A DNA stretch of 64,000 nucleotides from Verrucomicrobium sp. GAS474 (lineage in GTDB: Bacteria > Verrucomicrobiota > Verrucomicrobiia > Methylacidiphilales > GAS474): assembly GCF_900105685.1 (NCBI RefSeq), contig NZ_LT629781.1, forward strand, positions 2,356,001 through 2,420,000, given 5' to 3'. The number at the start of each line of letters is the position of its first letter. Position 1 is the first letter of the stretch. The translations under genes were made by a program, and so were the position numbers. The notes below the pieces were generated by a model, which had not been told where the DNA came from, searched no databases, and saw only the letters and a list, made by a program, of their open reading frames with translations. Below are positions 1-64,000 of the stretch, in pieces.

Positions 1-1
1 G

Positions 2-115
2 TTCCTGATCGATTACCGGCTCGGCTTCGTGGTGGGGGAACTCCACAACCGGAACGAGATCACGACTTCCGATTTCAAGGAAAAGGCGGCCGCGCCGGTC
101 GCCGGGAAGAATTGA
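2..115 (+). CDS. C-terminal end of an unidentified protein (cut by window start)
   Basis: An open frame enters from the left edge and ends in TGA at 113-115, giving 37 residues. The tail ends in a Lys/Ala-rich stretch (FKEKAAAPVAGKN). The segment before it (LIDYRLGFVVGELHNRNEI) has alternating hydrophobic and polar residues, as in the last strand of a beta-rich or outer-membrane protein, but this is too little to name a family. It converges on queH nine bases further on with no obvious terminator between them. Confidence 0.5.
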   Translation, partial: FLIDYRLGFVVGELHNRNEITTSDFKEKAAAPVAGKN

Positions 116-124
116 GGCGCGGTC

Positions 125-823
125 TTAACCGCCCTCGCCCTTGGAGTCGGCTCCGTACCAGTCTTTTCCGATGACGACCTTGTCCCGGCCCTGGCTGGTC
201 CGCCATTTGTTCGTGTCGCGGAGGGAGTAGACGCAGCCGCAGTACTGCTGGGCGTAGAATTCCTCCCGCTTGCTGATGTCGAGCATCCGGTCGGCGCCGC
301 CCTTCTTCCGCCAGTTGTGGGTCCAGTAGCTGACGTCGGCGTAGCGGGCCGCGGCGCGAACGCCGCTGGCGTTGATCTGGTTCATGTCCTTCCAGCGGGA
401 GAGGCCGAGGCAGCTGGTGATGACCTTGAAGCCGTTCTCGTGGGCGTAGAGGGCGGTCCGCTCGAAGCGCATGTCGAAGCAGGCGGTGCAGCGTTCGCCC
501 TTCTCGGGGGCCCATTCCATTCCCTTGACGCGGGCGAACCAGTTGTCGGTGTCGTAGTCGGCGTCGACGAAGGGGATGCCGAGTTTCTCGGCGAAGCGGA
601 TGTTCTCGGTCTTCCGCAGCTCGTATTCCTCCCGGGGGTGGATGTTCGGGTTGTAGAAGTAGATGGTGTAGCGGATCCCCGAGGCGAGCATCGCCTCCAT
701 CACCTCCCCGGCGCAGGGGGCGCAGCACGAATGGAGCAGCACGTCCTTTTCCCCGCCGGGGGCGTGGAGGACGGGACGCTCGAAGTCGGGAACGGGCGGG
801 GGCTGGGGCGCTTCGGAACTCAT
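125..823 (-). CDS. queH: Epoxyqueuosine reductase QueH
   Basis: Reduces epoxyqueuosine to queuosine in tRNA, the last step of queuosine synthesis; QueH (formerly DUF208) is a non-homologous substitute for the cobalamin enzyme QueG. The 232-residue protein carries the family's cysteines: HSCCAPC at residues 31-37 (C33, C34, C37), a CTAC pair at 112-115 and QQYCGC at 192-197, which hold the iron-sulfur cluster and extra iron in this family. An S-x-W-K-D-M-N-Q segment near 142-149 is also typical. It is the last gene of a minus-strand run following the FMN oxidase by 43 bp. The start is ATG at 823. No other queuosine gene is in the window. Confidence 0.93.
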
Positions 824-866
824 GGGACGGAGGAACCTACCTCCCTTGGGCTCCCTTTACGAGTCC

Positions 867-1958
867 TTACTTTTTCCAGAGAACCGACGGGGAGATATCG
901 GCGATCCGGGCGCAGCCGGTGAGGGCCATCGCCATCGCCAGCTCGGTGCGGAGGATGGTGACGGCGTGGGCGACGCCGAGCGGGCCCGCCGCCGCGAGGG
1001 CAAAGAGATAGGGACGGCCGATCAGGACGGCGTTCGCGCCGAGGGCCAGCGCCTTCACGATGTCGGTGCCCCGCCGGATGCCGCCGTCGAGGAGGAGGGG
1101 GATCTGCCCCGCGACGCGGTCGGCGATCGGGGGGAGGGCCTCGATGGTGGCGGGGAGGGTGTCGAGGGTCCTCCCGCCGTGGTTCGAGACGACGAGGCCG
1201 GAGACGCCTTCCTTCAGCGCCAGGGCGGCGTCGTCGGGGGAGAGGACGCCTTTCAGGAGGATCGGCAGCGGGGTGAGGGAGCGGAGCCACGCGATGTCCT
1301 TCCACGTCGGGGCGAAGGCGAGGAGTTCCTCCAGGCCGCCGCCGGCGAACGTGGGGGCGGGGGGATAGCCCGCCAGGTTGGCCGCGCCGACGCCGGGCGG
1401 GAGGGCGAAGCCGGCCCGCTGCTGCCGGTTCCGGGGGCCGTTCACCGGGGCGTCGACGGTGACGACGAGGGCCTGGTAGCCCGCCGCCTCGGCGCGGCGG
1501 ACGAGGTCGGCGGTGACGGCGCGGTCGGGCCGGAAATAAAGCTGGAACCAGAGCGGCGAGGGCGCCTCGGCCTGGCGGGCGATTTCCTCCAAGGGGACGC
1601 TGGCCTCGGTGCTGACGATCATCCCGGCCCCGCCGGCCGCGGCCCCGAGGGCGGTGGCGAGTTCCCCGTCGGGATGGGCCATCTTCTGGTAGGCGACGGG
1701 GGCGAGGAGGAGCGGGGCGGCGTGGATCTTCCCGAAGAGGGTCGTCCGCGTGTCGATGCCGGGGAGGTCGACGAGGGCGCGGCCCTGGAGGAGGAGGGTG
1801 TCGAAGGCCTCGCGGTTCCGCCGCAGGGTGATCTCGTCGGCGACGCCGCCCGCGTAATAGGCCCAGGCTCCCTCGGAGAGGCGCTCCCTGGCGAAGGGCT
1901 CGTAATCGGCGACGGCGGCGATCTGGGCCGGGATGGGGTTGAGGAAGGGGAGGGACAT
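867..1958 (-). CDS. FMN-dependent alpha-hydroxy-acid oxidizing protein (lactate/glycolate oxidase family)
   Basis: Oxidises a small L-2-hydroxy acid (lactate, glycolate or similar) using FMN in a TIM barrel. Visible family marks in order: YYAGGVADE near the N-terminus, the catalytic-His segment VSNHGGRTLDT, and the phosphate-binding end LLDGGIRRGTD followed by GANAVLIGRP. At 363 residues it has the usual length. A longer frame runs upstream to 2063, but its first 35 residues are Pro/Ser-rich and overlap the coding end of the DUF2723 gene, so I chose the ATG at 1958 (MSLPFLNP). Only 13 bp separate it from the upstream gene, so they are probably co-transcribed. The exact substrate cannot be read from sequence. 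Confidence 0.88.
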   Translation of the reverse strand: MSLPFLNPIPAQIAAVADYEPFARERLSEGAWAYYAGGVADEITLRRNREAFDTLLLQGRALVDLPGIDTRTTLFGKIHAAPLLLAPVAYQKMAHPDGELATALGAAAGGAGMIVSTEASVPLEEIARQAEAPSPLWFQLYFRPDRAVTADLVRRAEAAGYQALVVTVDAPVNGPRNRQQRAGFALPPGVGAANLAGYPPAPTFAGGGLEELLAFAPTWKDIAWLRSLTPLPILLKGVLSPDDAALALKEGVSGLVVSNHGGRTLDTLPATIEALPPIADRVAGQIPLLLDGGIRRGTDIVKALALGANAVLIGRPYLFALAAAGPLGVAHAVTILRTELAMAMALTGCARIADISPSVLWKK

Positions 1959-1971
1959 GGCGGGGCGGAAC

Positions 1972-4900
1972 TTAGCGCGTGGGTTGGGGGGAGGGAGGGG
2001 CGGCGGGGAGGGCGATGCTTTGGAAGGCGGGGGTCTCGCGGTAGGGGTCCCAGGCCGGATCATCGGTGAGGGCGGCGCGGATCGGCGTGTCGCCTCCCTT
2101 CATCGCCAGGGCGGCGGCGAGGTCGCGGAAGGCTTCCTCGGGATGCTGGGCGTTGGCGTGGATGGCGGCGGCCTGGTAGCGGAGGGAGATGTCGCCGGGG
2201 TGGAGGCGGGCCTGGGCGGCGACGATCGGCTCGATGAGGTAGGCCTCGCCCGAGTCGACGAAGGGACGGGAGAACGTGGCGAGATCCTGGGGGGAAAGGC
2301 TTTCCCGGGCGAGGATCTGGCCGAGGAGGGTGGCGGCCTCGGGCATCTTTTGCCGGGTGATGTAGGCGGAGAAGAGCCGGTTGTAGGGGGCCGGGTCGGG
2401 GGAACGGGGGTTCGCCGCGATGGCGGCGAGGTCGATCCGTTCCTGCGCGGCCAGCTTGCGGAAGACGGCGATGCGGATGGGGAGTTTCTCGAACTCGGCG
2501 CTCCGGGGGTCGTCGAGCATCGCGGCGCGGGTCAGGGCCTCGGCCTCGTCGAAGCGGTCGACGGAGAGGAGGAAGCAGACCTTGCGGATGACGGCCTCGG
2601 GCATGAAGGGGGAAAGCTGGAGGGCCTCGTCGTAGGCCTCGAGGGTCTCCTCGGTCAGGTGGCGGTAGGCGTAGGCGTTCCCGATGGAGAGGCGGAGCTT
2701 GGAGAAGGATACGCGCGCGTCGTCGTCGTCGAGGAAGGCGGGATCGGCGAGGAAGCGGGCGACGAGGGCCTTCCAATAGGCGCGGTCCCGGGCGATCGCC
2801 TCGGGCGGGATCGCGGCGAGGGGGGTACTCTCGATCTTGAGGATGAGCCCGGCAGGGACGAGGCGGGGATACATCCAGAGGATCGGGAAGCTTTCCTCGA
2901 CGTAGAAGGCGTGGCGGTCCTTGTTCCGCTCGAAGAGGAGGCGGGAGAGGTCGGAGTTCGTCTGGAAGGCCTGTTCCTGCATCGGCCGCTTCGCGCGGAG
3001 GGCCGAGTCCATCGAGTTCGTCAGGTCTTCCAGCGTCGGCATCCGGAGGCCCTCGGCGGGGTAGGCGCGGTCGCGGCCGAGCCATTTCTCGAAGGCGTCG
3101 TATTTCGTGATCCGCTCGCCGACGTCGTATTGGTCGGCGAGGTAGCGGAGGTACCAGCCGTCGGCGAGGGCGTTCTGGGTGATGAGGTAGAGGTCGGAGC
3201 GGTCGAAGGAGGGATCGCGCTTCCAGCGGGCGGGTTCCCTGCTCTCGCAGAAGATCATGAAGGTGGGGACGAAGCGGCCCGGATCGGTCCCGCCGAAGAC
3301 GACGGCCCCCTTCTCGAGCGGGCGGAGCATCTCGGTCCCGTATTCCCAGCCGAACCAGTGGCCCCGCTGGGTCGAGGTCGCGTAATTCGTCCCGAAGGGC
3401 AGGAGGCCGAGGAGGGGGGCGAGCGCGTAGAGGGAGACCGGGAGGTCGGGGGAATAGCGGCGCAGGGCGAGGATCCCCCCGGCGACGCCGTAGCCCATCG
3501 CGATGGCGAAGATGCAATGGGCGGGAAGGTAGAACTCCCGGCGGATCTTCCACGTCAGCTTGTCCCAGGCCGGGGGCGGGGCCATGAGGGTGAGGAAGAA
3601 GGAGAGGAAGAGGAAGGCGACGCCGAGGAAGAAGAGCCACCGCCGGGGGCCGGGGGCGAGGTCGCCGAAGAGGAAGAGGCTGAGGAAGGCGAGGAGGCAG
3701 AGGGGGAGGGTGAAGTTGTCGACGAGGCCCTCGAAGTAGGGGACGACCGACTTTGCCGTCAGGAAGAGGCGGCTCTCCTTCGGGGCGACGTCGGTCTCGG
3801 CGACCTCGGCGGGGGCGGCGGTGCCGACGATGGGGCCGATGCTTGTCTCGATCAGGTTCGTCAGGTTGTCGGCGTACTGGCCCCGGCTGACGGCGTGGAA
3901 GAAGCCCGAGGTCTCCCGCGCGTAGCTCCAGTTCATCGGCGGATTCGTCGAGGAGTAGAGGGGCATGACGAGGTAGGGAAGGAGGCCGAGGCCGACGAGG
4001 AAGAGGGCCTTCACGATGAAGCCCCAGTCGAGCCGGGAGAGGGCGATCGCGCCGCCGACGAGGGCGAAGAGGCCGAGGAGGACCGCCCCGCTCGTCGTCT
4101 GGAGCTCGAACCAGCCGCCCAGCCCCCACGCGACGACGGCGGCGGGGAGGACCCCGGAAAGCGCGCCGAGGACGAGGCGCGGCACGCTCCGCCGCTCGTT
4201 CCGGAGCGCCCCGCGCCAGAGGGCGATGGCGACGACGAGGGCAAGGAGGAGGAACTCGAAGCGTTGGGCGCTCTTCTGGAGGAGGGGGTCGGCGGAGAGC
4301 CAGGCGAGGCCGGCGAGGACGGCTCCGCCGATGAAGAGGTAGGCGACGAGGAAATCGAGGAGGAAGCCGGGGCGGGTCCGCCAGACGGCGAGGGGGAAGA
4401 CGAACATCAGCATCAGGAGGCCGTGATGGTTCGAGAGGCCGAAGGCGAAGGAGAAGAGGGTGGCGAGGAGCCAGCCCGTCCGCTCCGGGGCCTGGCACCA
4501 GCGATAGAAGGAGATCAGGATGCCGAGGAGGAGGAGGGCGTTGAGGGGGTAGACCTCGGCGATCACCGACTGGGTCCACATGACGTCGCTGAAGGCGATG
4601 GTGAGGCCCGCCGCGAGGCCCGAGGCGAGGGGAAGGAGCCGGGGCGGGAGCTGCGCCTCGGCGTCGCGCCCGCCGCAGAGCCACTTCACCGAATCGGCGA
4701 CGAGCCACGCCACCATCCCGCTGGCCGCCGCGCCGAAGAGGGCCGAGGAGAGATGGACCCGCCAGGCGACGTTGCCGAAGGGGATGAGGGCGGAGAAGAG
4801 GTGGGCGAGGGTCGTCCAGAGCGGATAGCCGGGGGAGTGGGGGACGCCGAGGGTGACGGCGGCGGTGAGGAGTTCCCCCGAGTCCTCGAGCGTGACGCTG

Positions 4901-5022
4901 GGGGCGAGGGTGTAGACGTAGGTGGCGAAGGCGGAGAGGAAGACGATCAACCCGGCGGTGAGGGGAATGGAGAGAAGGAAGAGGCGTCCACCGAGACGGA
5001 GCGGGAAGGGGGGGGTATTCAC
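1972..5022 (-). CDS. DUF2723 multi-pass membrane protein with C-terminal TPR-like region
   Basis: A 1016-residue inner-membrane protein. Residues about 15-110 match the start of DUF2723 (TLAPSVTLEDSGELLTAA, then GVPHSPGYPLWT), a family related to GT39/O-mannosyltransferase-type glycosyltransferases; the acidic ED after the first membrane helix is where such enzymes place a catalytic acid. Many hydrophobic segments follow to about residue 560, then a soluble region with helical TPR-like repeats (AYRHLTEETLEAYDEAL and similar) fills the C-terminal third. A role in transferring a lipid-linked sugar to a surface acceptor is inferred from fold only. Start is GTG at 5022. It sits in a minus-strand run with the glycosylase 21 bp upstream and the oxidase 13 bp downstream. 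Confidence 0.85.
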   Translation of the reverse strand: MNTPPFPLRLGGRLFLLSIPLTAGLIVFLSAFATYVYTLAPSVTLEDSGELLTAAVTLGVPHSPGYPLWTTLAHLFSALIPFGNVAWRVHLSSALFGAAASGMVAWLVADSVKWLCGGRDAEAQLPPRLLPLASGLAAGLTIAFSDVMWTQSVIAEVYPLNALLLLGILISFYRWCQAPERTGWLLATLFSFAFGLSNHHGLLMLMFVFPLAVWRTRPGFLLDFLVAYLFIGGAVLAGLAWLSADPLLQKSAQRFEFLLLALVVAIALWRGALRNERRSVPRLVLGALSGVLPAAVVAWGLGGWFELQTTSGAVLLGLFALVGGAIALSRLDWGFIVKALFLVGLGLLPYLVMPLYSSTNPPMNWSYARETSGFFHAVSRGQYADNLTNLIETSIGPIVGTAAPAEVAETDVAPKESRLFLTAKSVVPYFEGLVDNFTLPLCLLAFLSLFLFGDLAPGPRRWLFFLGVAFLFLSFFLTLMAPPPAWDKLTWKIRREFYLPAHCIFAIAMGYGVAGGILALRRYSPDLPVSLYALAPLLGLLPFGTNYATSTQRGHWFGWEYGTEMLRPLEKGAVVFGGTDPGRFVPTFMIFCESREPARWKRDPSFDRSDLYLITQNALADGWYLRYLADQYDVGERITKYDAFEKWLGRDRAYPAEGLRMPTLEDLTNSMDSALRAKRPMQEQAFQTNSDLSRLLFERNKDRHAFYVEESFPILWMYPRLVPAGLILKIESTPLAAIPPEAIARDRAYWKALVARFLADPAFLDDDDARVSFSKLRLSIGNAYAYRHLTEETLEAYDEALQLSPFMPEAVIRKVCFLLSVDRFDEAEALTRAAMLDDPRSAEFEKLPIRIAVFRKLAAQERIDLAAIAANPRSPDPAPYNRLFSAYITRQKMPEAATLLGQILARESLSPQDLATFSRPFVDSGEAYLIEPIVAAQARLHPGDISLRYQAAAIHANAQHPEEAFRDLAAALAMKGGDTPIRAALTDDPAWDPYRETPAFQSIALPAAPPSPQPTR

Positions 5023-5043
5023 ACTAAGGAGCGAGGAGGGCTT

Positions 5044-6045
5044 TTAGTGTAATCGGCTTTTCTTCGGCTTCGATTTCTTTTTTGGCGCTTTCTTTTTCGG
5101 CGGGTCCATCGCCTCGGGCGGGCGGGCGGTGCGGACCCAGTGGAAGAGGTATTGCTGGGCGTGGCCGCGCCACGGGCCGAAGTGGGTCTCGGCGAAGCGT
5201 TGGAGCCGCTCCTTCGACGGGAGCTTTTTCCCCCGGAAATAGAGGCGGCGGAGGATGCGCTCGACCCAGACGTCGATGGGGAAGGCCTCGGGGCGGCCGT
5301 AGCCGAAGAGGAGGACGCAGTCGGCGATCTTCGGGCCGACGCCGGGGAGGGTCACCAATCGGGCGCGGGCCTCGTCGGTGGGGAGGTGTTCGAGCGCGGC
5401 GAGGTCGACCTTCCCGGCGGCGACGGCGACGGCGGTGCCGTGGAGCCCCTTCGCGCGGAAGCCGAGGCGGCAGCGGCGGAGCGCCTCCTCTCCGGCGGCG
5501 GCGAGGGCGGCGGGCGTGGGGAAGGCGTGGAAGCCGGGAGCGACCTCGGCGCCGAAGGTGCGGCGGAGGTCCATGTGGATCGCCTCGATCTGGGGGACCT
5601 GCTTCACGGCGGAGCAGATGAAGGTGGCGAGGGTTTCCCACGCCTCCTGCCGGACGATCCGCATGCCGCCGCAATAGGCGAGGGCGCGGGCCATCCACGG
5701 ATCGTCGGGGAAGGAGGCGAGGAGGGCTTCGACGTCGAGGCCGTGGTTGAAGTAGCGGGCCGCTGCGGCGGGGGTGGCGGTCGGGCTGTGGACGGTGTGC
5801 TCCTTCTCCCCCTCGACGAGGAGGAAGGGATGGGGTCCCGACATGCCGCGCCAGACCCGCTTTCCCCCCACCGTGACGGCCGACCAGCAGAAGGCCTGCC
5901 CGCAGCGGAGCGTCGCGAGGGGATCGAGGAACGTGGCGGGAAGGGTAAGGACGAGGGGCCAGTCGGGAAGGCCGTCGAGGGCGGGCAGGGCGGGGGTTGA
6001 CCGAAGGGGGTTCGTTGGGACACTCTGTGCGGCGTGATGCGTCAT
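5044..6045 (-). CDS. ogg: 8-oxoguanine DNA glycosylase (OGG1-like, HhH-GPD)
   Basis: Excises oxidised guanine from DNA and cleaves the abasic site. The 333-residue protein has an OGG-type N-terminal domain (LRCGQAFCW, then VWRGMSGPHPF), followed by the helix-hairpin-helix. The HhH reads LPGVGPKIADC, whose Lys corresponds to the catalytic Lys of human OGG1, and FPIDVWVERIL supplies the conserved Asp. The tail is very Lys-rich (PKKKAPKKKSKPKK), unusual and possibly DNA-binding. The ATG at 6045 is chosen: the frame extends to 6186, but that part is basic low-complexity sequence lying antisense to the neighbouring signal peptide. With this start the gene overlaps the divergent exported-protein gene by 9 bp. 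It heads the minus-strand run ending at queH. Confidence 0.88.
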   Translation of the reverse strand: MTHHAAQSVPTNPLRSTPALPALDGLPDWPLVLTLPATFLDPLATLRCGQAFCWSAVTVGGKRVWRGMSGPHPFLLVEGEKEHTVHSPTATPAAAARYFNHGLDVEALLASFPDDPWMARALAYCGGMRIVRQEAWETLATFICSAVKQVPQIEAIHMDLRRTFGAEVAPGFHAFPTPAALAAAGEEALRRCRLGFRAKGLHGTAVAVAAGKVDLAALEHLPTDEARARLVTLPGVGPKIADCVLLFGYGRPEAFPIDVWVERILRRLYFRGKKLPSKERLQRFAETHFGPWRGHAQQYLFHWVRTARPPEAMDPPKKKAPKKKSKPKKSRLH

Positions 6046-6993
6046 CGCCTGGCTTTGTGCGGAGGAAGTTCCCCGGCGACGCGTGCCTTGGCGCTCGGTG
6101 TTCTTGCCCTCGCTCTTGGTCTGACCGCTCTTACCCTTGCCCATGCCGAAGACGTTCCGGCAAACCCGGCCTCCGGTCAAAGCCAAAGCCTGAATTCAGG
6201 CCAGCCGCTCTCCCATGCGCTTCCGCCCCGGGTCGAGATCCTTTCCCCGGAAAACGAGGCGGTGGTCGAGGGGGCGGCGACCCTCGTCAGCGTCGGGGTC
6301 GACCATCTGCCCCCCGTCCCCGCCGGGTGCGCCCCGCTGCGGGTGATCCTCGACAACCAGGCCCCGATCGACATCGACGACCCGGCGGTCCCCCTCGGCC
6401 TGCCGAACCTCACCGAAGGGGGCCATTTCCTCCGCGTCTACGCCATCGACGGGGAGGGACGGATGCTCGGGAACGGCGAGGCCTTCGCCTCCTCGCGCTT
6501 CTTCGTCCACCGCCGCGATTTCCAGAACGCCCTCGTCCCGGGGACGCCGTGGCTGACGGTGAACGATCCCGCCGGGGGGACGCTCTTCACCGAGGAGGCG
6601 GGGAAACTCGGCCTCCCCTCGGCGAAGCTGGCCCTCGATTTCCTCGTCCAGGGGGAGGGGGCCTCCGAATGCCTGATCCATTACCGCCTCAATCACCGGG
6701 ACACGACGGTCCCCGTGGGGAAGAAGATAGTCTGGAACGACCTGAAGGCAGGCCGCTACACCCTGATGGTCGAGCTCCTCGGGGCGAACGGATTACCCGT
6801 CCAGGGGATCTTCAACCAGGTGGAGCGGACCTTCGACGTCCAGACACCGGTGAAAGCCCTTTCCCTCGTCCCCGTCCCCTCCTCGGCGGCAGCAACGACA
6901 CCCGCCGCGCCCGCCTCGACGAGTGCCGGGGCGACATCCGCCGCGCCGACGGCCCCTGCCCGGACGGCGGGGCCGAAGAAGAAGGGCGAGTAA
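6037..6993 (+). CDS. Exported protein of unknown function
   Basis: The N-terminus is a classic signal peptide: a short basic stretch, then a leucine/alanine core (RALALGVLALALGLTALTLAHA) with cleavage likely after AHA near residue 39. The mature part begins with PRVEILSPENEAVVEG, as in bacterial Ig-like or cell-surface domains that bracket 'structure of loss/gain' segments, and has two repeated beta-rich halves. The last 50 residues are an Ala/Pro/Thr-rich linker ending in PKKKGE. The start is ambiguous: GTG at 6034 and ATG at 6037 are adjacent. Function is unknown; a periplasmic or surface location is inferred. It overlaps the divergent ogg start by 9 bp, so the two promoters must lie inside each other's coding regions. 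Confidence 0.75.
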   Translation: MRHRLALCGGSSPATRALALGVLALALGLTALTLAHAEDVPANPASGQSQSLNSGQPLSHALPPRVEILSPENEAVVEGAATLVSVGVDHLPPVPAGCAPLRVILDNQAPIDIDDPAVPLGLPNLTEGGHFLRVYAIDGEGRMLGNGEAFASSRFFVHRRDFQNALVPGTPWLTVNDPAGGTLFTEEAGKLGLPSAKLALDFLVQGEGASECLIHYRLNHRDTTVPVGKKIVWNDLKAGRYTLMVELLGANGLPVQGIFNQVERTFDVQTPVKALSLVPVPSSAAATTPAAPASTSAGATSAAPTAPARTAGPKKKGE

Positions 6994-7000
6994 GCGAACT

Positions 7001-8734
7001 TTAGCCCCGGCCCGTCGCGGAGATCAGCCGGGTGCAGGCGGCGATGCGGGCGCCCGAATCGGGATCGTCCCGGTAGGCGGAGAGGGAGCGGTCGAGGCGC
7101 TGGCTCCAGTTGCTCGCCCCGCTCGAGCCGGGTTCGTTGAAGCGTTGGCGGCTGCCGAAGAGGTCGGTGATCATGAAGACCGCGAGCCAGCAGGGCGTCT
7201 GGAGGAGGACCTCCATGAAGCGGGCATGGAGCTGCGGCGTGAAGGTGCGCGGCATCTCGATCGGGTCCATCCCCAGCCACTCGGCCAGGCGGCTGATCTC
7301 CCGCCAGCCCTCGTCGCCGTCCGGTCCCGTCCAGTGGGCGACCATGTCGGTGTAGAGCGTCGCCAGCGGCTGGTGGTCGTGGGTCGCGTAGGTGACGAGG
7401 TTGATCGGGGGGTAGGTCGACTGGCGCTTGAGGGAGCGGTCCTCGTCGGAGACCCGCTCGAAGTGGGGGATGGTGAAGCCGGCGATCCCGAGGTTGTGGA
7501 GGAGCGGGCGGACGTAGTCGGGGACGACGCCGAGGTCCTCGGCGATCACGCGCGCGTTCTTCGCCTGCTTCGCCGCCTCGAGGATCACCGAGAGGAGGTG
7601 GAACCCCTCCTCGGCGTTGAGGAGGGCGTTCTCCTCGGGCGCGTCGGGACGGGGGAGGAACTGGGGCAGGCGGCCGCCGGTCTTCTCCGCCGCCTCGGCC
7701 TCGGAGAGGTCGGTGAACTCGGCATTGCGCTCCGGCACCCAGGGGAAGGAGTAGATGCGGAAGAAGCCGAGGACGTGGTCGATGCGGAAGGCGTGGAAGA
7801 CGCGGCAGGTGAGGGCGACGCGCTGCCGCCACCAGTCGAAGTCCCGCGCCTCGTGGCGGTCCCACGCGTAGAGGGGGATGCCCCAGTTCTGGCCCCAGCG
7901 GGCGGTGAACTGGTCGGTCTGGAAGAAGCGTTCCGGCGGGGCGCCGCCCGACCAGTCGAGGTCGAAGAGCTCCTGGTCGGCCCAGACGTCGGCGCTGTAG
8001 CGGCTGACGCCGAACGGGATGTCCCCCATCAGCTCGACGCCCGCCTTGTCCGCATGGAACTTCGTCTTCTCCCACTGGGCGTAGGCGATCCACTGGACGT
8101 AGGCGTGGAAGCTGCGGTCCCGGGCGACGTTCGCCTTCTCCGCCGCGGAGAGGGTGCCGATCCACGCCTTCGCGGCGGCGGGGGTCCGGATCCCCTCGTT
8201 CCAGAGGGGCCAGCGGGCGTCGCCGTGATGGAGGTCGAGGAGGGTGCGGAAGAGGGTGTAGGGATCGAGCCACGCCTCGTTGTCGTGGCGGAACGTGTCG
8301 AACTCGGCCTTCTGCGCCGCCGTGCCGTTGGCGAGGAACTCCGCGTGGGCGAGGCTGAGGAGGCCGAGCTTGATCCGCTTCACGTGGGGATAGTCGACGA
8401 AGGGGCCGGCGAGTTCCCAGCGGGTCGCCTCGGGGGCGACGGCCTGGAGGTGGAGGGGGAGGAGGCCGGGCACCTCGGCGGGGGAGAGGCGGAGGAGCGC
8501 CGGATCGAGGGCGACGGAGCTGATCGCGTTGTACGGGCTGTTGTCGCCGCCGGTCTCGTTCACCGGGAGGATCTGGAGGATGCGGAATTTCTGGGCCGCG
8601 CAGAAGTCGATGGCCGAGCGCATCGAGACGGCGTCGCCGATCCCCAGCTCCCCGACTTCGCCGCCGCCCTCCTCCCTCAGGGCAAAGACGGGGATGAGGA
8701 GGCCGGCCGATTTCGAGGTGGTGCTGGAAAACAT
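7001..8734 (-). CDS. malQ: 4-alpha-glucanotransferase (GH77)
   Basis: Transfers maltooligosaccharide segments between glucans (amylomaltase, disproportionating enzyme); acts in cytoplasmic glycogen or maltodextrin turnover. GH77 catalytic features are present: RIDHVLGF (nucleophile Asp), IAEDLGVVP (acid/base Glu) and ATHDHQPL (third Asp). The N-terminal part has LQILPVNETGGDNSPY, the family's entry motif. Length is 577 residues, normal for the short form. The frame continues upstream to 8884, but the ATG at 8734 (MFSSTTSKS) places the first conserved segment correctly and the extension is Ser/Pro-rich. It is convergent with the exported protein (7 bp gap) and divergent from chdC. No glycogen synthase or phosphorylase gene is in the window. 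Confidence 0.92.
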   Translation of the reverse strand: MFSSTTSKSAGLLIPVFALREEGGGEVGELGIGDAVSMRSAIDFCAAQKFRILQILPVNETGGDNSPYNAISSVALDPALLRLSPAEVPGLLPLHLQAVAPEATRWELAGPFVDYPHVKRIKLGLLSLAHAEFLANGTAAQKAEFDTFRHDNEAWLDPYTLFRTLLDLHHGDARWPLWNEGIRTPAAAKAWIGTLSAAEKANVARDRSFHAYVQWIAYAQWEKTKFHADKAGVELMGDIPFGVSRYSADVWADQELFDLDWSGGAPPERFFQTDQFTARWGQNWGIPLYAWDRHEARDFDWWRQRVALTCRVFHAFRIDHVLGFFRIYSFPWVPERNAEFTDLSEAEAAEKTGGRLPQFLPRPDAPEENALLNAEEGFHLLSVILEAAKQAKNARVIAEDLGVVPDYVRPLLHNLGIAGFTIPHFERVSDEDRSLKRQSTYPPINLVTYATHDHQPLATLYTDMVAHWTGPDGDEGWREISRLAEWLGMDPIEMPRTFTPQLHARFMEVLLQTPCWLAVFMITDLFGSRQRFNEPGSSGASNWSQRLDRSLSAYRDDPDSGARIAACTRLISATGRG

Positions 8735-8882
8735 GGGGGTGGGGGGAGGAGAGTCTAACGAGTATGGCACCACATCGGGGGATTTCAATGAGGGAACCGG
8801 GGAAACCCCGGCTGCGGCAATTTCGATTAACCCGATTGAATTGGAGAATTGCGCCCGGGGGGAAGCGGGATAACCTGTCGGC

Positions 8883-9725
8883 ATGTCCCAAGCGCCGACC
8901 GCCCCCGCTCCCTCTTCCGAGTTGAAACCGATGACCCCGAAGGAAGGGGTTTTCGTCCTCCATCTTTTCTACCATCTCAACCGCGAGGGCTGGAACGTCC
9001 TGGCCCCCGACGAGCAGCGGGCGGGGAAGGAGCGGCTGACGGCGCTCCTCGACGGCCTGAAGGCGAGGGAAGGCTACCAGGCGACCTCCTTCGCCGTGGT
9101 GGCGCGAGCCGACTTCGGCTTCATGCTCGTCGGTGCCGACCTCCACGTTCTCCAGGAGACCGAGAAGCGGATCACCGCCGCCCTCGGCGCGGGAGTCCTC
9201 ATCCCGGCCTACACCTTCTTCTCCATGACGGAGCGGAGCGAGTACATCTCCTCCGAGGAGGAGTACGCCGCCGAGTTGAAGGGGCAGGGCCTCGCCGAGG
9301 ACTCCGAGGATTACATAAAGAAGATCGCCGAATTCCGGGTCCGCATCGAGAAATACGCCAAGGACCGCCTCTACCCGACGATCCCGGCCTGGGAATTCAT
9401 CAGCTTCTATCCGATGTCGAAGCGGCGGAACGTCGACCAGAATTGGTTCAGCCTCCCCCACGGCGCGCGGAAGGAGCTGATGAAGACCCACGCGACGACG
9501 GGACGGAAGTTCTCCGGCCGCATCCTCCAGATCATCACCGGCTCGACCGGCCTCGACGACTGGGAGTGGGGCGTCACGCTCTTCGCCCACGATCCCTACG
9601 AGATCAAGGCGATCGTCTACGAGATGCGCTTCGACGAGGTGAGCGCGCGGTACGCCGAGTTTGGCGAATTCTACAACGGCATCGTCCTCGCCCCGGCGGC
9701 GCTTTTTGAACGGGTCGGGATTTAG
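8883..9725 (+). CDS. chdC: Coproheme decarboxylase ChdC (HemQ, chlorite-dismutase family)
   Basis: Converts Fe-coproporphyrin III to heme b with hydrogen peroxide, the last step of the coproporphyrin-dependent heme pathway. The 280-residue protein has the actinobacterial/Gram-positive type layout: an N-terminal ferredoxin-like half, the catalytic Tyr segment FYPMSKRR near residue 178, then NWFSLPHGARKELMKTHATTGRKF containing the proximal heme His region, and the closing AHDPYEIKAIVYEMRFDE. This assignment over a true chlorite dismutase rests on YPMSKRR and HDPYE. No other heme gene is nearby. It is divergent from malQ with a 148 bp gap that may hold both promoters. Start ATG 8883. Confidence 0.9.
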   Translation: MSQAPTAPAPSSELKPMTPKEGVFVLHLFYHLNREGWNVLAPDEQRAGKERLTALLDGLKAREGYQATSFAVVARADFGFMLVGADLHVLQETEKRITAALGAGVLIPAYTFFSMTERSEYISSEEEYAAELKGQGLAEDSEDYIKKIAEFRVRIEKYAKDRLYPTIPAWEFISFYPMSKRRNVDQNWFSLPHGARKELMKTHATTGRKFSGRILQIITGSTGLDDWEWGVTLFAHDPYEIKAIVYEMRFDEVSARYAEFGEFYNGIVLAPAALFERVGI

Positions 9726-9743
9726 TCCCGCGCCGGTCCCGCG

Positions 9744-11873
9744 CTAATTCCTCAGCGAGAGATCGGGACCGAGGGTCGCGCCGCCGTAGGGCGGGACGAA
9801 GAGGGCGGCGCTCTGTTTCCCGTAGCGGACGGCGCACGACTTCCCCGCCGCGTTGCGGAGGTTGGCCGAAAGGAGCTTCCCGTCCTTCCAAGCGAGGTCG
9901 ATCTCGAAGCCGCCCCGCGCCCGGAGGCCCTTCACCTCGCCGTCCTTCCATTCGGGCGGCAGCGCGGGGAGGAGGACGAGTTCCCCGTTCTGGCTCTGCA
10001 CCAGCATCTCGGCGACGGCGGCGGTCAGGCCGAGGCTCCTGCCGAGGTCAAGCCCCACCGGGACGGGCTGGAGCAACGGGCGGAGCGCCTCGTGGGCACG
10101 CTTTCCGTCGCCGAGGCGGGCAAGGAGCAGGGCGGTCCAGGGGGCCGAAGGGGGTTCGCTCGCCGAGGCGGGGCCGGTCGGGAAGGTCGGCTCGAATTTG
10201 GCGGTGGCCTGGAGGCGGTGGCCGGGATAGAGGCCGAAGACTTCGCGGATCGGCGCGCCGTCGCTCCCCGGGACGACGAGTTTCTTGCGCAGCTCGTCGA
10301 TCTTTTTCCGGTAGTCGCCGTCGTTGCCGGTGAGTCGCGCCGCCTCGAGGTAGTTCGTGAAGAGATCCCAGACCGCCTCCTGGGTCCGGGCGTCGCCCTC
10401 GGGGAGGACGGCGAGCTTCCCGTCGGGCAGGGCCTTGAGATTGTCCTCCCAGAACTCGCAGGCCTCCTTCAGCACCGGATAGGCGAGGTTGCGGAGGTAA
10501 TCGAGGTCGCGGGTGAAGGCGTAGTGTTCCCAGAAGAGCTGGCAATACCAGGCGTTCGCCACCGGGTTCCACGGACCCCACTCGCCGCCGGAGAGGTCGT
10601 GCGAGGCGCGGAGCGCGAAGCCCCGGCCCGTCTTCCAGCCCGTGTCGGTCGCCTCGGCTGCCGCCTTCCGCCACGCGGGGAGCTGGCTGCGGACGAGGTC
10701 GATGAACGGCATCTGGCATTCGGCGAGGTTCGTGGTCTCGGCGGGCCAGTAGAACGTTTCGATCTCGCCGCTCAGGTGGGAGGTCGAGGGGCTCGTCTCG
10801 TTCGTGCTGCTCCAGAGCCCCTGCGCGGTCACCGGGAGGCCGGTCGGATTCGGGCCGGGGCCGGGCCGGGAGGAGGCGATCAGGAGGTAGCGGCCGTATT
10901 GGAACAGGAGTTCTTCCAGGTCGGGATCGAAGGTTTTTGCGGCGGCGATCCGTCGCGCGTCGGACGGGAGTGCCTGTTGCTCGGGCGTCGAGGTGCCGAG
11001 GCGGAGGGAGACGCGGTTGAAGAAGGCGTGGTAGTCGTCGAGGTGCTGGTTGCGGATATCGTTCCAGGGGCGGCCCGCGGCGCGGTTCATGAAGGCCGTC
11101 ACCCGGTCATGGGGCGGGGTGGTGCGGAAGGGCGGCGTGGCGAGGGGGTCGATCGCGTAATCGGTTCCCGCCGCGACGAGGAGGGTGAAGGCGTCGCATC
11201 CCTTGATCTCGAGGGAGGCCTTGTCGGTTCCGGGGGCGACGGTCCCGGCCTTGCCCTCCTTCGCGACGACGATCTGGTATTCGTATTGGAGCCCGTTGGG
11301 CAGCTTTCCCGCGACGGTCAGGCGGTTGCCGTCGGCGGTGACGGTCCCCTGGTGGGAGTCGGCGATCGCGACGGTGGCGGTCTCGGCACCCCCGCCGTTC
11401 TTGTCGGCGGTGTAGCGGACGGCGAGGACGTTGGCCGGGGCGTTGGCGAGGTACTCCCGCGTGTAATGGACGCCCCCCGCCGTGTACTCGACCCGGACGA
11501 GGCCGTCGCCGAGGTCGAGGGCGCTCCGGTAATCGGTCGCCGCCCCGCTCTCGTGGCCGGGGAAGGTGACGGCGAGGTCGCCGAGGAAGTGGAGCGCCGT
11601 CTTCTCGTCCTTGTCGGTGGCGCCCGACCAGAGGCTGTTCTCGGAGAGGGTGAGGCGGTCCTTCCCCGTCCCGCAGCCGAGCAGCGCCCCGATCCGGCCA
11701 TTGCCGATGGGGATCGCGTCGCGGAGCGGCGGCCCTTTCTCCGGGGCCGGGGCGTCGTAGCGGAGGAGGAGGTCGCTGGCGGAAAGGGAGAGAAGGGAGG
11801 AAAAGAGCGCCAGCGCGGCGAGGCCGAAGCGGCCCGGCCCTCCCGAATATCCCATGCGTTCCGTGCGTCCCAT
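9744..11873 (-). CDS. GH95-like protein (alpha-L-fucosidase fold), divergent catalytic region
   Basis: The N-terminal domain is clearly GH95: [15 protein letters not shown] followed by [10 protein letters not shown], and later [14 protein letters not shown] and [11 protein letters not shown] in the alpha/alpha barrel. GH95 enzymes remove alpha-1,2-fucose or galactose from host or algal glycans. The protein is 709 residues, shorter than the usual 750-800. Several catalytic segments do not match: the usual HNTD is RASHDLSG, the SPEN region is LPEGD, the HRHxSHLYGLYPG block is reduced to FGLYPG, and the FQIDGNFGGTAG block is [12 protein letters not shown]. It may be inactive or have changed specificity. 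A signal peptide ([17 protein letters not shown]) follows; ATG at 11873 or 11855 could start it. Confidence 0.8.
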
Positions 11874-12015
11874 GAATGGAAAAGGTGAAGGAATCTCGAA
11901 TGAAATTCCTGTAGGACTCTGCGCCTGCGGGGTGTTGGTGGCAATACTTTTGCCTGCCGGAAGGGATTGAAAGAAGGGCTGTACAACCTGCGGAAAGAGG
12001 GTAGAAAGAACTCCC

Positions 12016-12837
12016 ATGCGTTTCTTCGGTGCCACGGTGGGAAGCGGTCTTGCCCGGGCGGTCGTGGTTCCGTTGTGGATCGTTCCGCTGGTGCTGGGCG
12101 GATGCGCCTCGGTCGGCGTCTCCCCGGTCAGCGAGGCCGACGTGAGCAAGGCGAAAGCCGATGCCCCCAAGCCGAAGATTCTCTACGTCTCCCCCTTCAC
12201 CTTCGAGCGGTGCGCGTTGAACGTCGACCGCGAGGGGGATGAACTCGAGAAATTCAAGGCCGACCTCTCCGCCGCCTTCGCGAGCGACGTGGCGCAGCGC
12301 CTCGTCGACATCGAGGCCGCCCCCCCTTGCAACCTCCTCGTCGCCGGGAAACCGCCCCATGCCCCGCAGGCCGCATGGTGGGTCACGGGCCGCTTCACCC
12401 GGATCAACCAGGGGAGCCGCGCGCTGCGGGCCCTGGTCGGCTTCGGCAGCGGCGGGACGAAGTTCGAGACCGAGGTCCAGGTCTACGACCTCGCCGCCGA
12501 CAGCATGAAGCCGTTCCTCACCTTTGTCACCTCGGGCGGCAGCGGGGCGATGAAGGGGGCCCTCATCGGGATCGACCTGATCTCGATGCCCGCCAGTGCC
12601 GGGCTGGGGAGCATCGCCGGGCTCTCCGACGACCGGAACCGGACGGCCCGGATGATCGCCGCCTATGTCTCGGAGCAGCTCGCCTCGCGCGGCGTGATCC
12701 CGTGGACCTCGGTCAAGGAAGCGAAGCGCCTCGATGCGGAGGACTCCGGAGCCGTCGAGGGGGACCAGCCGCCCTCCGATGCGGGACAGGCGGGAACGTC
12801 CCCGCTCCATGCGGCCTCGGGGACGAAAAGGAAATAA
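12016..12837 (+). CDS. DUF4410-type lipoprotein
   Basis: A 273-residue lipoprotein. The signal peptide has a hydrophobic core ([11 protein letters not shown]) and a lipobox LGGC, giving lipidation at about Cys30. The body contains the DUF4410 signature: [20 protein letters not shown] followed by [17 protein letters not shown], a fold thought to bind or assemble at the envelope. The C-terminal 40 residues are Asp/Gly/Ser-rich and probably disordered. Function of DUF4410 is unknown. It is divergent from the GH95-like gene (142 bp apart) and ends 6 bp before the end of the convergent NasS-like gene, with no intrinsic terminator seen. Confidence 0.8.
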
Positions 12838-12843
12838 CAGGCT

Positions 12844-13938
12844 CTAGATCAAAACCGCCTGCCGGGGGCAGAGCTTTTCGGCCTCGGCAAAGAGGTCGGA
12901 GCGGAAGACCGAGTCGATGAGGTAATTCGCCCCCTGTCGCAGTTCGGGGGGGAGGACGCCGGCGGCGATCATCTCCCCCAGCACCCACGCCCCTTTGTCC
13001 TGGCTGGGGCGGTTGGCGTCGTGGGCGTGGAAGCTGAGGGCGGCGGGAAGGGATTCCGCGGGGGGGAGGAGCTGCTCGACGAAGGCTTTCTTCATGTGGA
13101 GGTAGGGCCGCTCGGAAAGGATATCGGCCATCTCGGTCCGGTTCTCGGGGGCATCGCACCATCGGCACGCCTCGAGGACGGCGGCGACGAGGCTCAGATG
13201 CTCCTCCCGGCGGCCTCCCGCCATCTCCCCGCGCACCAGGAGGATCTTGTCGGGATGGCCGGGGGAGAAGTCGGAGCCGAGGGCGATCCGTTCCGCCGTT
13301 CCCGCTTCCTGGACCATCGTCCCCCACGGCTCGCTCAGGCAGAAGCCGTCGATCTCCCCGTCCCGGAGGGCGGCGGGAATCTCCTTCGGCAGCAGCGACC
13401 GCCAGACGACCCCGTCCCGGGGATCGATGCCCGATGCCGCCAGCCAGCGGCGAAGGACGTAATAGTGGGCGGAAAAAGGGGAGACGTAGCCGAAGACCGG
13501 CTTGCCCAGGCCCGTCTCCTTCCCCCGGCTCTCGAAGAGGCCGTCCCGGATCGCCCGGAGGAGGTCGGCGCCGTGGCGGATGCCCTTCTCGACGAGGGAA
13601 CGGGAAAAGAAGATGGCGTTGCCGTGGATATTGGTGACCAGGGCCGTGAAGACCGACATGGGGAGGTAGCCGCCGACGCCGAGCTTCAGGCCGAAGCCCA
13701 TCCCGACGGGGGAGTGGGCGGCGTCGATCTCCTTGTCGGCCATCCGGTGTTGGAGGATCTTCCAATCGTCCTCCCGGACGAGGCTCACCTCGAGGCCGTG
13801 CTTGCGGAAGAACCCCATCTCCTTCGCCGCGATCACCGGGGCCGCGTCGACCATCGGCAGGAAGCCGATCTGGACCCGCGTCGGGAAGCGGACGCGGGGC
13901 GAGGTTTTGCGGACAGGTTTGAATCCCAACGGGGCCAT
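12844..13938 (-). CDS. NrtA/CmpA-family nitrate-binding-like protein lacking a signal peptide (NasS-like)
   Basis: Periplasmic-binding-protein fold of the nitrate/nitrite/bicarbonate family: IGFLPMVDAAPVIAAKEMGFF, LVREDDW, DAAHSPVGM, NIHGNAI and SEPWGTMV follow in order. The 364-residue protein begins MAPLGFKPVRKTSPRV with no hydrophobic segment, so it is predicted to be cytoplasmic. That, plus the LVRE-DW and DAAH segments, resembles NasS, the cytoplasmic nitrate sensor that holds the antiterminator NasT in check. No NasT, permease or ATPase gene lies beside it, so transport is unlikely and a sensing role is inferred. ATG at 13938 is used; an upstream in-frame start at 13983 adds only 15 residues including cysteines. 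Confidence 0.75.
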   Translation of the reverse strand: MAPLGFKPVRKTSPRVRFPTRVQIGFLPMVDAAPVIAAKEMGFFRKHGLEVSLVREDDWKILQHRMADKEIDAAHSPVGMGFGLKLGVGGYLPMSVFTALVTNIHGNAIFFSRSLVEKGIRHGADLLRAIRDGLFESRGKETGLGKPVFGYVSPFSAHYYVLRRWLAASGIDPRDGVVWRSLLPKEIPAALRDGEIDGFCLSEPWGTMVQEAGTAERIALGSDFSPGHPDKILLVRGEMAGGRREEHLSLVAAVLEACRWCDAPENRTEMADILSERPYLHMKKAFVEQLLPPAESLPAALSFHAHDANRPSQDKGAWVLGEMIAAGVLPPELRQGANYLIDSVFRSDLFAEAEKLCPRQAVLI

Positions 13939-14118
13939 GTTTCGTGATAAGCAACAGGTATGCCACTCTTCCGCTCTTACCACCGTCTTGATGAATGAAT
14001 TGTTTCGACCCGTGCAATGAATGAAATTGATTCAGAGTAAAACAGTAAAAGGAGAGTAAATGAAGGTCATCGAACTTCTTACTTCCACTTTTTCCGTCTT
14101 CTGCTATGAAATCGTTCC

Positions 14119-14442
14119 ATGCATCGGATGCACTCTATTCTTCTTCTGGCGATCGCCGTTGTTTTTGCCTCCTGCTCGACGCCGATTACGAAGCGTTCTC
14201 AGAAGCTCCAGCAGGGCATGACCCAGGCTCAGGTGAAGCAGGTCCTCGGCAGCGACTACATCGTGAAGGCGACGAAGCCGAACAGCGAAGGCAAGACCAT
14301 CTCCCTCTGGGAATACATGGACGGCAACGGCAACATCTACGATCTCTATTTCAAGGACGACAGCCTCGTCCAGTGGGGAAACCCGGCTTCCCTCAAGACG
14401 AATATCGACGTCCAGGGCGGCGCTCCGGCCCCGACCAACTAA
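14119..14442 (+). CDS. SmpA/OmlA-like small lipoprotein
   Basis: A 107-residue protein with a short signal peptide and lipobox FASC near residue 19, followed by TPITKRSQKLQQGMTQAQVKQVLG. The GMTxAQVxxVLG segment is the signature of the SmpA/OmlA (BamE-like) family, small outer-membrane lipoproteins that help maintain the envelope; a YDLYFKDDSLVQW segment follows, as in that family. Two in-frame ATGs (14119, 14128) could be the start. It ends 18 bp before a strong intrinsic terminator. Whether it is part of a Bam complex cannot be told from the window. Confidence 0.8.
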   Translation: MHRMHSILLLAIAVVFASCSTPITKRSQKLQQGMTQAQVKQVLGSDYIVKATKPNSEGKTISLWEYMDGNGNIYDLYFKDDSLVQWGNPASLKTNIDVQGGAPAPTN

Positions 14443-14460
14443 GGTTTCGATCCGATACGA

Positions 14461-14488
14461 AAAAAAGCCCCGGAAACGGGGCTTTTTT
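14461..14488 (+). terminator. Intrinsic terminator after the small lipoprotein
   Basis: Perfect stem AAAAAAGCCCCG / CGGGGCTTTTTT with a GAAA tetraloop and a T-tract. It is symmetric in A/T-tract and could also stop transcription from the minus strand, where the YbjQ gene ends about 40 bp away. Confidence 0.9.
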
Positions 14489-14529
14489 GTTGGGCTAAAG
14501 GCGGCCTTAAGCGGGCTTCAAGGAAGGCT

Positions 14530-14871
14530 TCAGGGACGATTCTCGATCGTCTCGACGACCACGGCGGTGCCGTAGCAGAGGACTTCGGTCGCCCCGTCCA
14601 TGATCTCCGTGGCGTCGTAGCGGAGGCCGATCACCGCATTGCCCCCCAGGGCCTTGGCGTGTTTCAGCGCCTTTTCGAGGGCCTCCTCGCGGGCCTTTTC
14701 GCAGAGGCTCTCCAGGAGGGTGATGTTTCCTCCGAAGAACATCTGGATCGAGGCCCCGATGTTCCCCAAGGCCGAGCGGGAGCGGACGACCACGCCCCGG
14801 ACGACGCCGAGGTTTTCGGTGATCCGGTAGCCGGGGAGTTCGGTCGCGGTGGTCGTCAGATCGTGTTCCAT
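14530..14871 (-). CDS. YbjQ family (UPF0145) protein
   Basis: A 113-residue protein of the YbjQ/UPF0145 family, which forms ring-shaped oligomers and is sometimes called a putative heavy-metal-binding domain. Visible marks are [18 protein letters not shown] at residues 14-31, [15 protein letters not shown] and [12 protein letters not shown], followed by [12 protein letters not shown] at the C-terminus. There is no signal peptide, so it is cytoplasmic. The family's physiological role is unknown. It is convergent with the small lipoprotein across the terminator at 14461-14488, and divergent from the FecR-domain gene 98 bp away. Confidence 0.85.
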
Positions 14872-14969
14872 GAGGGAAAGGATGCCTCAAAAACGGGGGA
14901 TGACAAACGGCTTTTCATCCGTTAGCCTTCGCTCCATAAGGGACTTCCACAGGAAAGGAAAGAGGTTAT

Positions 14970-15614
14970 ATGAACGACTTGATTTTGAAACGAACGGCTA
15001 AGGGCATCGCCCTTCTCCTGATTTTGGGCCTCTGCGGCACCGTTGCCACGGCCGGCCTCATGGCCGCTCCGGTCGATGCCGTAGCGAAGAAGCCCTCCGG
15101 CTCGGTTCAGGCGGCCCTTCCCGGCGGTGATTTCGCCAAGGTGACCGACGGCCAGAAGCTCCCCTCCGGCACGACGATCAAGACCGGCGCCGACGCCTCC
15201 GTGATCCTGGTCACCACGCCCGGCACCGGCGTCCGCGTCGAGGAAAACACGACGATCAAGATCGACAATCTCCAGTTCGCCAAGACCTCCGACGGCATTT
15301 CCCAGCGGAAGGCGACCGTCGACGTCCAGAACGGGACCGTCAGCTGCCTCATCGACCACAGCACCCCCGACGTCACCGACTTCGTCGTCAAGACCCCGCA
15401 GGGATCGGCGGCCGCCCGCGGAACCTTCTACGGCGTCTCCGTCGTCAACGGCCAGTCGTTCGTGAAAGTCGCCGAAGGCAAGGTCGGCGTCGCGGCGAAG
15501 GTCGCCAAGAAGGATGACAAGCCGAAGGACGGCAAGCCTGCCACGGCGGTCGACAAGGCGAACGCCGATCAGGCCGCGCCCGTGCCGCAGCCGGAGAAGA
15601 AGCCCGCGATCTAG
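14970..15614 (+). CDS. FecR-domain exported protein
   Basis: A 214-residue exported protein with a signal peptide (GIALLLILGLCGTVATAGLMA, cleavage near residue 28). The core is a FecR domain: GDFAKVTDGQKLPSGTTIKTG, then TTPGTGVRVEENTTIKIDN and VKTPQGSAAARGTFYGV, as in FecR proteins that sense or present signals in the periplasm. The last 40 residues are Lys/Ala/Pro-rich and probably disordered. A good ribosome site (AGAGG) sits 6 nt before ATG 14970. FecR domains without a sigma factor next to them often accompany CHASE2 cyclases, and here the CHASE2 cyclase gene converges on it across a shared terminator. Confidence 0.82.
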   Translation: MNDLILKRTAKGIALLLILGLCGTVATAGLMAAPVDAVAKKPSGSVQAALPGGDFAKVTDGQKLPSGTTIKTGADASVILVTTPGTGVRVEENTTIKIDNLQFAKTSDGISQRKATVDVQNGTVSCLIDHSTPDVTDFVVKTPQGSAAARGTFYGVSVVNGQSFVKVAEGKVGVAAKVAKKDDKPKDGKPATAVDKANADQAAPVPQPEKKPAI

Positions 15615-15631
15615 TGCTTCGTCCGATGACG

Positions 15632-15661
15632 AAAAAGGCGGGACCCAGGTCCCGCCTTTTT
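15632..15661. terminator. Bidirectional intrinsic terminator between FecR-domain and CHASE2 genes
   Basis: Stem AAAAAGGCGGGACC / GGTCCCGCCTTTTT with a two-base CA gap, so the hairpin is nearly symmetric with A- and T-tracts on both sides. It lies between convergent stops at 15614 and 15687 and can serve both genes. Confidence 0.9.
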
Positions 15662-15686
15662 CGTTTCTGCGTCGAACCGGAGCGGC

Positions 15687-17912
15687 TTACTTGCTGTCCA
15701 GTTTCAGGACGCCGTTCCACTTCTCGTCCGGCGGATCGATCAGCAGCTTGCGCGCATCCTCCAGGTACTGAAGCGTGCAGAAATCGTCGGCCACCGTTTT
15801 CAGGCACTCCTCGAAGCAGGCGATCGCCTCGGTGAATTTCCGCTCGAGGTAGAGGTCGAAGCCCTTCTCGTAGAGGTCGACCCAGGCGGCGTCGGTCCTT
15901 CCGTTCGGGGCGGCTTTCTCCTCGAAGACCTCGTAGGCGCGGATCGGCTTCGTCTTCCCCTTCACGACGAGGAGGCCGATGCTGCGGAGGCGGAACTCCC
16001 CGTCGAGGAGTTCGTGGACCGATTCGCCGATGACGAGGTCGGTATGGAACTGCTTCGTCACGCCTTCGAGGCGGGAGGCGAGGTTCACCGCGTCGCCGAT
16101 GACGGTGAATTCGAGCTTCTGGCCTTCGGCCCCGATGTTCCCGACGACGACGGTGCCGTGGTTCAGCCCCATCCCGATGTGGAAGTCGAAGAGGCCGCGC
16201 TCCCGGCGGAGCTTGTTGAGCTCGATGAGTTCCTCGCGCATCTCGACGGCGGAGCGGACCGCCTTCTTCGCGTCGGCCTTGATGTCGCTCGGGAGGACGT
16301 CGCCCCAGACCGCCATGACGGCGTCGCCGATGAACTTGTGGAGGGTGCCGTCGTTGACGATGACGCGGTTGACCATCCGGACGAAGTACTCGTTGAGCTG
16401 GCTGATGAGTTCCTGGACCCCCATGTTTTCGCTGAACGTGGAGAAGCTGCGGATGTCGGAGAAGAAGATCGTCACCGGCTTGCTCTCGCCGCCCAGCTTC
16501 ACGTTCTCCGGGCTCTTCAGCAACTGCTGCATGACGTTGTCGGAAACGAAGGAGCCGAAGACCCCCTTGATCGCTTCCTTCGACGCCTGCTCTTCGAGCC
16601 ACCGGAGGACGATGGAACCGAAGTGGATCAGGAAGAAGGCCCCCAGCGGCCAGAACGCCGGATAGAGGATGCTCTTCTTCCAGAAGACGACATAGATCGC
16701 GACGGAATAGATCGCCCCGATCGCCAGCGGCAGGAGAACGGCGACGGTCGTCGACGCCTTGCGCGTGTAGAAGAGGGTGCCGTAGGCGACGGGAATCCAG
16801 CCGAGGACGACCCAGAACCAGGGGACGAGGGTGAGGAAGTCCTGTTTCAGGATATTGTCGATGAGGTTCATGTGAACCATGACGAGGGGGCTGTTCACGG
16901 AGCCCTTGATGTCGGCGCCAACGGGTGTGGGGCCCAGGTCGGTCGCGCCCTCGGCGGAGGCACCCACCATCAGGATCTTGCCGTCCAAGGCGGGGTACTT
17001 GGTCGGCCAGGGGATGCCGTCCGAATGCATGTCGGCCAGAAAAGTGACGACCTTGGTGTAGGGGATGGCCTTGAAGGAGCTTTTGCTGCGGTAGTTGATC
17101 CATGCTTCCCCCGCCTCGTTGATGGGGACGCGGACGACGTCGAGGTCGGGATCGGCGGTGCGGAACTCGACGTTCTTGCCGAGGTTGATGACGACGTTGC
17201 TCGGCTTCAGTTTCCAGTATCGCATCACGGTCTGCGTGACGAGGCTGGGGTAAAGCTTGTCTCCGACGCGGACGACGAGGGGGAGCCTGCGCCGCATGCC
17301 GTCGGTGGGATCGGGATGGGCATCGGCGAAGCCGGTGTAGGCGACGTTGGCGAGGGCGGGGACGGGGAACTTCGCGGCGGGGTCCTTGTAATCGACCTTG
17401 GAGAGATCGCCGGTGATTTTGGTGAAGGGAAGGGTGAGGCCGGGGACGTCGGGAGGATAGCCGACGGGACGAGGGTCGTCGTCCATGTTCGCGGCGAGGA
17501 CGACCGGAGTGCTCCCGGCGATGCCTGCGATGGCTTTGGCGAAGATCTTGTCCTCTTCGACCTTCGGCTCGGTGAAGAGGATATCCCAGCTGATGACGGC
17601 GGGTTCCACCTGTTTCAGAAGCTCGACGAACGTGCCGTGGACGTTGCGCGGCCAAGGCCAGAAACCGATGTTGCGGATGGAAAGCTCGTCGGCCGAGACG
17701 AGGATGAGGTCTTTGCTGGCGGGGGGATCGTATTTCTGGCGGAGCTGGAATCGGATATCAATCAGCTTGTTCTCGATCCCCAGGAAGAAGGGAATCTGCT
17801 GGAGGCCGATGAAGAGAAGGAGCGCCAGGGGCGGGGCGAGGAGGTGATAGCTGCCGTCCTTCGCCGATTTCCAGAGCCGGCTCAGTTTCCCTGCCGTGAT
17901 TTCCGTTCCCAT
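15687..17912 (-). CDS. CHASE2-domain class III adenylate/guanylate cyclase
   Basis: A 741-residue inner-membrane cyclase making cAMP or a related nucleotide. After one N-terminal helix (LAPPLALLLFIGLQQ) comes an extracytoplasmic CHASE2 sensor (ENKLIDIRFQLRQKYDPP, WPWPRNVHGTFVELL, then the GASAEGATDLGPTP end). Three closely spaced helices (about residues 360-440) lead to the catalytic domain. It has FFSDIRSF and HKFIGDAVMAVW with metal-binding Asp residues, and VIGDAVNLASRLEG carrying the transition-state Asn/Arg. The Lys in HKFIGD favours ATP. A TPR-like tail (AWVDLYEKGFDLYLERKF) follows. It shares a terminator with the FecR gene and is divergent from the TpsB gene (143 bp), suggesting one envelope module. 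Confidence 0.9.
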   Translation of the reverse strand: MGTEITAGKLSRLWKSAKDGSYHLLAPPLALLLFIGLQQIPFFLGIENKLIDIRFQLRQKYDPPASKDLILVSADELSIRNIGFWPWPRNVHGTFVELLKQVEPAVISWDILFTEPKVEEDKIFAKAIAGIAGSTPVVLAANMDDDPRPVGYPPDVPGLTLPFTKITGDLSKVDYKDPAAKFPVPALANVAYTGFADAHPDPTDGMRRRLPLVVRVGDKLYPSLVTQTVMRYWKLKPSNVVINLGKNVEFRTADPDLDVVRVPINEAGEAWINYRSKSSFKAIPYTKVVTFLADMHSDGIPWPTKYPALDGKILMVGASAEGATDLGPTPVGADIKGSVNSPLVMVHMNLIDNILKQDFLTLVPWFWVVLGWIPVAYGTLFYTRKASTTVAVLLPLAIGAIYSVAIYVVFWKKSILYPAFWPLGAFFLIHFGSIVLRWLEEQASKEAIKGVFGSFVSDNVMQQLLKSPENVKLGGESKPVTIFFSDIRSFSTFSENMGVQELISQLNEYFVRMVNRVIVNDGTLHKFIGDAVMAVWGDVLPSDIKADAKKAVRSAVEMREELIELNKLRRERGLFDFHIGMGLNHGTVVVGNIGAEGQKLEFTVIGDAVNLASRLEGVTKQFHTDLVIGESVHELLDGEFRLRSIGLLVVKGKTKPIRAYEVFEEKAAPNGRTDAAWVDLYEKGFDLYLERKFTEAIACFEECLKTVADDFCTLQYLEDARKLLIDPPDEKWNGVLKLDSK

Positions 17913-18055
17913 GGCCTACCGGAATATCCCGGTTCCCTTGCGGAGACAAGCGTTGGCTCTCTTTTATTTAACGGAAGTAAGGAAAAATCATTTTTCGTGA
18001 GGAAAATGTTTGTCACTTCTAATGGTACAGCTAGAACCTCCTAGGGTTTCATTAG

Positions 18056-20083
18056 ATGAAAGGGACTAACTTAAATAAGACGATCCGGGGTATCAGCTCT
18101 CTGAAAAAGGGAGTTTTCCTCTCGCTTGTCCTCTCCCTTTCTGCCGTCGTGCAGAACGCCGTGGCCCAGGATTTCGAGCATCTTCACCCGAAGCAGCTCC
18201 CCCAAACGAACCTCCCGCCCCCGCCCGCCAACGCGCCCGTGCCGGTCACCGAAGGGGACGACACCGAGATCGCCCCGGCGCTGAAGGGGATCGTCCTCCT
18301 CACCGATTCGGCCTCGGTGAAGGCCGACGGGATTTCGGACGCCTCCGCTTTCAACGGGTCTTCGGTGAACCTGCCGCTGACGCCCTCCCTCGCCGCTCCC
18401 GCGCCGGCTGCCAAGAAGAAGTCGCCCCGGGGCACGGGCGACGCCTCGACGCAGGGAAGCAAGGGGAAGAAGAGCCTCGCCGCCTCGCCCGCCGAAGCGG
18501 CCGCTGCCATCGCGACGCCGGAGACCTCGTCCTCCACCGGGGAGGGGACGATCTACTTCAACGGGAATTTCTCCGAGGCCGACAAGAAGGGCCTCGTCGA
18601 TTCGCTCCAGGGCTACCTCGGCCAGCCGGTCTCGATGCAGAAGCTCAACGAGCTCCTCCGCGACATCATTCTCTATTACCGCCGGGGCGACCGCCCGCTC
18701 ATCGATCCCTACCTCCCCGAGCAGGACATGAAGGGCGACGTCGTCCAGATCGTCATCCGCCAGGCGAAGCGGGGCAAGGTGTTGACCGAGGGGAACAAGT
18801 ACTTCCCGAACGATCTCCTCATCTCCTACATCCGGACTCCTGAGGGCGCTCCGCTCCGCTCCGACTCGATCAATTCCGACGTCGCCTGGCTGAACCGCAA
18901 TCCCTTCCTCCAGAGCACCCTGGTCTATCAGGCAGGCGAAGAGCCCGGGACGACCGACATCGTGCTGAAGACCCAGGACCGCATGCCGTTCCGCGTCTAT
19001 ACGGGCTACGAGGATACGGGCAGCACGCTGACCGGCGACGGCCGCCTCGAGGCCGGTTTCAACTGGGGCAATGCCTTCGGGATCGGCGACCAGTTCAACT
19101 ACCAGTACACGACGAGCGACGACTTCCATCTCGTCCGCGCCCATTCGGCGACCTACACCCACTTCCTTCCCTGGCATCACGTGATCAACGTCGTCGGGAC
19201 CTACGCCGACTCGAAGGCGAGCTTCCCGGCCTATCTTCCCTACCAGTCGAGCGGCGATGCCTGGCAGGTCGGCTTCCGCTACACGGTGCCGCTCCCCGAT
19301 CTGAAGCCCTTCGGCCAGATTTACACCCACGAATTCGTCTCCGGCTACGATTTCAAGGAAAGCTCCTCGCAGCTCCTCGTGAACAGCACCTTCATTCCCC
19401 AGAACAGCCCGACGACTCAGGTCTCGGAGTTCTCCGCCGGATATAACTTCTCCATTGGCGACGCGGGCGGCGTCACCTCGCTCAGCAACAGCGTCTTCTA
19501 CAGCCCGGGCGGCCTGCTCAATCACGACAAGGCTCCCGATTACCTGGCGGCGAATGCCAGCGGCTCGAAGTTCGTCTACTACCGCCTCTCCTTCTCCCGC
19601 ACGCAGAAGCTGCCGAAGGATTTCTCCTTCATCTTCAAGGGTTCCTACCAGGCGACGAACGAGCGCCTCCTCGGCGGCGAGCAGATGGGCCTCGGCGGCT
19701 ACGATACGGTGCGCGGCTACGAAATGCGCGAGGCGAACGGCGACGAGGGCTACTTCTTCTCCGGGGAAGTCCGGACCCCGGGCTGGAGCATCGGTCGTTT
19801 CTTCGTGAAGGATTATGACGCCGACCGCTTCACCCTCCTCGGCTTCACCGACTACGGCGGCGTCTCCCAGTATCGCCCCGATTCGACCCAGCTGCGTAGC
19901 ACCCCCTCGACGAATCCGAACGTCAATCTGTGGAGCGCCGGTGCGGGCTTCCGCTACAATATCAACCCCTACTTCTCGGTCCGCTTCGACTACGGTTGGC
20001 AGCTGATCGACAGCGGCGTCGATTATGCCTTCCGCCATCATGACGGATCGCGCGGCCACCTCGGCCTCACGTTCAGTTACTAG
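18056..20083 (+). CDS. TpsB/ShlB-family outer-membrane secretion transporter
   Basis: A 675-residue two-partner-secretion transporter that exports a TpsA adhesin or hemolysin through a 16-strand barrel. Order: signal peptide (KKGVFLSLVLSLSAVVQNAVAQ), a Pro-rich low-complexity linker to about residue 170, POTRA domains (GTIYFNGNFSEADKKGLVD, then the GKVLTEGNKYFPNDLL connector), then the barrel. It closes with GGYDTVRGYEMREANGDEGYF, the VRGY motif of loop 6 that plugs the pore, and a final aromatic residue (FSY). The linker is long and contains KKKSPRGTGDASTQGSKGKK, unusual in this family. No TpsA gene is in the window, so the cargo lies elsewhere. No Shine-Dalgarno sequence is evident before ATG 18056. 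Confidence 0.85.
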   Translation: MKGTNLNKTIRGISSLKKGVFLSLVLSLSAVVQNAVAQDFEHLHPKQLPQTNLPPPPANAPVPVTEGDDTEIAPALKGIVLLTDSASVKADGISDASAFNGSSVNLPLTPSLAAPAPAAKKKSPRGTGDASTQGSKGKKSLAASPAEAAAAIATPETSSSTGEGTIYFNGNFSEADKKGLVDSLQGYLGQPVSMQKLNELLRDIILYYRRGDRPLIDPYLPEQDMKGDVVQIVIRQAKRGKVLTEGNKYFPNDLLISYIRTPEGAPLRSDSINSDVAWLNRNPFLQSTLVYQAGEEPGTTDIVLKTQDRMPFRVYTGYEDTGSTLTGDGRLEAGFNWGNAFGIGDQFNYQYTTSDDFHLVRAHSATYTHFLPWHHVINVVGTYADSKASFPAYLPYQSSGDAWQVGFRYTVPLPDLKPFGQIYTHEFVSGYDFKESSSQLLVNSTFIPQNSPTTQVSEFSAGYNFSIGDAGGVTSLSNSVFYSPGGLLNHDKAPDYLAANASGSKFVYYRLSFSRTQKLPKDFSFIFKGSYQATNERLLGGEQMGLGGYDTVRGYEMREANGDEGYFFSGEVRTPGWSIGRFFVKDYDADRFTLLGFTDYGGVSQYRPDSTQLRSTPSTNPNVNLWSAGAGFRYNINPYFSVRFDYGWQLIDSGVDYAFRHHDGSRGHLGLTFSY

Positions 20084-20108
20084 GTCTTCCCTCTCAGGGA
20101 GGACGACA

Positions 20109-20138
20109 AAAAAGCCGGACATCGCTGTCCGGCTTTTT
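20109..20138. terminator. Bidirectional intrinsic terminator between TpsB and hsp20 genes
   Basis: Stem AAAAAGCCGGACA / TGTCCGGCTTTTT around a TCGC loop, between convergent stops at 20083 and 20173. Confidence 0.9.
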
Positions 20139-20172
20139 GTTGCCCTGGGGGCGGCTCGGCTTCCTGTTTCGG

Positions 20173-20559
20173 TTAGCTGACGCTGACCTTCACATGCTTC
20201 GGCTTGGCCTCTTCCCTCTTGGGGAGGGTCAGGGTCAGGACGCCGTCGACCAGCACGGCGACGATCTTATCGGTGGCGATGCTTTCCGGCAGGGTCAGGC
20301 CGCGGCGGATGGTCGCCACTTCCTTCTGCTCGCCGAAGCCGGTCTTCCGTTCGGCGGTGAGCGTCAGGCGCTCGCCTTCGGCCTCGATTTGGAGGTCTTC
20401 CTTGCGGACGCCCGGGAGATCGAGGGCGACGTAGTAGTTGTCTTTGTCCTCATGGAACCGGAAGGAATCGGAAGCGGGATGGGCCCAGCCGAGCAGGTCG
20501 GCGAGTTCATTCGCGGGGTTCCGGTTGATGCGGTTGGAGAGATAGGGAATCAAGTTCAT
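20173..20559 (-). CDS. hsp20: Small heat-shock protein, Hsp20/alpha-crystallin family
   Basis: An ATP-independent holdase that binds unfolding proteins. The 128-residue protein has the alpha-crystallin domain: YVALDLPGVRKEDLQIEAEGERLTLTAER, the end DGVLTLTLPKREEAKPKHVKV with the A-x-x-x-G-V-L-x-L-x-x-P-K pattern slightly modified. The frame extends to 20670, but the ATG at 20559 (MNLIPYLSN) has a GAGG ribosome site 8 nt upstream and yields the normal class-A length. A stem-loop in the 5' leader (20594-20611) may affect its control. It ends opposite TpsB across a terminator. Confidence 0.9.
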   Translation of the reverse strand: MNLIPYLSNRINRNPANELADLLGWAHPASDSFRFHEDKDNYYVALDLPGVRKEDLQIEAEGERLTLTAERKTGFGEQKEVATIRRGLTLPESIATDKIVAVLVDGVLTLTLPKREEAKPKHVKVSVS

Positions 20560-20593
20560 GATGTTTGCCTCGGTTGGTTGTTTCGTCTCTTTT

Positions 20594-20611
20594 CGAGGGC
20601 TTTTACCCTCG
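20594..20611 (-). promoter_or_regulatory. Inverted repeat in the hsp20 leader
   Basis: CGAGGG and CCCTCG separated by six A/T-rich bases, 35-52 bp upstream of the hsp20 start codon. It could be an operator or a leader stem-loop; it is not the CIRCE sequence. Function is inferred only from position. Confidence 0.4.
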
Positions 20612-20796
20612 TCATTGTAGCTGCTTAAGTCGTGCCGCTTTTGAGAAACGGGTAAGTGATTGAAAATCAATGGCTCATTTCCATTTCAGAGATGGATCAT
20701 TATGTCGCTTTTTCTCATGCCACTTCATTTTGTGACAATATGACTCCATTATTTAGATGAAACGAGTTTCGGTTGCTGGCGTCTGTACCTATAGAT

Positions 20797-21168
20797 ATGA
20801 AACGCATTGTGGCCGGAGGGCTTGTCCCCCTGGCTTTGTTGGTTGGCATCCTGGTCTTGGCTCCGCAAGGGAAAGCTCAAGCCAGCGTGGGGTTCTCCAT
20901 TTCGATCGGCGGGGGGGCTCCGCCTCCGATCCCGCCGCCGCAGCTGGTCGCGGCCTACCCGCCCCCCGGCCCGGGCGCGGTCTGGATCGAGCCTCATTAC
21001 GAGCTGCGCGGGAATCGCTGGTACCTGATCGACGGCTACTACGATTATCCTCCCGCCCCCGGCGCGGTCTGGATCGTCGGACGGCCTCGGCCCGAGTATT
21101 GGCACGGACGTGAGGATCATCGCGTCTGGAACCATGGCCGCTGGGATGACGGCCGCGGCCATCGCTAA
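20797..21168 (+). CDS. Small exported protein with WxxGxW/YxWGxW-like repeats
   Basis: A 123-residue exported protein. The signal peptide has a basic start (MKR) and a hydrophobic core ending LAPQGKAQA, with cleavage near residue 28. The mature part has two Pro/Gly-rich copies of P-x-P-G-A-V-W-I (about residues 58 and 87), with aromatic segments such as YELRGNRWYLIDGYYDY, typical of small cell-envelope proteins of the YxWGxW type. It ends in a His/Arg-rich tail. The frame opens upstream at 20773, but ATG 20797 fits the signal peptide. Function unknown; no operon partner is apparent, since lipA follows 140 bp later. Confidence 0.65.
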   Translation: MKRIVAGGLVPLALLVGILVLAPQGKAQASVGFSISIGGGAPPPIPPPQLVAAYPPPGPGAVWIEPHYELRGNRWYLIDGYYDYPPAPGAVWIVGRPRPEYWHGREDHRVWNHGRWDDGRGHR

Positions 21169-21307
21169 GCGTATAGAGTCCTAGGCAAGCCGGAGCCTGC
21201 CCGGGACAAGTCGATTCTCTCTGATCCCCCGGCCTTCCCAAGGAGGGCCGGGGAAAAGGGAATGACAAAAGCCCCGTTCTGGGGCAAGGTTCGGTCTGCC
21301 TTTCACC

Positions 21308-22228
21308 ATGGAAACCGCTGCCGCACCTGAAGCCGCCTCCTTTCCCCTCGACCGGAAGCCCCCGTGGCTCCGGGCCAAGGTGCCCGCCGGGGAGACGTAC
21401 CAGGAAGTCCGCAAGATCGTCAGCGAGAACCGCCTCCACACCGTCTGCGAGAGCGCCCAGTGCCCCAACCTCGGCGAATGCTGGGGCCGCCGTACGGCGA
21501 CGGTGATGATTCTCGGCGATATCTGCACGCGGAGCTGCGGCTTCTGCGCCGTGAAGACGGGACGCCCCACCGAGCTCGATCTCGACGAGCCGCGCCGCGT
21601 CGCCGAGGGCCTCGCCCTGATGAATCTCCGCCACGCCGTCATCACCTCGGTGGCCCGCGACGAATTGAAGGACGGCGGCGCCGGGGTCTGGGCCGAGACG
21701 ATCCGCCAGGTCCGCGCGAAGTGCCCGCAGACGAAGATCGAGGTCCTCATCCCCGATTTCAAGGGGCATTGGGAGGATCTCTACACGGTTCTTTCCGCCG
21801 TTCCCGACATCCTGAACCACAATGTCGAGACGGTCCGCCGCCTCCAATCGGCCGTCCGTCCCCAGGCGAAGTACGAGCGGACGCTCGAACTCCTCCAGCG
21901 GGCGAAGACGGCGGGTTTCACGACGAAGTGCAGCATCATGCTCGGCATCGGCGAGGAGGCCCACGAGATCGAGGAGACGCTCCGCGACCTCGCGGCGATC
22001 AAGGTCGACATCCTGACCCTCGGCCAATACCTCCGCCCCTCGAAGGACCACCTTCCCCTCGACCGCTGGGTCACGCCGCAAGAGTTCGCCTCATGGAAGC
22101 GCTTTGCCCTCGAGATCGGCTTCGGCGTCGTCGAGTCGGGTCCGATGGTCCGCAGCTCCTACCATGCCGACGAGCAGTCCGACCGGTATGCGACCAGCGT
22201 TGAGCTGCCCGCTCCGCTGACGCTGTAG
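21308..22228 (+). CDS. lipA: Lipoyl synthase
   Basis: Radical-SAM enzyme that inserts two sulfurs into octanoyl groups on pyruvate and oxoglutarate dehydrogenase or glycine-cleavage proteins. The 306-residue protein has the auxiliary cluster motif CESAQCPNLGEC (CX4CX5C, about residues 49-60) and the radical-SAM motif CTRSCGFC (CX3CX2C, about 75-82). The C-terminal SSY (RSSYHAD), which supplies the serine ligand to the auxiliary cluster, is also present. Start ATG 21308. LipB is not visible nearby, so octanoyl transfer is encoded elsewhere. Confidence 0.96.
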   Translation: METAAAPEAASFPLDRKPPWLRAKVPAGETYQEVRKIVSENRLHTVCESAQCPNLGECWGRRTATVMILGDICTRSCGFCAVKTGRPTELDLDEPRRVAEGLALMNLRHAVITSVARDELKDGGAGVWAETIRQVRAKCPQTKIEVLIPDFKGHWEDLYTVLSAVPDILNHNVETVRRLQSAVRPQAKYERTLELLQRAKTAGFTTKCSIMLGIGEEAHEIEETLRDLAAIKVDILTLGQYLRPSKDHLPLDRWVTPQEFASWKRFALEIGFGVVESGPMVRSSYHADEQSDRYATSVELPAPLTL

Positions 22229-22265
22229 CGTTCCAAGGGAGCGCTTTTTCCCGCGCCCTTCCCCC

Positions 22266-24122
22266 TCACTCCCCGCTCATCGCCCTCAATCGGGCGAGGT
22301 TGCGCTTTGCCTCGGTGGAGTCGGGCTTGAGCCGGAGGACGGTCTCGAATTCGGCCCGGGCCTCGTCCCTTTTTCCGAGGCGGTAGCAGGCGATGCCGAG
22401 GTTGTTGTGGGCCTCGAAGTAATCGGGATCGAGCCGGGTCGCGGCGAGGAATTCCTTGTAGGCCTCGCCGACGTTGCCGCGCTGATTCAGCCCGTTGCCG
22501 AAGGCGTAGTGGAACGCGGCGTTGTCGGGCTTCAGGAGGACGGCGGTTTCGAGGTGCTCCAGCGCCTGGTCGAGGTGGCCGGTCTCGGCGAGGGCGGTGC
22601 CGTAGTTCGATTGGCTTTGGGCGTCGATGGGGCAGAGGGCGACGGCGGTCGCCATTTCGGAGATCCCGTCGGCGAGGCGGCCCATGTGATAGAGCGTGGC
22701 GCCGAGCTTGTAGTGGGCCTCGGCGAAATCGGGGCGGAGCCGGAGGGCCTCGTTGAAGTGGATGACGGCCCCGAGGTAGTCGCCCTGCGTGTAGAGCTCG
22801 TCCCCGACGCTGGCCTGGGTGCGGGGATTCTCGGGGCGTTGGGCGAGGGTGACGGCCCAGAGGGTCGCCGAGGTTTTGTAATCGTTGTTCCGTTCCCAGG
22901 TGACGATCCCGAGGGGAAGGGCGAGGAGCCCGGCGCAGAGGAGAACGGTTTTCCGTTCCTTCACGGCGGCGTGGAGGGCGAGGACGAGGCCGACGAGGAG
23001 GACGGCGAGGGGAAGGTAGAAGCGATGCTCGGCGATGGTCTGTGTCTGGACCGGGATGAAGCTCGAGCTCGGCGCGAGGAGGAGGAAGAAGGCCGCCCCG
23101 AGGAAGCCGAGGGCGGGCCGCCGGACGAGGGCCCAGGCGGTCCCGGCGAGGAGGAGGGCGATGCCCGGGAGATAGGGCCACGCGAGGGCGAGAGTCGGGA
23201 TTTTCTCGAACCCGTAATCGAGGATCAGCGGGGAGGGCCAGAAGGCGAGGCGGAGGTAGAGGAGGATCGCCTTCGCCTGGGTCAAGGCATAGGTGACGGG
23301 GGTGACGTCGGCATAGAGGCCGGTGTGGGGAACCCCTGCCTGGACAGGGCCGACGCTCCCCCCGCGCGCATGGGTCGAGAGGACGAGGAGGAGGAGGAAG
23401 ATCCAGGTGGCGGCCAGGCTGAGATGGAATCGTTTGTGCTCTTTCCAGGCAGCGGAAAAGGTGCCGGAGAGGAAGGTGCGGTCGTAGAGGAAGGCGAGGA
23501 GGGGGATGGCGGCGGCGGTTTCCTTCGTCCCCATCGCGAGGAAGCAGGAAATCAGGGCGACGTTCTCCCAGCGCCGGGCGGTTTCGGCCGGTCCCGAGGC
23601 ACCCCGCAGGAAGGCGTAGAGGGTGAGGAGGGTCAGTCCTGCGGCCAGCGATTCGGCCCGCTGGACGAGGTAGGTGACCGACTCGGTCTGCAGGGGATGG
23701 ACGAGCCACAGGAGGGCGGCGGAAAAGGCGAGGGGGGAGGCGGAAGAGTGGAAGCGATCCTGGAAGCGGGGAAGGAGGAGGGTGCGGCGGAGGAGATCGA
23801 AGAGGACGAGGCCCGAGGCGAGGTGGATGACAAGGTTCAGGAGATGGTAGCCGAAGACGTCGAGGCCCCCGGCGGCGTAATTGAGGGCGAAGGAGAAGTT
23901 GAGGAAGGGGCGGCCTCCGGTGGTGTGGTTGTAGACCGGGAGGAGGGAGCCGAAGAGGGAGGTGATCGTCTTGTTGTATTTAATCGAAGGGGAGTCGTCG
24001 AAGACGAAGGGGCCGCCGAAGCTGTTCGCGTAGGCGAGGCATCCCGCGAGGACGAGGAGAAGGGCGGGGAGGAGGGGCGAGTGGCGGAGCCGGTCGAGAG
24101 GAGCGGTTCGTTGAAAATGCAT
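22266..24122 (-). CDS. TMTC-like membrane protein with TPR repeats
   Basis: A 618-residue inner-membrane protein. The N-terminal segment YANSFGGPFVFDDSPSIKYN matches TMTC/O-mannosyltransferase-like proteins, with the acidic DD after the first membrane helix. About ten hydrophobic segments follow to about residue 410. The C-terminal 200 residues are clear TPRs: AVIHFNEALRLRPDFAEAHYKLG, ALEHLETAVLLKPDNAAFHYAFG and AHNNLGIACYRLGKRDEARAEF. The role is not known, but in this protein class sugar or lipid-linked transfer to exported proteins is suspected. ATG 24122 is chosen over 24179 because it gives a standard N-terminus. It converges on lipA with no terminator visible in the 37 bp gap. Confidence 0.85.
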   Translation of the reverse strand: MHFQRTAPLDRLRHSPLLPALLLVLAGCLAYANSFGGPFVFDDSPSIKYNKTITSLFGSLLPVYNHTTGGRPFLNFSFALNYAAGGLDVFGYHLLNLVIHLASGLVLFDLLRRTLLLPRFQDRFHSSASPLAFSAALLWLVHPLQTESVTYLVQRAESLAAGLTLLTLYAFLRGASGPAETARRWENVALISCFLAMGTKETAAAIPLLAFLYDRTFLSGTFSAAWKEHKRFHLSLAATWIFLLLLVLSTHARGGSVGPVQAGVPHTGLYADVTPVTYALTQAKAILLYLRLAFWPSPLILDYGFEKIPTLALAWPYLPGIALLLAGTAWALVRRPALGFLGAAFFLLLAPSSSFIPVQTQTIAEHRFYLPLAVLLVGLVLALHAAVKERKTVLLCAGLLALPLGIVTWERNNDYKTSATLWAVTLAQRPENPRTQASVGDELYTQGDYLGAVIHFNEALRLRPDFAEAHYKLGATLYHMGRLADGISEMATAVALCPIDAQSQSNYGTALAETGHLDQALEHLETAVLLKPDNAAFHYAFGNGLNQRGNVGEAYKEFLAATRLDPDYFEAHNNLGIACYRLGKRDEARAEFETVLRLKPDSTEAKRNLARLRAMSGE

Positions 24123-24223
24123 GGCAGGCTCTGGAGAAAGGAAACCAGAATTCCTCCGCATCGTCCCGCCAAATCGCAATTTTTAGTTCGCTTTAGTATA
24201 ACTAAAATGGACTGGAACAAGCT

Positions 24224-26971
24224 CTAAGGAACGAAGGGGCGGGGCGTGGAGGGCTTTCCGGTCAGCGTCAGGGTGGCGGGGGCGAGGCCTTCCGCCGTCG
24301 CCTTCACGACGACGGGGCCGGGCTGCCGCAGCGCGCCGACGATGAGCTGGGCGAGGCCGTTGAAGGCCGAGCGTTGGGCCGCCTTGTCGGTCGGCTCCTG
24401 TTCGGCCTCGCGCGAGGCGGGATTGCCGTTGCCGACGCCGAGGAGGCGGCCTCCCGAGATCTCGAAGGAAAGAAGGTTGCCTGCCGTGGGGACGACGCGG
24501 CCTTCCTTGTCGACGACCTCGGCGCGGACGATCGCGGCGTCCTCGCCGTCGGCCGCGATCTCCGGCCTGTCGGGGACGAGGCGGAGGGCGTAGGGGGTGC
24601 CGGTGGTCTCGACGCGGGCCTCGGAGAGGGGGATGCGGGCATAGGAGCCGCGCGCGCTGAGGACGCCGGGGGCGTAGGGGACGCTCCATTCGAGGTGGCC
24701 GTTCTGGGGGACGCTTTTCTTGCCGAGGCTCTTGCCGTTGAGGAAGAGCTCGACCTCCTCGCAGTTCGCATAGACCCAGACGGGAATCGGCTGCCCCTCC
24801 CGTCCCGGCCAGTTCCAGTGGGGGAGGAGATGGAGGACTGACTTCCTGCTCCACCACGCCTGATAGTAATAGGCGATGTCCTTCGGGAAGCCGCAGGCGT
24901 CGAGGATGCCGAACTGGGAGCCGGTGTTGCTCTCGAACGGCATCGGTTCCCCGCGATAGTCGAAGCCGGTCCAGACGAAGCCCCCGGCGAGCCACGGGCG
25001 GGCGAGGTAGTATTTCCACCACGCCTCGGCGGTCGAACCCCAGTTCGGGTACTTCGCGTCGTAGGCGGGGAGGTATCGCTCGGCCCACTTCTCCCGGGAA
25101 GGGCTCTTCCGGTTCACGGCTTCGGGGAGGGCGTAGGTGGCGGCCTCGGCGGGGTTCTCCGGGGCGTAGGCGCCGCGGGTGGTGAGGGTGCTGGCTTCCT
25201 CGGTGCCGAGGGAGGGGATGCGGGGGAAGGCCCGGTGGTAGACGTCGGGGTCCTTCGGGCGGGTCGTCTCCGGGGTGGGGCCGGTGTTGAAGAGGTTGCA
25301 GTAGTTGAAGCCCATCACGTCGGTGAGGACGGAGAAGCCGATGCCCCAGGCGGTGTTCCGGTCCCAGCCGCCCCGGGGAAGGGCCCGCGCGCCGTTGTTC
25401 CCGAAGGTGGTGAGGCGGGAGGGATCGAGGCGGTGGGCGAGGTCCCGCAGGGTGACGAAGATCCGGGTGCCGACGGCCTCGTCCCCCTGGAGGTGCCATT
25501 CCTCGTTGCCGAGGGACCAGAGGAAGACCGACGGATGGTTCCGGTCCCGGCGGATCATCCGCTCGAGCTCGTCGGTGGCGGTGGCCGAGTCGTCGAAGCG
25601 GCGGTTCTCGTCGAGGACGAGCATCCCGAGGCGGTCGCAGGCGTCGAGGAGTTCGGGCGCGGAGGGATGGTGGGCGGTGCGGTAGGCGTTGCTTCCGATC
25701 TCCTTCAGCTGCTCGATCCGCCAGGCCTGGAGGCGGTCGGGGAGGGCGGTGCCGACCCCGGCGTGGTCCTGGTGGTTCGCGGTTCCCTGGATCTCGACGT
25801 GCTGGCCGTTGAGGAAGAATCCCTTCTCGGGATCGAAGGCGAGGGTGCGGATGCCGAAGGGGGTCTCGTAGGCGTCGGCCTGCGCGGGTTGGTTCCCGAG
25901 ACCCTGGACGCGGGAGACGAGGCGGTAGAGGGCGGGATTGTCGAGGCTCCAGAGGACGGGCTCGACGACGGGGACGGTCGAGACGACGGTCTTTTCCTCC
26001 CCCGGCTGGAGGGAGACGTCTTCCGGGGCGGCCTCGGCGACCTGCTTATCGGCCTGCTTGTCCGCGGGTGAAGGGGCGAAGATGGCGGAGAGGAGCGTGG
26101 CGGAGGCGGGGGCGGTGCCGTCGTTGCGGAGGGTGGTCTCGATGCGGAGGAGGGCGCTGCCGCCGCCCTGCTTCACGGTGGCGGAGACGAAGGTCCCCCA
26201 GTGGGCGACGTGGAGGGAACCCGCCTTCACGAGCCAGGCGTGGCGGTAGATCCCGGCCCCCTCGTAATACCAGCCCTCGGCCCGCGTGGCGTCGGCGCGG
26301 ACGACGATCGTGTTCGCCTGGTCGGGCTCGATGCCGTAGCGGAGCCACGGGGTGAGGTTGTAGTGGGTGCCGATGGTGCCGCTCGGGTTGCGGCCGACGC
26401 AGTGGCCGTTGATCCAGACGAGGCTGTTCCGGTAGATGCCGTCGAACTCGACCCAGACGGCCCGGCCCTTGTCGCTCTCGGGCAGGGTGAAGGTGCGGCG
26501 GTACCAGCCGACGTTCGTCCCGGCACGGGCGGCGGCATTGGGGAAGGCGATCGCCTTGCGTCCATGGTCCTTGTCGGCGGTCTCCGGCTCGCGGGAGTCG
26601 TCGCGGCTCGTGTAGGGGAGGGAGACGGCCCAGTCGTGGGGAAGGGTGACGTCGCGCCACGCGCCGTCGTTGAAGCCGGGGGCGACCCAGGAGAGCTTCC
26701 CGCCGAGGTTGCCGGAGACGGGATCGCTCCGGTCGGAGACGAGCTGCCGCTCGGCCTCGCGGTCGGCGGGGCTGTTCTTGGAAAGGACGCGGGCCTCTGG
26801 GTAGGCGAGGAGCGCGCTCGCGTTGTCGTCCGGCGGATCGCCGAAGGTGAACTTCCAGCCGGTATCGAGAAGGAGCCGTTCCCGGGCGGGGGGAGGCTCT
26901 TCCGCTGCCGGAGCCGGGAAGAGAGGGCCTGCGGGAAGAAGGAAAAGGAATGGGAGAAGCAGGAAGCGCAC
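24224..26971 (-). CDS. GH2 glycoside hydrolase (beta-galactosidase-like), exported
   Basis: A 915-residue exported glycosidase of the Bacteroides/Verrucomicrobia GH2 type. The signal peptide (VRFLLLPFLFLLPAGPLFPAPA) starts at GTG 26971; the frame runs on through the AraC gene antisense to nothing sensible, so upstream starts are rejected. Jelly-roll (PHDWAV, GWYRRTFTLPESDKGR, VWVEFDGIYRNSLVWINGH), immunoglobulin and barrel domains follow. The acid/base Glu is in SLGNEEW; the nucleophile is probably the Glu in LGTEEASTLTTRG. YRTAHHPSAPELLDACDRLGM and GFVWTGFDYRGEP are also typical. Substrate specificity is unclear. It lies 97 bp downstream of the AraC gene on the same strand. Confidence 0.88.
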   Translation of the reverse strand: MRFLLLPFLFLLPAGPLFPAPAAEEPPPARERLLLDTGWKFTFGDPPDDNASALLAYPEARVLSKNSPADREAERQLVSDRSDPVSGNLGGKLSWVAPGFNDGAWRDVTLPHDWAVSLPYTSRDDSREPETADKDHGRKAIAFPNAAARAGTNVGWYRRTFTLPESDKGRAVWVEFDGIYRNSLVWINGHCVGRNPSGTIGTHYNLTPWLRYGIEPDQANTIVVRADATRAEGWYYEGAGIYRHAWLVKAGSLHVAHWGTFVSATVKQGGGSALLRIETTLRNDGTAPASATLLSAIFAPSPADKQADKQVAEAAPEDVSLQPGEEKTVVSTVPVVEPVLWSLDNPALYRLVSRVQGLGNQPAQADAYETPFGIRTLAFDPEKGFFLNGQHVEIQGTANHQDHAGVGTALPDRLQAWRIEQLKEIGSNAYRTAHHPSAPELLDACDRLGMLVLDENRRFDDSATATDELERMIRRDRNHPSVFLWSLGNEEWHLQGDEAVGTRIFVTLRDLAHRLDPSRLTTFGNNGARALPRGGWDRNTAWGIGFSVLTDVMGFNYCNLFNTGPTPETTRPKDPDVYHRAFPRIPSLGTEEASTLTTRGAYAPENPAEAATYALPEAVNRKSPSREKWAERYLPAYDAKYPNWGSTAEAWWKYYLARPWLAGGFVWTGFDYRGEPMPFESNTGSQFGILDACGFPKDIAYYYQAWWSRKSVLHLLPHWNWPGREGQPIPVWVYANCEEVELFLNGKSLGKKSVPQNGHLEWSVPYAPGVLSARGSYARIPLSEARVETTGTPYALRLVPDRPEIAADGEDAAIVRAEVVDKEGRVVPTAGNLLSFEISGGRLLGVGNGNPASREAEQEPTDKAAQRSAFNGLAQLIVGALRQPGPVVVKATAEGLAPATLTLTGKPSTPRPFVP

Positions 26972-27068
26972 GGGAAGCGCCTGCGAGCGTAGGAGGAGGG
27001 AGGAGTCTGGGAAAGGAGAAAGGGAATGGAGGGAACGCGACGCGACGTTCTCCCCCGGCACCCCGCCC

Positions 27069-27962
27069 TTACCTCTGCGTCGACAGCACCCGTTTCCGAT
27101 CCCGCCAGATGCGGGGGGAGAGGCCGACGATTTTCCGGAAGGTCCGGTTGAAGTGGGCGACGGAGCCGAAGCCGCATTGAACGGCGATGTCCTGGATCCG
27201 GAGGCCGGGGGCGGCGAGGAGTTCCTGCGCGCGGTCGATCCGGGCCTGGGCGAGGTATTTCTTGAACGGGACGCCGGTCGACTTGTGGAACGTCTTGCAC
27301 AGGTGGAAGGTGCTGACGTGGAGCCGGGCGGCCATCTCGCCGAGGGAGAGCGGGGTGGTGAGGTGGTCGTGGATGTGGCGCTTGGCCCCGGCGACGATGG
27401 GGGGCTCGGTCGTCTCCTCCTCGACGGCGATCCGGTTGGCGATGGCGGAGAGCTGCTCCGCGAGGAGTTCGAGCAGGTGGACGATCGCCTTGTATTGGGA
27501 GGCGGGAAAGACGGGGCTGCGGAGGTAGGCGCTGCGGAATTCCTCGGCGGGGACGACGTTCCCCTGCAGGCGGGGGGCGACTTTCCGGAACCGCTCCGGG
27601 AGGTCGGCGGTGGGGGAGAGGGAGACCTGGCCCGTCTGGAGGAAGCCGATGACGCGGCCCCCGGCGCGGAGGGGGACGATCGAGTCGTGGAGCCCGGCGA
27701 AGCACTCGAGCGTGACGCTTTTCTCGTGGCCCCCGGCGACGAGCTTCTTCTGCATCTCGACACATCCCTCGCACCCTCCCTCGCGGAGGCCGGCGAGGGC
27801 GCAGAAGGGGTTCACGTTCGCCTTCCCTTCGAGGGCGTGATGGCCGGTCTCGCAGGCGTGGAGCTGGAGGGGGAGGCGGGTCGATTCGGTGAAGGTCTTC
27901 TCGTAATCCTGATAGACTTCGGTCTGGGCCAGCTTGCGGATGATATTGGCGCGCACCTTCAT
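27069..27962 (-). CDS. AraC-family regulator with PocR sensory domain
   Basis: A 297-residue regulator. Residues about 1-170 form a PocR-type ligand-binding domain (KLAQTEVYQDYEKTF, with the cysteine-bearing block NPFCALAGLREGGCEGCVEMQ and VTLECFAGLHDSIVPL), a PAS-like fold seen in sensors of small hydrocarbons. The last 100 residues carry two AraC helix-turn-helices (SLGEMAARLHVSTFHLCKTFHKSTG and IQDIAVQCGFGSVAHFNRTFRK). The start ATG 27962 has a GAAGG site just upstream. The gene faces the TonB receptor across 131 bp holding an inverted repeat, and precedes the GH2 gene, which it may control. Confidence 0.88.
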   Translation of the reverse strand: MKVRANIIRKLAQTEVYQDYEKTFTESTRLPLQLHACETGHHALEGKANVNPFCALAGLREGGCEGCVEMQKKLVAGGHEKSVTLECFAGLHDSIVPLRAGGRVIGFLQTGQVSLSPTADLPERFRKVAPRLQGNVVPAEEFRSAYLRSPVFPASQYKAIVHLLELLAEQLSAIANRIAVEEETTEPPIVAGAKRHIHDHLTTPLSLGEMAARLHVSTFHLCKTFHKSTGVPFKKYLAQARIDRAQELLAAPGLRIQDIAVQCGFGSVAHFNRTFRKIVGLSPRIWRDRKRVLSTQR

Positions 27963-28067
27963 GCCTTCGAGTATGAAAGCGGGAGGAGGAGGAAGTAAAC
28001 GGAATTTGGGTGCGGCAGAATGACGCTGAGGAGAGGGGGAGGGAGGTGAAGAAATGTATTGCAAGTA

Positions 28068-28101
28068 ATTTGCATTATATCTAGCACCACTAAATGCAAA
28101 T
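28068..28101. promoter_or_regulatory. Inverted repeat between PocR-AraC and TonB receptor genes
   Basis: ATTTGCAT at 28068-28075 and ATGCAAAT at 28094-28101 are perfect inverted copies, 18 bp apart. They lie just ahead of, and over, the proposed receptor start codon. This is the shape of an AraC-type operator or a hairpin; the second half overlapping ATG 28094 hints that the true start could be the ATG at 28163. Confidence 0.4.
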
Positions 28102-30301
28102 AGATTGCGTTTATTGTGGGGCCGGAAAACGGTGGGGTTGGGCGGCGGTCCTCGGCATCTCGATGGCCTGTTCCCATGCGGCCCCAGTTCCGGCGGTGTC
28201 GGGGGCTTCGGAGGTCGCCGTCCTCGACGAAGTCACCGTTGTCGGGCAGCTCGACGAGGCCCGGGAGCGGATCGTTCCGAACACGGGGGCGATGGTCTAC
28301 ACGATCACGCGGGAGCAGATCGAGGGGCAGGCGCAGGGGAACAACGTCCCCTTCGGCAAGCTCCTCCTCCGCTTCCCCGGCGTGAGCCAGGATGCGTCGG
28401 GCTCCGGGGCCGTCCATATCCGGGACGAACACGGCAACGTCCAATACCGGATCAACGACGTCTTGATCCCCGAGGGGATCACCGGCTTCGGGAGCGAGTT
28501 CGACACCCGCTTCGCCGACCGGGTCGACCTGATCACGGGGGCCTTGCCCGCGCAGTACGGCCTGCGGACGACGGGGATCGTCGACATCCACACGAAGAGC
28601 GGGGCCTTCGACCCGGGCGGCGAGGTCGGGATGTACGGCGGGAGCAACGGCACCGTCCGTCCCAGCTTTGAATACGGCGGCGTCGCCGGGAAGGGGAAGA
28701 CGAACTATTATGTCTCCGGCAGCTACCTCCAGAACGAGATGGGGATCGAGAACCCGACGGCCTCCCACACGGCGCTCCACGACGACACGGAGCAATATCG
28801 GGGCTTCGCCTATCTGTCCCGCCTCCTCGACGACACGAGCCGGGTCAGCGTGATCACGGGGACGGCCTACAACCAGTTCAACATCCCCGACACCGCCGGG
28901 TTGGAGAACGACCCGGGCGCGACCTTCTTCCCCTCGACGGCGACGCCCACGTACGCCTCCTCCGCGCTCCATGAGACGCAGATCGAGCAGAACAACTACG
29001 AGATCGTCGCCTACCAGAAGACCGTCGACGACCTCGACTTCCAGGCCGCCGCCTTCAACCGCTACAGCAACGTCTCCTTCCGGCCCGATTGGGCGGGCGA
29101 CCTCTATTTCAACGGCGTGGCGGGAAGCCTCGACCGGAGCATCATGACGAACGGCTTCCAGCTCGACAGCCGCTACCGGCTGACCGAGGCCCATACGGTG
29201 CGCGGCGGGGCGCTCTTCACGGCGCAGGGGGCGCGGCAGGGGGCCGTCACCTCGGTCTTCGCGACCGACGCGACCGGGGCTCCGACGGGCGATCCCTATG
29301 CCGTGGCGAGCCGGTCCTACCAGAATGCCTACTCCTACGGCCTCTACCTTCAGGACGAATGGAAGGTGACGAAGGCGTGGACGGTGAACTTCGGCGGCCG
29401 CCTCGACCTCTACGAGGGACAGGTCTCGCAGAACCAGATCAGCCCGCGGGTGAACAGCACCTACGAGTTCAACGACCGGACGACGGTCCACGCCGGGTAT
29501 GCCAGCTACTTCACGCCGCCGCCACTGGAGAACGTCAACTCGGCAACGGTGAGCCAGTTCGACGGGACGACGAATTCCTCCAGCGCCCTCGTTGGGCTGC
29601 CGAACGACCCGGTCCGGGCGGAGCGGTCCCATTACTTCGACGCCGGGATCGTCCACCAGGTGACGAAGGAATACCAGATCGGCCTCGACGGCTATTACAA
29701 GATCGCCCAGAACCTGATCGACGACGGGCAGTTCGGCGCGGCCCCGATCCTCACGGCGTTCAACTACCGTCGGGCGGAGATCGCCGGGGTTGAGCTGAGC
29801 CAGAACTATACGAAGGGCGGCTTCAGCGCCTACGGCAACGTCTCCCTCCAGCAGGCGCGGGGGACCGGGATCAACTCGGCCCAGGCCCCGCTCTTCGGAA
29901 CGAGCCAGGAGGGAGTCGACGCCTACAACTATATCGCGGCGAACAAGGTCTACCTCGACCACGACCAGCGGTGGACCGGCTCGGCGGGGCTCTCCTACCT
30001 GATGAACGAGACGCGGCCCTATGCGGAGCTGGTTGTCGGCAGCGGCCTGCGGAAGGACGGGGTCGACGACAACGGCGTCGCGGTTCCCAACGGCGGCATC
30101 TTGGATGCCTACGACAACGTCAATATCGGCGTCGAGCAGACCTTCCGGTTCGCGGGCGCGCCCAATCTCAAGGCCCGCTTCGACATCGTGAACCTCTTCG
30201 ATCAGGTCTACTTCCTCCGGGACGGGAGCGGGATCGGCGTCGGGGCGGCCCAGTACGGGGCGCGGCGCGGGTTTTACGGCGGGATCACCTATTCGTTTTG
30301 A
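28094..30301 (+). CDS. TonB-dependent receptor
   Basis: Outer-membrane receptor that imports a substrate with energy from TonB. The 735-residue product has a signal region (AAVLGISMACSHA), a TonB-box-like EVTVVGQ near residue 50, a plug domain (PNTGAMVYTITREQIEGQ, IRDEHGNVQYRINDVLIPEG, and DLITGALPAQYGLRTTGIVDI), and a 22-strand barrel to the C-terminal aromatic SF. DRVDLITGALPAQYG is the typical plug end. The gene is 131 bp from the divergent PocR-AraC gene, and mbfA begins 31 bp after it. The ligand is not evident; the neighbour suggests iron or another metal complex, but the AraC partner could point to an organic ligand. An alternative start at 28163 is possible. Confidence 0.88.
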   Translation: MQIDCVYCGAGKRWGWAAVLGISMACSHAAPVPAVSGASEVAVLDEVTVVGQLDEARERIVPNTGAMVYTITREQIEGQAQGNNVPFGKLLLRFPGVSQDASGSGAVHIRDEHGNVQYRINDVLIPEGITGFGSEFDTRFADRVDLITGALPAQYGLRTTGIVDIHTKSGAFDPGGEVGMYGGSNGTVRPSFEYGGVAGKGKTNYYVSGSYLQNEMGIENPTASHTALHDDTEQYRGFAYLSRLLDDTSRVSVITGTAYNQFNIPDTAGLENDPGATFFPSTATPTYASSALHETQIEQNNYEIVAYQKTVDDLDFQAAAFNRYSNVSFRPDWAGDLYFNGVAGSLDRSIMTNGFQLDSRYRLTEAHTVRGGALFTAQGARQGAVTSVFATDATGAPTGDPYAVASRSYQNAYSYGLYLQDEWKVTKAWTVNFGGRLDLYEGQVSQNQISPRVNSTYEFNDRTTVHAGYASYFTPPPLENVNSATVSQFDGTTNSSSALVGLPNDPVRAERSHYFDAGIVHQVTKEYQIGLDGYYKIAQNLIDDGQFGAAPILTAFNYRRAEIAGVELSQNYTKGGFSAYGNVSLQQARGTGINSAQAPLFGTSQEGVDAYNYIAANKVYLDHDQRWTGSAGLSYLMNETRPYAELVVGSGLRKDGVDDNGVAVPNGGILDAYDNVNIGVEQTFRFAGAPNLKARFDIVNLFDQVYFLRDGSGIGVGAAQYGARRGFYGGITYSF

Positions 30302-30332
30302 CCCGTTCCGTCTCCCGGTTTAGGGTCGCGCC

Positions 30333-31280
30333 ATGTCTAAGGCGTTCAAGGAACTGACGGCGGCCGAGGTGCTCGCCCTCGCGATTTCCCAGGAGGAAGA
30401 GGATAGCCGGATCTACGGCCAGTTCGCCCAGCGGGTCGCGGCCGATTATCCCGAGACCGCCGCCGCCCTGCGCCACATGCAGGAGGAGGAGGCGGAACAC
30501 GGCGCGCGGCTGACCGAGGCCTATCACCGCTGGTTCGGTCCCCACATCCCGCTGATCCGCCGCCAGGACGTGAAGGGCTACATCCGCCGCAAGCCGCTCT
30601 GGCTGGCGAAGGTGCTGACCGTCTCGCAGATCCGGGCCGAGGTCCATCGGATGGAGGCCGATGCCTGCGATTTCTATACCGCCGCCATCGGGAAGACGAA
30701 CGACCCGATCCTCCGCTCCTTCCTCGTGAAGCTGGCGGAGGAGGAGGGGAAGCATGCCGACCTCGCCGAGGCCTTCGAGGAGAAGCGGATCGCCGGGGGA
30801 GGGGACAAGGAGGAGAAGCGGCGCTTCGTCCTCCAATACGTCCAGCCCGGGCTGGCCGGGTTGATGGACGGATCGGTCTCGACCCTCGCGCCGGTCTTTG
30901 CGGCGGCCTTCGCGACGCAGAGCAGCCATGACGCCTTCCTGGTCGGCCTCGCCGCCTCGCTCGGCGCGGGGATCAGCATGGGCTTTGCCGAGGCGCTCTC
31001 CGACGACGGCGTCCTCAGCGGGCGCGGCAAGCCGTTGATGCGCGGCGCGATCTGCGGCCTCATGACGACGGCAGGCGGCATCGGCCACACGATTCCCTAT
31101 CTCATTTCCGATTTCCGCCTCGCGACGGGGATCGCCGTCGGCGTGGTGGCCGTCGAGCTGGCCGTGATCTCGTGGGTCCGTCATCGCTACATGGAGACGT
31201 CGCTGTTTTCGGCGGCGATCCAGGTGGGGATCGGGGGGGCGGTGGTCTTTCTGGTGGGGTGGGTGATTGGGTCGTTTTAG
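30333..31280 (+). CDS. mbfA: MbfA-type ferritin-like/VIT1 iron exporter
   Basis: Membrane iron(II) exporter that moves ferrous iron out of the cytoplasm, in MbfA coupled to a rubrerythrin-like domain. The 315-residue protein is a fusion. Residues 1-160 form the ferritin-like four-helix domain with Glu/His ligands ([43 protein letters not shown]). Residues 165-315 form the VIT1/CCC1-like domain ([35 protein letters not shown], then three hydrophobic helices). The gene follows the TonB receptor by 31 bp. The first structured repeat begins at the base after its stop codon. Confidence 0.9.
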
Positions 31281-31560
31281 GGGGACATGCGGTTTTCTGC
31301 TAGGCGGTCCGCCTCCCTGGATGGCAAGGGGGTGGGGCAGCCCTTCGGGACCTGCGCGGTCAACCCTGTACAGCTGGAGGCGATCCGCTTTAACGCCACA
31401 GAGGGGCTTCGCCCCTCCGTGACCTCCCCTTCTGAGGGCCTTAACTAGGCGGACGCGTTTCCCCCCTGCGCCGCGTCTCCTAACTGGATTAATATCCGCT
31501 GCTTCCCAAGCGTCCGAGGGTACGTATTGAAGGGGTAGCGGTACCAATACGCCTAGACTC
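31281..31560 (+). repeat. Structured intergenic repeat, copy 1 (core 31342-31446)
   Basis: This 330 bp non-coding gap between mbfA and icd holds no plausible gene. Its core matches, in inverted orientation, the gap at 39164-39417. Conserved blocks in order: CCTTCGGGACC (31342), CCCTGTACAGCTGGA (31364), the hairpin GAGGGGC-TTC-GCCCCTC (31401-31417), GACCTCCCC and GGGCCTTAACT (ends 31446). A hairpin with arms AAGGG/CCCTT precedes the first block; another with arms GGCG/CGCC lies between the second block and the conserved hairpin. No T-tract follows, so it is not an intrinsic terminator. The 3' half contains modules also found in copy 2 but arranged differently. The right part probably also holds the icd promoter. 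Confidence 0.75.
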
Positions 31561-31610
31561 CTATCTTGCCAACGCCGGGAAAGTGGCCTTACTCTCTCCC
31601 CTCTACACTT

Positions 31611-32864
<1,254 letters not shown>

Positions 32865-32900
32865 TCGCCCGTCCTCCGGCCTTCCGGAGGAAAGAGGAGA

Positions 32901-32936
32901 GCCCCGGTCCTGGAAACAGGGCCGGGGCTTTTTTTT
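32901..32936 (+). terminator. Intrinsic terminator after icd
   Basis: Stem GCCCCGG(T)CCTG / CAGG(G)CCGGGGC with GAAA tetraloop and one mismatch, followed by eight T's. Confidence 0.92.
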
Positions 32937-32964
32937 GTCCCGAAGCGCGGTATAGTCCCTTCCT

Positions 32965-33777
32965 ATGATTCCTCTCGAAGACGCCTACAGTGATATCCTC
33001 GGCAAAGCGCAGCGCGGACTGGGGCTCGACGATGGCGCCGTCGCCGCCGCCGTGGGGATCGGGAGGGAGGCGTGGCTGAAGGTGAGGGGCGGGCAGTACG
33101 ACGAGGCGGCGGTCCGCAAGGCGGCCCCGGTCCTCGGCCTCGATGCCGACCGGCTGGTCGCGATCGCGAAGGAGGCCTGGCATCCCCGCGTGGCGATGCC
33201 GAAGGGCGTCGCCCGGGCGACGACCGAGTTCAGCGGGGGGACGGTGAACGCCTACGTCGTCTGGTGCCCGGAGACGAGGGAGGCGGCGCTCTTCGATACC
33301 GGGATGGACCGGACGCCGCTGTTGCAGATCATCCGGGAACAGGGCCTCACGCCCCGCTTCCTCTTCATCACCCACACCCACGTCGACCACATCGCGGAGC
33401 TCCCCGCCCTGGCGAAGGAGACGGGGACGGCCCCGGCGCTGGTCCACCGGAACGGCGACATCGGGGGGGTGAAGCTCTTCGAGTGGGGGGCGAAGTTCAC
33501 CCTCGGCAAGCTGACGATCTCGACCCTCCAGACGACGGGCCATGCCGACGACGGTACGACGTTCGTGATCGACGGCCTGGCGGTCCCCGTCGCCATCGTC
33601 GGCGATGCGCTTTTCGCGGGCTCGATGGGGGGAGGGATGGTCTCCTATGCCGAGGCGCTGAAGACGAACCGGGCGAATCTATTTACATTGCCCGATGCGA
33701 CGGTGATCTGTTCCGGCCACGGTCCCCTGACGACGCTGGGGCAGGAACGCCGTCATAATCCATTCTACGCCGTATAG
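32965..33777 (+). CDS. MBL-fold metallo-hydrolase with N-terminal HTH-like domain
   Basis: A 270-residue cytoplasmic protein. The metallo-beta-lactamase fold starts near residue 80: LFDTGMD, the metal motif THTHVDH, TTGHADDG, GDALFAGS and the final SGHGPLTTLG supply the Asp and His ligands, so it can bind two metals. The first 70 residues read GLDDGAVAAAVGIGREAWLKVRGGQYDEAAVRKAAPVLGLDADRLVAIA, which looks like an XRE-type helix-turn-helix (AAVGIGREAWLKVRGG). A hydrolase (glyoxalase II-like, lactonase or similar) with a built-in DNA- or protein-binding domain is inferred. No neighbour explains the substrate. About 265 bp of AT-rich sequence separate it from the histidine kinase. Confidence 0.8.
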   Translation: MIPLEDAYSDILGKAQRGLGLDDGAVAAAVGIGREAWLKVRGGQYDEAAVRKAAPVLGLDADRLVAIAKEAWHPRVAMPKGVARATTEFSGGTVNAYVVWCPETREAALFDTGMDRTPLLQIIREQGLTPRFLFITHTHVDHIAELPALAKETGTAPALVHRNGDIGGVKLFEWGAKFTLGKLTISTLQTTGHADDGTTFVIDGLAVPVAIVGDALFAGSMGGGMVSYAEALKTNRANLFTLPDATVICSGHGPLTTLGQERRHNPFYAV

Positions 33778-34043
33778 CGGTACCTAGGGTGGTGGATGAT
33801 TTAGGGCGTTGATTAATAAGGGGTTGTCCATTCGTACAAAATGCGAGTTTTTCCGCTGGAGTTACTCGTGTTTCCTGAGATGAAAAAATGATTGTGTTAA
33901 TCAGAAAATTCATCTTCTATCCCGCTGTTTGCTTCTGATCTTCAAGACTTTCGACTTGGAGAGCGGCGCAAAGGGGCCGGGGCGCATGGACGTGCGCTGA
34001 TCGGAGCGAAGAAACAAGATGTTTGATTGGGATCAGGCGCTCT

Positions 34044-36272
34044 ATGTCTTGGAAAAACTGGATGGCGGCGGAGATCAATCCGGGCCGCGTCGATGCGAAA
34101 TCGGAGAAGATTCTCTCCGGTGAGCGCACCCGTCTCGATTCCCTGTTAACCCGTTTCCTCGTCCTGCAGTGGGCCGTCCTCATCGGGATCGCCCTGTTCT
34201 GGACGAGCGGAAGCGCCCCCTCTTCCTTCACCGTTTTCTCGTCCCGCCTCTGGGACGCCCTGATCCTGGGGGCCGGGGTCATCCTTGTTCCCGCCTGGAT
34301 GGGGTTCACCTGGCCGGGGCGGAAGGTGACCCATTACGCCCTTGCCGTGGCCCAGATGGGGGTGGCCGCCCTCCTCATCCATCTCTGCGGCGGACGGGCC
34401 GAGGCCCATTTCTATATCTTCATCTCGCTCGCCGTCCTCGCGTTCTACTGGGACGCGCGGCTCCTGCTGACGGCGGCGGCGGTGGTCTTCATCGAGCATT
34501 TCGGGATCGAGTATGCGGGCGGAGGGTGGAGGGAGAACGTGGCGGGGTTCATCGGGGAGGAGGTTCTCAGCCACGGGCTCTGGATCGCGGTGGAGACGGC
34601 TTTCCTCCTGTGGGGTGTCCAACGGATGGGCAAGTTTTTCGACGATCTGGCACTCCGGCAGATTTTCTTCGAGGAGATGGGGGAAAAGATGGGGGTCATC
34701 GCCTCGGACCGCGCCCGCGACCTGCGGGAGGCGAAGCGGCAGCTGAAGAACCTCGTCGAGCGCGCCCCGATCGGCCTCTACCGGGCCGACGCCGAGGGGA
34801 AGCTGGAGATGGCGAATCCGATGCTGGTGCGGATGCTCGGCTACGAGTCGTTCCGCGAGATGGCCGAGGCGGGGGTCCGCCTTTCGGCCCCGCTCCTCGC
34901 CGAGGCGGCGGCGGCCCCGCGCGGCGCCGTCCGGAGCCGCAACGGGGTCTGGGAAAAGAAGGAGGGGGCGGTGCTCCACGTCCGGGAGAATCTCCAGGTG
35001 GTCCGCAACGACGCGGGCGAGGTCGTCTGCTACGACGGCTCCCTGGAGGACGTGACCGACCGGAAGGCGCTGGAGGAGCGTTACCTCCAGGCGCAGAAGG
35101 TGCAGGCCCTCGGCCAGCTGGCCGGCGGCGTCGCCCATGATTTCAACAATATCCTGACGGTGATCGCCGGCTGCACGGAGATGCTGGAGGAGGATGTCCC
35201 CGGCCCCGTGGTCTTCGGCTACACGAAGGAGATCCGGCAGGCGACCGACCAGGCGACCGACATGACGCGGCAGCTCCTCGCCTTCAGCCGGAAGCAGGAG
35301 TTCCAGGTGAAGGTCTTCTCGGTGAACTCGGTGATCGAGGGGATGGACAAGATGATCCGGCGGCTGGTCGGGGAGCGGATCGACTTCGAGTTCCACGGCG
35401 AGGCCGACCTTTGGCGGGTGAAGGCCGATTCGGGCCAGATCCAGCAGGTGCTGATGAACCTCGCGGTGAACGCGCGGGACGCGATGCCCGACGGCGGGAA
35501 GCTGCGGCTGGAGACGGCGAACGTTGCCTTCGACGAGGCGGCGGCCCAGCTCTACCCCGAGATCACGCCGGGCGATTACGTGGTGGTCTCGGTGAGCGAC
35601 ACCGGCTGCGGGATGTCGCCCGAGGTGCGGTCGCGCATCTTCGAGCCGTTCTTCACGACGAAGGAGGTCGGGAAGGGGACCGGCCTCGGCCTGGCGACCT
35701 GCTACGGCATCGTCCAGCAGAGCGGCGGCCACATCACGGTCTACAGCGAGCCCGACCACGGGACGACGTTCCGGGTCTACCTTCCCCGCAACGGCGAGGC
35801 CGAGACGGCGATGGTCGCGCCGGTGCGGACGGGGATGCCGAAGGGGCGGGGGGAGACGATCCTCCTGGCCGAGGACGAGCCGATGGTCCGCACGTTCGTC
35901 GAGAAGGCGCTGACTTCCCTCGGCTACAAGGTCTACGTCGAGCCGAACGGGCAGGCGGCGATGGAGCGGTTCTTCACCCTGAAGCGGGTCGACCTCCTCT
36001 TCGTCGACGTCTTCATGCCGGAGATGGGCGGGATCGAGCTGGTGACGCAGCTCCGCCGGATCGAGCCCGACATCCGGGTCCTCTTCACCTCGGGCCACGC
36101 GAACGAGACCTTCCCCGGCCACGCCCTCGACGGGCGGCGGACCGATTTCATCGCGAAGCCCTACACCGTCATCTCCCTGGTCGAGAAGATCCAGGCGATG
36201 CTCCGGGGCGGCGGCGATCTGGAGCCGGCCCTGCAAAAGGGCTTCATGGCGATGAGCGGCCTGAAAAAGTAG
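34044..36272 (+). CDS. Hybrid sensor histidine kinase (membrane sensor-PAS-HisKA-HATPase-REC)
   Basis: A 742-residue hybrid kinase. A membrane region of about six helices opens it; it contains [25 protein letters not shown], a GGR-x-x-AHF pattern I do not know by name. A PAS domain ([24 protein letters not shown]) is followed by HisKA with phosphoacceptor His in [13 protein letters not shown], HATPase ([36 protein letters not shown]), and a C-terminal receiver with phospho-Asp in [13 protein letters not shown]. The TTG at 34023 opens the frame, but ATG 34044 (MSWKNW) with AGG six bases ahead is preferred. It has no partner regulator next to it. Ligand and output are unknown. Confidence 0.88.
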
Positions 36273-36486
36273 GGACCCTCTCCGGAAGGGGGGGGTGAAA
36301 GAAAAGCTTGCAAAAGCTTTAAAATCGCTACCTTGATTTTTTTAGGACTCGGTTTGCCGATTCGAAGCCCGTCAGATCTTCAGTTGAAGGAATGTTCAGT
36401 GATGATTCGCGTCCCGATGGCTCGGGGCCAGGCAGAGGAAACGGACAACAGGTCGATACTTAGATAGCCAGAAAGTCTTATTCATC

Positions 36487-36867
36487 ATGAGCACGAAACT
36501 CTACGTCGGGAATCTCTCCTTCAACACCTCGGAAGAGGAAGTGCGGGATATCTTCTCCCAATATGGCAACGTCACCGAATCGACGTTGATCATCGACAAG
36601 CTCACGGGGCGCTCCCGCGGTTTTGCCTTTGTCTCCTATGACTCCGAAGCCGCCGCCGAGGCCGCTATCGCGAAGCTCGACGGCCAGGACGTCGGCGGCC
36701 GCCGCCTGACGGTCAACATCGCCCGCCCGAAGGAAGATCGTCCCTCCTTCGGCGGCGGCGGCGGTGGTCCCCGCCACGGTGGTGGCGGCGGCGGATACGG
36801 CGGCGGCGGCGGTGGCCGCGGGCCTCGCCGTGACGGCGGTGGCGGTCGCGACCGCGATCGGCGCTAA
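36487..36867 (+). CDS. RRM-type glycine-rich RNA-binding protein
   Basis: A 126-residue single-RRM protein. RNP2 (KLYVGNLSF) is at residues 4-12 and RNP1 (RGFAFVSY) at 45-52; aromatic residues there stack on RNA bases. Residues 85-120 are Gly-rich repeats (GGGGGGPRHGG, GGGGGGRGPRR) and the end is RDRDRR, like cold-inducible RNA-binding proteins of cyanobacteria and plants. A 214 bp gap separates it from the histidine kinase stop; it carries no gene, and the leader is long enough for cold control. It ends in a strong terminator. It probably acts as an RNA chaperone, but the RNAs bound are unknown. Confidence 0.93.
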   Translation: MSTKLYVGNLSFNTSEEEVRDIFSQYGNVTESTLIIDKLTGRSRGFAFVSYDSEAAAEAAIAKLDGQDVGGRRLTVNIARPKEDRPSFGGGGGGPRHGGGGGGYGGGGGGRGPRRDGGGGRDRDRR

Positions 36868-36884
36868 GCACCCGGTTCGCTTTG

Positions 36885-36917
36885 AAAAAAGCCCCCTCGC
36901 AAGAGGGGGCTTTTTTT
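36885..36917 (+). terminator. Intrinsic terminator after the RRM gene
   Basis: Stem AAAAAAGCCCCCTC / GAGGGGGCTTTTTT with GCAA loop and seven T's. The neighbouring HI0933-family gene starts 18 bp after it and so must have its own promoter or read through. Confidence 0.92.
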
Positions 36918-36935
36918 GTTTCCATCGCTTCCTTC

Positions 36936-38135
36936 ATGAGTTTTCCCGAGCCCGCTCCCCTGCAGGAAGCCGATGTCGTCGTCCTCGGCGGCGGGGCGGC
37001 GGGGCTGATGTGCGCGATCACGGCGGGGCAGCGGGGGCGGCGGGTCGTCGTCCTGGAGGGGAACGAGCGGATCGGGAAGAAGATCCTGATTTCGGGCGGG
37101 GGGCGCTGCAATTTCACGAACACCGGGGCGGGGCCGGGGAATTATCTCTCCGGGAATCCCGGCTTCTGCCGCTCGGCGCTGGCCCGCTACACGCCCCGCC
37201 ATTTCCTCGAGTTCGTCGAGCGGCGAGGCATCGCCTGGCACGAGAAGAAGCTGGGGCAGCTGTTTTGCGACCACAGCTCGAAGGAGATCGTCGACATGCT
37301 GGAGGCCGAATGCGCCGAGGCGGGGGTCGAGATCGTCCTGAACGGCCGGGCCACCGCCGTGGGGCGGGAGGGGAGCGACTTCATCGTCGAGACCCGGAAG
37401 GGGAAGTGGCGATGCGGCGCGTTGGTCGTGGCGACGGGGGGGCTCTCGATCCCGAAAATCGGCGCGGAGGACTTCGGCTACCGGGTGGCCCGCCATTTCA
37501 AGGTTCCGCTGACGGCGACGCGCCCGGGCCTCGTCCCCCTCACCAGCCCCGACCGCACCCTCCATGCGCTCAGCGGCCTTTCCCTGCCGGTGGCGATGAA
37601 GGGCGGCGGCGGGCGGTTCGAGGAGAATCTTCTTTTCACCCATCGCGGCGTCAGCGGTCCCGCGGTGCTGCAGATTTCCTCCTTCTGGCAGCCGGGAGAG
37701 GAGATCGAGGTCGATCTCCTTCCCGGCATGGAGGCGGCGAAGTGGCTCCGCGCCGTCCAGCGGGAGCCGGGCGGGACGACGCTCCGGCATGTCCTGGCGA
37801 CGAAGTTCCCCCGCCGCCTGGCCGACGCCTGGGCCGATCGGGAAGGGGAGTGGGCCGACCGGCCGATCAACGGCCTGAAGGGGCTCTTCCTCGACGAGCT
37901 CGGCGCGAGGTTGAACCGCTGGATGTTCCGCCCCGACGGGACCGAGGGGTATGCGAAGGCCGAGGTGACGCTCGGCGGGGTCGACACGGGGGCGCTCTCT
38001 TCCAAGACCTTCGAGGCGCGGGAGGTGCCCGGCCTCTTCTTCATCGGCGAGGTCGTCGACGTCACGGGGTGGCTGGGGGGATACAACTTCCAGTGGGCCT
38101 GGGCCTCGGGGCATGCGGCGGGAGAGTCGGTTTAA
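36936..38135 (+). CDS. HI0933/YhiN-family flavoprotein oxidoreductase
   Basis: A 399-residue FAD protein of the HI0933 family. Visible marks: the FAD-binding VVVLGGGAAGLM at the N-terminus, GGGRCNFTN near residue 50, VVATGGLSIPKIG, and the C-terminal TLGGVDTGALSSKTFEAREVPGLFFIGEVVDVTGWLGGYNFQWAWASG. The biochemical reaction of this family is not established. The start at ATG 36936 is chosen: the frame opens at 36882 but those residues overlap the preceding terminator. Start lies 18 bp past that terminator. Confidence 0.92.
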   Translation: MSFPEPAPLQEADVVVLGGGAAGLMCAITAGQRGRRVVVLEGNERIGKKILISGGGRCNFTNTGAGPGNYLSGNPGFCRSALARYTPRHFLEFVERRGIAWHEKKLGQLFCDHSSKEIVDMLEAECAEAGVEIVLNGRATAVGREGSDFIVETRKGKWRCGALVVATGGLSIPKIGAEDFGYRVARHFKVPLTATRPGLVPLTSPDRTLHALSGLSLPVAMKGGGGRFEENLLFTHRGVSGPAVLQISSFWQPGEEIEVDLLPGMEAAKWLRAVQREPGGTTLRHVLATKFPRRLADAWADREGEWADRPINGLKGLFLDELGARLNRWMFRPDGTEGYAKAEVTLGGVDTGALSSKTFEAREVPGLFFIGEVVDVTGWLGGYNFQWAWASGHAAGESV

Positions 38136-38176
38136 GTCTGTTTGAAATAAGATCGCGATTGCGATAGAACTCCGCC

Positions 38177-39163
38177 ATGGCTGAATTTTCCCCCACGCGG
38201 TATGACTCGATGCAGTATCGGAAGTGCGGCAAGTGGGGCCTGAAGCTTCCCGCGATTTCCCTCGGCGCGTGGGAGACCTTCGGCGGGTACAAGGGCGAGC
38301 AAACGGCGCGGGAATGCCTCTTCCGGGCCTTCGACCTCGGCATCACCCACTTCGACCTCGCGAACAATTACGGCAAGCCGCCCGGCCACGCCGAGCAGGT
38401 CGTGGGCAAGATCCTCAAGGAGATGCCGCGCGACGAGCTGATCATTTCCTCCAAGGCCGGTTACACCATGTGGCCGGGACCGTATGGCGACTTCGGCTCG
38501 CGGAAGTACATCATCGCCTCGTGCGACCAGTCGTTGAAGCGGCTCGGCCTCGACTATGTCGACATCTTCTACCATCACCGCCCCGATCCCGAGACCCCGC
38601 TCGAGGAATCGCTCGGCGCGCTCGAAAGCATCGTCCGCAGCGGCAAGGCGCTCTACGCCGGGATCTCGAACTACCAGGGTCCCCGCGCCGCGGAGGCGGC
38701 GGAGTTGATGCAGAAGCGGGGCTGGGCCCCGATCACGATCCATCAGCCGCGCTACAACATGTTCGACCGCTGGATCGAGGACGGCCTCCTGCCGGTGGCC
38801 AAGAAGGAGGGCTTCGGGCTCATCCCGTTCTCGCCCCTCGCCTGCGGCCTGCTGACCGACAAGTATCTGAACGGGATTCCCGAAGGCTCCCGCGCCACCT
38901 CCGACATGTGGTCGGCGGGCGGGGTCCGGGACAAGGCGAACAATGCCGAGTTCGTCGAAAAGATCCGCGGCCTGAACGCCATCGCGCAGGAACGGGGGCA
39001 GAGCCTCGCCCAGATGGCCCTCGCCTGGGTGCTGCGTCATCCCGAGGTGACGAGCGCGCTGATCGGGGCCTCGAGCGTGAAGCAGATCGAGGACAACGTC
39101 GCGGCGTTGAAGAACCTCGCCTTCTCGAAGGAGGAGTTGCTCAAGATCGAGAAGCTGATTTAA
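38177..39163 (+). CDS. Aldo/keto reductase (YghZ/GAP-reductase-like)
   Basis: A 328-residue NADPH-dependent aldo/keto reductase in an alpha/beta barrel, close to E. coli YghZ (L-glyceraldehyde 3-phosphate reductase) and potassium-channel beta subunits. The catalytic tetrad is seen: Asp and Tyr in THFDLANNYGKPPG, Lys in ISSKAGY, and His in FYHHRPDPETPLEE. The cofactor region is PFSPLACGLLTDKY and GASSVKQIEDNV. It starts 41 bp after the HI0933 gene. The second structured repeat fills the gap between it and the convergent YkgJ gene. Physiological substrate unknown. Confidence 0.93.
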   Translation: MAEFSPTRYDSMQYRKCGKWGLKLPAISLGAWETFGGYKGEQTARECLFRAFDLGITHFDLANNYGKPPGHAEQVVGKILKEMPRDELIISSKAGYTMWPGPYGDFGSRKYIIASCDQSLKRLGLDYVDIFYHHRPDPETPLEESLGALESIVRSGKALYAGISNYQGPRAAEAAELMQKRGWAPITIHQPRYNMFDRWIEDGLLPVAKKEGFGLIPFSPLACGLLTDKYLNGIPEGSRATSDMWSAGGVRDKANNAEFVEKIRGLNAIAQERGQSLAQMALAWVLRHPEVTSALIGASSVKQIEDNVAALKNLAFSKEELLKIEKLI

Positions 39164-39417
39164 AGGCCAGCCGCTTCGGTTCCTCCTGCACTCGGACGCG
39201 TGGTTCCTCCCAAGCGGACAAGGGAACTAGCGGACGCGCTCTACCCGAAGCGGATGGCCTAATGCGGTACCGCTCCGAACAGTTCAGGCCCATCTGACGG
39301 GGAGGTCCAGGAGGGGCGAAGCCCCTCTTGCGTCGTCTAACCCGTGCGGGTTACATCCAGCTGTACAGGGTCTTTGCCCGGTCCCGAAGGAGCGTTCACC
39401 GCTCCCTTCGCGGTCCC
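39164..39417 (-). repeat. Structured intergenic repeat, copy 2 (core 39281-39390)
   Basis: This 254 bp fills the space between two convergent stop codons. Read on the minus strand it starts right after the YkgJ stop. Its core shares with copy 1 the same blocks: CCTTCGGGACC (39380-39390), CCCTGTACAGCTGGA, the hairpin GAGGGGC-TTC-GCCCCTC, GACCTCCCC and GGGCCTGAACT (39281-39291). The middle hairpin here is TAACCC-GCAC-GGGTTA; the first hairpin is GAAGG(G)AGCG-GTGAA-CGCTCCTTC. A 9-bp direct repeat GGTTCCTCC lies at 39178 and 39202 in the distal part. No open frame with coding character is visible. Confidence 0.75.
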
Positions 39418-39948
39418 TTAGAAGGCGTGGGCACCCTTCGTCCCGCTCTCTTCGTTGAGGGCTTCGCCGACGGCCTGGGGGAGGGCGGTGGGGCCGTGAT
39501 GTCCCTGCCGTCCGCCGCGCTGCTTCCCCTTTTCGAGCTTCAGGTCGATCGCCTCGAGGCGCTGGATGAGGTCGATGAGGTCGCGTCGCGCGTATTCCCC
39601 GCCCGCCCCGGCGCAGAAGTGGGTGCGGCAGCCGAAGGGGCGGTCGTTATAGATCATGCATTTCCGTTCCTTGCTCAGGAAGGGGCAGGCATCGCCGTCG
39701 GTCTCGGGAAGCTTCGTCCGGCCCGAGGCGCGCCAGGCCTTCGCGGCGACGAGGGCCTCGGCCTTGGTCAGGTAGGGGGTCGCCCCCGTCAGGACGAAGT
39801 GGCAGCACTCGGCGATGCCGGTGCAGTTCCGCTCGAAGGCGAGGTTGGTCTTTTCCCGCTCCGCGAGATCGGCATAGACCTGGCGGACCTCGGCGACGAC
39901 GGTCTTCTTCAGGGCGATGAGGGGATTGGGAACGTGGGGGCGCTTCAT
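39418..39948 (-). CDS. YkgJ-family cysteine-cluster protein
   Basis: A 176-residue cytoplasmic protein of the YkgJ (UPF0153) family, annotated elsewhere as putative zinc/iron-chelating. The cysteines CTGIAECCHF, ACPFLSKERKCMIY and RPFGCRTHFC form the cluster pattern. The family is thought to bind a metal or iron-sulfur centre; the reaction is unknown. The C-terminal 40 residues are Gly/Lys/Gln-rich and probably flexible. ATG 39948 (MKRPHVPN) is chosen since the longer frame to 40053 is Ser/Gly-rich and overlaps the start of the divergent dus gene. A paralogue is at 58254. Its stop codon directly abuts structured repeat copy 2. Confidence 0.82.
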   Translation of the reverse strand: MKRPHVPNPLIALKKTVVAEVRQVYADLAEREKTNLAFERNCTGIAECCHFVLTGATPYLTKAEALVAAKAWRASGRTKLPETDGDACPFLSKERKCMIYNDRPFGCRTHFCAGAGGEYARRDLIDLIQRLEAIDLKLEKGKQRGGRQGHHGPTALPQAVGEALNEESGTKGAHAF

Positions 39949-40007
39949 ACTTAACGGGGTGGGACAGGCCACTTTACCCTGCCTGGTCCTTTCGGCATAG
40001 TGGAAAG

Positions 40008-41075
40008 GTGACGACCCACCCCCAGATCGGGAATCTCCTGCAAAAGGCCGCAAAGGCGGGAAACTGCCCCCTCCTCATCCTCGCGCCGATGCAGGATGTG
40101 ACCGATCTGCCGTTCATGCGGGTGATGGAGCGTTACGGCGGGCCCGACCTCTATTACACCGAGTATTTCCGGGTCCATGGCGACTCGAAGCCGGAGAAAT
40201 GGATCGTCCGCTCGATCCGGGAGTGCCCGGGCGGGAAGCCCGTGATCGCCCAGGTGATCGGGCAGGATATCCCGGCGCTGGTCCGGACGGCGCAGGCGCT
40301 GGAGCGGGAGCCGGTCGTCGGCATCGACCTGAACCTCGGCTGCCCCGCGCCGATCGTCTGCCGGAAGAAGGCGGGCGGCGGGCTGCTGCGGCACGTGGCG
40401 GAGATGGAGAAGATCGTCGCGGCGCTGCGCGGGGCGGTGGCGGGACCGTTCACGGTGAAGACCCGGATCGGGTTCGACGGGCCGGGGGAGTTCGACGCGC
40501 TCCTCGATGTCTTTACCCGCTATCCGATCGACGCGTTGACGGTCCACGGGCGGACGGTGCGGGAGATGTACCGGACGGCGGTCCACTACGACCGGATCGC
40601 CGAGGCGGTGCGGCGGATGGACGCGCCGGTCTTCGCGAACGGGAACGTCCTCTCGGTCCGCCTGGCCCGGGAGACGATCACGCGGACGGGGGCGGCGGGG
40701 CTGATGATCGGGCGGGGGGCGATCCGCAATCCGTGGATCTTCACCCAGATCCGGCAGGCGTGGGCGGGGGAGGCGGTCTACCGGCCGACGCTCCGCGACC
40801 TGCGGGGCTATATCGAGGCGCTCTTCGAGGCGACGAACCACGAGGGTTTCAAGGAAACCCTCCACGTGGCGAAGATGAAGAAGTACCTGAACTTTATCGG
40901 TCAGGGCGTCGACGCTGAGGAGGCTTTCCTTCGCGAGATTCGGTGCGCGGAGCGGGCCTCGCAGTTTTTTGCGGTGTGCGACCGGTTCCTTGACCGGGAC
41001 GGAACGGTGCCCGACGAGCCTCCTGCTGGAGCGCTATTCTGTCCGCGTAGCGAGGCGTTGGCGTCCTCGGGGTGA
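40008..41075 (+). CDS. dus: tRNA-dihydrouridine synthase
   Basis: FMN enzyme that reduces uridine in tRNA D-loops. The 355-residue protein has LAPMQDVTDLPFMRV at the start, the catalytic-Cys segment NLGCPAPIVCRKKAGGGLL, VKTRIGFDG, ALTVHGRTVREMY and GAAGLMIGRGAIRNPWIF in order. Start is GTG 40008. The conserved C-terminal region (FLREIRCAERASQFFAVCDRFL) runs into the overlap, so the last 182 bp also encode part of the opposite rluA gene. The final tail (GALFCPRSEALASSG) after about residue 335 is unusual for the family and may be a by-product of the overlap. Confidence 0.9.
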   Translation: MTTHPQIGNLLQKAAKAGNCPLLILAPMQDVTDLPFMRVMERYGGPDLYYTEYFRVHGDSKPEKWIVRSIRECPGGKPVIAQVIGQDIPALVRTAQALEREPVVGIDLNLGCPAPIVCRKKAGGGLLRHVAEMEKIVAALRGAVAGPFTVKTRIGFDGPGEFDALLDVFTRYPIDALTVHGRTVREMYRTAVHYDRIAEAVRRMDAPVFANGNVLSVRLARETITRTGAAGLMIGRGAIRNPWIFTQIRQAWAGEAVYRPTLRDLRGYIEALFEATNHEGFKETLHVAKMKKYLNFIGQGVDAEEAFLREIRCAERASQFFAVCDRFLDRDGTVPDEPPAGALFCPRSEALASSG

Positions 41076-42018
41076 AGTCGTCGTCCTCGTCGCGGGCCTT
41101 CCGCCGCTCGCGGGCCGGGGGGAGGGGGAGAACGTTCGTGACGGCGGCGGCGAAGCTCGGCGGGGGCGTGCTCTTGAAGTGGAGGGTTTTCCCGGTGACG
41201 GGGTGGGGGAAGCTCAGCTCGCTGGCGTGGAGAGCGAGGCGGCGGACGGGGTTGGCGCGGGCGCCGTATTTCTCGTCCCCGGTGACGGGGTTCCCCTGCT
41301 CGGCGAACTGGACGCGGATCTGGTTGCGGCGGCCCGTCTCCAGGCTGACGTCGACGAGGGTGTAGACGGGGCCCGCCTTCAGCGTCTTGTAGTGGGTGAT
41401 CGCCTCGCGGGTCTCCTCGGTCGCCTCGGGCATGGCGAAGACTTTCTCCGGGCGGCTCTCGTCGAGGTGGCTGCGGAGGGTCCCCTGCGGCACCTTCAGC
41501 GCGCCCTCGACGAGGGCGATGTAGCGTTTGTTGACGGAGTGGTCCCAGTTCGCCTGGAGGAGCCGCTTCGTCTGGGGGGTCTTCGCCAGGACCATGATGC
41601 CCGAGGTGTCGCGGTCGAGGCGGTGGACGATGAAGACGCGCTCGTTCTGGCCGCGATATTTGAGGTAGGTGCTCGTCTTGTAGTAGACGGTTTCCTTCTC
41701 GTCCTTGTCGGTCGCGACGGAGAGGAGGCCGGAGGGCTTCTCGATGACGAGGAGGGAGGTGTCCTCGTGGACGATGCGGATCCCGGCGGGCATCTTCGAG
41801 CCGGGGGCGGCGAATTTCCCGGCGCGGACGGCGATGACGTCGCCCGGCTTCACGGGGTGGTCGAACTGGGACTGGCCGACGTTGTTGACGAGGACGGCCT
41901 TGTGGTGGAGCCACCGCTTCGCCTTGGTGCGGTTGACCTGGTCGGGCCAGGTGGCGAGGAGGAAGGGAAGCAGCGTCGTCGCCTGTTTCGCTTCGGCTTT
42001 GAAAATGTAGGAGGCCAT
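40894..42018 (-). CDS. RluA-family pseudouridine synthase
   Basis: Isomerises specific uridines in rRNA or tRNA. The 374-residue protein has an S4 domain (NRTKAKRWLHHKAVLVNN) and the RluA catalytic motif HRLDRDTSGIMVLAK with the Asp nucleophile, then RYIALVEG and the C-terminal ETGRRNQIRVQF and GDEKYGA. The last 60 residues are basic and disordered (ADRIALQQEARRAP, RPAPRTESREGKPPQRRR) and are written on the antisense strand of the dus C-terminus over 182 bp. It follows the deacetylase gene by 13 bp in a four-gene minus-strand run. Confidence 0.92.
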   Translation of the reverse strand: MASYIFKAEAKQATTLLPFLLATWPDQVNRTKAKRWLHHKAVLVNNVGQSQFDHPVKPGDVIAVRAGKFAAPGSKMPAGIRIVHEDTSLLVIEKPSGLLSVATDKDEKETVYYKTSTYLKYRGQNERVFIVHRLDRDTSGIMVLAKTPQTKRLLQANWDHSVNKRYIALVEGALKVPQGTLRSHLDESRPEKVFAMPEATEETREAITHYKTLKAGPVYTLVDVSLETGRRNQIRVQFAEQGNPVTGDEKYGARANPVRRLALHASELSFPHPVTGKTLHFKSTPPPSFAAAVTNVLPLPPARERRKARDEDDDFTPRTPTPRYADRIALQQEARRAPFRPGQGTGRTPQKTARPAPRTESREGKPPQRRRPDR

Positions 42019-42031
42019 GTCGGCCCCGAGC

Positions 42032-42775
42032 CTACCGGGAGATGGGGCGGGAGTCGAGGGCCTTGGCCAGGTCGGTGTCCTCCCCCATCGCGATGCGGGT
42101 GAGGCGGTAGGGATGGGAGAGGTCGAGCGGGACGGGATCGCCGCCGTAGACGCAGGCGGCGCGGTAGCCCGATTCCCTCAGGAGGGCCTCGATGACGGGG
42201 GAGTCGTGGCCCCGTTCCGCGGCGTTGTCCCCGAAGGGGAAGGAGAAGAAGGCGACGGGACGCCCGAGCCGCTCCTCGATTTCCTTCTTCGAGTCCTCGA
42301 TCTCCTCGCGGAGGTCGGCGGGGGCGAGGGTCGAGAGGCCGCGATGGGTGCGGCCGTGGGACTGGACGGCGAGGCCGCCCTTCTCCATGGCGGCGAGCTC
42401 CTCCCACGTGGCGATCGCTTCGGGGGGCTCGACGCCGAGGTCGAAGTCGTTGTTCTTCCCGACCCAATCGGTCGGGACGAAGACGACGCCGGGAGCGCCG
42501 ACGGCCTGCATGGGGGGAAGGGCGTGGCGGAGGAGGGAGCGGTAGCCGTCGTCGAAGGTGATGAGGACTCCCTTGGCCGGGAAGGTCTCCGGGTGGGAGA
42601 GGCCGTGGAGGAAGGCCTCGAGGGTGAGGAAGGCGTAGCCCCGGTCTTTCAATAGCTGGAGCTGGAGGGCGAAGGTTTCTTCGGGGACGTAGTACCAGCT
42701 CTTCCAGCCGTTCTCCGGGATGGGACCGATCTTGTGGTGGCCGAGGATGACGATGTCGGGCGCGGGCGCGGTCAT
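42032..42775 (-). CDS. Polysaccharide deacetylase (NodB/CE4-like)
   Basis: A 247-residue carbohydrate esterase 4 type protein that would remove acetyl groups from a polysaccharide such as peptidoglycan, chitin-oligomer or an exopolysaccharide precursor. TFDDGYRSLLRHALP is motif 1 (Asp-Asp), SHGRTHRGLSTLAPADLREEIEDSKKEIEE is motif 2 (the His pair), and FSFPFGDN is motif 3. There is no signal peptide, so it is either cytoplasmic or partner-dependent. The start is ATG 42775; a longer frame continues into the glycosyltransferase gene. Spacing to the glycosyltransferase is 17 bp. Confidence 0.88.
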   Translation of the reverse strand: MTAPAPDIVILGHHKIGPIPENGWKSWYYVPEETFALQLQLLKDRGYAFLTLEAFLHGLSHPETFPAKGVLITFDDGYRSLLRHALPPMQAVGAPGVVFVPTDWVGKNNDFDLGVEPPEAIATWEELAAMEKGGLAVQSHGRTHRGLSTLAPADLREEIEDSKKEIEERLGRPVAFFSFPFGDNAAERGHDSPVIEALLRESGYRAACVYGGDPVPLDLSHPYRLTRIAMGEDTDLAKALDSRPISR

Positions 42776-42792
42776 GGGGAGGAAAAGAGGGC

Positions 42793-43935
42793 CTATGCGG
42801 CGGCGATTTCGAGGACGCGGGCGGCGATCTTCCGGGCGTCGAAATGGGTCTCGGCGAGTTCCCGGGCGAGGGCGCATTGGCGGGGATAGTCGGCGGCGAT
42901 CGCCTCGATGGCGCGGGCGGCCTCGTCGGCGTCGCGGACGCGCCAGAGGCCGCCGCTGTCGGGGAGGTAGGCGCTGGGGCCGCTGTGGCTGACGACGACG
43001 GGCTTCCCGCTGGCGAGGTAGCAGAGGCTGCGGTCGCTGATCCAGGCGAGGCCGAAGCGGGCGCAGGAGGGCTTCGCGGCGCTGAATTCCCCGTAGGAGC
43101 CCTGGATGTAGCGGTGGTAGTCGGCGGGGGTCCCGGCGACGTCGTAGGAGTGGGAGAGCTGCCAGCCGTTGGCGAGGAGGGTGGCCCGGTCGGCGATGTC
43201 GCTCGGGTCGGTGTCGCTCAGGCAGAGGGCGAGCTGGAGGGGGTGGGCGGTTTTCTTCGGGAGGTCGAGGTAGGGGAGGAAGCCGGCCCGCTTGCTGTTG
43301 TCGTACCAATGGCCGCTCGGCTCGATCACGTATTCGTGGGCCTGCCAGTGGGAAACGGTGGTGTAGGGGGTCTGGGCCGAGGCAGCGGGGGCGACGTTCC
43401 AGAGTTCGAGGGCGACGCAGGGGTGGATCGAGTGCCAGCGGAGGCCGAGGTCGGGGGCGATGGTGCCGGGCGCGCCGAGGTTTTCCCCGGTGGTGAAGTA
43501 GAGGTCGTGCGGGGGGAGGTGCATCTGTCCCCCGGCGACCCAGACCTGGAGGAGGCCGGGATCGATGTCGATGAGGGCGGTGCGGCGGAAGAGGGAGAGG
43601 ACGGCGACGGGGAGGCCGTAGCGGAAGTTGAGGAGGAGGTCGGACTCGGCGGCCCGGTCCGGGGTGAGGGCGACGGAGGCGAGGGAGGGGGGGATCTCCC
43701 GCCCGTCGAGGGGGGCTAGGAGGATGCTTTGGTCGAAGCCGTAGGGCCGGAGGAAGGCGCAGAGGTGGGCGACCTGGGCGTCGAGGGCCTCGTCGGTCGT
43801 CTTCGGATCGACGGTCTCGATCCAGCGGACCTCGCAGCCGCAGGCGCGGAGGCCGAGGGCCCAGTTCAGGTAGACCCAGAAATGGCCGCCGCCCCGGATG
43901 TAGGAGAGGGTTTGGGCGAGGAGACTGACTTTCAC
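42793..43935 (-). CDS. Glycosyltransferase-like protein
   Basis: A 380-residue cytosolic protein whose C-terminal part reads as a GT-B type glycosyltransferase (GLAWISDRSLCYLASGKPVVVSHSGPSAYLPDSGGLWRVRDADEAARAIEAIAADY, as in GT4-like enzymes with a nucleotide-sugar site). The N-terminal half (RGGGHFWVYLNWALGLRACGCEVRWIET) is the acceptor-side domain. No signal peptide or membrane helix is visible. The donor sugar cannot be told. It sits 17 bp before the polysaccharide deacetylase and 40 bp after the AI-2E permease gene, so a joint role in a glycan pathway is possible. Confidence 0.75.
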   Translation of the reverse strand: MKVSLLAQTLSYIRGGGHFWVYLNWALGLRACGCEVRWIETVDPKTTDEALDAQVAHLCAFLRPYGFDQSILLAPLDGREIPPSLASVALTPDRAAESDLLLNFRYGLPVAVLSLFRRTALIDIDPGLLQVWVAGGQMHLPPHDLYFTTGENLGAPGTIAPDLGLRWHSIHPCVALELWNVAPAASAQTPYTTVSHWQAHEYVIEPSGHWYDNSKRAGFLPYLDLPKKTAHPLQLALCLSDTDPSDIADRATLLANGWQLSHSYDVAGTPADYHRYIQGSYGEFSAAKPSCARFGLAWISDRSLCYLASGKPVVVSHSGPSAYLPDSGGLWRVRDADEAARAIEAIAADYPRQCALARELAETHFDARKIAARVLEIAAA

Positions 43936-43975
43936 GGAGAGGCTGGCTGGGACTCTGGAGGAAAAGGGAGGGGGG

Positions 43976-45115
43976 TCAGCTTTCGTTTTCCCGGGCGGGG
44001 GGGACGAGGGCGTAGCGGACGAGGAGGACTTTCAAGGTGGCTGTCAACGGTACCGCCAAAATGGCGCCGAGCAAGCCTCCGAGCAGGGACGACCAAAAAA
44101 GGATCGAGACGACGACCGCGACGGGCCCGAGGCCGGTTTTCTCCCCCATGACGCGGGGGGAGACCAGGGTTCCCTCGATCAGCTGGGTGGCGCCGATGAC
44201 GAGGATCGAGAAGAGGCAGAGATGGAGGCCGCCGCCGTCGGACTGGAACCCGGCGATGAGGAGGGTGGTGACAGTGATGATCCCCATGCCGAGGTAGGGG
44301 ATGACGGTGAGGAAGGCGGCGGCGAGGCCGATGAGGAGCGCCGAATCGACCCCGACGATGCCGAGGCCGAGGGCGAGGAGGAGGCCGTTGATGGCGGCGA
44401 CGATGACCTGGCCCCGGAAGAAGGAGATGAGGTATCCGTTGATCTGCTCCAGGATGACGATGGCCTCGGTCCGCACCCGGCTGTTCCCGAGGGGGAGGAG
44501 GGTCCGCCAAGAGCTGGCGATCCGGGGCTGGTCGAGGAGGAAGTAGAAGAGGTAGAAGGGGACGAAGAGGAAGCCGATGGCGAGGCCCAGGAGGTGGAGG
44601 AGGCTGCCGACGCCCGAGGCGGAGCCTTGGAGGAGGCGGGAGGAGAGGCTCTCCGCATGGGTCCGGGCGGCGTCGAGGAGGGAGGCGGCGCGGGTCGAGG
44701 AGGGGGTCCCGGCGGAGAGGAAGTGGTCGGCCTTGTCCCGCAGGATGTCGAGCCAGCCGGGGAGAGATTGGGCGAAGCCGGAGGCCTCCCGCCAGAGCTT
44801 CGGGCCGAGGAGGTAGACGGCGACGGCGATGCCGACGGCGGCGAGGCCGAAGAGGAGGGGGACCGCGATGGCGCGGCGGAGCCCGGCCCGTTCCAGCAGG
44901 TCGAGGAGGGGGTGGAGGAGGTAGGCGAGGACGGCGGCGACGCCGAGGGGGATGAGGATCTCCTGCAGGTGGCGGGCGATGGCGAGGAGGGCCCAGCCGA
45001 TGCCGAGGCCGGCGCCGATCAGAAAAAGGAGCGAAAGCAGGGAGAGGGCCTTCCAGAGAAGACGTTCCTGAGCGGGAGTGGGGCCGTTCCAAGGCATCGG
45101 GAAAGTGTCCTTCAA
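43976..45115 (-). CDS. AI-2E family permease
   Basis: A 379-residue inner-membrane protein with the AI-2E transporter layout: N-terminal helices (LSLLFLIGAGLGIGWALLAIA, LIPLGVAAVLAYLLHPLLD), a central soluble segment (about 140-200), and the conserved region SFFRGQVIVAAINGLLLALGLGIVGVDSALLIGLAAAFLTVIPYLGMGI, then IEGTLVSPRVMGEKTGLGPVAVVVSILFW. The transported compound is not established for most members; export of small molecules or sodium/proton exchange has been proposed. It opens the minus-strand run with the glycosyltransferase. The start is ATG 45115, with a second in-frame ATG at 45097. Confidence 0.88.
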   Translation of the reverse strand: MKDTFPMPWNGPTPAQERLLWKALSLLSLLFLIGAGLGIGWALLAIARHLQEILIPLGVAAVLAYLLHPLLDLLERAGLRRAIAVPLLFGLAAVGIAVAVYLLGPKLWREASGFAQSLPGWLDILRDKADHFLSAGTPSSTRAASLLDAARTHAESLSSRLLQGSASGVGSLLHLLGLAIGFLFVPFYLFYFLLDQPRIASSWRTLLPLGNSRVRTEAIVILEQINGYLISFFRGQVIVAAINGLLLALGLGIVGVDSALLIGLAAAFLTVIPYLGMGIITVTTLLIAGFQSDGGGLHLCLFSILVIGATQLIEGTLVSPRVMGEKTGLGPVAVVVSILFWSSLLGGLLGAILAVPLTATLKVLLVRYALVPPARENES

Positions 45116-45165
45116 ACGGCAAGAATGGCAATGGTTTCTTTTTGCTGTAACTTATCTTAGGATGG

Positions 45166-46671
45166 GTGGTTCAATCTAAGTATATGCTGGAAGCATTGCC
45201 ATCGGGGCAGTTCACGAGGGAAATGGCGGCGCACCTGCTGAACCGGGCCGGTTTCGGCGGCTCGCCCGCGGAGATCGACCGGCTGGCCGGGATGGGCCTC
45301 GAACGGGCCGTCGCCTCCCTCGTCGATTACGAGTCGTCTCCCGACGTCTACAGCCTCCCGGTCTGGACGACGCCCGATCCGGTCGAGCTCGCCCAGCGGC
45401 AGTCGATCCCGAGCCTGCCCCAAGACCAGCGGAAGGAGCTCGATAAAACCTTCCGCCAGACCTACCGCCAGCGGGAGATCGAGCTCCACGGCTGGTGGCT
45501 GGACCGGATGCGGACGACGCAGCGGCCGCTCCAGGAGAAGATGACGCTCTTCTGGCACGCCCTCTTCGCGACGAGCATCCAGAAGGTCCAGAATCCCTAC
45601 CTCATGTGGAAGCAGAACGAGACGTTCCGGCGGCTTGCCACGGGGAAGTGGAGCGAGATCCTCATCGCGATGGCGAAGGAGCCGGCGATGCTCATCTGGC
45701 TCGACGGGGCGCAGAGCCGGAAGAATGCCCCGAACGAGAACTTCGCCCGCGAGGTGATGGAGCTCTTCACCCTTGGCGAGGGGCATTACACCGAGCAGGA
45801 CATCAAGGAATCGGCGAAGGCCTTCGCGGGCTGGAGCGTCGAGCGTTTTTCCGGCGACTTCAAGGACCGCCCCTTCCAGCATAACTTCGGGGTGAAGCAC
45901 TACCTGGGCCACACGGGACTCTACAGCGGCGAGGACATCCTCCGCATCCTCGCGGAGACGCCCCGCTCCGGCCAATACGTCTGGGCGCGGCTCTGGCGCT
46001 ACTTCGCGACCGAGGAGCCGAACGAGGCGCTGACGAACGCCCTCGCGGCCCGCTTCGCCGAGGCGCAGGGGGAGTTCAAGCCGGTCCTGAAGGCGATGTT
46101 CATGTCGAAGGAATTCTACGGCCCCGACATCGTCGGGCAGCAGGTGAAGTCGCCCGTCCAGTGGCTTGTCTCCTCGTGCCGGATCCTCGAGCGGCCCCTC
46201 CTGCCCCGCCCCGCGCTGATGCCGATGATGCGGATGCTGGGGCAGATCCTCTTCTCCCCGCCGAGCGTGAAGGGCTGGGACACCGGGACGAGCTGGATCG
46301 GGACGAACACCCTCCTCGACCGCTACAATTTCGCCGCCCTCTTCGTCCAGGGGAGCGAGAAGGCGATGCCGAAGCGTTTCCAGGGGGAGACGAACGAGAT
46401 GGCCGACGTCAGCCGCGCCGCGATGCAGCCCTATCCCGATTCCGGCTCCGCCGACGGGATCGATCCGGCGAAGCTCTTCACCGCCGAGGAGCTGGGCGAC
46501 ACCGACAAGCTGCTGAACGCCATCGCCCTCCGCGTCAGCGCGGTGCCGCTGAGCGAAGGCCGCCGCACCGCCCTCCGCACCTATCTCGAAGGGCATAAGA
46601 GTAAGGGACCGGAGACGGTCCGGGGGGCGATTCGCCTCCTGATGAGTACCCCCGATTTTCAACTGACCTAA
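45166..46671 (+). CDS. DUF1800 family protein
   Basis: A 501-residue protein of the DUF1800 family, always found beside DUF1501 proteins in Planctomycetes, Verrucomicrobia and proteobacteria. AAHLLNRAGFGGSPAEIDRLAGMGLERAVASL at the start, MTLFWHALFATS, NENFAREVMELFTLGEG and FWSP-like LGQILFSPPSVKGWDTG are family landmarks. Function is unknown; a partner role with DUF1501 in an exported catabolic or surface process is suspected. No signal peptide is seen. GTG 45166 with AGGA upstream is chosen; ATG 45184 is an alternative. The DUF1501 gene follows after 39 bp. Confidence 0.88.
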   Translation: MVQSKYMLEALPSGQFTREMAAHLLNRAGFGGSPAEIDRLAGMGLERAVASLVDYESSPDVYSLPVWTTPDPVELAQRQSIPSLPQDQRKELDKTFRQTYRQREIELHGWWLDRMRTTQRPLQEKMTLFWHALFATSIQKVQNPYLMWKQNETFRRLATGKWSEILIAMAKEPAMLIWLDGAQSRKNAPNENFAREVMELFTLGEGHYTEQDIKESAKAFAGWSVERFSGDFKDRPFQHNFGVKHYLGHTGLYSGEDILRILAETPRSGQYVWARLWRYFATEEPNEALTNALAARFAEAQGEFKPVLKAMFMSKEFYGPDIVGQQVKSPVQWLVSSCRILERPLLPRPALMPMMRMLGQILFSPPSVKGWDTGTSWIGTNTLLDRYNFAALFVQGSEKAMPKRFQGETNEMADVSRAAMQPYPDSGSADGIDPAKLFTAEELGDTDKLLNAIALRVSAVPLSEGRRTALRTYLEGHKSKGPETVRGAIRLLMSTPDFQLT

Positions 46672-46710
46672 GGTCAGGAGCGGTCAACCGATAGCAACAG
46701 GGAACCACAC

Positions 46711-48087
46711 ATGAACTCGAACTGGAACCGATCGTCCTGCGGTGAAATCTGCCTCCACACGCGCCGGAATTTCCTGCGCAGCACCCTCCTCGGAGCGGCG
46801 ATGACGTGGACGGTCCCGACGTTCTTGGCCGAGACCTTCAGCACGCTTCATCTGAACGCCGCCGACAGCAGCGTCCAGGTGGCGACGGGGAAGGACTCCT
46901 CGATCCTCGTCATCCTCCAGCTCGCCGGGGGGAACGACGGGTTGAACACCGTCGTCCCTTACTCGAACGATTTCTACTACAAGGCCCGCCCGACGATCGG
47001 CCTCCCCGCCGACAAGGTGATCAAGCTCGACGATACGATCGCCCTCAATCCGTCGCTGACCGGCTTCAAGGGACTCTTCGACGAGGGCCATCTCTCGATC
47101 GTCCAGGGCGTCGGTTATCCGAACCCGAACCGCTCCCACTTCCGCGCGACCGAGATCCTCGAGACGGCGAGCGACTCCGAGAGCAGCGAGAAATACGGCT
47201 GGCTCGGCCGCTACTTCGACAACGCCTGTCCCGGCTCCGATCCGACGGTCGGCGTTGCCATCGCCGGGGAGACGCCCCAGGCTTTCTGGGCCCCGAAGCC
47301 CCGGGGGGTGACGCTGAAGAATCCCGGCTCCTTCCGCTTCATGCCCGGCGGCGGCATGGAGGGGGCCGCCGACGAGACCGAGGGGATCTACCGCGAGCTG
47401 AACAAGAGCACGGCGGCGGTCGTCGACGAAGGGCACGACGCCTCCGGCGGGAGCATCGGGAGCATCGGTTCCGGGGCGCAGAAGGGAGCGGCCCCGATCT
47501 CCCCGCTCAACTTCATCGAGCGGACCGCCCTCGACGCCCAGGCCAGTTCCGACAAGATCCAGGCCATCGCGAAGAACGGGAAGAACCTCGCCACCTATCC
47601 CAATTCGGGCCTGGCGAACGATCTCAAGCTGGTCTCCCGCCTCATCGGCGGCGGCCTCACCACGCGGGTCTACTTCGCCTCGCAGGGCGGCTACGACACC
47701 CACACGAACCAGGTCAATTCCCAGGCGCGGCTCCTGCAGGACCTCGGCGATTCCCTCGCCGCCTTCTGCGCCGATCTGAAGGCGCAGGGGAACTTCGACC
47801 GGGTGACGATCATGACCTTCAGCGAATTCGGCCGCCGGGTGAACGAGAACGGCAGCCAGGGGACCGACCATGGCGTCGCCTGCCCGCAGTTCCTGATTGG
47901 CGGCAAGGTGAAGGGCGGGCTGGCGGGAACCTATCCGTCGCTCGATCCGGCCAAGCTCGACCACGGCGACCTCGTCCACACGGTCGACTTCCGCTCCGTC
48001 TACGCCGGGCTCCTCGAAGGCTGGCTCCAGACGCCGAGCGCCCCGATCCTCAACGGCTCGTTCGATCCGCTGGTGCTGACGGCATAG
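46711..48087 (+). CDS. DUF1501 family protein, Tat-type exported
   Basis: A 458-residue protein of the DUF1501 family, distantly related to sulfatases/alkaline phosphatases. The Tat-type N-terminus has TRRNFLRSTLLGAAM, so it is probably exported folded with a cofactor or metal. QLAGGNDGLNTVVPY, GYPNPNRSHFRATEILE, GGYDTHTNQ and TMTFSEFGRRVNENGSQGTDHG are the family's conserved blocks, with Asp/His residues like a metal site. It pairs with the DUF1800 gene 39 bp upstream. The last 38 bp overlap the end of the convergent GT39-like gene. Confidence 0.88.
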   Translation: MNSNWNRSSCGEICLHTRRNFLRSTLLGAAMTWTVPTFLAETFSTLHLNAADSSVQVATGKDSSILVILQLAGGNDGLNTVVPYSNDFYYKARPTIGLPADKVIKLDDTIALNPSLTGFKGLFDEGHLSIVQGVGYPNPNRSHFRATEILETASDSESSEKYGWLGRYFDNACPGSDPTVGVAIAGETPQAFWAPKPRGVTLKNPGSFRFMPGGGMEGAADETEGIYRELNKSTAAVVDEGHDASGGSIGSIGSGAQKGAAPISPLNFIERTALDAQASSDKIQAIAKNGKNLATYPNSGLANDLKLVSRLIGGGLTTRVYFASQGGYDTHTNQVNSQARLLQDLGDSLAAFCADLKAQGNFDRVTIMTFSEFGRRVNENGSQGTDHGVACPQFLIGGKVKGGLAGTYPSLDPAKLDHGDLVHTVDFRSVYAGLLEGWLQTPSAPILNGSFDPLVLTA

Positions 48088-49366
48088 GGGCCGATCCCGA
48101 AGCCGGTAGGAAGCGCCGCACGCACGCGAACAATCCCGCCGCGACGGCGGGGAGGAAGATGAACTCGATTTCCCCCCGGTATCGTGCCAGGCCGACGTGG
48201 ATCAGCCCGTAAAGGATCGAGTGGAGGACGAAGTAGAGGAGGAGGATCGCGGTGTACTCCCGAGGCCAGGGCCGAACGAAGAGGGCTGCCACGAGGGTGA
48301 AAGCCAGGATGGCGAACCAATAGGCCGCCAGGACCCAGCGGAAGGTCAATGCCTCGCCTCCCAGGCTGCTTCGCTCATAGCGCTTCGGGGTGAGGGTCCA
48401 GAACCAGCCGATCTTTTTCAGGGTCCGTTCGATGAAGGCCTTCGGTTCGGCTCGGCAATAGTCGAGTCCTTCCCGGCCCATCGCATCCATGAGCTCGATC
48501 TCGGACACCTTACCGCGCAGGACAAAGGCCTTCGGGGGAAAGGCATTCGTCACTTCCTCTCCGCCGCCTTCGACGAAGGCGGTGCCGGTGGCGTGGGGAT
48601 TGTTCCCCATCCAGAACTCTTTTCCAAAGGAATCCTTGATGAGAACGAGGCGGTGATGGGCTTCGTAGTTGCGGACCGTCCAGGGAACGATGGCAAGGAG
48701 AACGAGAAGTCCGGCCAGAATGACGAAGGCCGTTCGGCGGGCTTCCCGGCGGCAAACAGCTCCGGCGGCGATGCCGAGGGCAAGGAGGCCGAAGAGAATG
48801 AGGATGAGGGGTTGGAAAAGGCCCGCCAGGCCGGTGCCGAGTCCTGCCGCTGTCGCCCGTGCGGAAGAGGGACGCTCTTTCAGCATCAGCCATGCCTGGA
48901 GGAGCCACGGTTGGAACGCCATCACAAAGGCGGTCTGATGGATGCGCGTGGGATACCACAGATAGAGCGGCATTAGACAGGCGATCCAGCGGGCGGCGAC
49001 GGCGGTCTCGATTCCGAACCAACGCTTGGCCAGCCATCCGAGGGGAAAGACCATGCTGGCAGCAGCTCCGGCCTGGACTAGGCTCAGGAGAAGGTGGGCC
49101 GCAGGGCCTTTCCCGAGCCACGTCCAGAGGCCTGCGAGGAGGTAGGGATAACCGGGGGATTGCCAGCTCGTCGGTTCGTCCGGCAGGGAGAAGCCGATTG
49201 AAAATCCCTTCCCGGCGACGAGGTGGTCGGCGATGCCCCCGTTCTCCCACAGGACCGGGTGGCGGTAATGGCCGAGAGCGAAGACGAGGGTGACGTGGAG
49301 GAAGAGAGCGATTCCGAAGAGAGGCCAAGGGCGCGCGGCCCAGTGCGGGTCTCGAATGCGGGTCAT
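48050..49366 (-). CDS. GT39/ArnT-like membrane glycosyltransferase
   Basis: A 438-residue protein with about nine or ten hydrophobic helices. The N-terminal ENGGIADHLVAGKGFS then SPGYPYLLAGLWTW is typical of ArnT/PMT-like enzymes that transfer a sugar from an undecaprenyl carrier in the outer leaflet; an acidic Asp after the first helix (GGIAD) fits the catalytic residue. A soluble loop (DSFGKEFWMGNNPHATGTAFVEGG) resembles that of related mannosyl/arabinosyl transferases. The donor and acceptor are unknown. Its last 38 bp overlap the end of the DUF1501 gene, and the GH3 gene lies 22 bp upstream on the same strand. Confidence 0.72.
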   Translation of the reverse strand: MTRIRDPHWAARPWPLFGIALFLHVTLVFALGHYRHPVLWENGGIADHLVAGKGFSIGFSLPDEPTSWQSPGYPYLLAGLWTWLGKGPAAHLLLSLVQAGAAASMVFPLGWLAKRWFGIETAVAARWIACLMPLYLWYPTRIHQTAFVMAFQPWLLQAWLMLKERPSSARATAAGLGTGLAGLFQPLILILFGLLALGIAAGAVCRREARRTAFVILAGLLVLLAIVPWTVRNYEAHHRLVLIKDSFGKEFWMGNNPHATGTAFVEGGGEEVTNAFPPKAFVLRGKVSEIELMDAMGREGLDYCRAEPKAFIERTLKKIGWFWTLTPKRYERSSLGGEALTFRWVLAAYWFAILAFTLVAALFVRPWPREYTAILLLYFVLHSILYGLIHVGLARYRGEIEFIFLPAVAAGLFACVRRFLPASGSAPMPSAPADRTSR

Positions 49367-49388
49367 CGTTTTCCGAATTTCAATAGGC

Positions 49389-50522
49389 TCAATAAGTCTC
49401 GACCGGGGAGCGTTTTCCGTCGTCGGCGGAGCGGGCTTTGGCTCCGTCGATGCCGAGGACGGCTTCGCGGAGGGCGTAGACCTCGGCGTCGAGTTTCGTA
49501 TGGGCCTCGATGGAGAAGGGGTGGGGAGCGGCTTCCTGCTTCAGCCGCGCGCGGAGGCGGGCCAGGCGGGCGCGGGTCGCGGCGGTGACCTCGGCGGGGA
49601 GCTTTGCCAGGACCGCCGCCGCCTGCCGCGCCATCTCGACCCGGTGGCAGAGGAGGATCATGTCGTTCCCGGCCTCGATGGAACGGCGCATGGCTTCGTC
49701 GAAGCCGTATTCGTTGAGGATCGCGCCCATGTCCATGTCGTCGGTCATGACGAGGCCGTCGTAGGCCCAATCGTTGCGGATGATCCCGCCGACCATCGGC
49801 TGCGAGAGCGAGGAGGCGATGCCGGTCGGGTCGAGGTGGCGGTTGCGGACGTGGCCGATCATGAGGGAGTCCAATTCGGCCTGCATCCGGCGGTAGGGGA
49901 CCCACTCGCACGCCTCGAGTTCGGCGCGGGTGCGGGGGATCTCGGGGAGGTCGTGGTGGGGGTCGACGGCGGCGGCGGAGTAGCCGGGGAAGTGCTTGCC
50001 GCAGGAGAGGATCCCCTCGGCGCGGAGGGCCTTGTTGAAAGCCCCGGCGCAGCGGATGACTTCCTCGGGGTCGCGGCCGTAGGTCCGGTTCTTGAGGGAG
50101 TTGTCGGCGTCGTCGTCGAAGGAGACGTCGAGGACGGGACAGAGGTCGAGGTTGAAGCCGAAGAGGCGAAGGAGGCGGCCCGTGAGGCGGCCGTGCTCGG
50201 TGATGAGGGCGAGGTCGCCTTTATTCCGCAACTGGACGGCGCTGGGGGGCTCGCTCCCGATTTCCTTCAGGCGGGAGACGCGGCCCCCTTCCTGGTCGAT
50301 GGTGATGACGGGCTCGTGACGGACGGAGGCGCGGAGGTCGTCGATGAGGGTGCGGAGCTGGACGGGGCTCTTGATGTTCCGCCCGAAGAGGATGAAGCCG
50401 CCGGGTTGGATTTCCTCGATGGCGTGGCGGGTCTCGGCGTCGAGTTCGGCTCCGGGGACGCCGATGATGAGGTACTGCCCGCCGCTGCCCGCTTCGTTTC
50501 CGCTGCTTAGTCCGCCACGCAT
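49389..50522 (-). CDS. GH3 beta-N-acetylhexosaminidase (NagZ-like)
   Basis: A 377-residue GH3 enzyme that cleaves GlcNAc from peptidoglycan fragments in recycling. QYLIIGVPGAELD, DQEGGRVSRL, KHFPGYSAAAVDPHHDLPEI (the Asp-x-His catalytic loop; NagZ usually has GHG where this has GYS), and VMTDDMDMGAI with the nucleophile Asp are in order. The frame opens at a TTG at 50570, but ATG 50522 (MRGGLSSG) is a more usual start. No signal peptide, so cytoplasmic, as in NagZ. It precedes the GT39-like gene by 22 bp. Confidence 0.85.
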   Translation of the reverse strand: MRGGLSSGNEAGSGGQYLIIGVPGAELDAETRHAIEEIQPGGFILFGRNIKSPVQLRTLIDDLRASVRHEPVITIDQEGGRVSRLKEIGSEPPSAVQLRNKGDLALITEHGRLTGRLLRLFGFNLDLCPVLDVSFDDDADNSLKNRTYGRDPEEVIRCAGAFNKALRAEGILSCGKHFPGYSAAAVDPHHDLPEIPRTRAELEACEWVPYRRMQAELDSLMIGHVRNRHLDPTGIASSLSQPMVGGIIRNDWAYDGLVMTDDMDMGAILNEYGFDEAMRRSIEAGNDMILLCHRVEMARQAAAVLAKLPAEVTAATRARLARLRARLKQEAAPHPFSIEAHTKLDAEVYALREAVLGIDGAKARSADDGKRSPVETY

Positions 50523-50650
50523 CGGATCAGAGTACGGAGGGCGGGCCGGTTTGGGAAGTTCATTTGCCAATCGTGCTTTGCTAATCGTGCTATTTGCAAT
50601 CGGGACGGCAGAAGGTATGCTCGTATTCCCGATTTCCCTCTTTCCTAACG

Positions 50651-51931
50651 ATGACTCCCTCCGAACGCGTCGCCGCCATCCGCGGTAAAATTCCTTCCGG
50701 CGGTCTCTTTGCCGAGAAGGAGTGGCGCGTCGCCCCCGAGGCCTTTCCGCTTTCCCCGAAGCACCTGGATAAGCTGGAGAAGCTCGGCCACGTCCTCCAC
50801 CTCTTCGCGAAGGCGTGCAACCTCCTCTACCGCCAGAGCGTCCGGGGGAAGCAACCGGCCTGGATCGCCGACCTCCTCGACCGGGGCAAGCCCCCCGAGC
50901 TGGTCGCCCTTTCCCGGGCCGAGGGGATCGCCCAGGAACTTCCCGCCGTGATCCGGCCCGACCTGATCGTGACCGAGGAGGGCTTCGGCCTCTTCGAGGT
51001 CGATACGATCCCCGGCGGCCTCGGCCTGACGGCGTGGCTGGGCGAGAGCTACGCCGCGCTCGGCGACGACGTGCTCGGCGGTCCCGACGGGATGCGGAAG
51101 GGTTTCGCCTCGATCTTTCCCGAGGGCGACGTGGTGATCTCCGAGGAGGCGGCGACCTACCGGCCCGAGTTCGAGTTCCTCGTCGGCCCGGAGCGGGTCA
51201 AGGCGGCGGAAGGCTACCGACTCTCTCCCGAGCGACCCGTCTACCGTTTCTTCGAGAGCTTCGACTGGCCCAACCTGCCGACGATCCGGGAGAGCTACGA
51301 TCCCGACGCCCAGGCGGGAAAGCTGACCCCGCCGATCAAGCCTTACCTGGAGGAAAAGCTCTGGCTCGCCCTTTTCTGGCTCCGTCCTCTCCTTCCTTTC
51401 TGGCGGCGGGAACTGGGAGATAAGGGGGTCAAGATGTTGAAGGAGATCGTCCCCTACACGTGGCTCGTCGATCCGACGCCGCTCCCCGTCCACGGCGTCC
51501 TCCCCGGCCTCGACATCCAGAACTGGGGGGAGATGGCCTCCTTCAGCCAGAAGGAGCGCGATCTGGTGCTGAAGATTTCGGGCTTCTCTCCGCAGGCCTG
51601 GGGCTCGCGCGGCGTCCACGTCGGCTCCGACCTCGCGGCGGGGGAATGGCAGAAGCGGCTCGACGAGGCGTTGGCCGGTTTCGGGGAACATCCCTACATC
51701 CTTCAGCGTTTCGCGAAGGGAACCCTGCTAGAGCACACCTACGAGGACGAAAAGGGCGAGATCGTCCCGATGAAGGGGCGCGCGCGGGTCTGTCCCTATT
51801 ACTTCGTCACGGCGGGGGGAGGGGATTACCCGACGCTCGGCGGGGCCTTGGTCACCTTCTGCCCGGCCGACAAGAAGCTCGTCCACGGGATGCGGGATGC
51901 GATCCTTGTGCCGGTGAGGAAAAGCGGCTAA
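50651..51931 (+). CDS. Putative circularly permuted ATP-grasp-like protein
   Basis: A 426-residue cytoplasmic protein I do not recognise with confidence. The N-terminal half has LIVTEEGFGLFEVDTIPGGLGLTAWLGESYAAL. The C-terminal half reads like an ATP-grasp nucleotide region: LVLKISGFSPQAWGSRGVHVGSDLAAGEWQKRLDEAL, GEHPYILQRFAKGTLLEHTYEDEKGEIV, with Lys, Gly and acidic residues placed as in glutathionylspermidine synthase-type ligases. Two Trp-rich stretches lie between. The substrate is unknown; a peptide or carboxylate-amine ligase is a guess. It is 19 bp upstream of mscS and probably co-transcribed. Start ATG 50651. Confidence 0.5.
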   Translation: MTPSERVAAIRGKIPSGGLFAEKEWRVAPEAFPLSPKHLDKLEKLGHVLHLFAKACNLLYRQSVRGKQPAWIADLLDRGKPPELVALSRAEGIAQELPAVIRPDLIVTEEGFGLFEVDTIPGGLGLTAWLGESYAALGDDVLGGPDGMRKGFASIFPEGDVVISEEAATYRPEFEFLVGPERVKAAEGYRLSPERPVYRFFESFDWPNLPTIRESYDPDAQAGKLTPPIKPYLEEKLWLALFWLRPLLPFWRRELGDKGVKMLKEIVPYTWLVDPTPLPVHGVLPGLDIQNWGEMASFSQKERDLVLKISGFSPQAWGSRGVHVGSDLAAGEWQKRLDEALAGFGEHPYILQRFAKGTLLEHTYEDEKGEIVPMKGRARVCPYYFVTAGGGDYPTLGGALVTFCPADKKLVHGMRDAILVPVRKSG

Positions 51932-51950
51932 AAACAACGGGCAAGACCCT

Positions 51951-53162
51951 ATGCCCGATTCCGCCTCCGCCTCGTCCGCCGTTGATTCCGCCGCCTCGAC
52001 CTCGGCTTCCTCCGCCGCCTCCGTCTTCGCTCCCCACGCCCATCGCCCCCATACGATGACCGGCGACGTGCAGACGATCATCGCCGACCTGATCAACTGG
52101 TACAACAATCACTTCAGCATCGAGGAGGTCGTGATCTTCGCGCTCTGCCTCGTCGCCGGGGTGGTCTTCTCGATCGTCCTGCGTCGGATCCTCGGGAACC
52201 GGCTCCGGTCCTGGGTCGGCAAGAAGGACCCCGTTCTCGGGGACCGGATCGCCCGGGCGATGACGGCGCCGCTCTGGATCTTCATTTGTTCCTATTTCTT
52301 CGTCCTCGGTCTGGAGCAGCTCTCGGGCCTTCCCCGCTCGGCCCAGAAGCGCCTCGACGACCTGGCCCCGGTGATCTACCTCGTGGCCGGTTTCGTCTTC
52401 GCCTTCCGCTGCATGGATATCGTCACCGAGGTCCTCCGCCGCCGGTGGGCCGGGGACGAGAAGACCCTCGACGAGCAGTGGGCGAAGATGATCGGCGGCC
52501 TCGGCAAGGTGCTCGTCGTCCTCATGGGGGTCCTCATGATCCTCCCGAAGGACCGCATCCTGCCGCTCCTGACGGGGGCCAGCTTCCTCGGGGCCGGGTT
52601 CGCCCTCGCCTCGAAGAGCACGATCGAGAACATCATCGGCTCCTTCGAGATCATGGTCGACCGCCTCTTCCACGAGGGGGACCGGATCTCCTTCCAGAAC
52701 TACGACGGCTTCGTCACCCGCGTCGGGATGCGGAGCGTCCAGATCACCTCGTTGACCGGGGAACGGATCACCCTGCCGAACAAGGCCTTCGTCGACCAGC
52801 AGATCCACAATCACACGCAGAAGGGAAAGGTCCTGACGACGATCGAGATCGGCCTAGTCTATTCCCACAGCCGGGCCGATATGGAACGGGCCATGGCCGT
52901 CCTCCGGGAGATCCTCGACGCCCACCCGAAGAGCGAGGCGAAGGTGGTCCGCTTCAAGGGATTCGGCCCCAGCAGCCTCGACCTCAGCATCACTTTTCTC
53001 GGCGATTACAAGACCGGCGCGGAGGGGGCCGACCTCGTCAGCGACATCAACCTCGCGATCAAGCAACGGTTTGACGAAGAGAAGCTCGAAATGGCCTTCC
53101 CGACCTCGACGGTCTATATGAAGAACGAAACCGCCCCGAAGCCGGAAACGAAGGCCGCATAA
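51951..53162 (+). CDS. mscS: MscS-family mechanosensitive channel
   Basis: A 403-residue small-conductance mechanosensitive channel that opens to release solutes in osmotic downshift. After a Ser/Ala-rich cytoplasmic N-terminus, three helices lead to the pore helix with ILPLLTGASFLGAGFALASKSTIENIIGSFEIMVDRLF, the TM3 region with alternating Gly/Ala. The MscS beta domain (EGDRISFQNYDGFVTRVGMRSVQITSLTGERITLPNKAFVDQQIHN) and the alpha/beta domain follow. The first 35 residues are unusually Ser/Ala-rich. It follows the ATP-grasp-like gene by 19 bp. Confidence 0.92.
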   Translation: MPDSASASSAVDSAASTSASSAASVFAPHAHRPHTMTGDVQTIIADLINWYNNHFSIEEVVIFALCLVAGVVFSIVLRRILGNRLRSWVGKKDPVLGDRIARAMTAPLWIFICSYFFVLGLEQLSGLPRSAQKRLDDLAPVIYLVAGFVFAFRCMDIVTEVLRRRWAGDEKTLDEQWAKMIGGLGKVLVVLMGVLMILPKDRILPLLTGASFLGAGFALASKSTIENIIGSFEIMVDRLFHEGDRISFQNYDGFVTRVGMRSVQITSLTGERITLPNKAFVDQQIHNHTQKGKVLTTIEIGLVYSHSRADMERAMAVLREILDAHPKSEAKVVRFKGFGPSSLDLSITFLGDYKTGAEGADLVSDINLAIKQRFDEEKLEMAFPTSTVYMKNETAPKPETKAA

Positions 53163-53251
53163 GGGGTTATGACGCTTTCCCGCATTTCCCGCCCCTTTTC
53201 CTTTGACGCATCCAAGGGCATCTGACAGGGTGCTTATCCGCTCATTTCCCC

Positions 53252-54439
<1,188 letters not shown>

Positions 54440-54482
54440 GCGATAAGCGATCACACACAACACCAGCAAACAGACTAAGTTT

Positions 54483-55361
54483 ATGGCAGTACTCGTCGGC
54501 AAGAACACGCGTCTCCTTGTTCAGGGGATCACCGGTAAACAGGGCGGCTTCCACGCTCGCGGAGCGATGGAATACGGCACCAACGTCGTCGCCGGGGTCA
54601 CCCCCGGCCGCGGCGGCGAGACGTTCGAGGGCACCGTCCCCGTCTACGACACGGCGAAGGAAGCCCGTGAGAAGACCGGGGCCAACGCCTCGATGATCTT
54701 CGTTCCCGCCCCCGGAGCCGCCGACGCGATCCTGGAGTCCCTCGACGCCGGCATCGAGCTCGTCGTCTGCATCACCGAAGGGATCCCCGTCGTCGACATG
54801 ATGCGCGTCAAGGCCGCCCTGGCCAAGCGCCCCGGCCAGCGCCTCATCGGGCCGAACTGCCCTGGCATCATCACCCCCGGCGCGTGCAAGATCGGCATCA
54901 TGCCCGGCTACATCCACAAGCCCGGCAAGATCGGCATCGTCTCCCGCAGCGGCACCCTGACCTACGAGGCCGTCTGGCAGACCACCAGCCTCGGCTACGG
55001 CCAGAGCACCTGCATCGGGATCGGCGGCGACCCGATCAACGGCACCTCCCACACCGACGCGATCAAGCTCTTCAACGAGGACCCCGACACCGAGGCGATC
55101 ATCATGATCGGCGAAATCGGCGGTACCGCCGAGGAAGAGGCCGCCGAATACATCAAGCACAACGTGAAGAAGCCCGTCGCGGCCTTCATCGCCGGGGCCA
55201 GCGCGCCTCCCGGACGCCGCATGGGCCACGCCGGTGCGATCATCTCCGGCGGCAAGGGCACGGCCGAGGCGAAGATCGCGGCGCTCAAGGACGCCGGCAT
55301 CGCCGTCTCCCCCGTCCCCTCCGACATGGGCAAGACCCTCGTCGCCCTGCTGAAGAAATAG
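54483..55361 (+). CDS. sucD: Succinyl-CoA synthetase alpha subunit
   Basis: CoA-binding subunit that carries the phosphohistidine intermediate. The 292-residue protein has the Rossmann start [31 protein letters not shown]-like [40 protein letters not shown] and the active His in [21 protein letters not shown]. It is 43 bp downstream of sucC and 27 bp upstream of gltA. Confidence 0.97.
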
Positions 55362-55388
55362 GATCAACGTAATCTCTGGAGAATCGAT

Positions 55389-56516
55389 ATGGCTCTTGTG
55401 TCCCGCGGTCTGGAAGGAATCGTCGCAGCCGAAACCCGGTTGAGCGACGTGAGAGGGGAAGAAGGGGTCCTGATCTACGCCGGTTACAATATTGATGAAA
55501 TCATGGCCGGTGGAGTGACCTTCGAGGAGGTCACCTACCTGCTCTGGTACGATCGCCTTCCGACGGTCATCCAGCTGAAGGAGTTCAAGGAAAAGCTCGC
55601 CGCCGAGCGGGAGCTTCCCGCCGGTCTCGTCGAGTACCTCAAGACCCTTCCGAAGACGGCAAGCCCGATGGACGTGATCCGCACGGCGGTCTCGGCCCTC
55701 GGCATCTACGACGACCGCGGCGCGGTCGACGCGATGGAACTCAACCGCCAGCGCGCCATCTCGATCCTTGCGAAGATCGGCGTCATCGCCGCCTACTACC
55801 ACCGCATCCGGCAGGGCCTCAGCCTGCCGCCCGTGCGGAAGGATCTCGGCGAGGCCGCCCACTTCCTCTACCTGATCAACGGCAAGGAAGCGGGCCCCGA
55901 GGCGGTGAAGACCCTCGACATCGCCTACGTCCTCCACGCCGACCACGGCTTCAACGCCTCGACGTTCAGCGCCCGCGTCACGGTCTCGACCCTTTCCGAC
56001 ATCTACTCGGCGATCACCTCGGCGATCGGCACCCTCAAGGGGCCGCTCCACGGCGGCGCCAATGAGGGCGTCATCCACATGCTCCAGGAAATCGGCGGCG
56101 TCGACCGCGTCGATGCCTGGGTCGAGGACAAGATCGCGCAGAAGCAGAAGATCATGGGGATCGGCCACCGCGTCTACAAGACCCTTGACCCCCGCGCCCC
56201 CCACCTCAAGGCGATGGCGATCCGCCTGACCCAGGAGCTAGGCGAGCCGAAGTGGATCGAGATGAGCGAGCGGATCGCCAAGATCATGCTCGACCGGAAG
56301 CATCTCAACGCGAACGTCGATTTCTATTCCGCCACGGTCTATTACAGCCTCGGCATCCCGACCGACCTCTTCACGCCGATCTTCGCCATCTCCCGCGCCG
56401 CCGGGTGGACCGGCCACGTGCTGGAGCAGCTGGCCGACAACCGCCTCTTCCGCCCCCAGAGCGAGTACATCGGCCACGAAGGTACGAAGAAAGTCGTCCC
56501 GATCGAGCAACGCTAG
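55389..56516 (+). CDS. gltA: Citrate synthase
   Basis: Condenses oxaloacetate and acetyl-CoA to citrate. The 375-residue protein is of the short (Gram-positive-like) type, not the long allosteric E. coli type. The catalytic His is in HADHGFNASTF and in HGGANEGVI, and GIGHRVYKTLDPRAPHLK is the CoA/oxaloacetate loop with the second His. The N-terminal LEGIVAAETRLSDVRGEEGVLIYAGYNIDE is also typical. A GGAG ribosome site lies about 8 nt ahead. It ends the sucC-sucD-gltA operon at a terminator. 2-Methylcitrate synthase is a less likely alternative. Confidence 0.95.
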   Translation: MALVSRGLEGIVAAETRLSDVRGEEGVLIYAGYNIDEIMAGGVTFEEVTYLLWYDRLPTVIQLKEFKEKLAAERELPAGLVEYLKTLPKTASPMDVIRTAVSALGIYDDRGAVDAMELNRQRAISILAKIGVIAAYYHRIRQGLSLPPVRKDLGEAAHFLYLINGKEAGPEAVKTLDIAYVLHADHGFNASTFSARVTVSTLSDIYSAITSAIGTLKGPLHGGANEGVIHMLQEIGGVDRVDAWVEDKIAQKQKIMGIGHRVYKTLDPRAPHLKAMAIRLTQELGEPKWIEMSERIAKIMLDRKHLNANVDFYSATVYYSLGIPTDLFTPIFAISRAAGWTGHVLEQLADNRLFRPQSEYIGHEGTKKVVPIEQR

Positions 56517-56529
56517 TCGTTCCTCATTC

Positions 56530-56563
56530 AAAAAAAGCCCCGCATCGCTGCGGGGCTTTTTTT
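56530..56563. terminator. Bidirectional intrinsic terminator after gltA
   Basis: Stem AAAAAAAGCCCCGCA / TGCGGGGCTTTTTTT with TCGC loop. Its right end overlaps the stop codon of the convergent exported-protein gene (56562). Confidence 0.9.
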
Positions 56564-57476
56564 ATGGGCTGCTTTCCGACTGGACCGGCCCGATTTCCAT
56601 CTTCGGTTGGGGCGCGGAAGGCGTCTCGGAAGGGGTGGTCCCGAGGAGGTCTTCGAGCGGCGTCAGGGTCGTCTCCCGGTAATTCTTCGGCGCGCTGAAC
56701 CGCCCGGGTTCGAGGGCGAGGCCGGTCTTCCACGAGTGGGCGACGAGGGCGATCGATTCCGAGACGGCCTGATGGAATTCGACCCGGAATTCGAGCGGGG
56801 TCGTCTGGCGGGCGGCGAGGCTGGCGATGGGATCGGCGAGACCCGAGGGGCTGAGTTCCCGGACGGCGATGGTGCGGATGATCTCGGCAGCCTGGCTGAA
56901 GCGGACCCAAAGGGCGGTGAGCGGCGGGATTTCCTTCGGGGCGCAGCGGGCGACGAGGAGGAGCGTGTTCCGTTCCTCGTTCCCCACCGAGGGGAGGGGG
57001 GTCTCGAGGAAGAAGGGGAGATCGGTCCGGTGGTGTTCGTTCGCCGGGTTCTCCGCGTCGGCCCGGTAGTGCCAGAGGGGAACCGGTTTGGGCGGCGGCG
57101 CGTCCGCGGGGCGGCTGGCGTCGGAACCGCCGCCGAGGTAGCCGTTGCTCGTCGTGGCGTAGCGGGCGGCGGCGGCCTTCCGTTCCTTGAGAAGGATGGA
57201 GAGCTTCGGCCACTCGAATTTCCAATAGACCCCGTCGCGGCCCTCGAGGCCGGTGACGAGGCCGTCCCGTTCCCGGTAGAGGACGGTGAAGCGCTTCTCG
57301 GGTTGCTCGATCCGCAGGGTCTCCCCGTTCCAGGAGAGGAAGAGTTTCTGTTTCTCCTGGCCCTTGGTCCAGAGGAGGGTGGCGGCGACCCCCTCGTCGC
57401 CCGCAAAGAGGAGGGAGGGGAGCAGGAGGAGGAGCAGGACCGCCCCCCATCCGGATTTACTCCGCCCCTTCATCAT
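56562..57476 (-). CDS. Exported protein of unknown function
   Basis: A 304-residue protein with a signal peptide (WGAVLLLLLLPSLLFAG, cleavage near residue 26). The mature part is rich in beta strands and aromatic residues (FLSWNGETLRIEQPEKRFTVLYRERDGLVTGLE), and has no motif I know. The C-terminal 30 residues are Pro/Ser/Gln-rich. Its start overlaps the end of yggS by 20 bp, so the two are likely co-transcribed and translationally coupled. Its stop codon lies inside the gltA terminator. Confidence 0.65.
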   Translation of the reverse strand: MMKGRSKSGWGAVLLLLLLPSLLFAGDEGVAATLLWTKGQEKQKLFLSWNGETLRIEQPEKRFTVLYRERDGLVTGLEGRDGVYWKFEWPKLSILLKERKAAAARYATTSNGYLGGGSDASRPADAPPPKPVPLWHYRADAENPANEHHRTDLPFFLETPLPSVGNEERNTLLLVARCAPKEIPPLTALWVRFSQAAEIIRTIAVRELSPSGLADPIASLAARQTTPLEFRVEFHQAVSESIALVAHSWKTGLALEPGRFSAPKNYRETTLTPLEDLLGTTPSETPSAPQPKMEIGPVQSESSP

Positions 57477-58176
57477 GGGTGGCCTTCGCCGCCCGGACGC
57501 GAGGGCCGAAGAGGACGGTGCCGAGGCGGATGATCGTCGCCCCTTCCTCGATGGCGACCTCGAAGTCGTGGCTCATCCCCATGGAGAGCTCGGGAAGGGC
57601 GAGGCCGGTCTCCTTCTCGACCCGGTCCCGCGTCTCGCGGAGCTGGGCGAAGAGGGGGCGCGTCCGCTCGACCTCGAGGTAGTAGGGGGCGAGCATCATC
57701 ACGCCGCGCAGCTCGAGGTTCGGCAGCTTGTTCAGCTGCTCGGCGAGGGCCGAGGCCTGGTCGGGCGGGACGCCGAACTTCGTCGACTCCCCGGCGGGAT
57801 TGATCTGGAGGAGGATCTTCAGGCGTCGGCCGTCTTCCCGCGCCCGGTCGCTGAGGTCGCGGGCGAGGCCGAGGGAATCGATCGAGTGGACCCAGTCGAA
57901 GAGCGGCGGGACGTACTTCACCTTGTTGTGCTGGAGGTGGCCGATGAGGTGCCAGACGCCGCGGTCCCCCGCCTCGGGCTTCTTCGCGCGGGCTTCCTGG
58001 ACCTTGTTCTCGCCGATCTGGTCGAGGCCCGCCGCGAGGGCTTCCCGGACGACGTCGGGGGTGTGGGTCTTCGTGACGGCGATGAGGGTCACCGAACCGG
58101 GCGGACGGTTCGAGCGGCGGAGAGCCGCCTCGATCCGGGCCTGCACTTTCGGAAGATTCTCGGAGAAAAAGGACAT
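57457..58176 (-). CDS. YggS/PLPBP pyridoxal-phosphate homeostasis protein
   Basis: A 239-residue PLP-binding barrel protein of the YggS family, which controls PLP and amino-acid balance and has no known catalytic activity. The PLP Lys is in VTLIAVTKTHTPDVV, followed by IGENKVQEARAKK, WHLIGHLQHNKVKYV and ELSMGMSHDFEVAIEEGATIIRLGTVLFGPR with the Ser/Thr phosphate clamp. The final 20 bp overlap the exported-protein gene. The gene is divergent from the small YkgJ gene 78 bp away. Confidence 0.95.
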   Translation of the reverse strand: MSFFSENLPKVQARIEAALRRSNRPPGSVTLIAVTKTHTPDVVREALAAGLDQIGENKVQEARAKKPEAGDRGVWHLIGHLQHNKVKYVPPLFDWVHSIDSLGLARDLSDRAREDGRRLKILLQINPAGESTKFGVPPDQASALAEQLNKLPNLELRGVMMLAPYYLEVERTRPLFAQLRETRDRVEKETGLALPELSMGMSHDFEVAIEEGATIIRLGTVLFGPRVRAAKATHDEGAE

Positions 58177-58253
58177 CCCGAGATCTTAGTGCCAAAACGG
58201 GGTCATGGAAGCTGGATTTCTTGGCGCGGCGCCCCTACGCTGGAACCCTCGAA

Positions 58254-58577
58254 ATGAAGCCTCCCTACTACCAGTGCCAGCGTTGCGGCAATTGCTGCCG
58301 CTGGCCGGGCTCTGTCCGGGTGACGGAACGGGAGGTCGAGGCCATCGCCTCCTTCCTCGGCATCGAGACGGCGACGTTCATAGCGGAGCAGACCGACCTG
58401 ATGCCCGACCGGAGCAACCTGACGTTGAAGTCCCGCCCCGACGGCTCGTGCGTTTTCCTCGAAGGGGTGAACCACTGCGTCCTCCAGTCGGTGAAGCCCC
58501 TCCAATGTTCGGGCTTCCCCAACACGTGGAACTTCCCCGGTTGGCGCGAGGTCTGCGAGGCCGTCGAGGTGGCTTAG
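58254..58577 (+). CDS. YkgJ-family cysteine-cluster protein
   Basis: A 107-residue YkgJ protein, much shorter than the paralogue at 39418. It has CQRCGNCCRWPGSVRVT at the start, then a C-x-F-L segment with NHCVLQSVKPLQCSGFP. The cysteine spacing is that of the zinc/iron-chelating family; function unknown. It ends 16 bp before nadB and might share a transcript with it. NadB's partner NadA carries an iron-sulfur cluster, so a link to iron-sulfur handling is possible but not shown. The frame starts at 58221, but ATG 58254 (MKPPYYQ) gives a natural N-terminus. Confidence 0.8.
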   Translation: MKPPYYQCQRCGNCCRWPGSVRVTEREVEAIASFLGIETATFIAEQTDLMPDRSNLTLKSRPDGSCVFLEGVNHCVLQSVKPLQCSGFPNTWNFPGWREVCEAVEVA

Positions 58578-58593
58578 GTTTCCTTATCCTTTC

Positions 58594-60186
58594 ATGACCC
58601 AACAATTCGATTCCCTCGTCCTCGGCAGCGGCATTGCCGGGCTCACCTTTGCGCTGAAGGCGGCCGAGTTCGGCACCGTCGCCGTCATCACAAAGAAAGG
58701 TTCCGCCGACTCGAACACGAACTATGCCCAGGGGGGGATCGCCTGCGTGACCTCGGAGGAGGATTCCTTCGGCCTCCACATTCAGGACACCCTCGAGGCC
58801 GGGGCGGGCCTTTGCCGGGAGGAGATCGTCCGGCAGATCGTCGAGGAAGGGCCGGAACGGGTGCGGGAACTGATCGCTCTCGGCGTCCAGTTCACCGAGC
58901 GGCGGAACGGGACGAACGGGGAACTCGACCTCGGCAAGGAGGGGGGGCACTCGAAGCGGCGCATCCTCCATGCGAAGGACGTGACGGGGAGGGAGATCGA
59001 GCGGGCGCTGCTCGAGGCCGTCGAGAATTCGCCCCGCATCACGGTCTTCGAGAACTACACGGCGATCGATTTCATCACGACGAAGAAGCTCGGCTTCGCC
59101 TCGGGCGGGAACCGGTGCGTCGGCGTCTACGCCCTCGACAACGAGAAGGGCCGGGTCGTCACCTTCGGCTCCCGGCACATCTTCCTGGCCACGGGCGGCT
59201 GCGGAAAGGTCTACCTCTACACCACCAACCCCGACATCGCGACCGGCGACGGGGTGGCGATGGCCTACCGGGCCGGGGTGCCGGTGGCGAACATGGAATT
59301 CATCCAGTTCCACCCCACCTGCCTTCATCATCCGAAGGAGCGGAACTTCCTCATCACCGAGGCGGTGCGCGGCGAAGGCGGCGTCCTCCTCGACGCAAAG
59401 GGCCACCGCTTCATGGAGGGAGTCCATCCCCGCGCCGAGCTGGCTCCCCGCGACGTCGTCGCCCGCGCCATCGATGCCGAGATGAAGCGGAGCGGTTCCC
59501 CCTGCGTCTACCTCGACATCTCCCACAAGGGGGCCGACTTCGTCCGCGACCATTTCCCGAACATCTACGAGAAGTGCCTCTCTCTCGGCATCGACATCAC
59601 GAAGGAACCGATCCCCGTCGTTCCCGCCGCCCACTACCAATGCGGCGGCGTCGTTTCCGACCTCGACGGCCGGACCTCGCTCCCCGGCCTCTGGGTGGCA
59701 GGCGAGGTCGCCTGCACCGGCCTCCATGGCGCGAACCGGCTGGCGAGCAACTCCCTCCTCGAAGCCCTCGTCGTCTCCCATCGGGCGGCCGGGGCGATCA
59801 AGGCCGATCCCCTGCCGGTGTGGGGCGGCACCCTGCCGGTGTGGGAGAGCGGATCGGCCTCCGATCCCGACGAGCTGATCGTCGTCACCCACAACTGGCG
59901 CGAGATCCGGCAGCTCATGTGGGACTACGTCGCGATCGTCCGGACGACGAAGCGGCTCCAGCGGGCCGGGACCCGGCTCCGGAATCTATCCGAGGAGGTC
60001 CGGGAATATTTCTGGAATTACAAGGTGACGGCCGACCTTCTGGAGTTGAGAAACCTGGTGCTGGTCGCCTCCCTGATCGTTGACAGCGCCCTGGCCCGGA
60101 AGGAGAGCCGCGGGCTCCACTACAATACCGATTATCCCGCCCTCGACACCTCGGGGCCGCCCCGCGATACCCTTTTGGTCCCTTGA
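58594..60186 (+). CDS. nadB: L-aspartate oxidase
   Basis: Oxidises L-aspartate to iminoaspartate, first step of de novo NAD synthesis. The 530-residue FAD protein has LVLGSGIAGLTFALKA at the N-terminus, NTNYAQGGIACV, the active-site regions FIQFHPTCLHH, LITEAVRGEGG and HYQCGGVVSDLDGRTSLPGLWVAGEVACTGLHGANRLASNSLLEALV, and a helical C-terminal domain. NadA and NadC are not in the window. The short YkgJ gene lies 16 bp upstream. Confidence 0.96.
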   Translation: MTQQFDSLVLGSGIAGLTFALKAAEFGTVAVITKKGSADSNTNYAQGGIACVTSEEDSFGLHIQDTLEAGAGLCREEIVRQIVEEGPERVRELIALGVQFTERRNGTNGELDLGKEGGHSKRRILHAKDVTGREIERALLEAVENSPRITVFENYTAIDFITTKKLGFASGGNRCVGVYALDNEKGRVVTFGSRHIFLATGGCGKVYLYTTNPDIATGDGVAMAYRAGVPVANMEFIQFHPTCLHHPKERNFLITEAVRGEGGVLLDAKGHRFMEGVHPRAELAPRDVVARAIDAEMKRSGSPCVYLDISHKGADFVRDHFPNIYEKCLSLGIDITKEPIPVVPAAHYQCGGVVSDLDGRTSLPGLWVAGEVACTGLHGANRLASNSLLEALVVSHRAAGAIKADPLPVWGGTLPVWESGSASDPDELIVVTHNWREIRQLMWDYVAIVRTTKRLQRAGTRLRNLSEEVREYFWNYKVTADLLELRNLVLVASLIVDSALARKESRGLHYNTDYPALDTSGPPRDTLLVP

Positions 60187-60343
60187 TTTGAGAGAGCGGG
60201 GAAGGACGGGACGCGGAACGGGTTTCCCCTTTAACTGTCTTTGTATCGTTTGCGACGGTCTTCTTACTTGTCTTGCGGAAGAATCGATGTAGCCTCATGC
60301 GATCGTTACGTTTGAGCCAACTCCGGCGGAAACGCTCCAGATC

Positions 60344-61150
60344 ATGCGGGGCCTTTTCAAGGCACACTTCCCGTTGGATGACACCGCGTGGATCGAGACC
60401 CTCTTTACCCGTGTCTCCGCCCTGTTCGAGGGCAAGCATGCCAGCTATCAGGCCTGCGACACGGTCTACCATGATTTCCAGCACACGTGCGAAGTCTCCG
60501 TCGCGCTGGTCCGCCTGATCGACGGGAGCCTCCGCGATCCGAACCCGTGGTCCCTGCGGGCCGCCGACTTCCGCCATGCCGTGACGGCCGCCCTCTTCCA
60601 CGACATCGGCTACCTGAAGGAGCGGGGAGACGGGGAGGGGACCGGGGCGAAGTTCACCTCGATCCACGTCGCTCGGGGAGCGCAGATGGCCGGGCCGCTG
60701 CTCAAGGAAATGAACCTCGACGACGAGGGGATCGAGAGCGTCCAGCGGATGATCCAGTGGACCGCGGTGAATGTTGATTTCGCCGCCCTTCCCTATCGCG
60801 ACCTGATCGAGCGTTACTTCGGCGGCGCCCTCGGCACCGCCGACCTGCTCGGCCAGATGGCCGCCCCCTCCTATCCGCAGCGGCTTCACGGGCTCTTCGA
60901 CGAGTTCTTCGAAGCGGCGCGCCACAACGGCACCAAGCCGATGTTCCCGACCCTGGGCGACCTCTTCCGGGGCAGCCGTGGATTCTACATCCACTACGCC
61001 ATGCCGGTCCTGGAGAACGCCTATCGCGGCGTCTTCCACGACTACGTGAATCACTTCCCCGACGAGCAGAACCAGTACATCCTCCGCACCGAGGCGAACC
61101 TGGAAGAGATCGACCGCCTGGCCCGGGAAATGATGTTGGCGGCGACCTGA
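60344..61150 (+). CDS. HD-domain metal-dependent phosphohydrolase
   Basis: A 268-residue cytoplasmic protein of the HD superfamily. The metal-binding residues are read in order: YHDFQHTCEVSVAL (first His), ALFHDIGYLKER (His-Asp pair), and SIHVARGAQM (a further His) with later Asp. The domain is single; substrates could be nucleotides or cyclic nucleotides, and the spacing suggests a small-molecule phosphodiesterase or phosphatase. A 157 bp gap after nadB holds no other gene. No GGDEF or regulator lies next to it, so its role is open. Confidence 0.8.
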   Translation: MRGLFKAHFPLDDTAWIETLFTRVSALFEGKHASYQACDTVYHDFQHTCEVSVALVRLIDGSLRDPNPWSLRAADFRHAVTAALFHDIGYLKERGDGEGTGAKFTSIHVARGAQMAGPLLKEMNLDDEGIESVQRMIQWTAVNVDFAALPYRDLIERYFGGALGTADLLGQMAAPSYPQRLHGLFDEFFEAARHNGTKPMFPTLGDLFRGSRGFYIHYAMPVLENAYRGVFHDYVNHFPDEQNQYILRTEANLEEIDRLAREMMLAAT

Positions 61151-61175
61151 CGCCCTGCCCGGGCGGAAAATTCCA

Positions 61176-61248
61176 TAGGGGTGCACGGACTCGAACCGTG
61201 AACCAAGCGATTATGAGCCGCCTGCTCTAACCATTGAGCTACACCCCC
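61176..61248 (-). tRNA. tRNA-Ile2 (anticodon CAT, lysidine type)
   Basis: Cloverleaf read on the minus strand: acceptor GGGGGTG / CACCCCT with one G-U at the end, D-arm AGCTCAATGGTTAGAGC, anticodon arm GGCGG-CTCATAA-TCGCT, variable loop, and T-arm CACGG-TTCGAGT-CCGTG; discriminator A. The anticodon is CAT, but the stretch AGAGCAGGCGGCTCATAATCGC is nearly that of bacterial tRNA-Ile2 rather than tRNA-Met, so TilS would convert C34 to lysidine and decode ATA. CCA is not encoded. Confidence 0.85.
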
Positions 61249-61437
61249 GTCGGCAATCGGCCTCGAATCCCGAGATTTCCTCGTTCCAAGCGACTGAGCC
61301 GGGGCGCTGTTGTAATCGTTCCCTGCCGAGGCGGCAAGAACTCCAATCATTATATAAAATCTATAGATTATGCTTGCATTAGATGGCGTTTTTAATGCAT
61401 CTTCCTTTCGATGAATGAGCCTAGGTGATCGTCCCTA

Positions 61438-61467
61438 TTGAAACATTTCATTGGCAAATGTTACAAT
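61438..61467 (+). promoter_or_regulatory. Candidate sigma-70 promoter for the porin gene
   Basis: TTGAAA at 61438-61443 and TACAAT at 61462-61467 are 18 bp apart, each one base from consensus. They lie in an AT-rich stretch (about 61330-61560) unusual for this GC-rich window. Together they would give a leader of about 245 nt to the porin start. The gap from 61249 to 61718 holds no gene I can support. Confidence 0.5.
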
Positions 61468-61620
61468 TCAATGGCGGAACGAAGAATATTTGCTTATTCA
61501 AGAAAGTGAAGGGGATGTCCAACACCGCTGGCAGGGGAATGCGGCAATGCGAGCAGGAGTAACCTGATTCCACCTAGATATTAGGCGAAAACAGGAATAA
61601 ACAAAACAAGAGAGAGCCGG

Positions 61621-61684
61621 AGCGAGTCCGATTCAGGAAATCGGGGGGCTCGCTGCGCAAGATGGATTGGTGCCGGGTCCGGCA
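61621..61684 (+). promoter_or_regulatory. Structured leader of the porin gene (two hairpins)
   Basis: First hairpin 61621-61654: AGCGAG and CCGATT pair with AATCGG and CTCGCT around a CAGGA loop. Second hairpin 61671-61684: TGCCGG / CCGGCA with a two-base gap. They precede the GGAG ribosome site of the porin gene. Their role (mRNA stability or control) is inferred. Confidence 0.45.
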
Positions 61685-61718
61685 TCGAACGTTCGCTCTC
61701 AAAAAGGAGAAAAACAAA

Positions 61719-63248
61719 GTGAAGAATGCATTTAAGAGCCTGGCTCTTGCCTTCGGGGTTGCCGCCCTGAGCGCGAGCGCGATGGCGCAGGATAGCGGCC
61801 CGTTGCTCGACGCCCTCGTCAAAAAGGGTGTGCTGAGCGACAACGAGGCGGAAGACATCCGTGTCAACCTCGTGAAGGAATACAACAGCACGAGCGCCGG
61901 CAAGCTCCAGATCAGCGGTTTCGTCAAGAACCTGCAGCTCTTCGGCGACGCCCGCCTGCGCTACCAGTGGCAGGATGTCCAGACGCCGCGCTCCGGCGCT
62001 CCGGCGGGTGCCATCGTCGACACTGTCAACGATCGCTACCGTTACCGCCTCCGGGTCGGTGCCAACTACACCTACGATTCCCATTGGTCGGCCACGGTTC
62101 GCCTCGAGACCGGCTCCCAGAACGACTCGGCCAACAGCGACTGGGGTAACTACTGGTCGAAGAACGGCACCGGCGATCCGATCGCCGTCGGACAGCTCTA
62201 CCTGACCTACAAGACGAAGTTTGAAGTCTTCGACTCGACCAGCACCGTTCCGGACGGGAAGAGCTTCAAGACCATCCACGATCCTGGCCTCACCATCGGC
62301 AGCACGACCATCATCGGTCGCGCCCCGAAGACCGTCCTCCTCAGCGACGCGTTCTTCTTCGGCGACCTCAACCCCGAAGGCCTGACCCAGGAGTTCACGT
62401 TCGACAACGTCGGCATCGACGGCCTCAGCTTCGCCCTGCGCGGCGCGGGCTACCTGACGACGAACGAGCAGTCCACGGCCCCCAACGGCCCGATCCACAA
62501 CACCAGCGTCGACGGCGGCGACGGCGGCCTCTTCATCGCCCAGTTCGAAGGCAAGTATGCCTTCTCCACGGGCATCCTGAAGGGCTCGAACGTTCGTATC
62601 GCCCCGCTCTACCTCCAGGAATCGGCCGGCGCCTCGCAGCTCGCGGCGACCAACAACGCCACCGGCGTTGCGGAAGGTGGCTCGACCAGCGGTGCGGGCT
62701 CGATCCCCTCGCAGGGTAACCTGCGGGTCATCGCGCTCCCTGCCGAGTTCAACTGGAAGAGCGACGTCTTCGGCCTCTTCGGCAAGAAGCTCCCCCAGCA
62801 GATCTTCGGCACCTACGGTGCGAACCTCGCCGGGAACAGCCGTCTGGCCGAAATGTACGCCAGCAACGGCGGCGCCGGTCCGACTCCCCTCCATGGCAAC
62901 AACACCTTCTGGAACGCGGGTTACCAGATCGGCCAGAACAAGGCCAAGGGTGATTGGTCCCTCAAGGGTGAATGGCGCTGGATCGAAGCCGCTTCCTACA
63001 CGACGAATCTCACCGATTCGAATTGGGCCGGTGGCGGTGCGAATCAGCAGGGCTTCGTGGTCTCGGCCGGGTATAACCTGACCGACGCCGTGCAGGTCCA
63101 GGGTACGTGGTACCACAGCAACCCGATCGCCGACTCCCGCGGCGCGGGCACGATCAACGCGACGCCGAGCGCCAACTACGGTGCCAGCACGTTCTTCAAC
63201 CAGGGCCAGGTCGACATCGTTCAGGCCGACCTCCTCTGGAAGTTCTAA
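61719..63248 (+). CDS. Putative porin (Porin_5-like)
   Basis: A 509-residue outer-membrane porin. The start is GTG 61719 with an excellent GGAG site 8 nt ahead; the signal peptide KNAFKSLALAFGVAALSASAMA ends near residue 22. The first 50 mature residues (LLDALVKKGVLSDNEAEDIRVNLV) form a coiled or helical N-terminal module seen in putative porins of the Porin_5 type. Then alternating beta strands (ARLRYQWQDV, YRYRLRVGANYTYDSHWSATVRLETGS) run to the C-terminal WKF, an aromatic end recognised by the Bam complex. High level expression fits the strong ribosome site, promoter and structured leader. Substrate unknown. Confidence 0.85.
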   Translation: MKNAFKSLALAFGVAALSASAMAQDSGPLLDALVKKGVLSDNEAEDIRVNLVKEYNSTSAGKLQISGFVKNLQLFGDARLRYQWQDVQTPRSGAPAGAIVDTVNDRYRYRLRVGANYTYDSHWSATVRLETGSQNDSANSDWGNYWSKNGTGDPIAVGQLYLTYKTKFEVFDSTSTVPDGKSFKTIHDPGLTIGSTTIIGRAPKTVLLSDAFFFGDLNPEGLTQEFTFDNVGIDGLSFALRGAGYLTTNEQSTAPNGPIHNTSVDGGDGGLFIAQFEGKYAFSTGILKGSNVRIAPLYLQESAGASQLAATNNATGVAEGGSTSGAGSIPSQGNLRVIALPAEFNWKSDVFGLFGKKLPQQIFGTYGANLAGNSRLAEMYASNGGAGPTPLHGNNTFWNAGYQIGQNKAKGDWSLKGEWRWIEAASYTTNLTDSNWAGGGANQQGFVVSAGYNLTDAVQVQGTWYHSNPIADSRGAGTINATPSANYGASTFFNQGQVDIVQADLLWKF

Positions 63249-63285
63249 GCTCAGCTCTTAGTTCGACCTAGAAGAAAGCGGACAG

Positions 63286-63317
63286 AAAAGCCGACCCGGC
63301 AACGGGTCGGCTTTTTT
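63286..63317. terminator. Intrinsic terminator after the porin gene
   Basis: Stem AAAAGCCGACCCG / CGGGTCGGCTTTT with GCAA loop and a T-tract, between convergent stops at 63248 and 63342. Confidence 0.9.
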
Positions 63318-63341
63318 ATTGGTGATGCGCCGTCGTTGCCT

Positions 63342-64000
63342 TCAAAGGACCGCCCAGGCCACCACGAAGAGGATCGGCAACAGGATCGGAACGGCGTAGC
63401 GGAAGAGATAGCCGAAGAACCCCGGCATCGTCACCCCCGCCTCCTCGGCCACCGCCTTGATCATGAAATTCGGCCCATTGCCGATGTAGGTCATCGCCCC
63501 GAAGAAAACGGCCCCCAGCGAGATCGCGACGACGAAGATTCCGTGGCGAGACGTTTCCGCCAACACCGCGTCCGGCGTCGGCCCCCCTCCGCCATGGAGG
63601 CCGATCGAGGCCGCCAGGAACGTCACATAGGTCGGCGCATTGTCGAGGATCGCCGACAGCATCCCCGTCATCCAATAAAACGCCTGCGGCGTCGTCAGGC
63701 CGAGCGCGGGCGCATGGGCGGGGAGGATCTCCAGGGCCGGTGCCATCGTGATGAAGATTCCCGCGAAAAGCCACGCCACTTCCCGCAACGGGGCCAAGGA
63801 GAACGCATTGGCCCGATGGACATGGGCCGGCGTCGCGAAGAACGAAGCCGCTGCCATCGCCACCAGCACCGCCTCCCGCCAAGGGGAGGGGAGGAAGAGC
63901 GCCCCCACGGCGAAGCCGAGGAAGAGGACATTGATCTTCCCGTGAATCGCGATCGACCCCCGCCTTTGCCTCGTCGGGAGCGGCTCTGTCCTCCTTCCCC
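63342..64000 (-). CDS. Sodium/proton antiporter-like membrane protein (N-terminus beyond window)
   Basis: The C-terminal 219 residues of a multi-pass inner-membrane protein; the frame is open to the window edge, and the GTG at 63908 is inside the gene rather than its start. LFAGIFITMAPALEIL, GLTTPQAFYWMTGMLSAILDNAPTYVTFLAAS, and FFGAMTYIGNGPNFMIKAVAEEAGVTMPGFFGYLFRYAVPILLPILF match the end of ion-transporter-superfamily proteins (NhaD/ArsB-type), where SxxLDNxPT and the GNGPN are conserved. It converges on the porin across a terminator. Transport of sodium and protons is inferred from family likeness. Confidence 0.78.
   Translation of the reverse strand, partial: GRRTEPLPTRQRRGSIAIHGKINVLFLGFAVGALFLPSPWREAVLVAMAAASFFATPAHVHRANAFSLAPLREVAWLFAGIFITMAPALEILPAHAPALGLTTPQAFYWMTGMLSAILDNAPTYVTFLAASIGLHGGGGPTPDAVLAETSRHGIFVVAISLGAVFFGAMTYIGNGPNFMIKAVAEEAGVTMPGFFGYLFRYAVPILLPILFVVAWAVL

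Follow-up and report, generated by a model that had tools for sequence, protein, structure and literature searches.

Within the window analysed here, a 64,000-nt stretch of the Verrucomicrobium sp. GAS474 chromosome, two gaps between genes carry related non-coding blocks in inverted orientation, one on the plus strand (31342-31446) and the other on the minus strand (39281-39390), and the question is what kind of element they represent. A sequence-only reading had proposed a conserved structured element of ~105 nt, either a selected RNA or a mobile repeat, and all of the motifs that it listed are indeed present in both blocks and in the same order. GAS474 is a forest-soil isolate whose nearest cultured relatives are Methylacidiphilum and Methylacidimicrobium, and the paper describing its genome makes no mention of repeats (PMC5786674). 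We found no prior description of this repeat in the open-access literature searched, which is not all literature. As argued below, the two blocks are probably members of a mosaic, hairpin-containing family of non-autonomous interspersed repeats that are duplicated into new sites in trans and survive mainly at gene 3′ ends, an explanation in which we have good confidence.

Anatomy of the repeat and its P5 hairpin

Copy 1, a member of subfamily A, extends across 31281-31570 on the plus strand and is composed of a 5′ leader, a conserved core and a 3′ half ending in CCAATACGCCTAGACTCCTATC, with approximate ends taken from an alignment of 30 genomic copies. In this alignment, homology reaches ...CTCCTAT, and homologous DNA aligns across about 230 nt from position 31335. 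The leader starts right behind the TAG stop codon at 31278-31280. The flanking genes are a rubrerythrin/VIT1-like gene and an isocitrate dehydrogenase gene, and the copy takes up most of the 330 bp that separate them (31281-31610), a gap made up of the repeat plus about 40 bp. The conserved core (31340-31432, plus strand; nhmmer E 2.1e-25) contains P1 CCCTTCGGG, P2, GTACAGCTGGA and the P5 hairpin, CAC-A-GAGGGGC-TTC-GCCCCTC-C-GTG, at 31397-31421 (plus strand). Copy 2 is assigned by subfamily alignment to the diverged subfamily B and covers 39164-39417 on the minus strand, as delimited from the sequence, that alignment, Pfam matches of the flanking genes and a check of the gap. It fills nearly all of a 254-bp gap (39164-39417) between two convergent genes, encoding a CxxCxxCC-domain protein (minus strand, stop TAA at 39418-39420) and an aldo/keto reductase (plus strand, stop ending at 39163). 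The leader of copy 2 begins 0 nt after this TAA, and its conserved core lies at 39297-39390 (minus strand; nhmmer E 3.7e-19). When the window is searched with a profile derived from all copies, there are two matches and no more, at 31340-31432 (plus) and 39390-39297 (minus).

The complete unit is roughly 230-290 bp in the 30 aligned copies, running from a G-rich leader before CCCTTCGGG through about CCAATACGCCCAGACTCCTATTGGGAG, and the ~105 nt originally delimited are the conserved 5′ half only. There are several subfamilies, and modules of different subfamilies are combined in single, chimeric copies. An additional module of 61-63 bp (TTGCCTCCCGG...GCAGGCAGT) is nested at several positions in both GAS474 and its congener G002, mostly in the P5 loop or just after it, and each of the 33 instances found is located inside a repeat or next to recognisable repeat parts (G002 was read by eye). 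This nested module appears to be a repeat for which hairpins of the larger repeat serve as targets. Its sites include L033, L059 and others, with GAS474 C1:479360, 387324 and 858827 among them, and it also occurs antisense in G002. Degenerate short repeats, GCTTGGGAGA / GCGTATGGGAGA, run on from many subfamily A copies (e.g., L002, L020, L022), and repeats of this type fill the spacer of 5′-5′ pairs. A coding element was rejected, as the open frame of some subfamily A copies is broken, on inspection by eye, by stops and indels in other subfamilies.

A closer look at P5 shows that its three closing pairs occur as CAC/GUG, CCA/UGG, GCA/UGC, CAA/UUG and UAA/UUG, together with two frequent types that have a single mismatch. 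Among 26 distinct sequences, 96% of the cells are paired and 19 are double-changed, compared to 6.0 in shuffles. The covariation score exceeds all 500 shuffles and all slid controls, where kinship among the copies inflates the comparison with shuffles. Outside this hairpin, the case for a selected RNA is not borne out: whole-element folding shows no excess stability over shuffles (mean z -0.9 sense, -1.3 antisense), copies 1 and 2 of the window do no better than their shuffles either (z -0.76 and +0.32), and the alignment gives equally good folds sense and antisense, with no strand preference. Since the antisense folds equally well, selection could act on DNA hairpins instead of RNA. The statement that no Rfam family has this set of motifs is upheld, as the window gives only a tRNA match and five copies come nowhere near any family's gathering score.

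Copy number and taxonomic range

A DNA search of the repeat's own genome (3,763,444 bases, one contig) returned 203 candidates, with 40 scored copies that are 89-100% identical, the weakest with an E of 6e-40, and these genome-wide copies exclude a chance likeness of the window pair. The motif CCCTGTACAGCTGGA, allowing up to 2 mismatches, occurs 187 times in GAS474 compared to 16 times for a reversed control. In an 800-kb sample (GAS474 C1:100001-900000), of which the repeat makes up about 2%, 67 pattern matches compare with 66 profile matches. This agreement makes the net count of 171 a fair genome-wide estimate, and GAS474 is estimated to carry about 170 copies; the counts rest on searches, this sample and single loci. 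A one-off DNA duplication between the two gaps, the outcome that the sequence-only reading had foreseen if no further copies turned up, is consistent with the presence of only two copies in the window; it has virtually no chance of being correct, and is refuted by the estimated 170 or so copies in the genome and the at least 74 in the congener. The spread along the chromosome is uneven: the first 2.25 Mb contains 134 of the 150 best copies and the interval at 2.7-3.3 Mb almost none, and the window falls in the copy-poor half.

A covariance-model search of the genome and its relatives, as that reading had proposed, gave at least 150 matches in GAS474, 74 in congener G002 (82% complete) and 0 in congener G001. 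RNAalifold predicts weak structure for the mixed alignment (-9.3 kcal/mol), so the covariance model R1 works mainly as a sequence profile. Among 39 other genomes in the relatives search, copy 1 matched only G002, and a conserved 21-mer was found in no genome but GAS474 in a 388-genome sample of the phylum that includes GAS474. In the genome_contigs collection, true relatives occur only in “uncultured Verrucomicrobium sp. I3b_bin-317”, which by contig number and coordinates corresponds to G002. Two viral_contigs matches and the non-congener genome_contigs matches were dismissed on inspection as chance, with nothing beyond the 21-mer in common. As far as found, the family is limited to one small genus related to Methylacidiphilum. 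In the CAISZB01 contigs of G002 (e.g., L122, L126, L138, L147, L149), many contigs end in a copy, which is what a repeat that breaks assemblies should produce. The repeat probably fragmented this metagenome assembly, and the G002 copy number is probably underestimated.

Placement at gene ends and differences between congeners

Gene calls for the 800-kb sample were made with a simple codon-usage finder, not standard annotation, and by these calls none of the 66 copies is inside a predicted gene; all are intergenic. Copies are carried by 24 of the 107 convergent gaps, 26 of 407 tandem gaps and 5 of 107 divergent gaps (Fisher p 2e-4 for convergent vs. divergent, p 5e-6 for convergent vs. tandem), and by 24 of the 42 convergent gaps of at least 150 bp. 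Between a same-strand upstream stop codon and CCCTTCGGG there are most often 20-30 nt, as many as the leader spans, and about half of the copies that follow a same-strand gene thus begin 0-2 nt behind its stop codon. Spacing on the 3′ side is looser, at 11-84 nt for most single copies. Copy-free convergent gaps are mostly a few to some tens of bp, and selection against other insertions therefore explains part of the stop-codon abutment, while the asymmetry between 5′ and 3′ spacing suggests that it may not explain all of it. TGA is under-used beside copies (4/27 vs. 96/287; p 0.03, uncorrected for multiple tests). In a simple scan of the same sample, intrinsic terminators appear rare, at about 6-10% of non-operon gene ends. 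None of the 27 genes with a copy close behind the stop has one, and the rate beside copies is not clearly different from that elsewhere. Among the 150 best matches listed, close neighbours are opposite in orientation in 18 of 21 cases (p 0.0015), which is BIME-like, and nine of these 18 are 3′-3′ pairs with a distance of 387-405 bp between their core starts.

Orthologous gene ends were compared with G002, as G001 gave only 15 reciprocal best hits in the stretches compared. The gene ends of S447, S435, S262, S578 and S138 carry a copy in G002 and none in GAS474, while the S242/S243 convergent gap carries a copy in GAS474 and an intrinsic terminator only in G002. Protein C-termini are preserved at these six filled/empty gene ends. 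In four of the five ends filled in G002, the leader is directly behind the stop; the S262 copy is inverted and stands at the place of an intrinsic terminator in GAS474. Two gaps with a copy in each species (S138/S139, where the subfamilies differ, and upstream of S196) were excluded from shared insertions. The filled/empty comparison reveals no obvious target duplication, and the 3′ flanks of the congener differ. Given that the two species differ at six orthologous gene ends in the presence of a copy, copies have been gained or lost since the GAS474/G002 split. Presence and absence in both directions and the 89-97% identity among many copies of GAS474 are most simply read as recent movement of the repeat, although the six sites are a small number and gain vs. 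loss is not polarised at them. Of the two possibilities raised at the outset, it is thus the mobile repeat that is supported: copies are numerous and scattered between genes, they occupy orthologous gene ends in one species and not in the other, and their subfamilies recombine. The selected RNA has compensatory changes in its favour in P5 alone.

Possible routes of mobilisation and known repeat systems

The search for a mobilising enzyme covered several families. The Y1 (RAYT) transposase PF01797 has no matches in GAS474, with five control genomes positive, and reverse transcriptase PF00078, IS110 PF01548 and DDE_Tnp_1 PF01609 are likewise absent from GAS474. PF00665 has a single match in GAS474, a Tn7-like TnsB-type gene with no listed copy nearby. 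In the corresponding Tn7-like transposon (L220, GAS474 C1 about 1020500-1023770), a 906-codon frame is followed by a TnsC-like ATPase gene, and by eye and one weak Pfam hit this frame appears to consist of a TnsA-like N-terminal part and a TnsB-like transposase. Neither window copy has a terminal inverted repeat by end-to-end inverted similarity, which does not exceed that of shuffles given approximate unit ends. No full-length parent with the repeat's ends is present in the sequence read, and the tested transposase families are absent or unlinked.

In the explanation that we favour, new copies would be made at other sites through a trans-acting enzyme able to recognise hairpin-bearing DNA, much as RAYT transposases recognise REPs. 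Insertions would survive mainly at gene 3′ ends, where they harm neither coding sequence nor promoters, and an inserted copy would belong to the upstream message as part of its 3′ untranslated region. Modules would then be mixed by gene conversion among copies, and termination or mRNA stability might be affected as a by-product. The tight stop-codon abutment counts against this account, since neutral survival does not fully explain it. A mobile repeat might instead have a real targeting preference directly behind stop codons, by a mechanism outside RT, Y1, IS110 and DDE_Tnp_1, with insertions that replace or supply transcript 3′ ends. We consider such targeting decidedly unlikely, but if it were true, a mobile element would write the 3′ UTRs of its host.

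Alternatively, the repeats may be true MITEs, remnants of a lost or not yet recognised autonomous transposon with the same ends, as their high copy number, ~250-bp size and composite pairs with long inverted arms at near-constant spacing would suggest. We regard this origin as possible but doubtful, because single units have no terminal inverted repeats, the sequence read holds no full-length parent, and the viral_contigs matches are due to chance. It is rather improbable that the repeat is a functional 3′-UTR element, a transcribed structure that ends or protects messages in a terminator-poor genome through Rho-dependent termination, an exonuclease barrier or separation of convergent genes. 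The starts 0-2 nt behind the stop in about half of the copies after a same-strand gene, the convergent excess, the covarying P5 closing pairs, the low terminator frequency with 0/27 beside close copies, and the exchange at S262 of a repeat in the congener for an intrinsic terminator in GAS474 all agree with such a role. Set against these are the differing presence at the same genes between congeners and the lack of copies in G001, stability no better than that of shuffles with no strand preference and no U-tract seen, and a terminator rate beside copies that is not clearly different from elsewhere. Multi-copy genes for trans-acting small RNAs would share the conserved core and one supported hairpin, but many starts abut upstream stop codons with no obvious promoter room, and ~170 copies in several subfamilies without an Rfam match make small RNA genes very unlikely.

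Among known systems, REPs are mobilised by RAYT transposases and have as their unit a 20-40-bp palindrome with a GTAG or CGTC tag at one end. They are found mainly between convergent and unidirectional genes (PMC3733652), and E. coli REPs at most 15 nt from a stop codon are reported to stall ribosomes (PMC12306157). The GAS474 repeat resembles REPs and BIMEs in its high copy number, its intergenic location in convergent and unidirectional gaps near stop codons, its alternating pairs and its hairpin, but its unit of about 250 bp is built of several modules and the genome has no Y1/RAYT. ERICs are intergenic and non-autonomous, with a 127-bp enterobacterial consensus. They number from 30 to 711 copies per genome (PMC10969869). 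The GAS474 repeat is similar in its 100-bp scale, intergenic location, copy numbers of up to hundreds and non-autonomy, and differs by description in its phylum and longer unit. Like bacterial MITEs, it is a short non-coding mobile repeat with composite pairs that have long inverted arms, although its single units have no terminal inverted repeat, no obvious target duplication is seen and no parent IS was found in the sequence read. Within the Verrucomicrobia, Opitutus terrae has high-copy GTAG-tagged repeats (PMC3733652), which share the phylum and high copy number but are set apart by description as short palindromes. As congeners differ at orthologous gene ends, it becomes testable how transposase-poor genomes amplify such repeats, and whether stop-adjacent repeats alter termination, translation or mRNA decay. 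The GAS474 repeat behaves like REP/BIME or ERIC elements, yet departs from REPs in unit size and in the absence of RAYT, and from MITEs in having no terminal inverted repeats. With it, a poorly studied phylum gains an intergenic repeat family that is large, modular and apparently undescribed.
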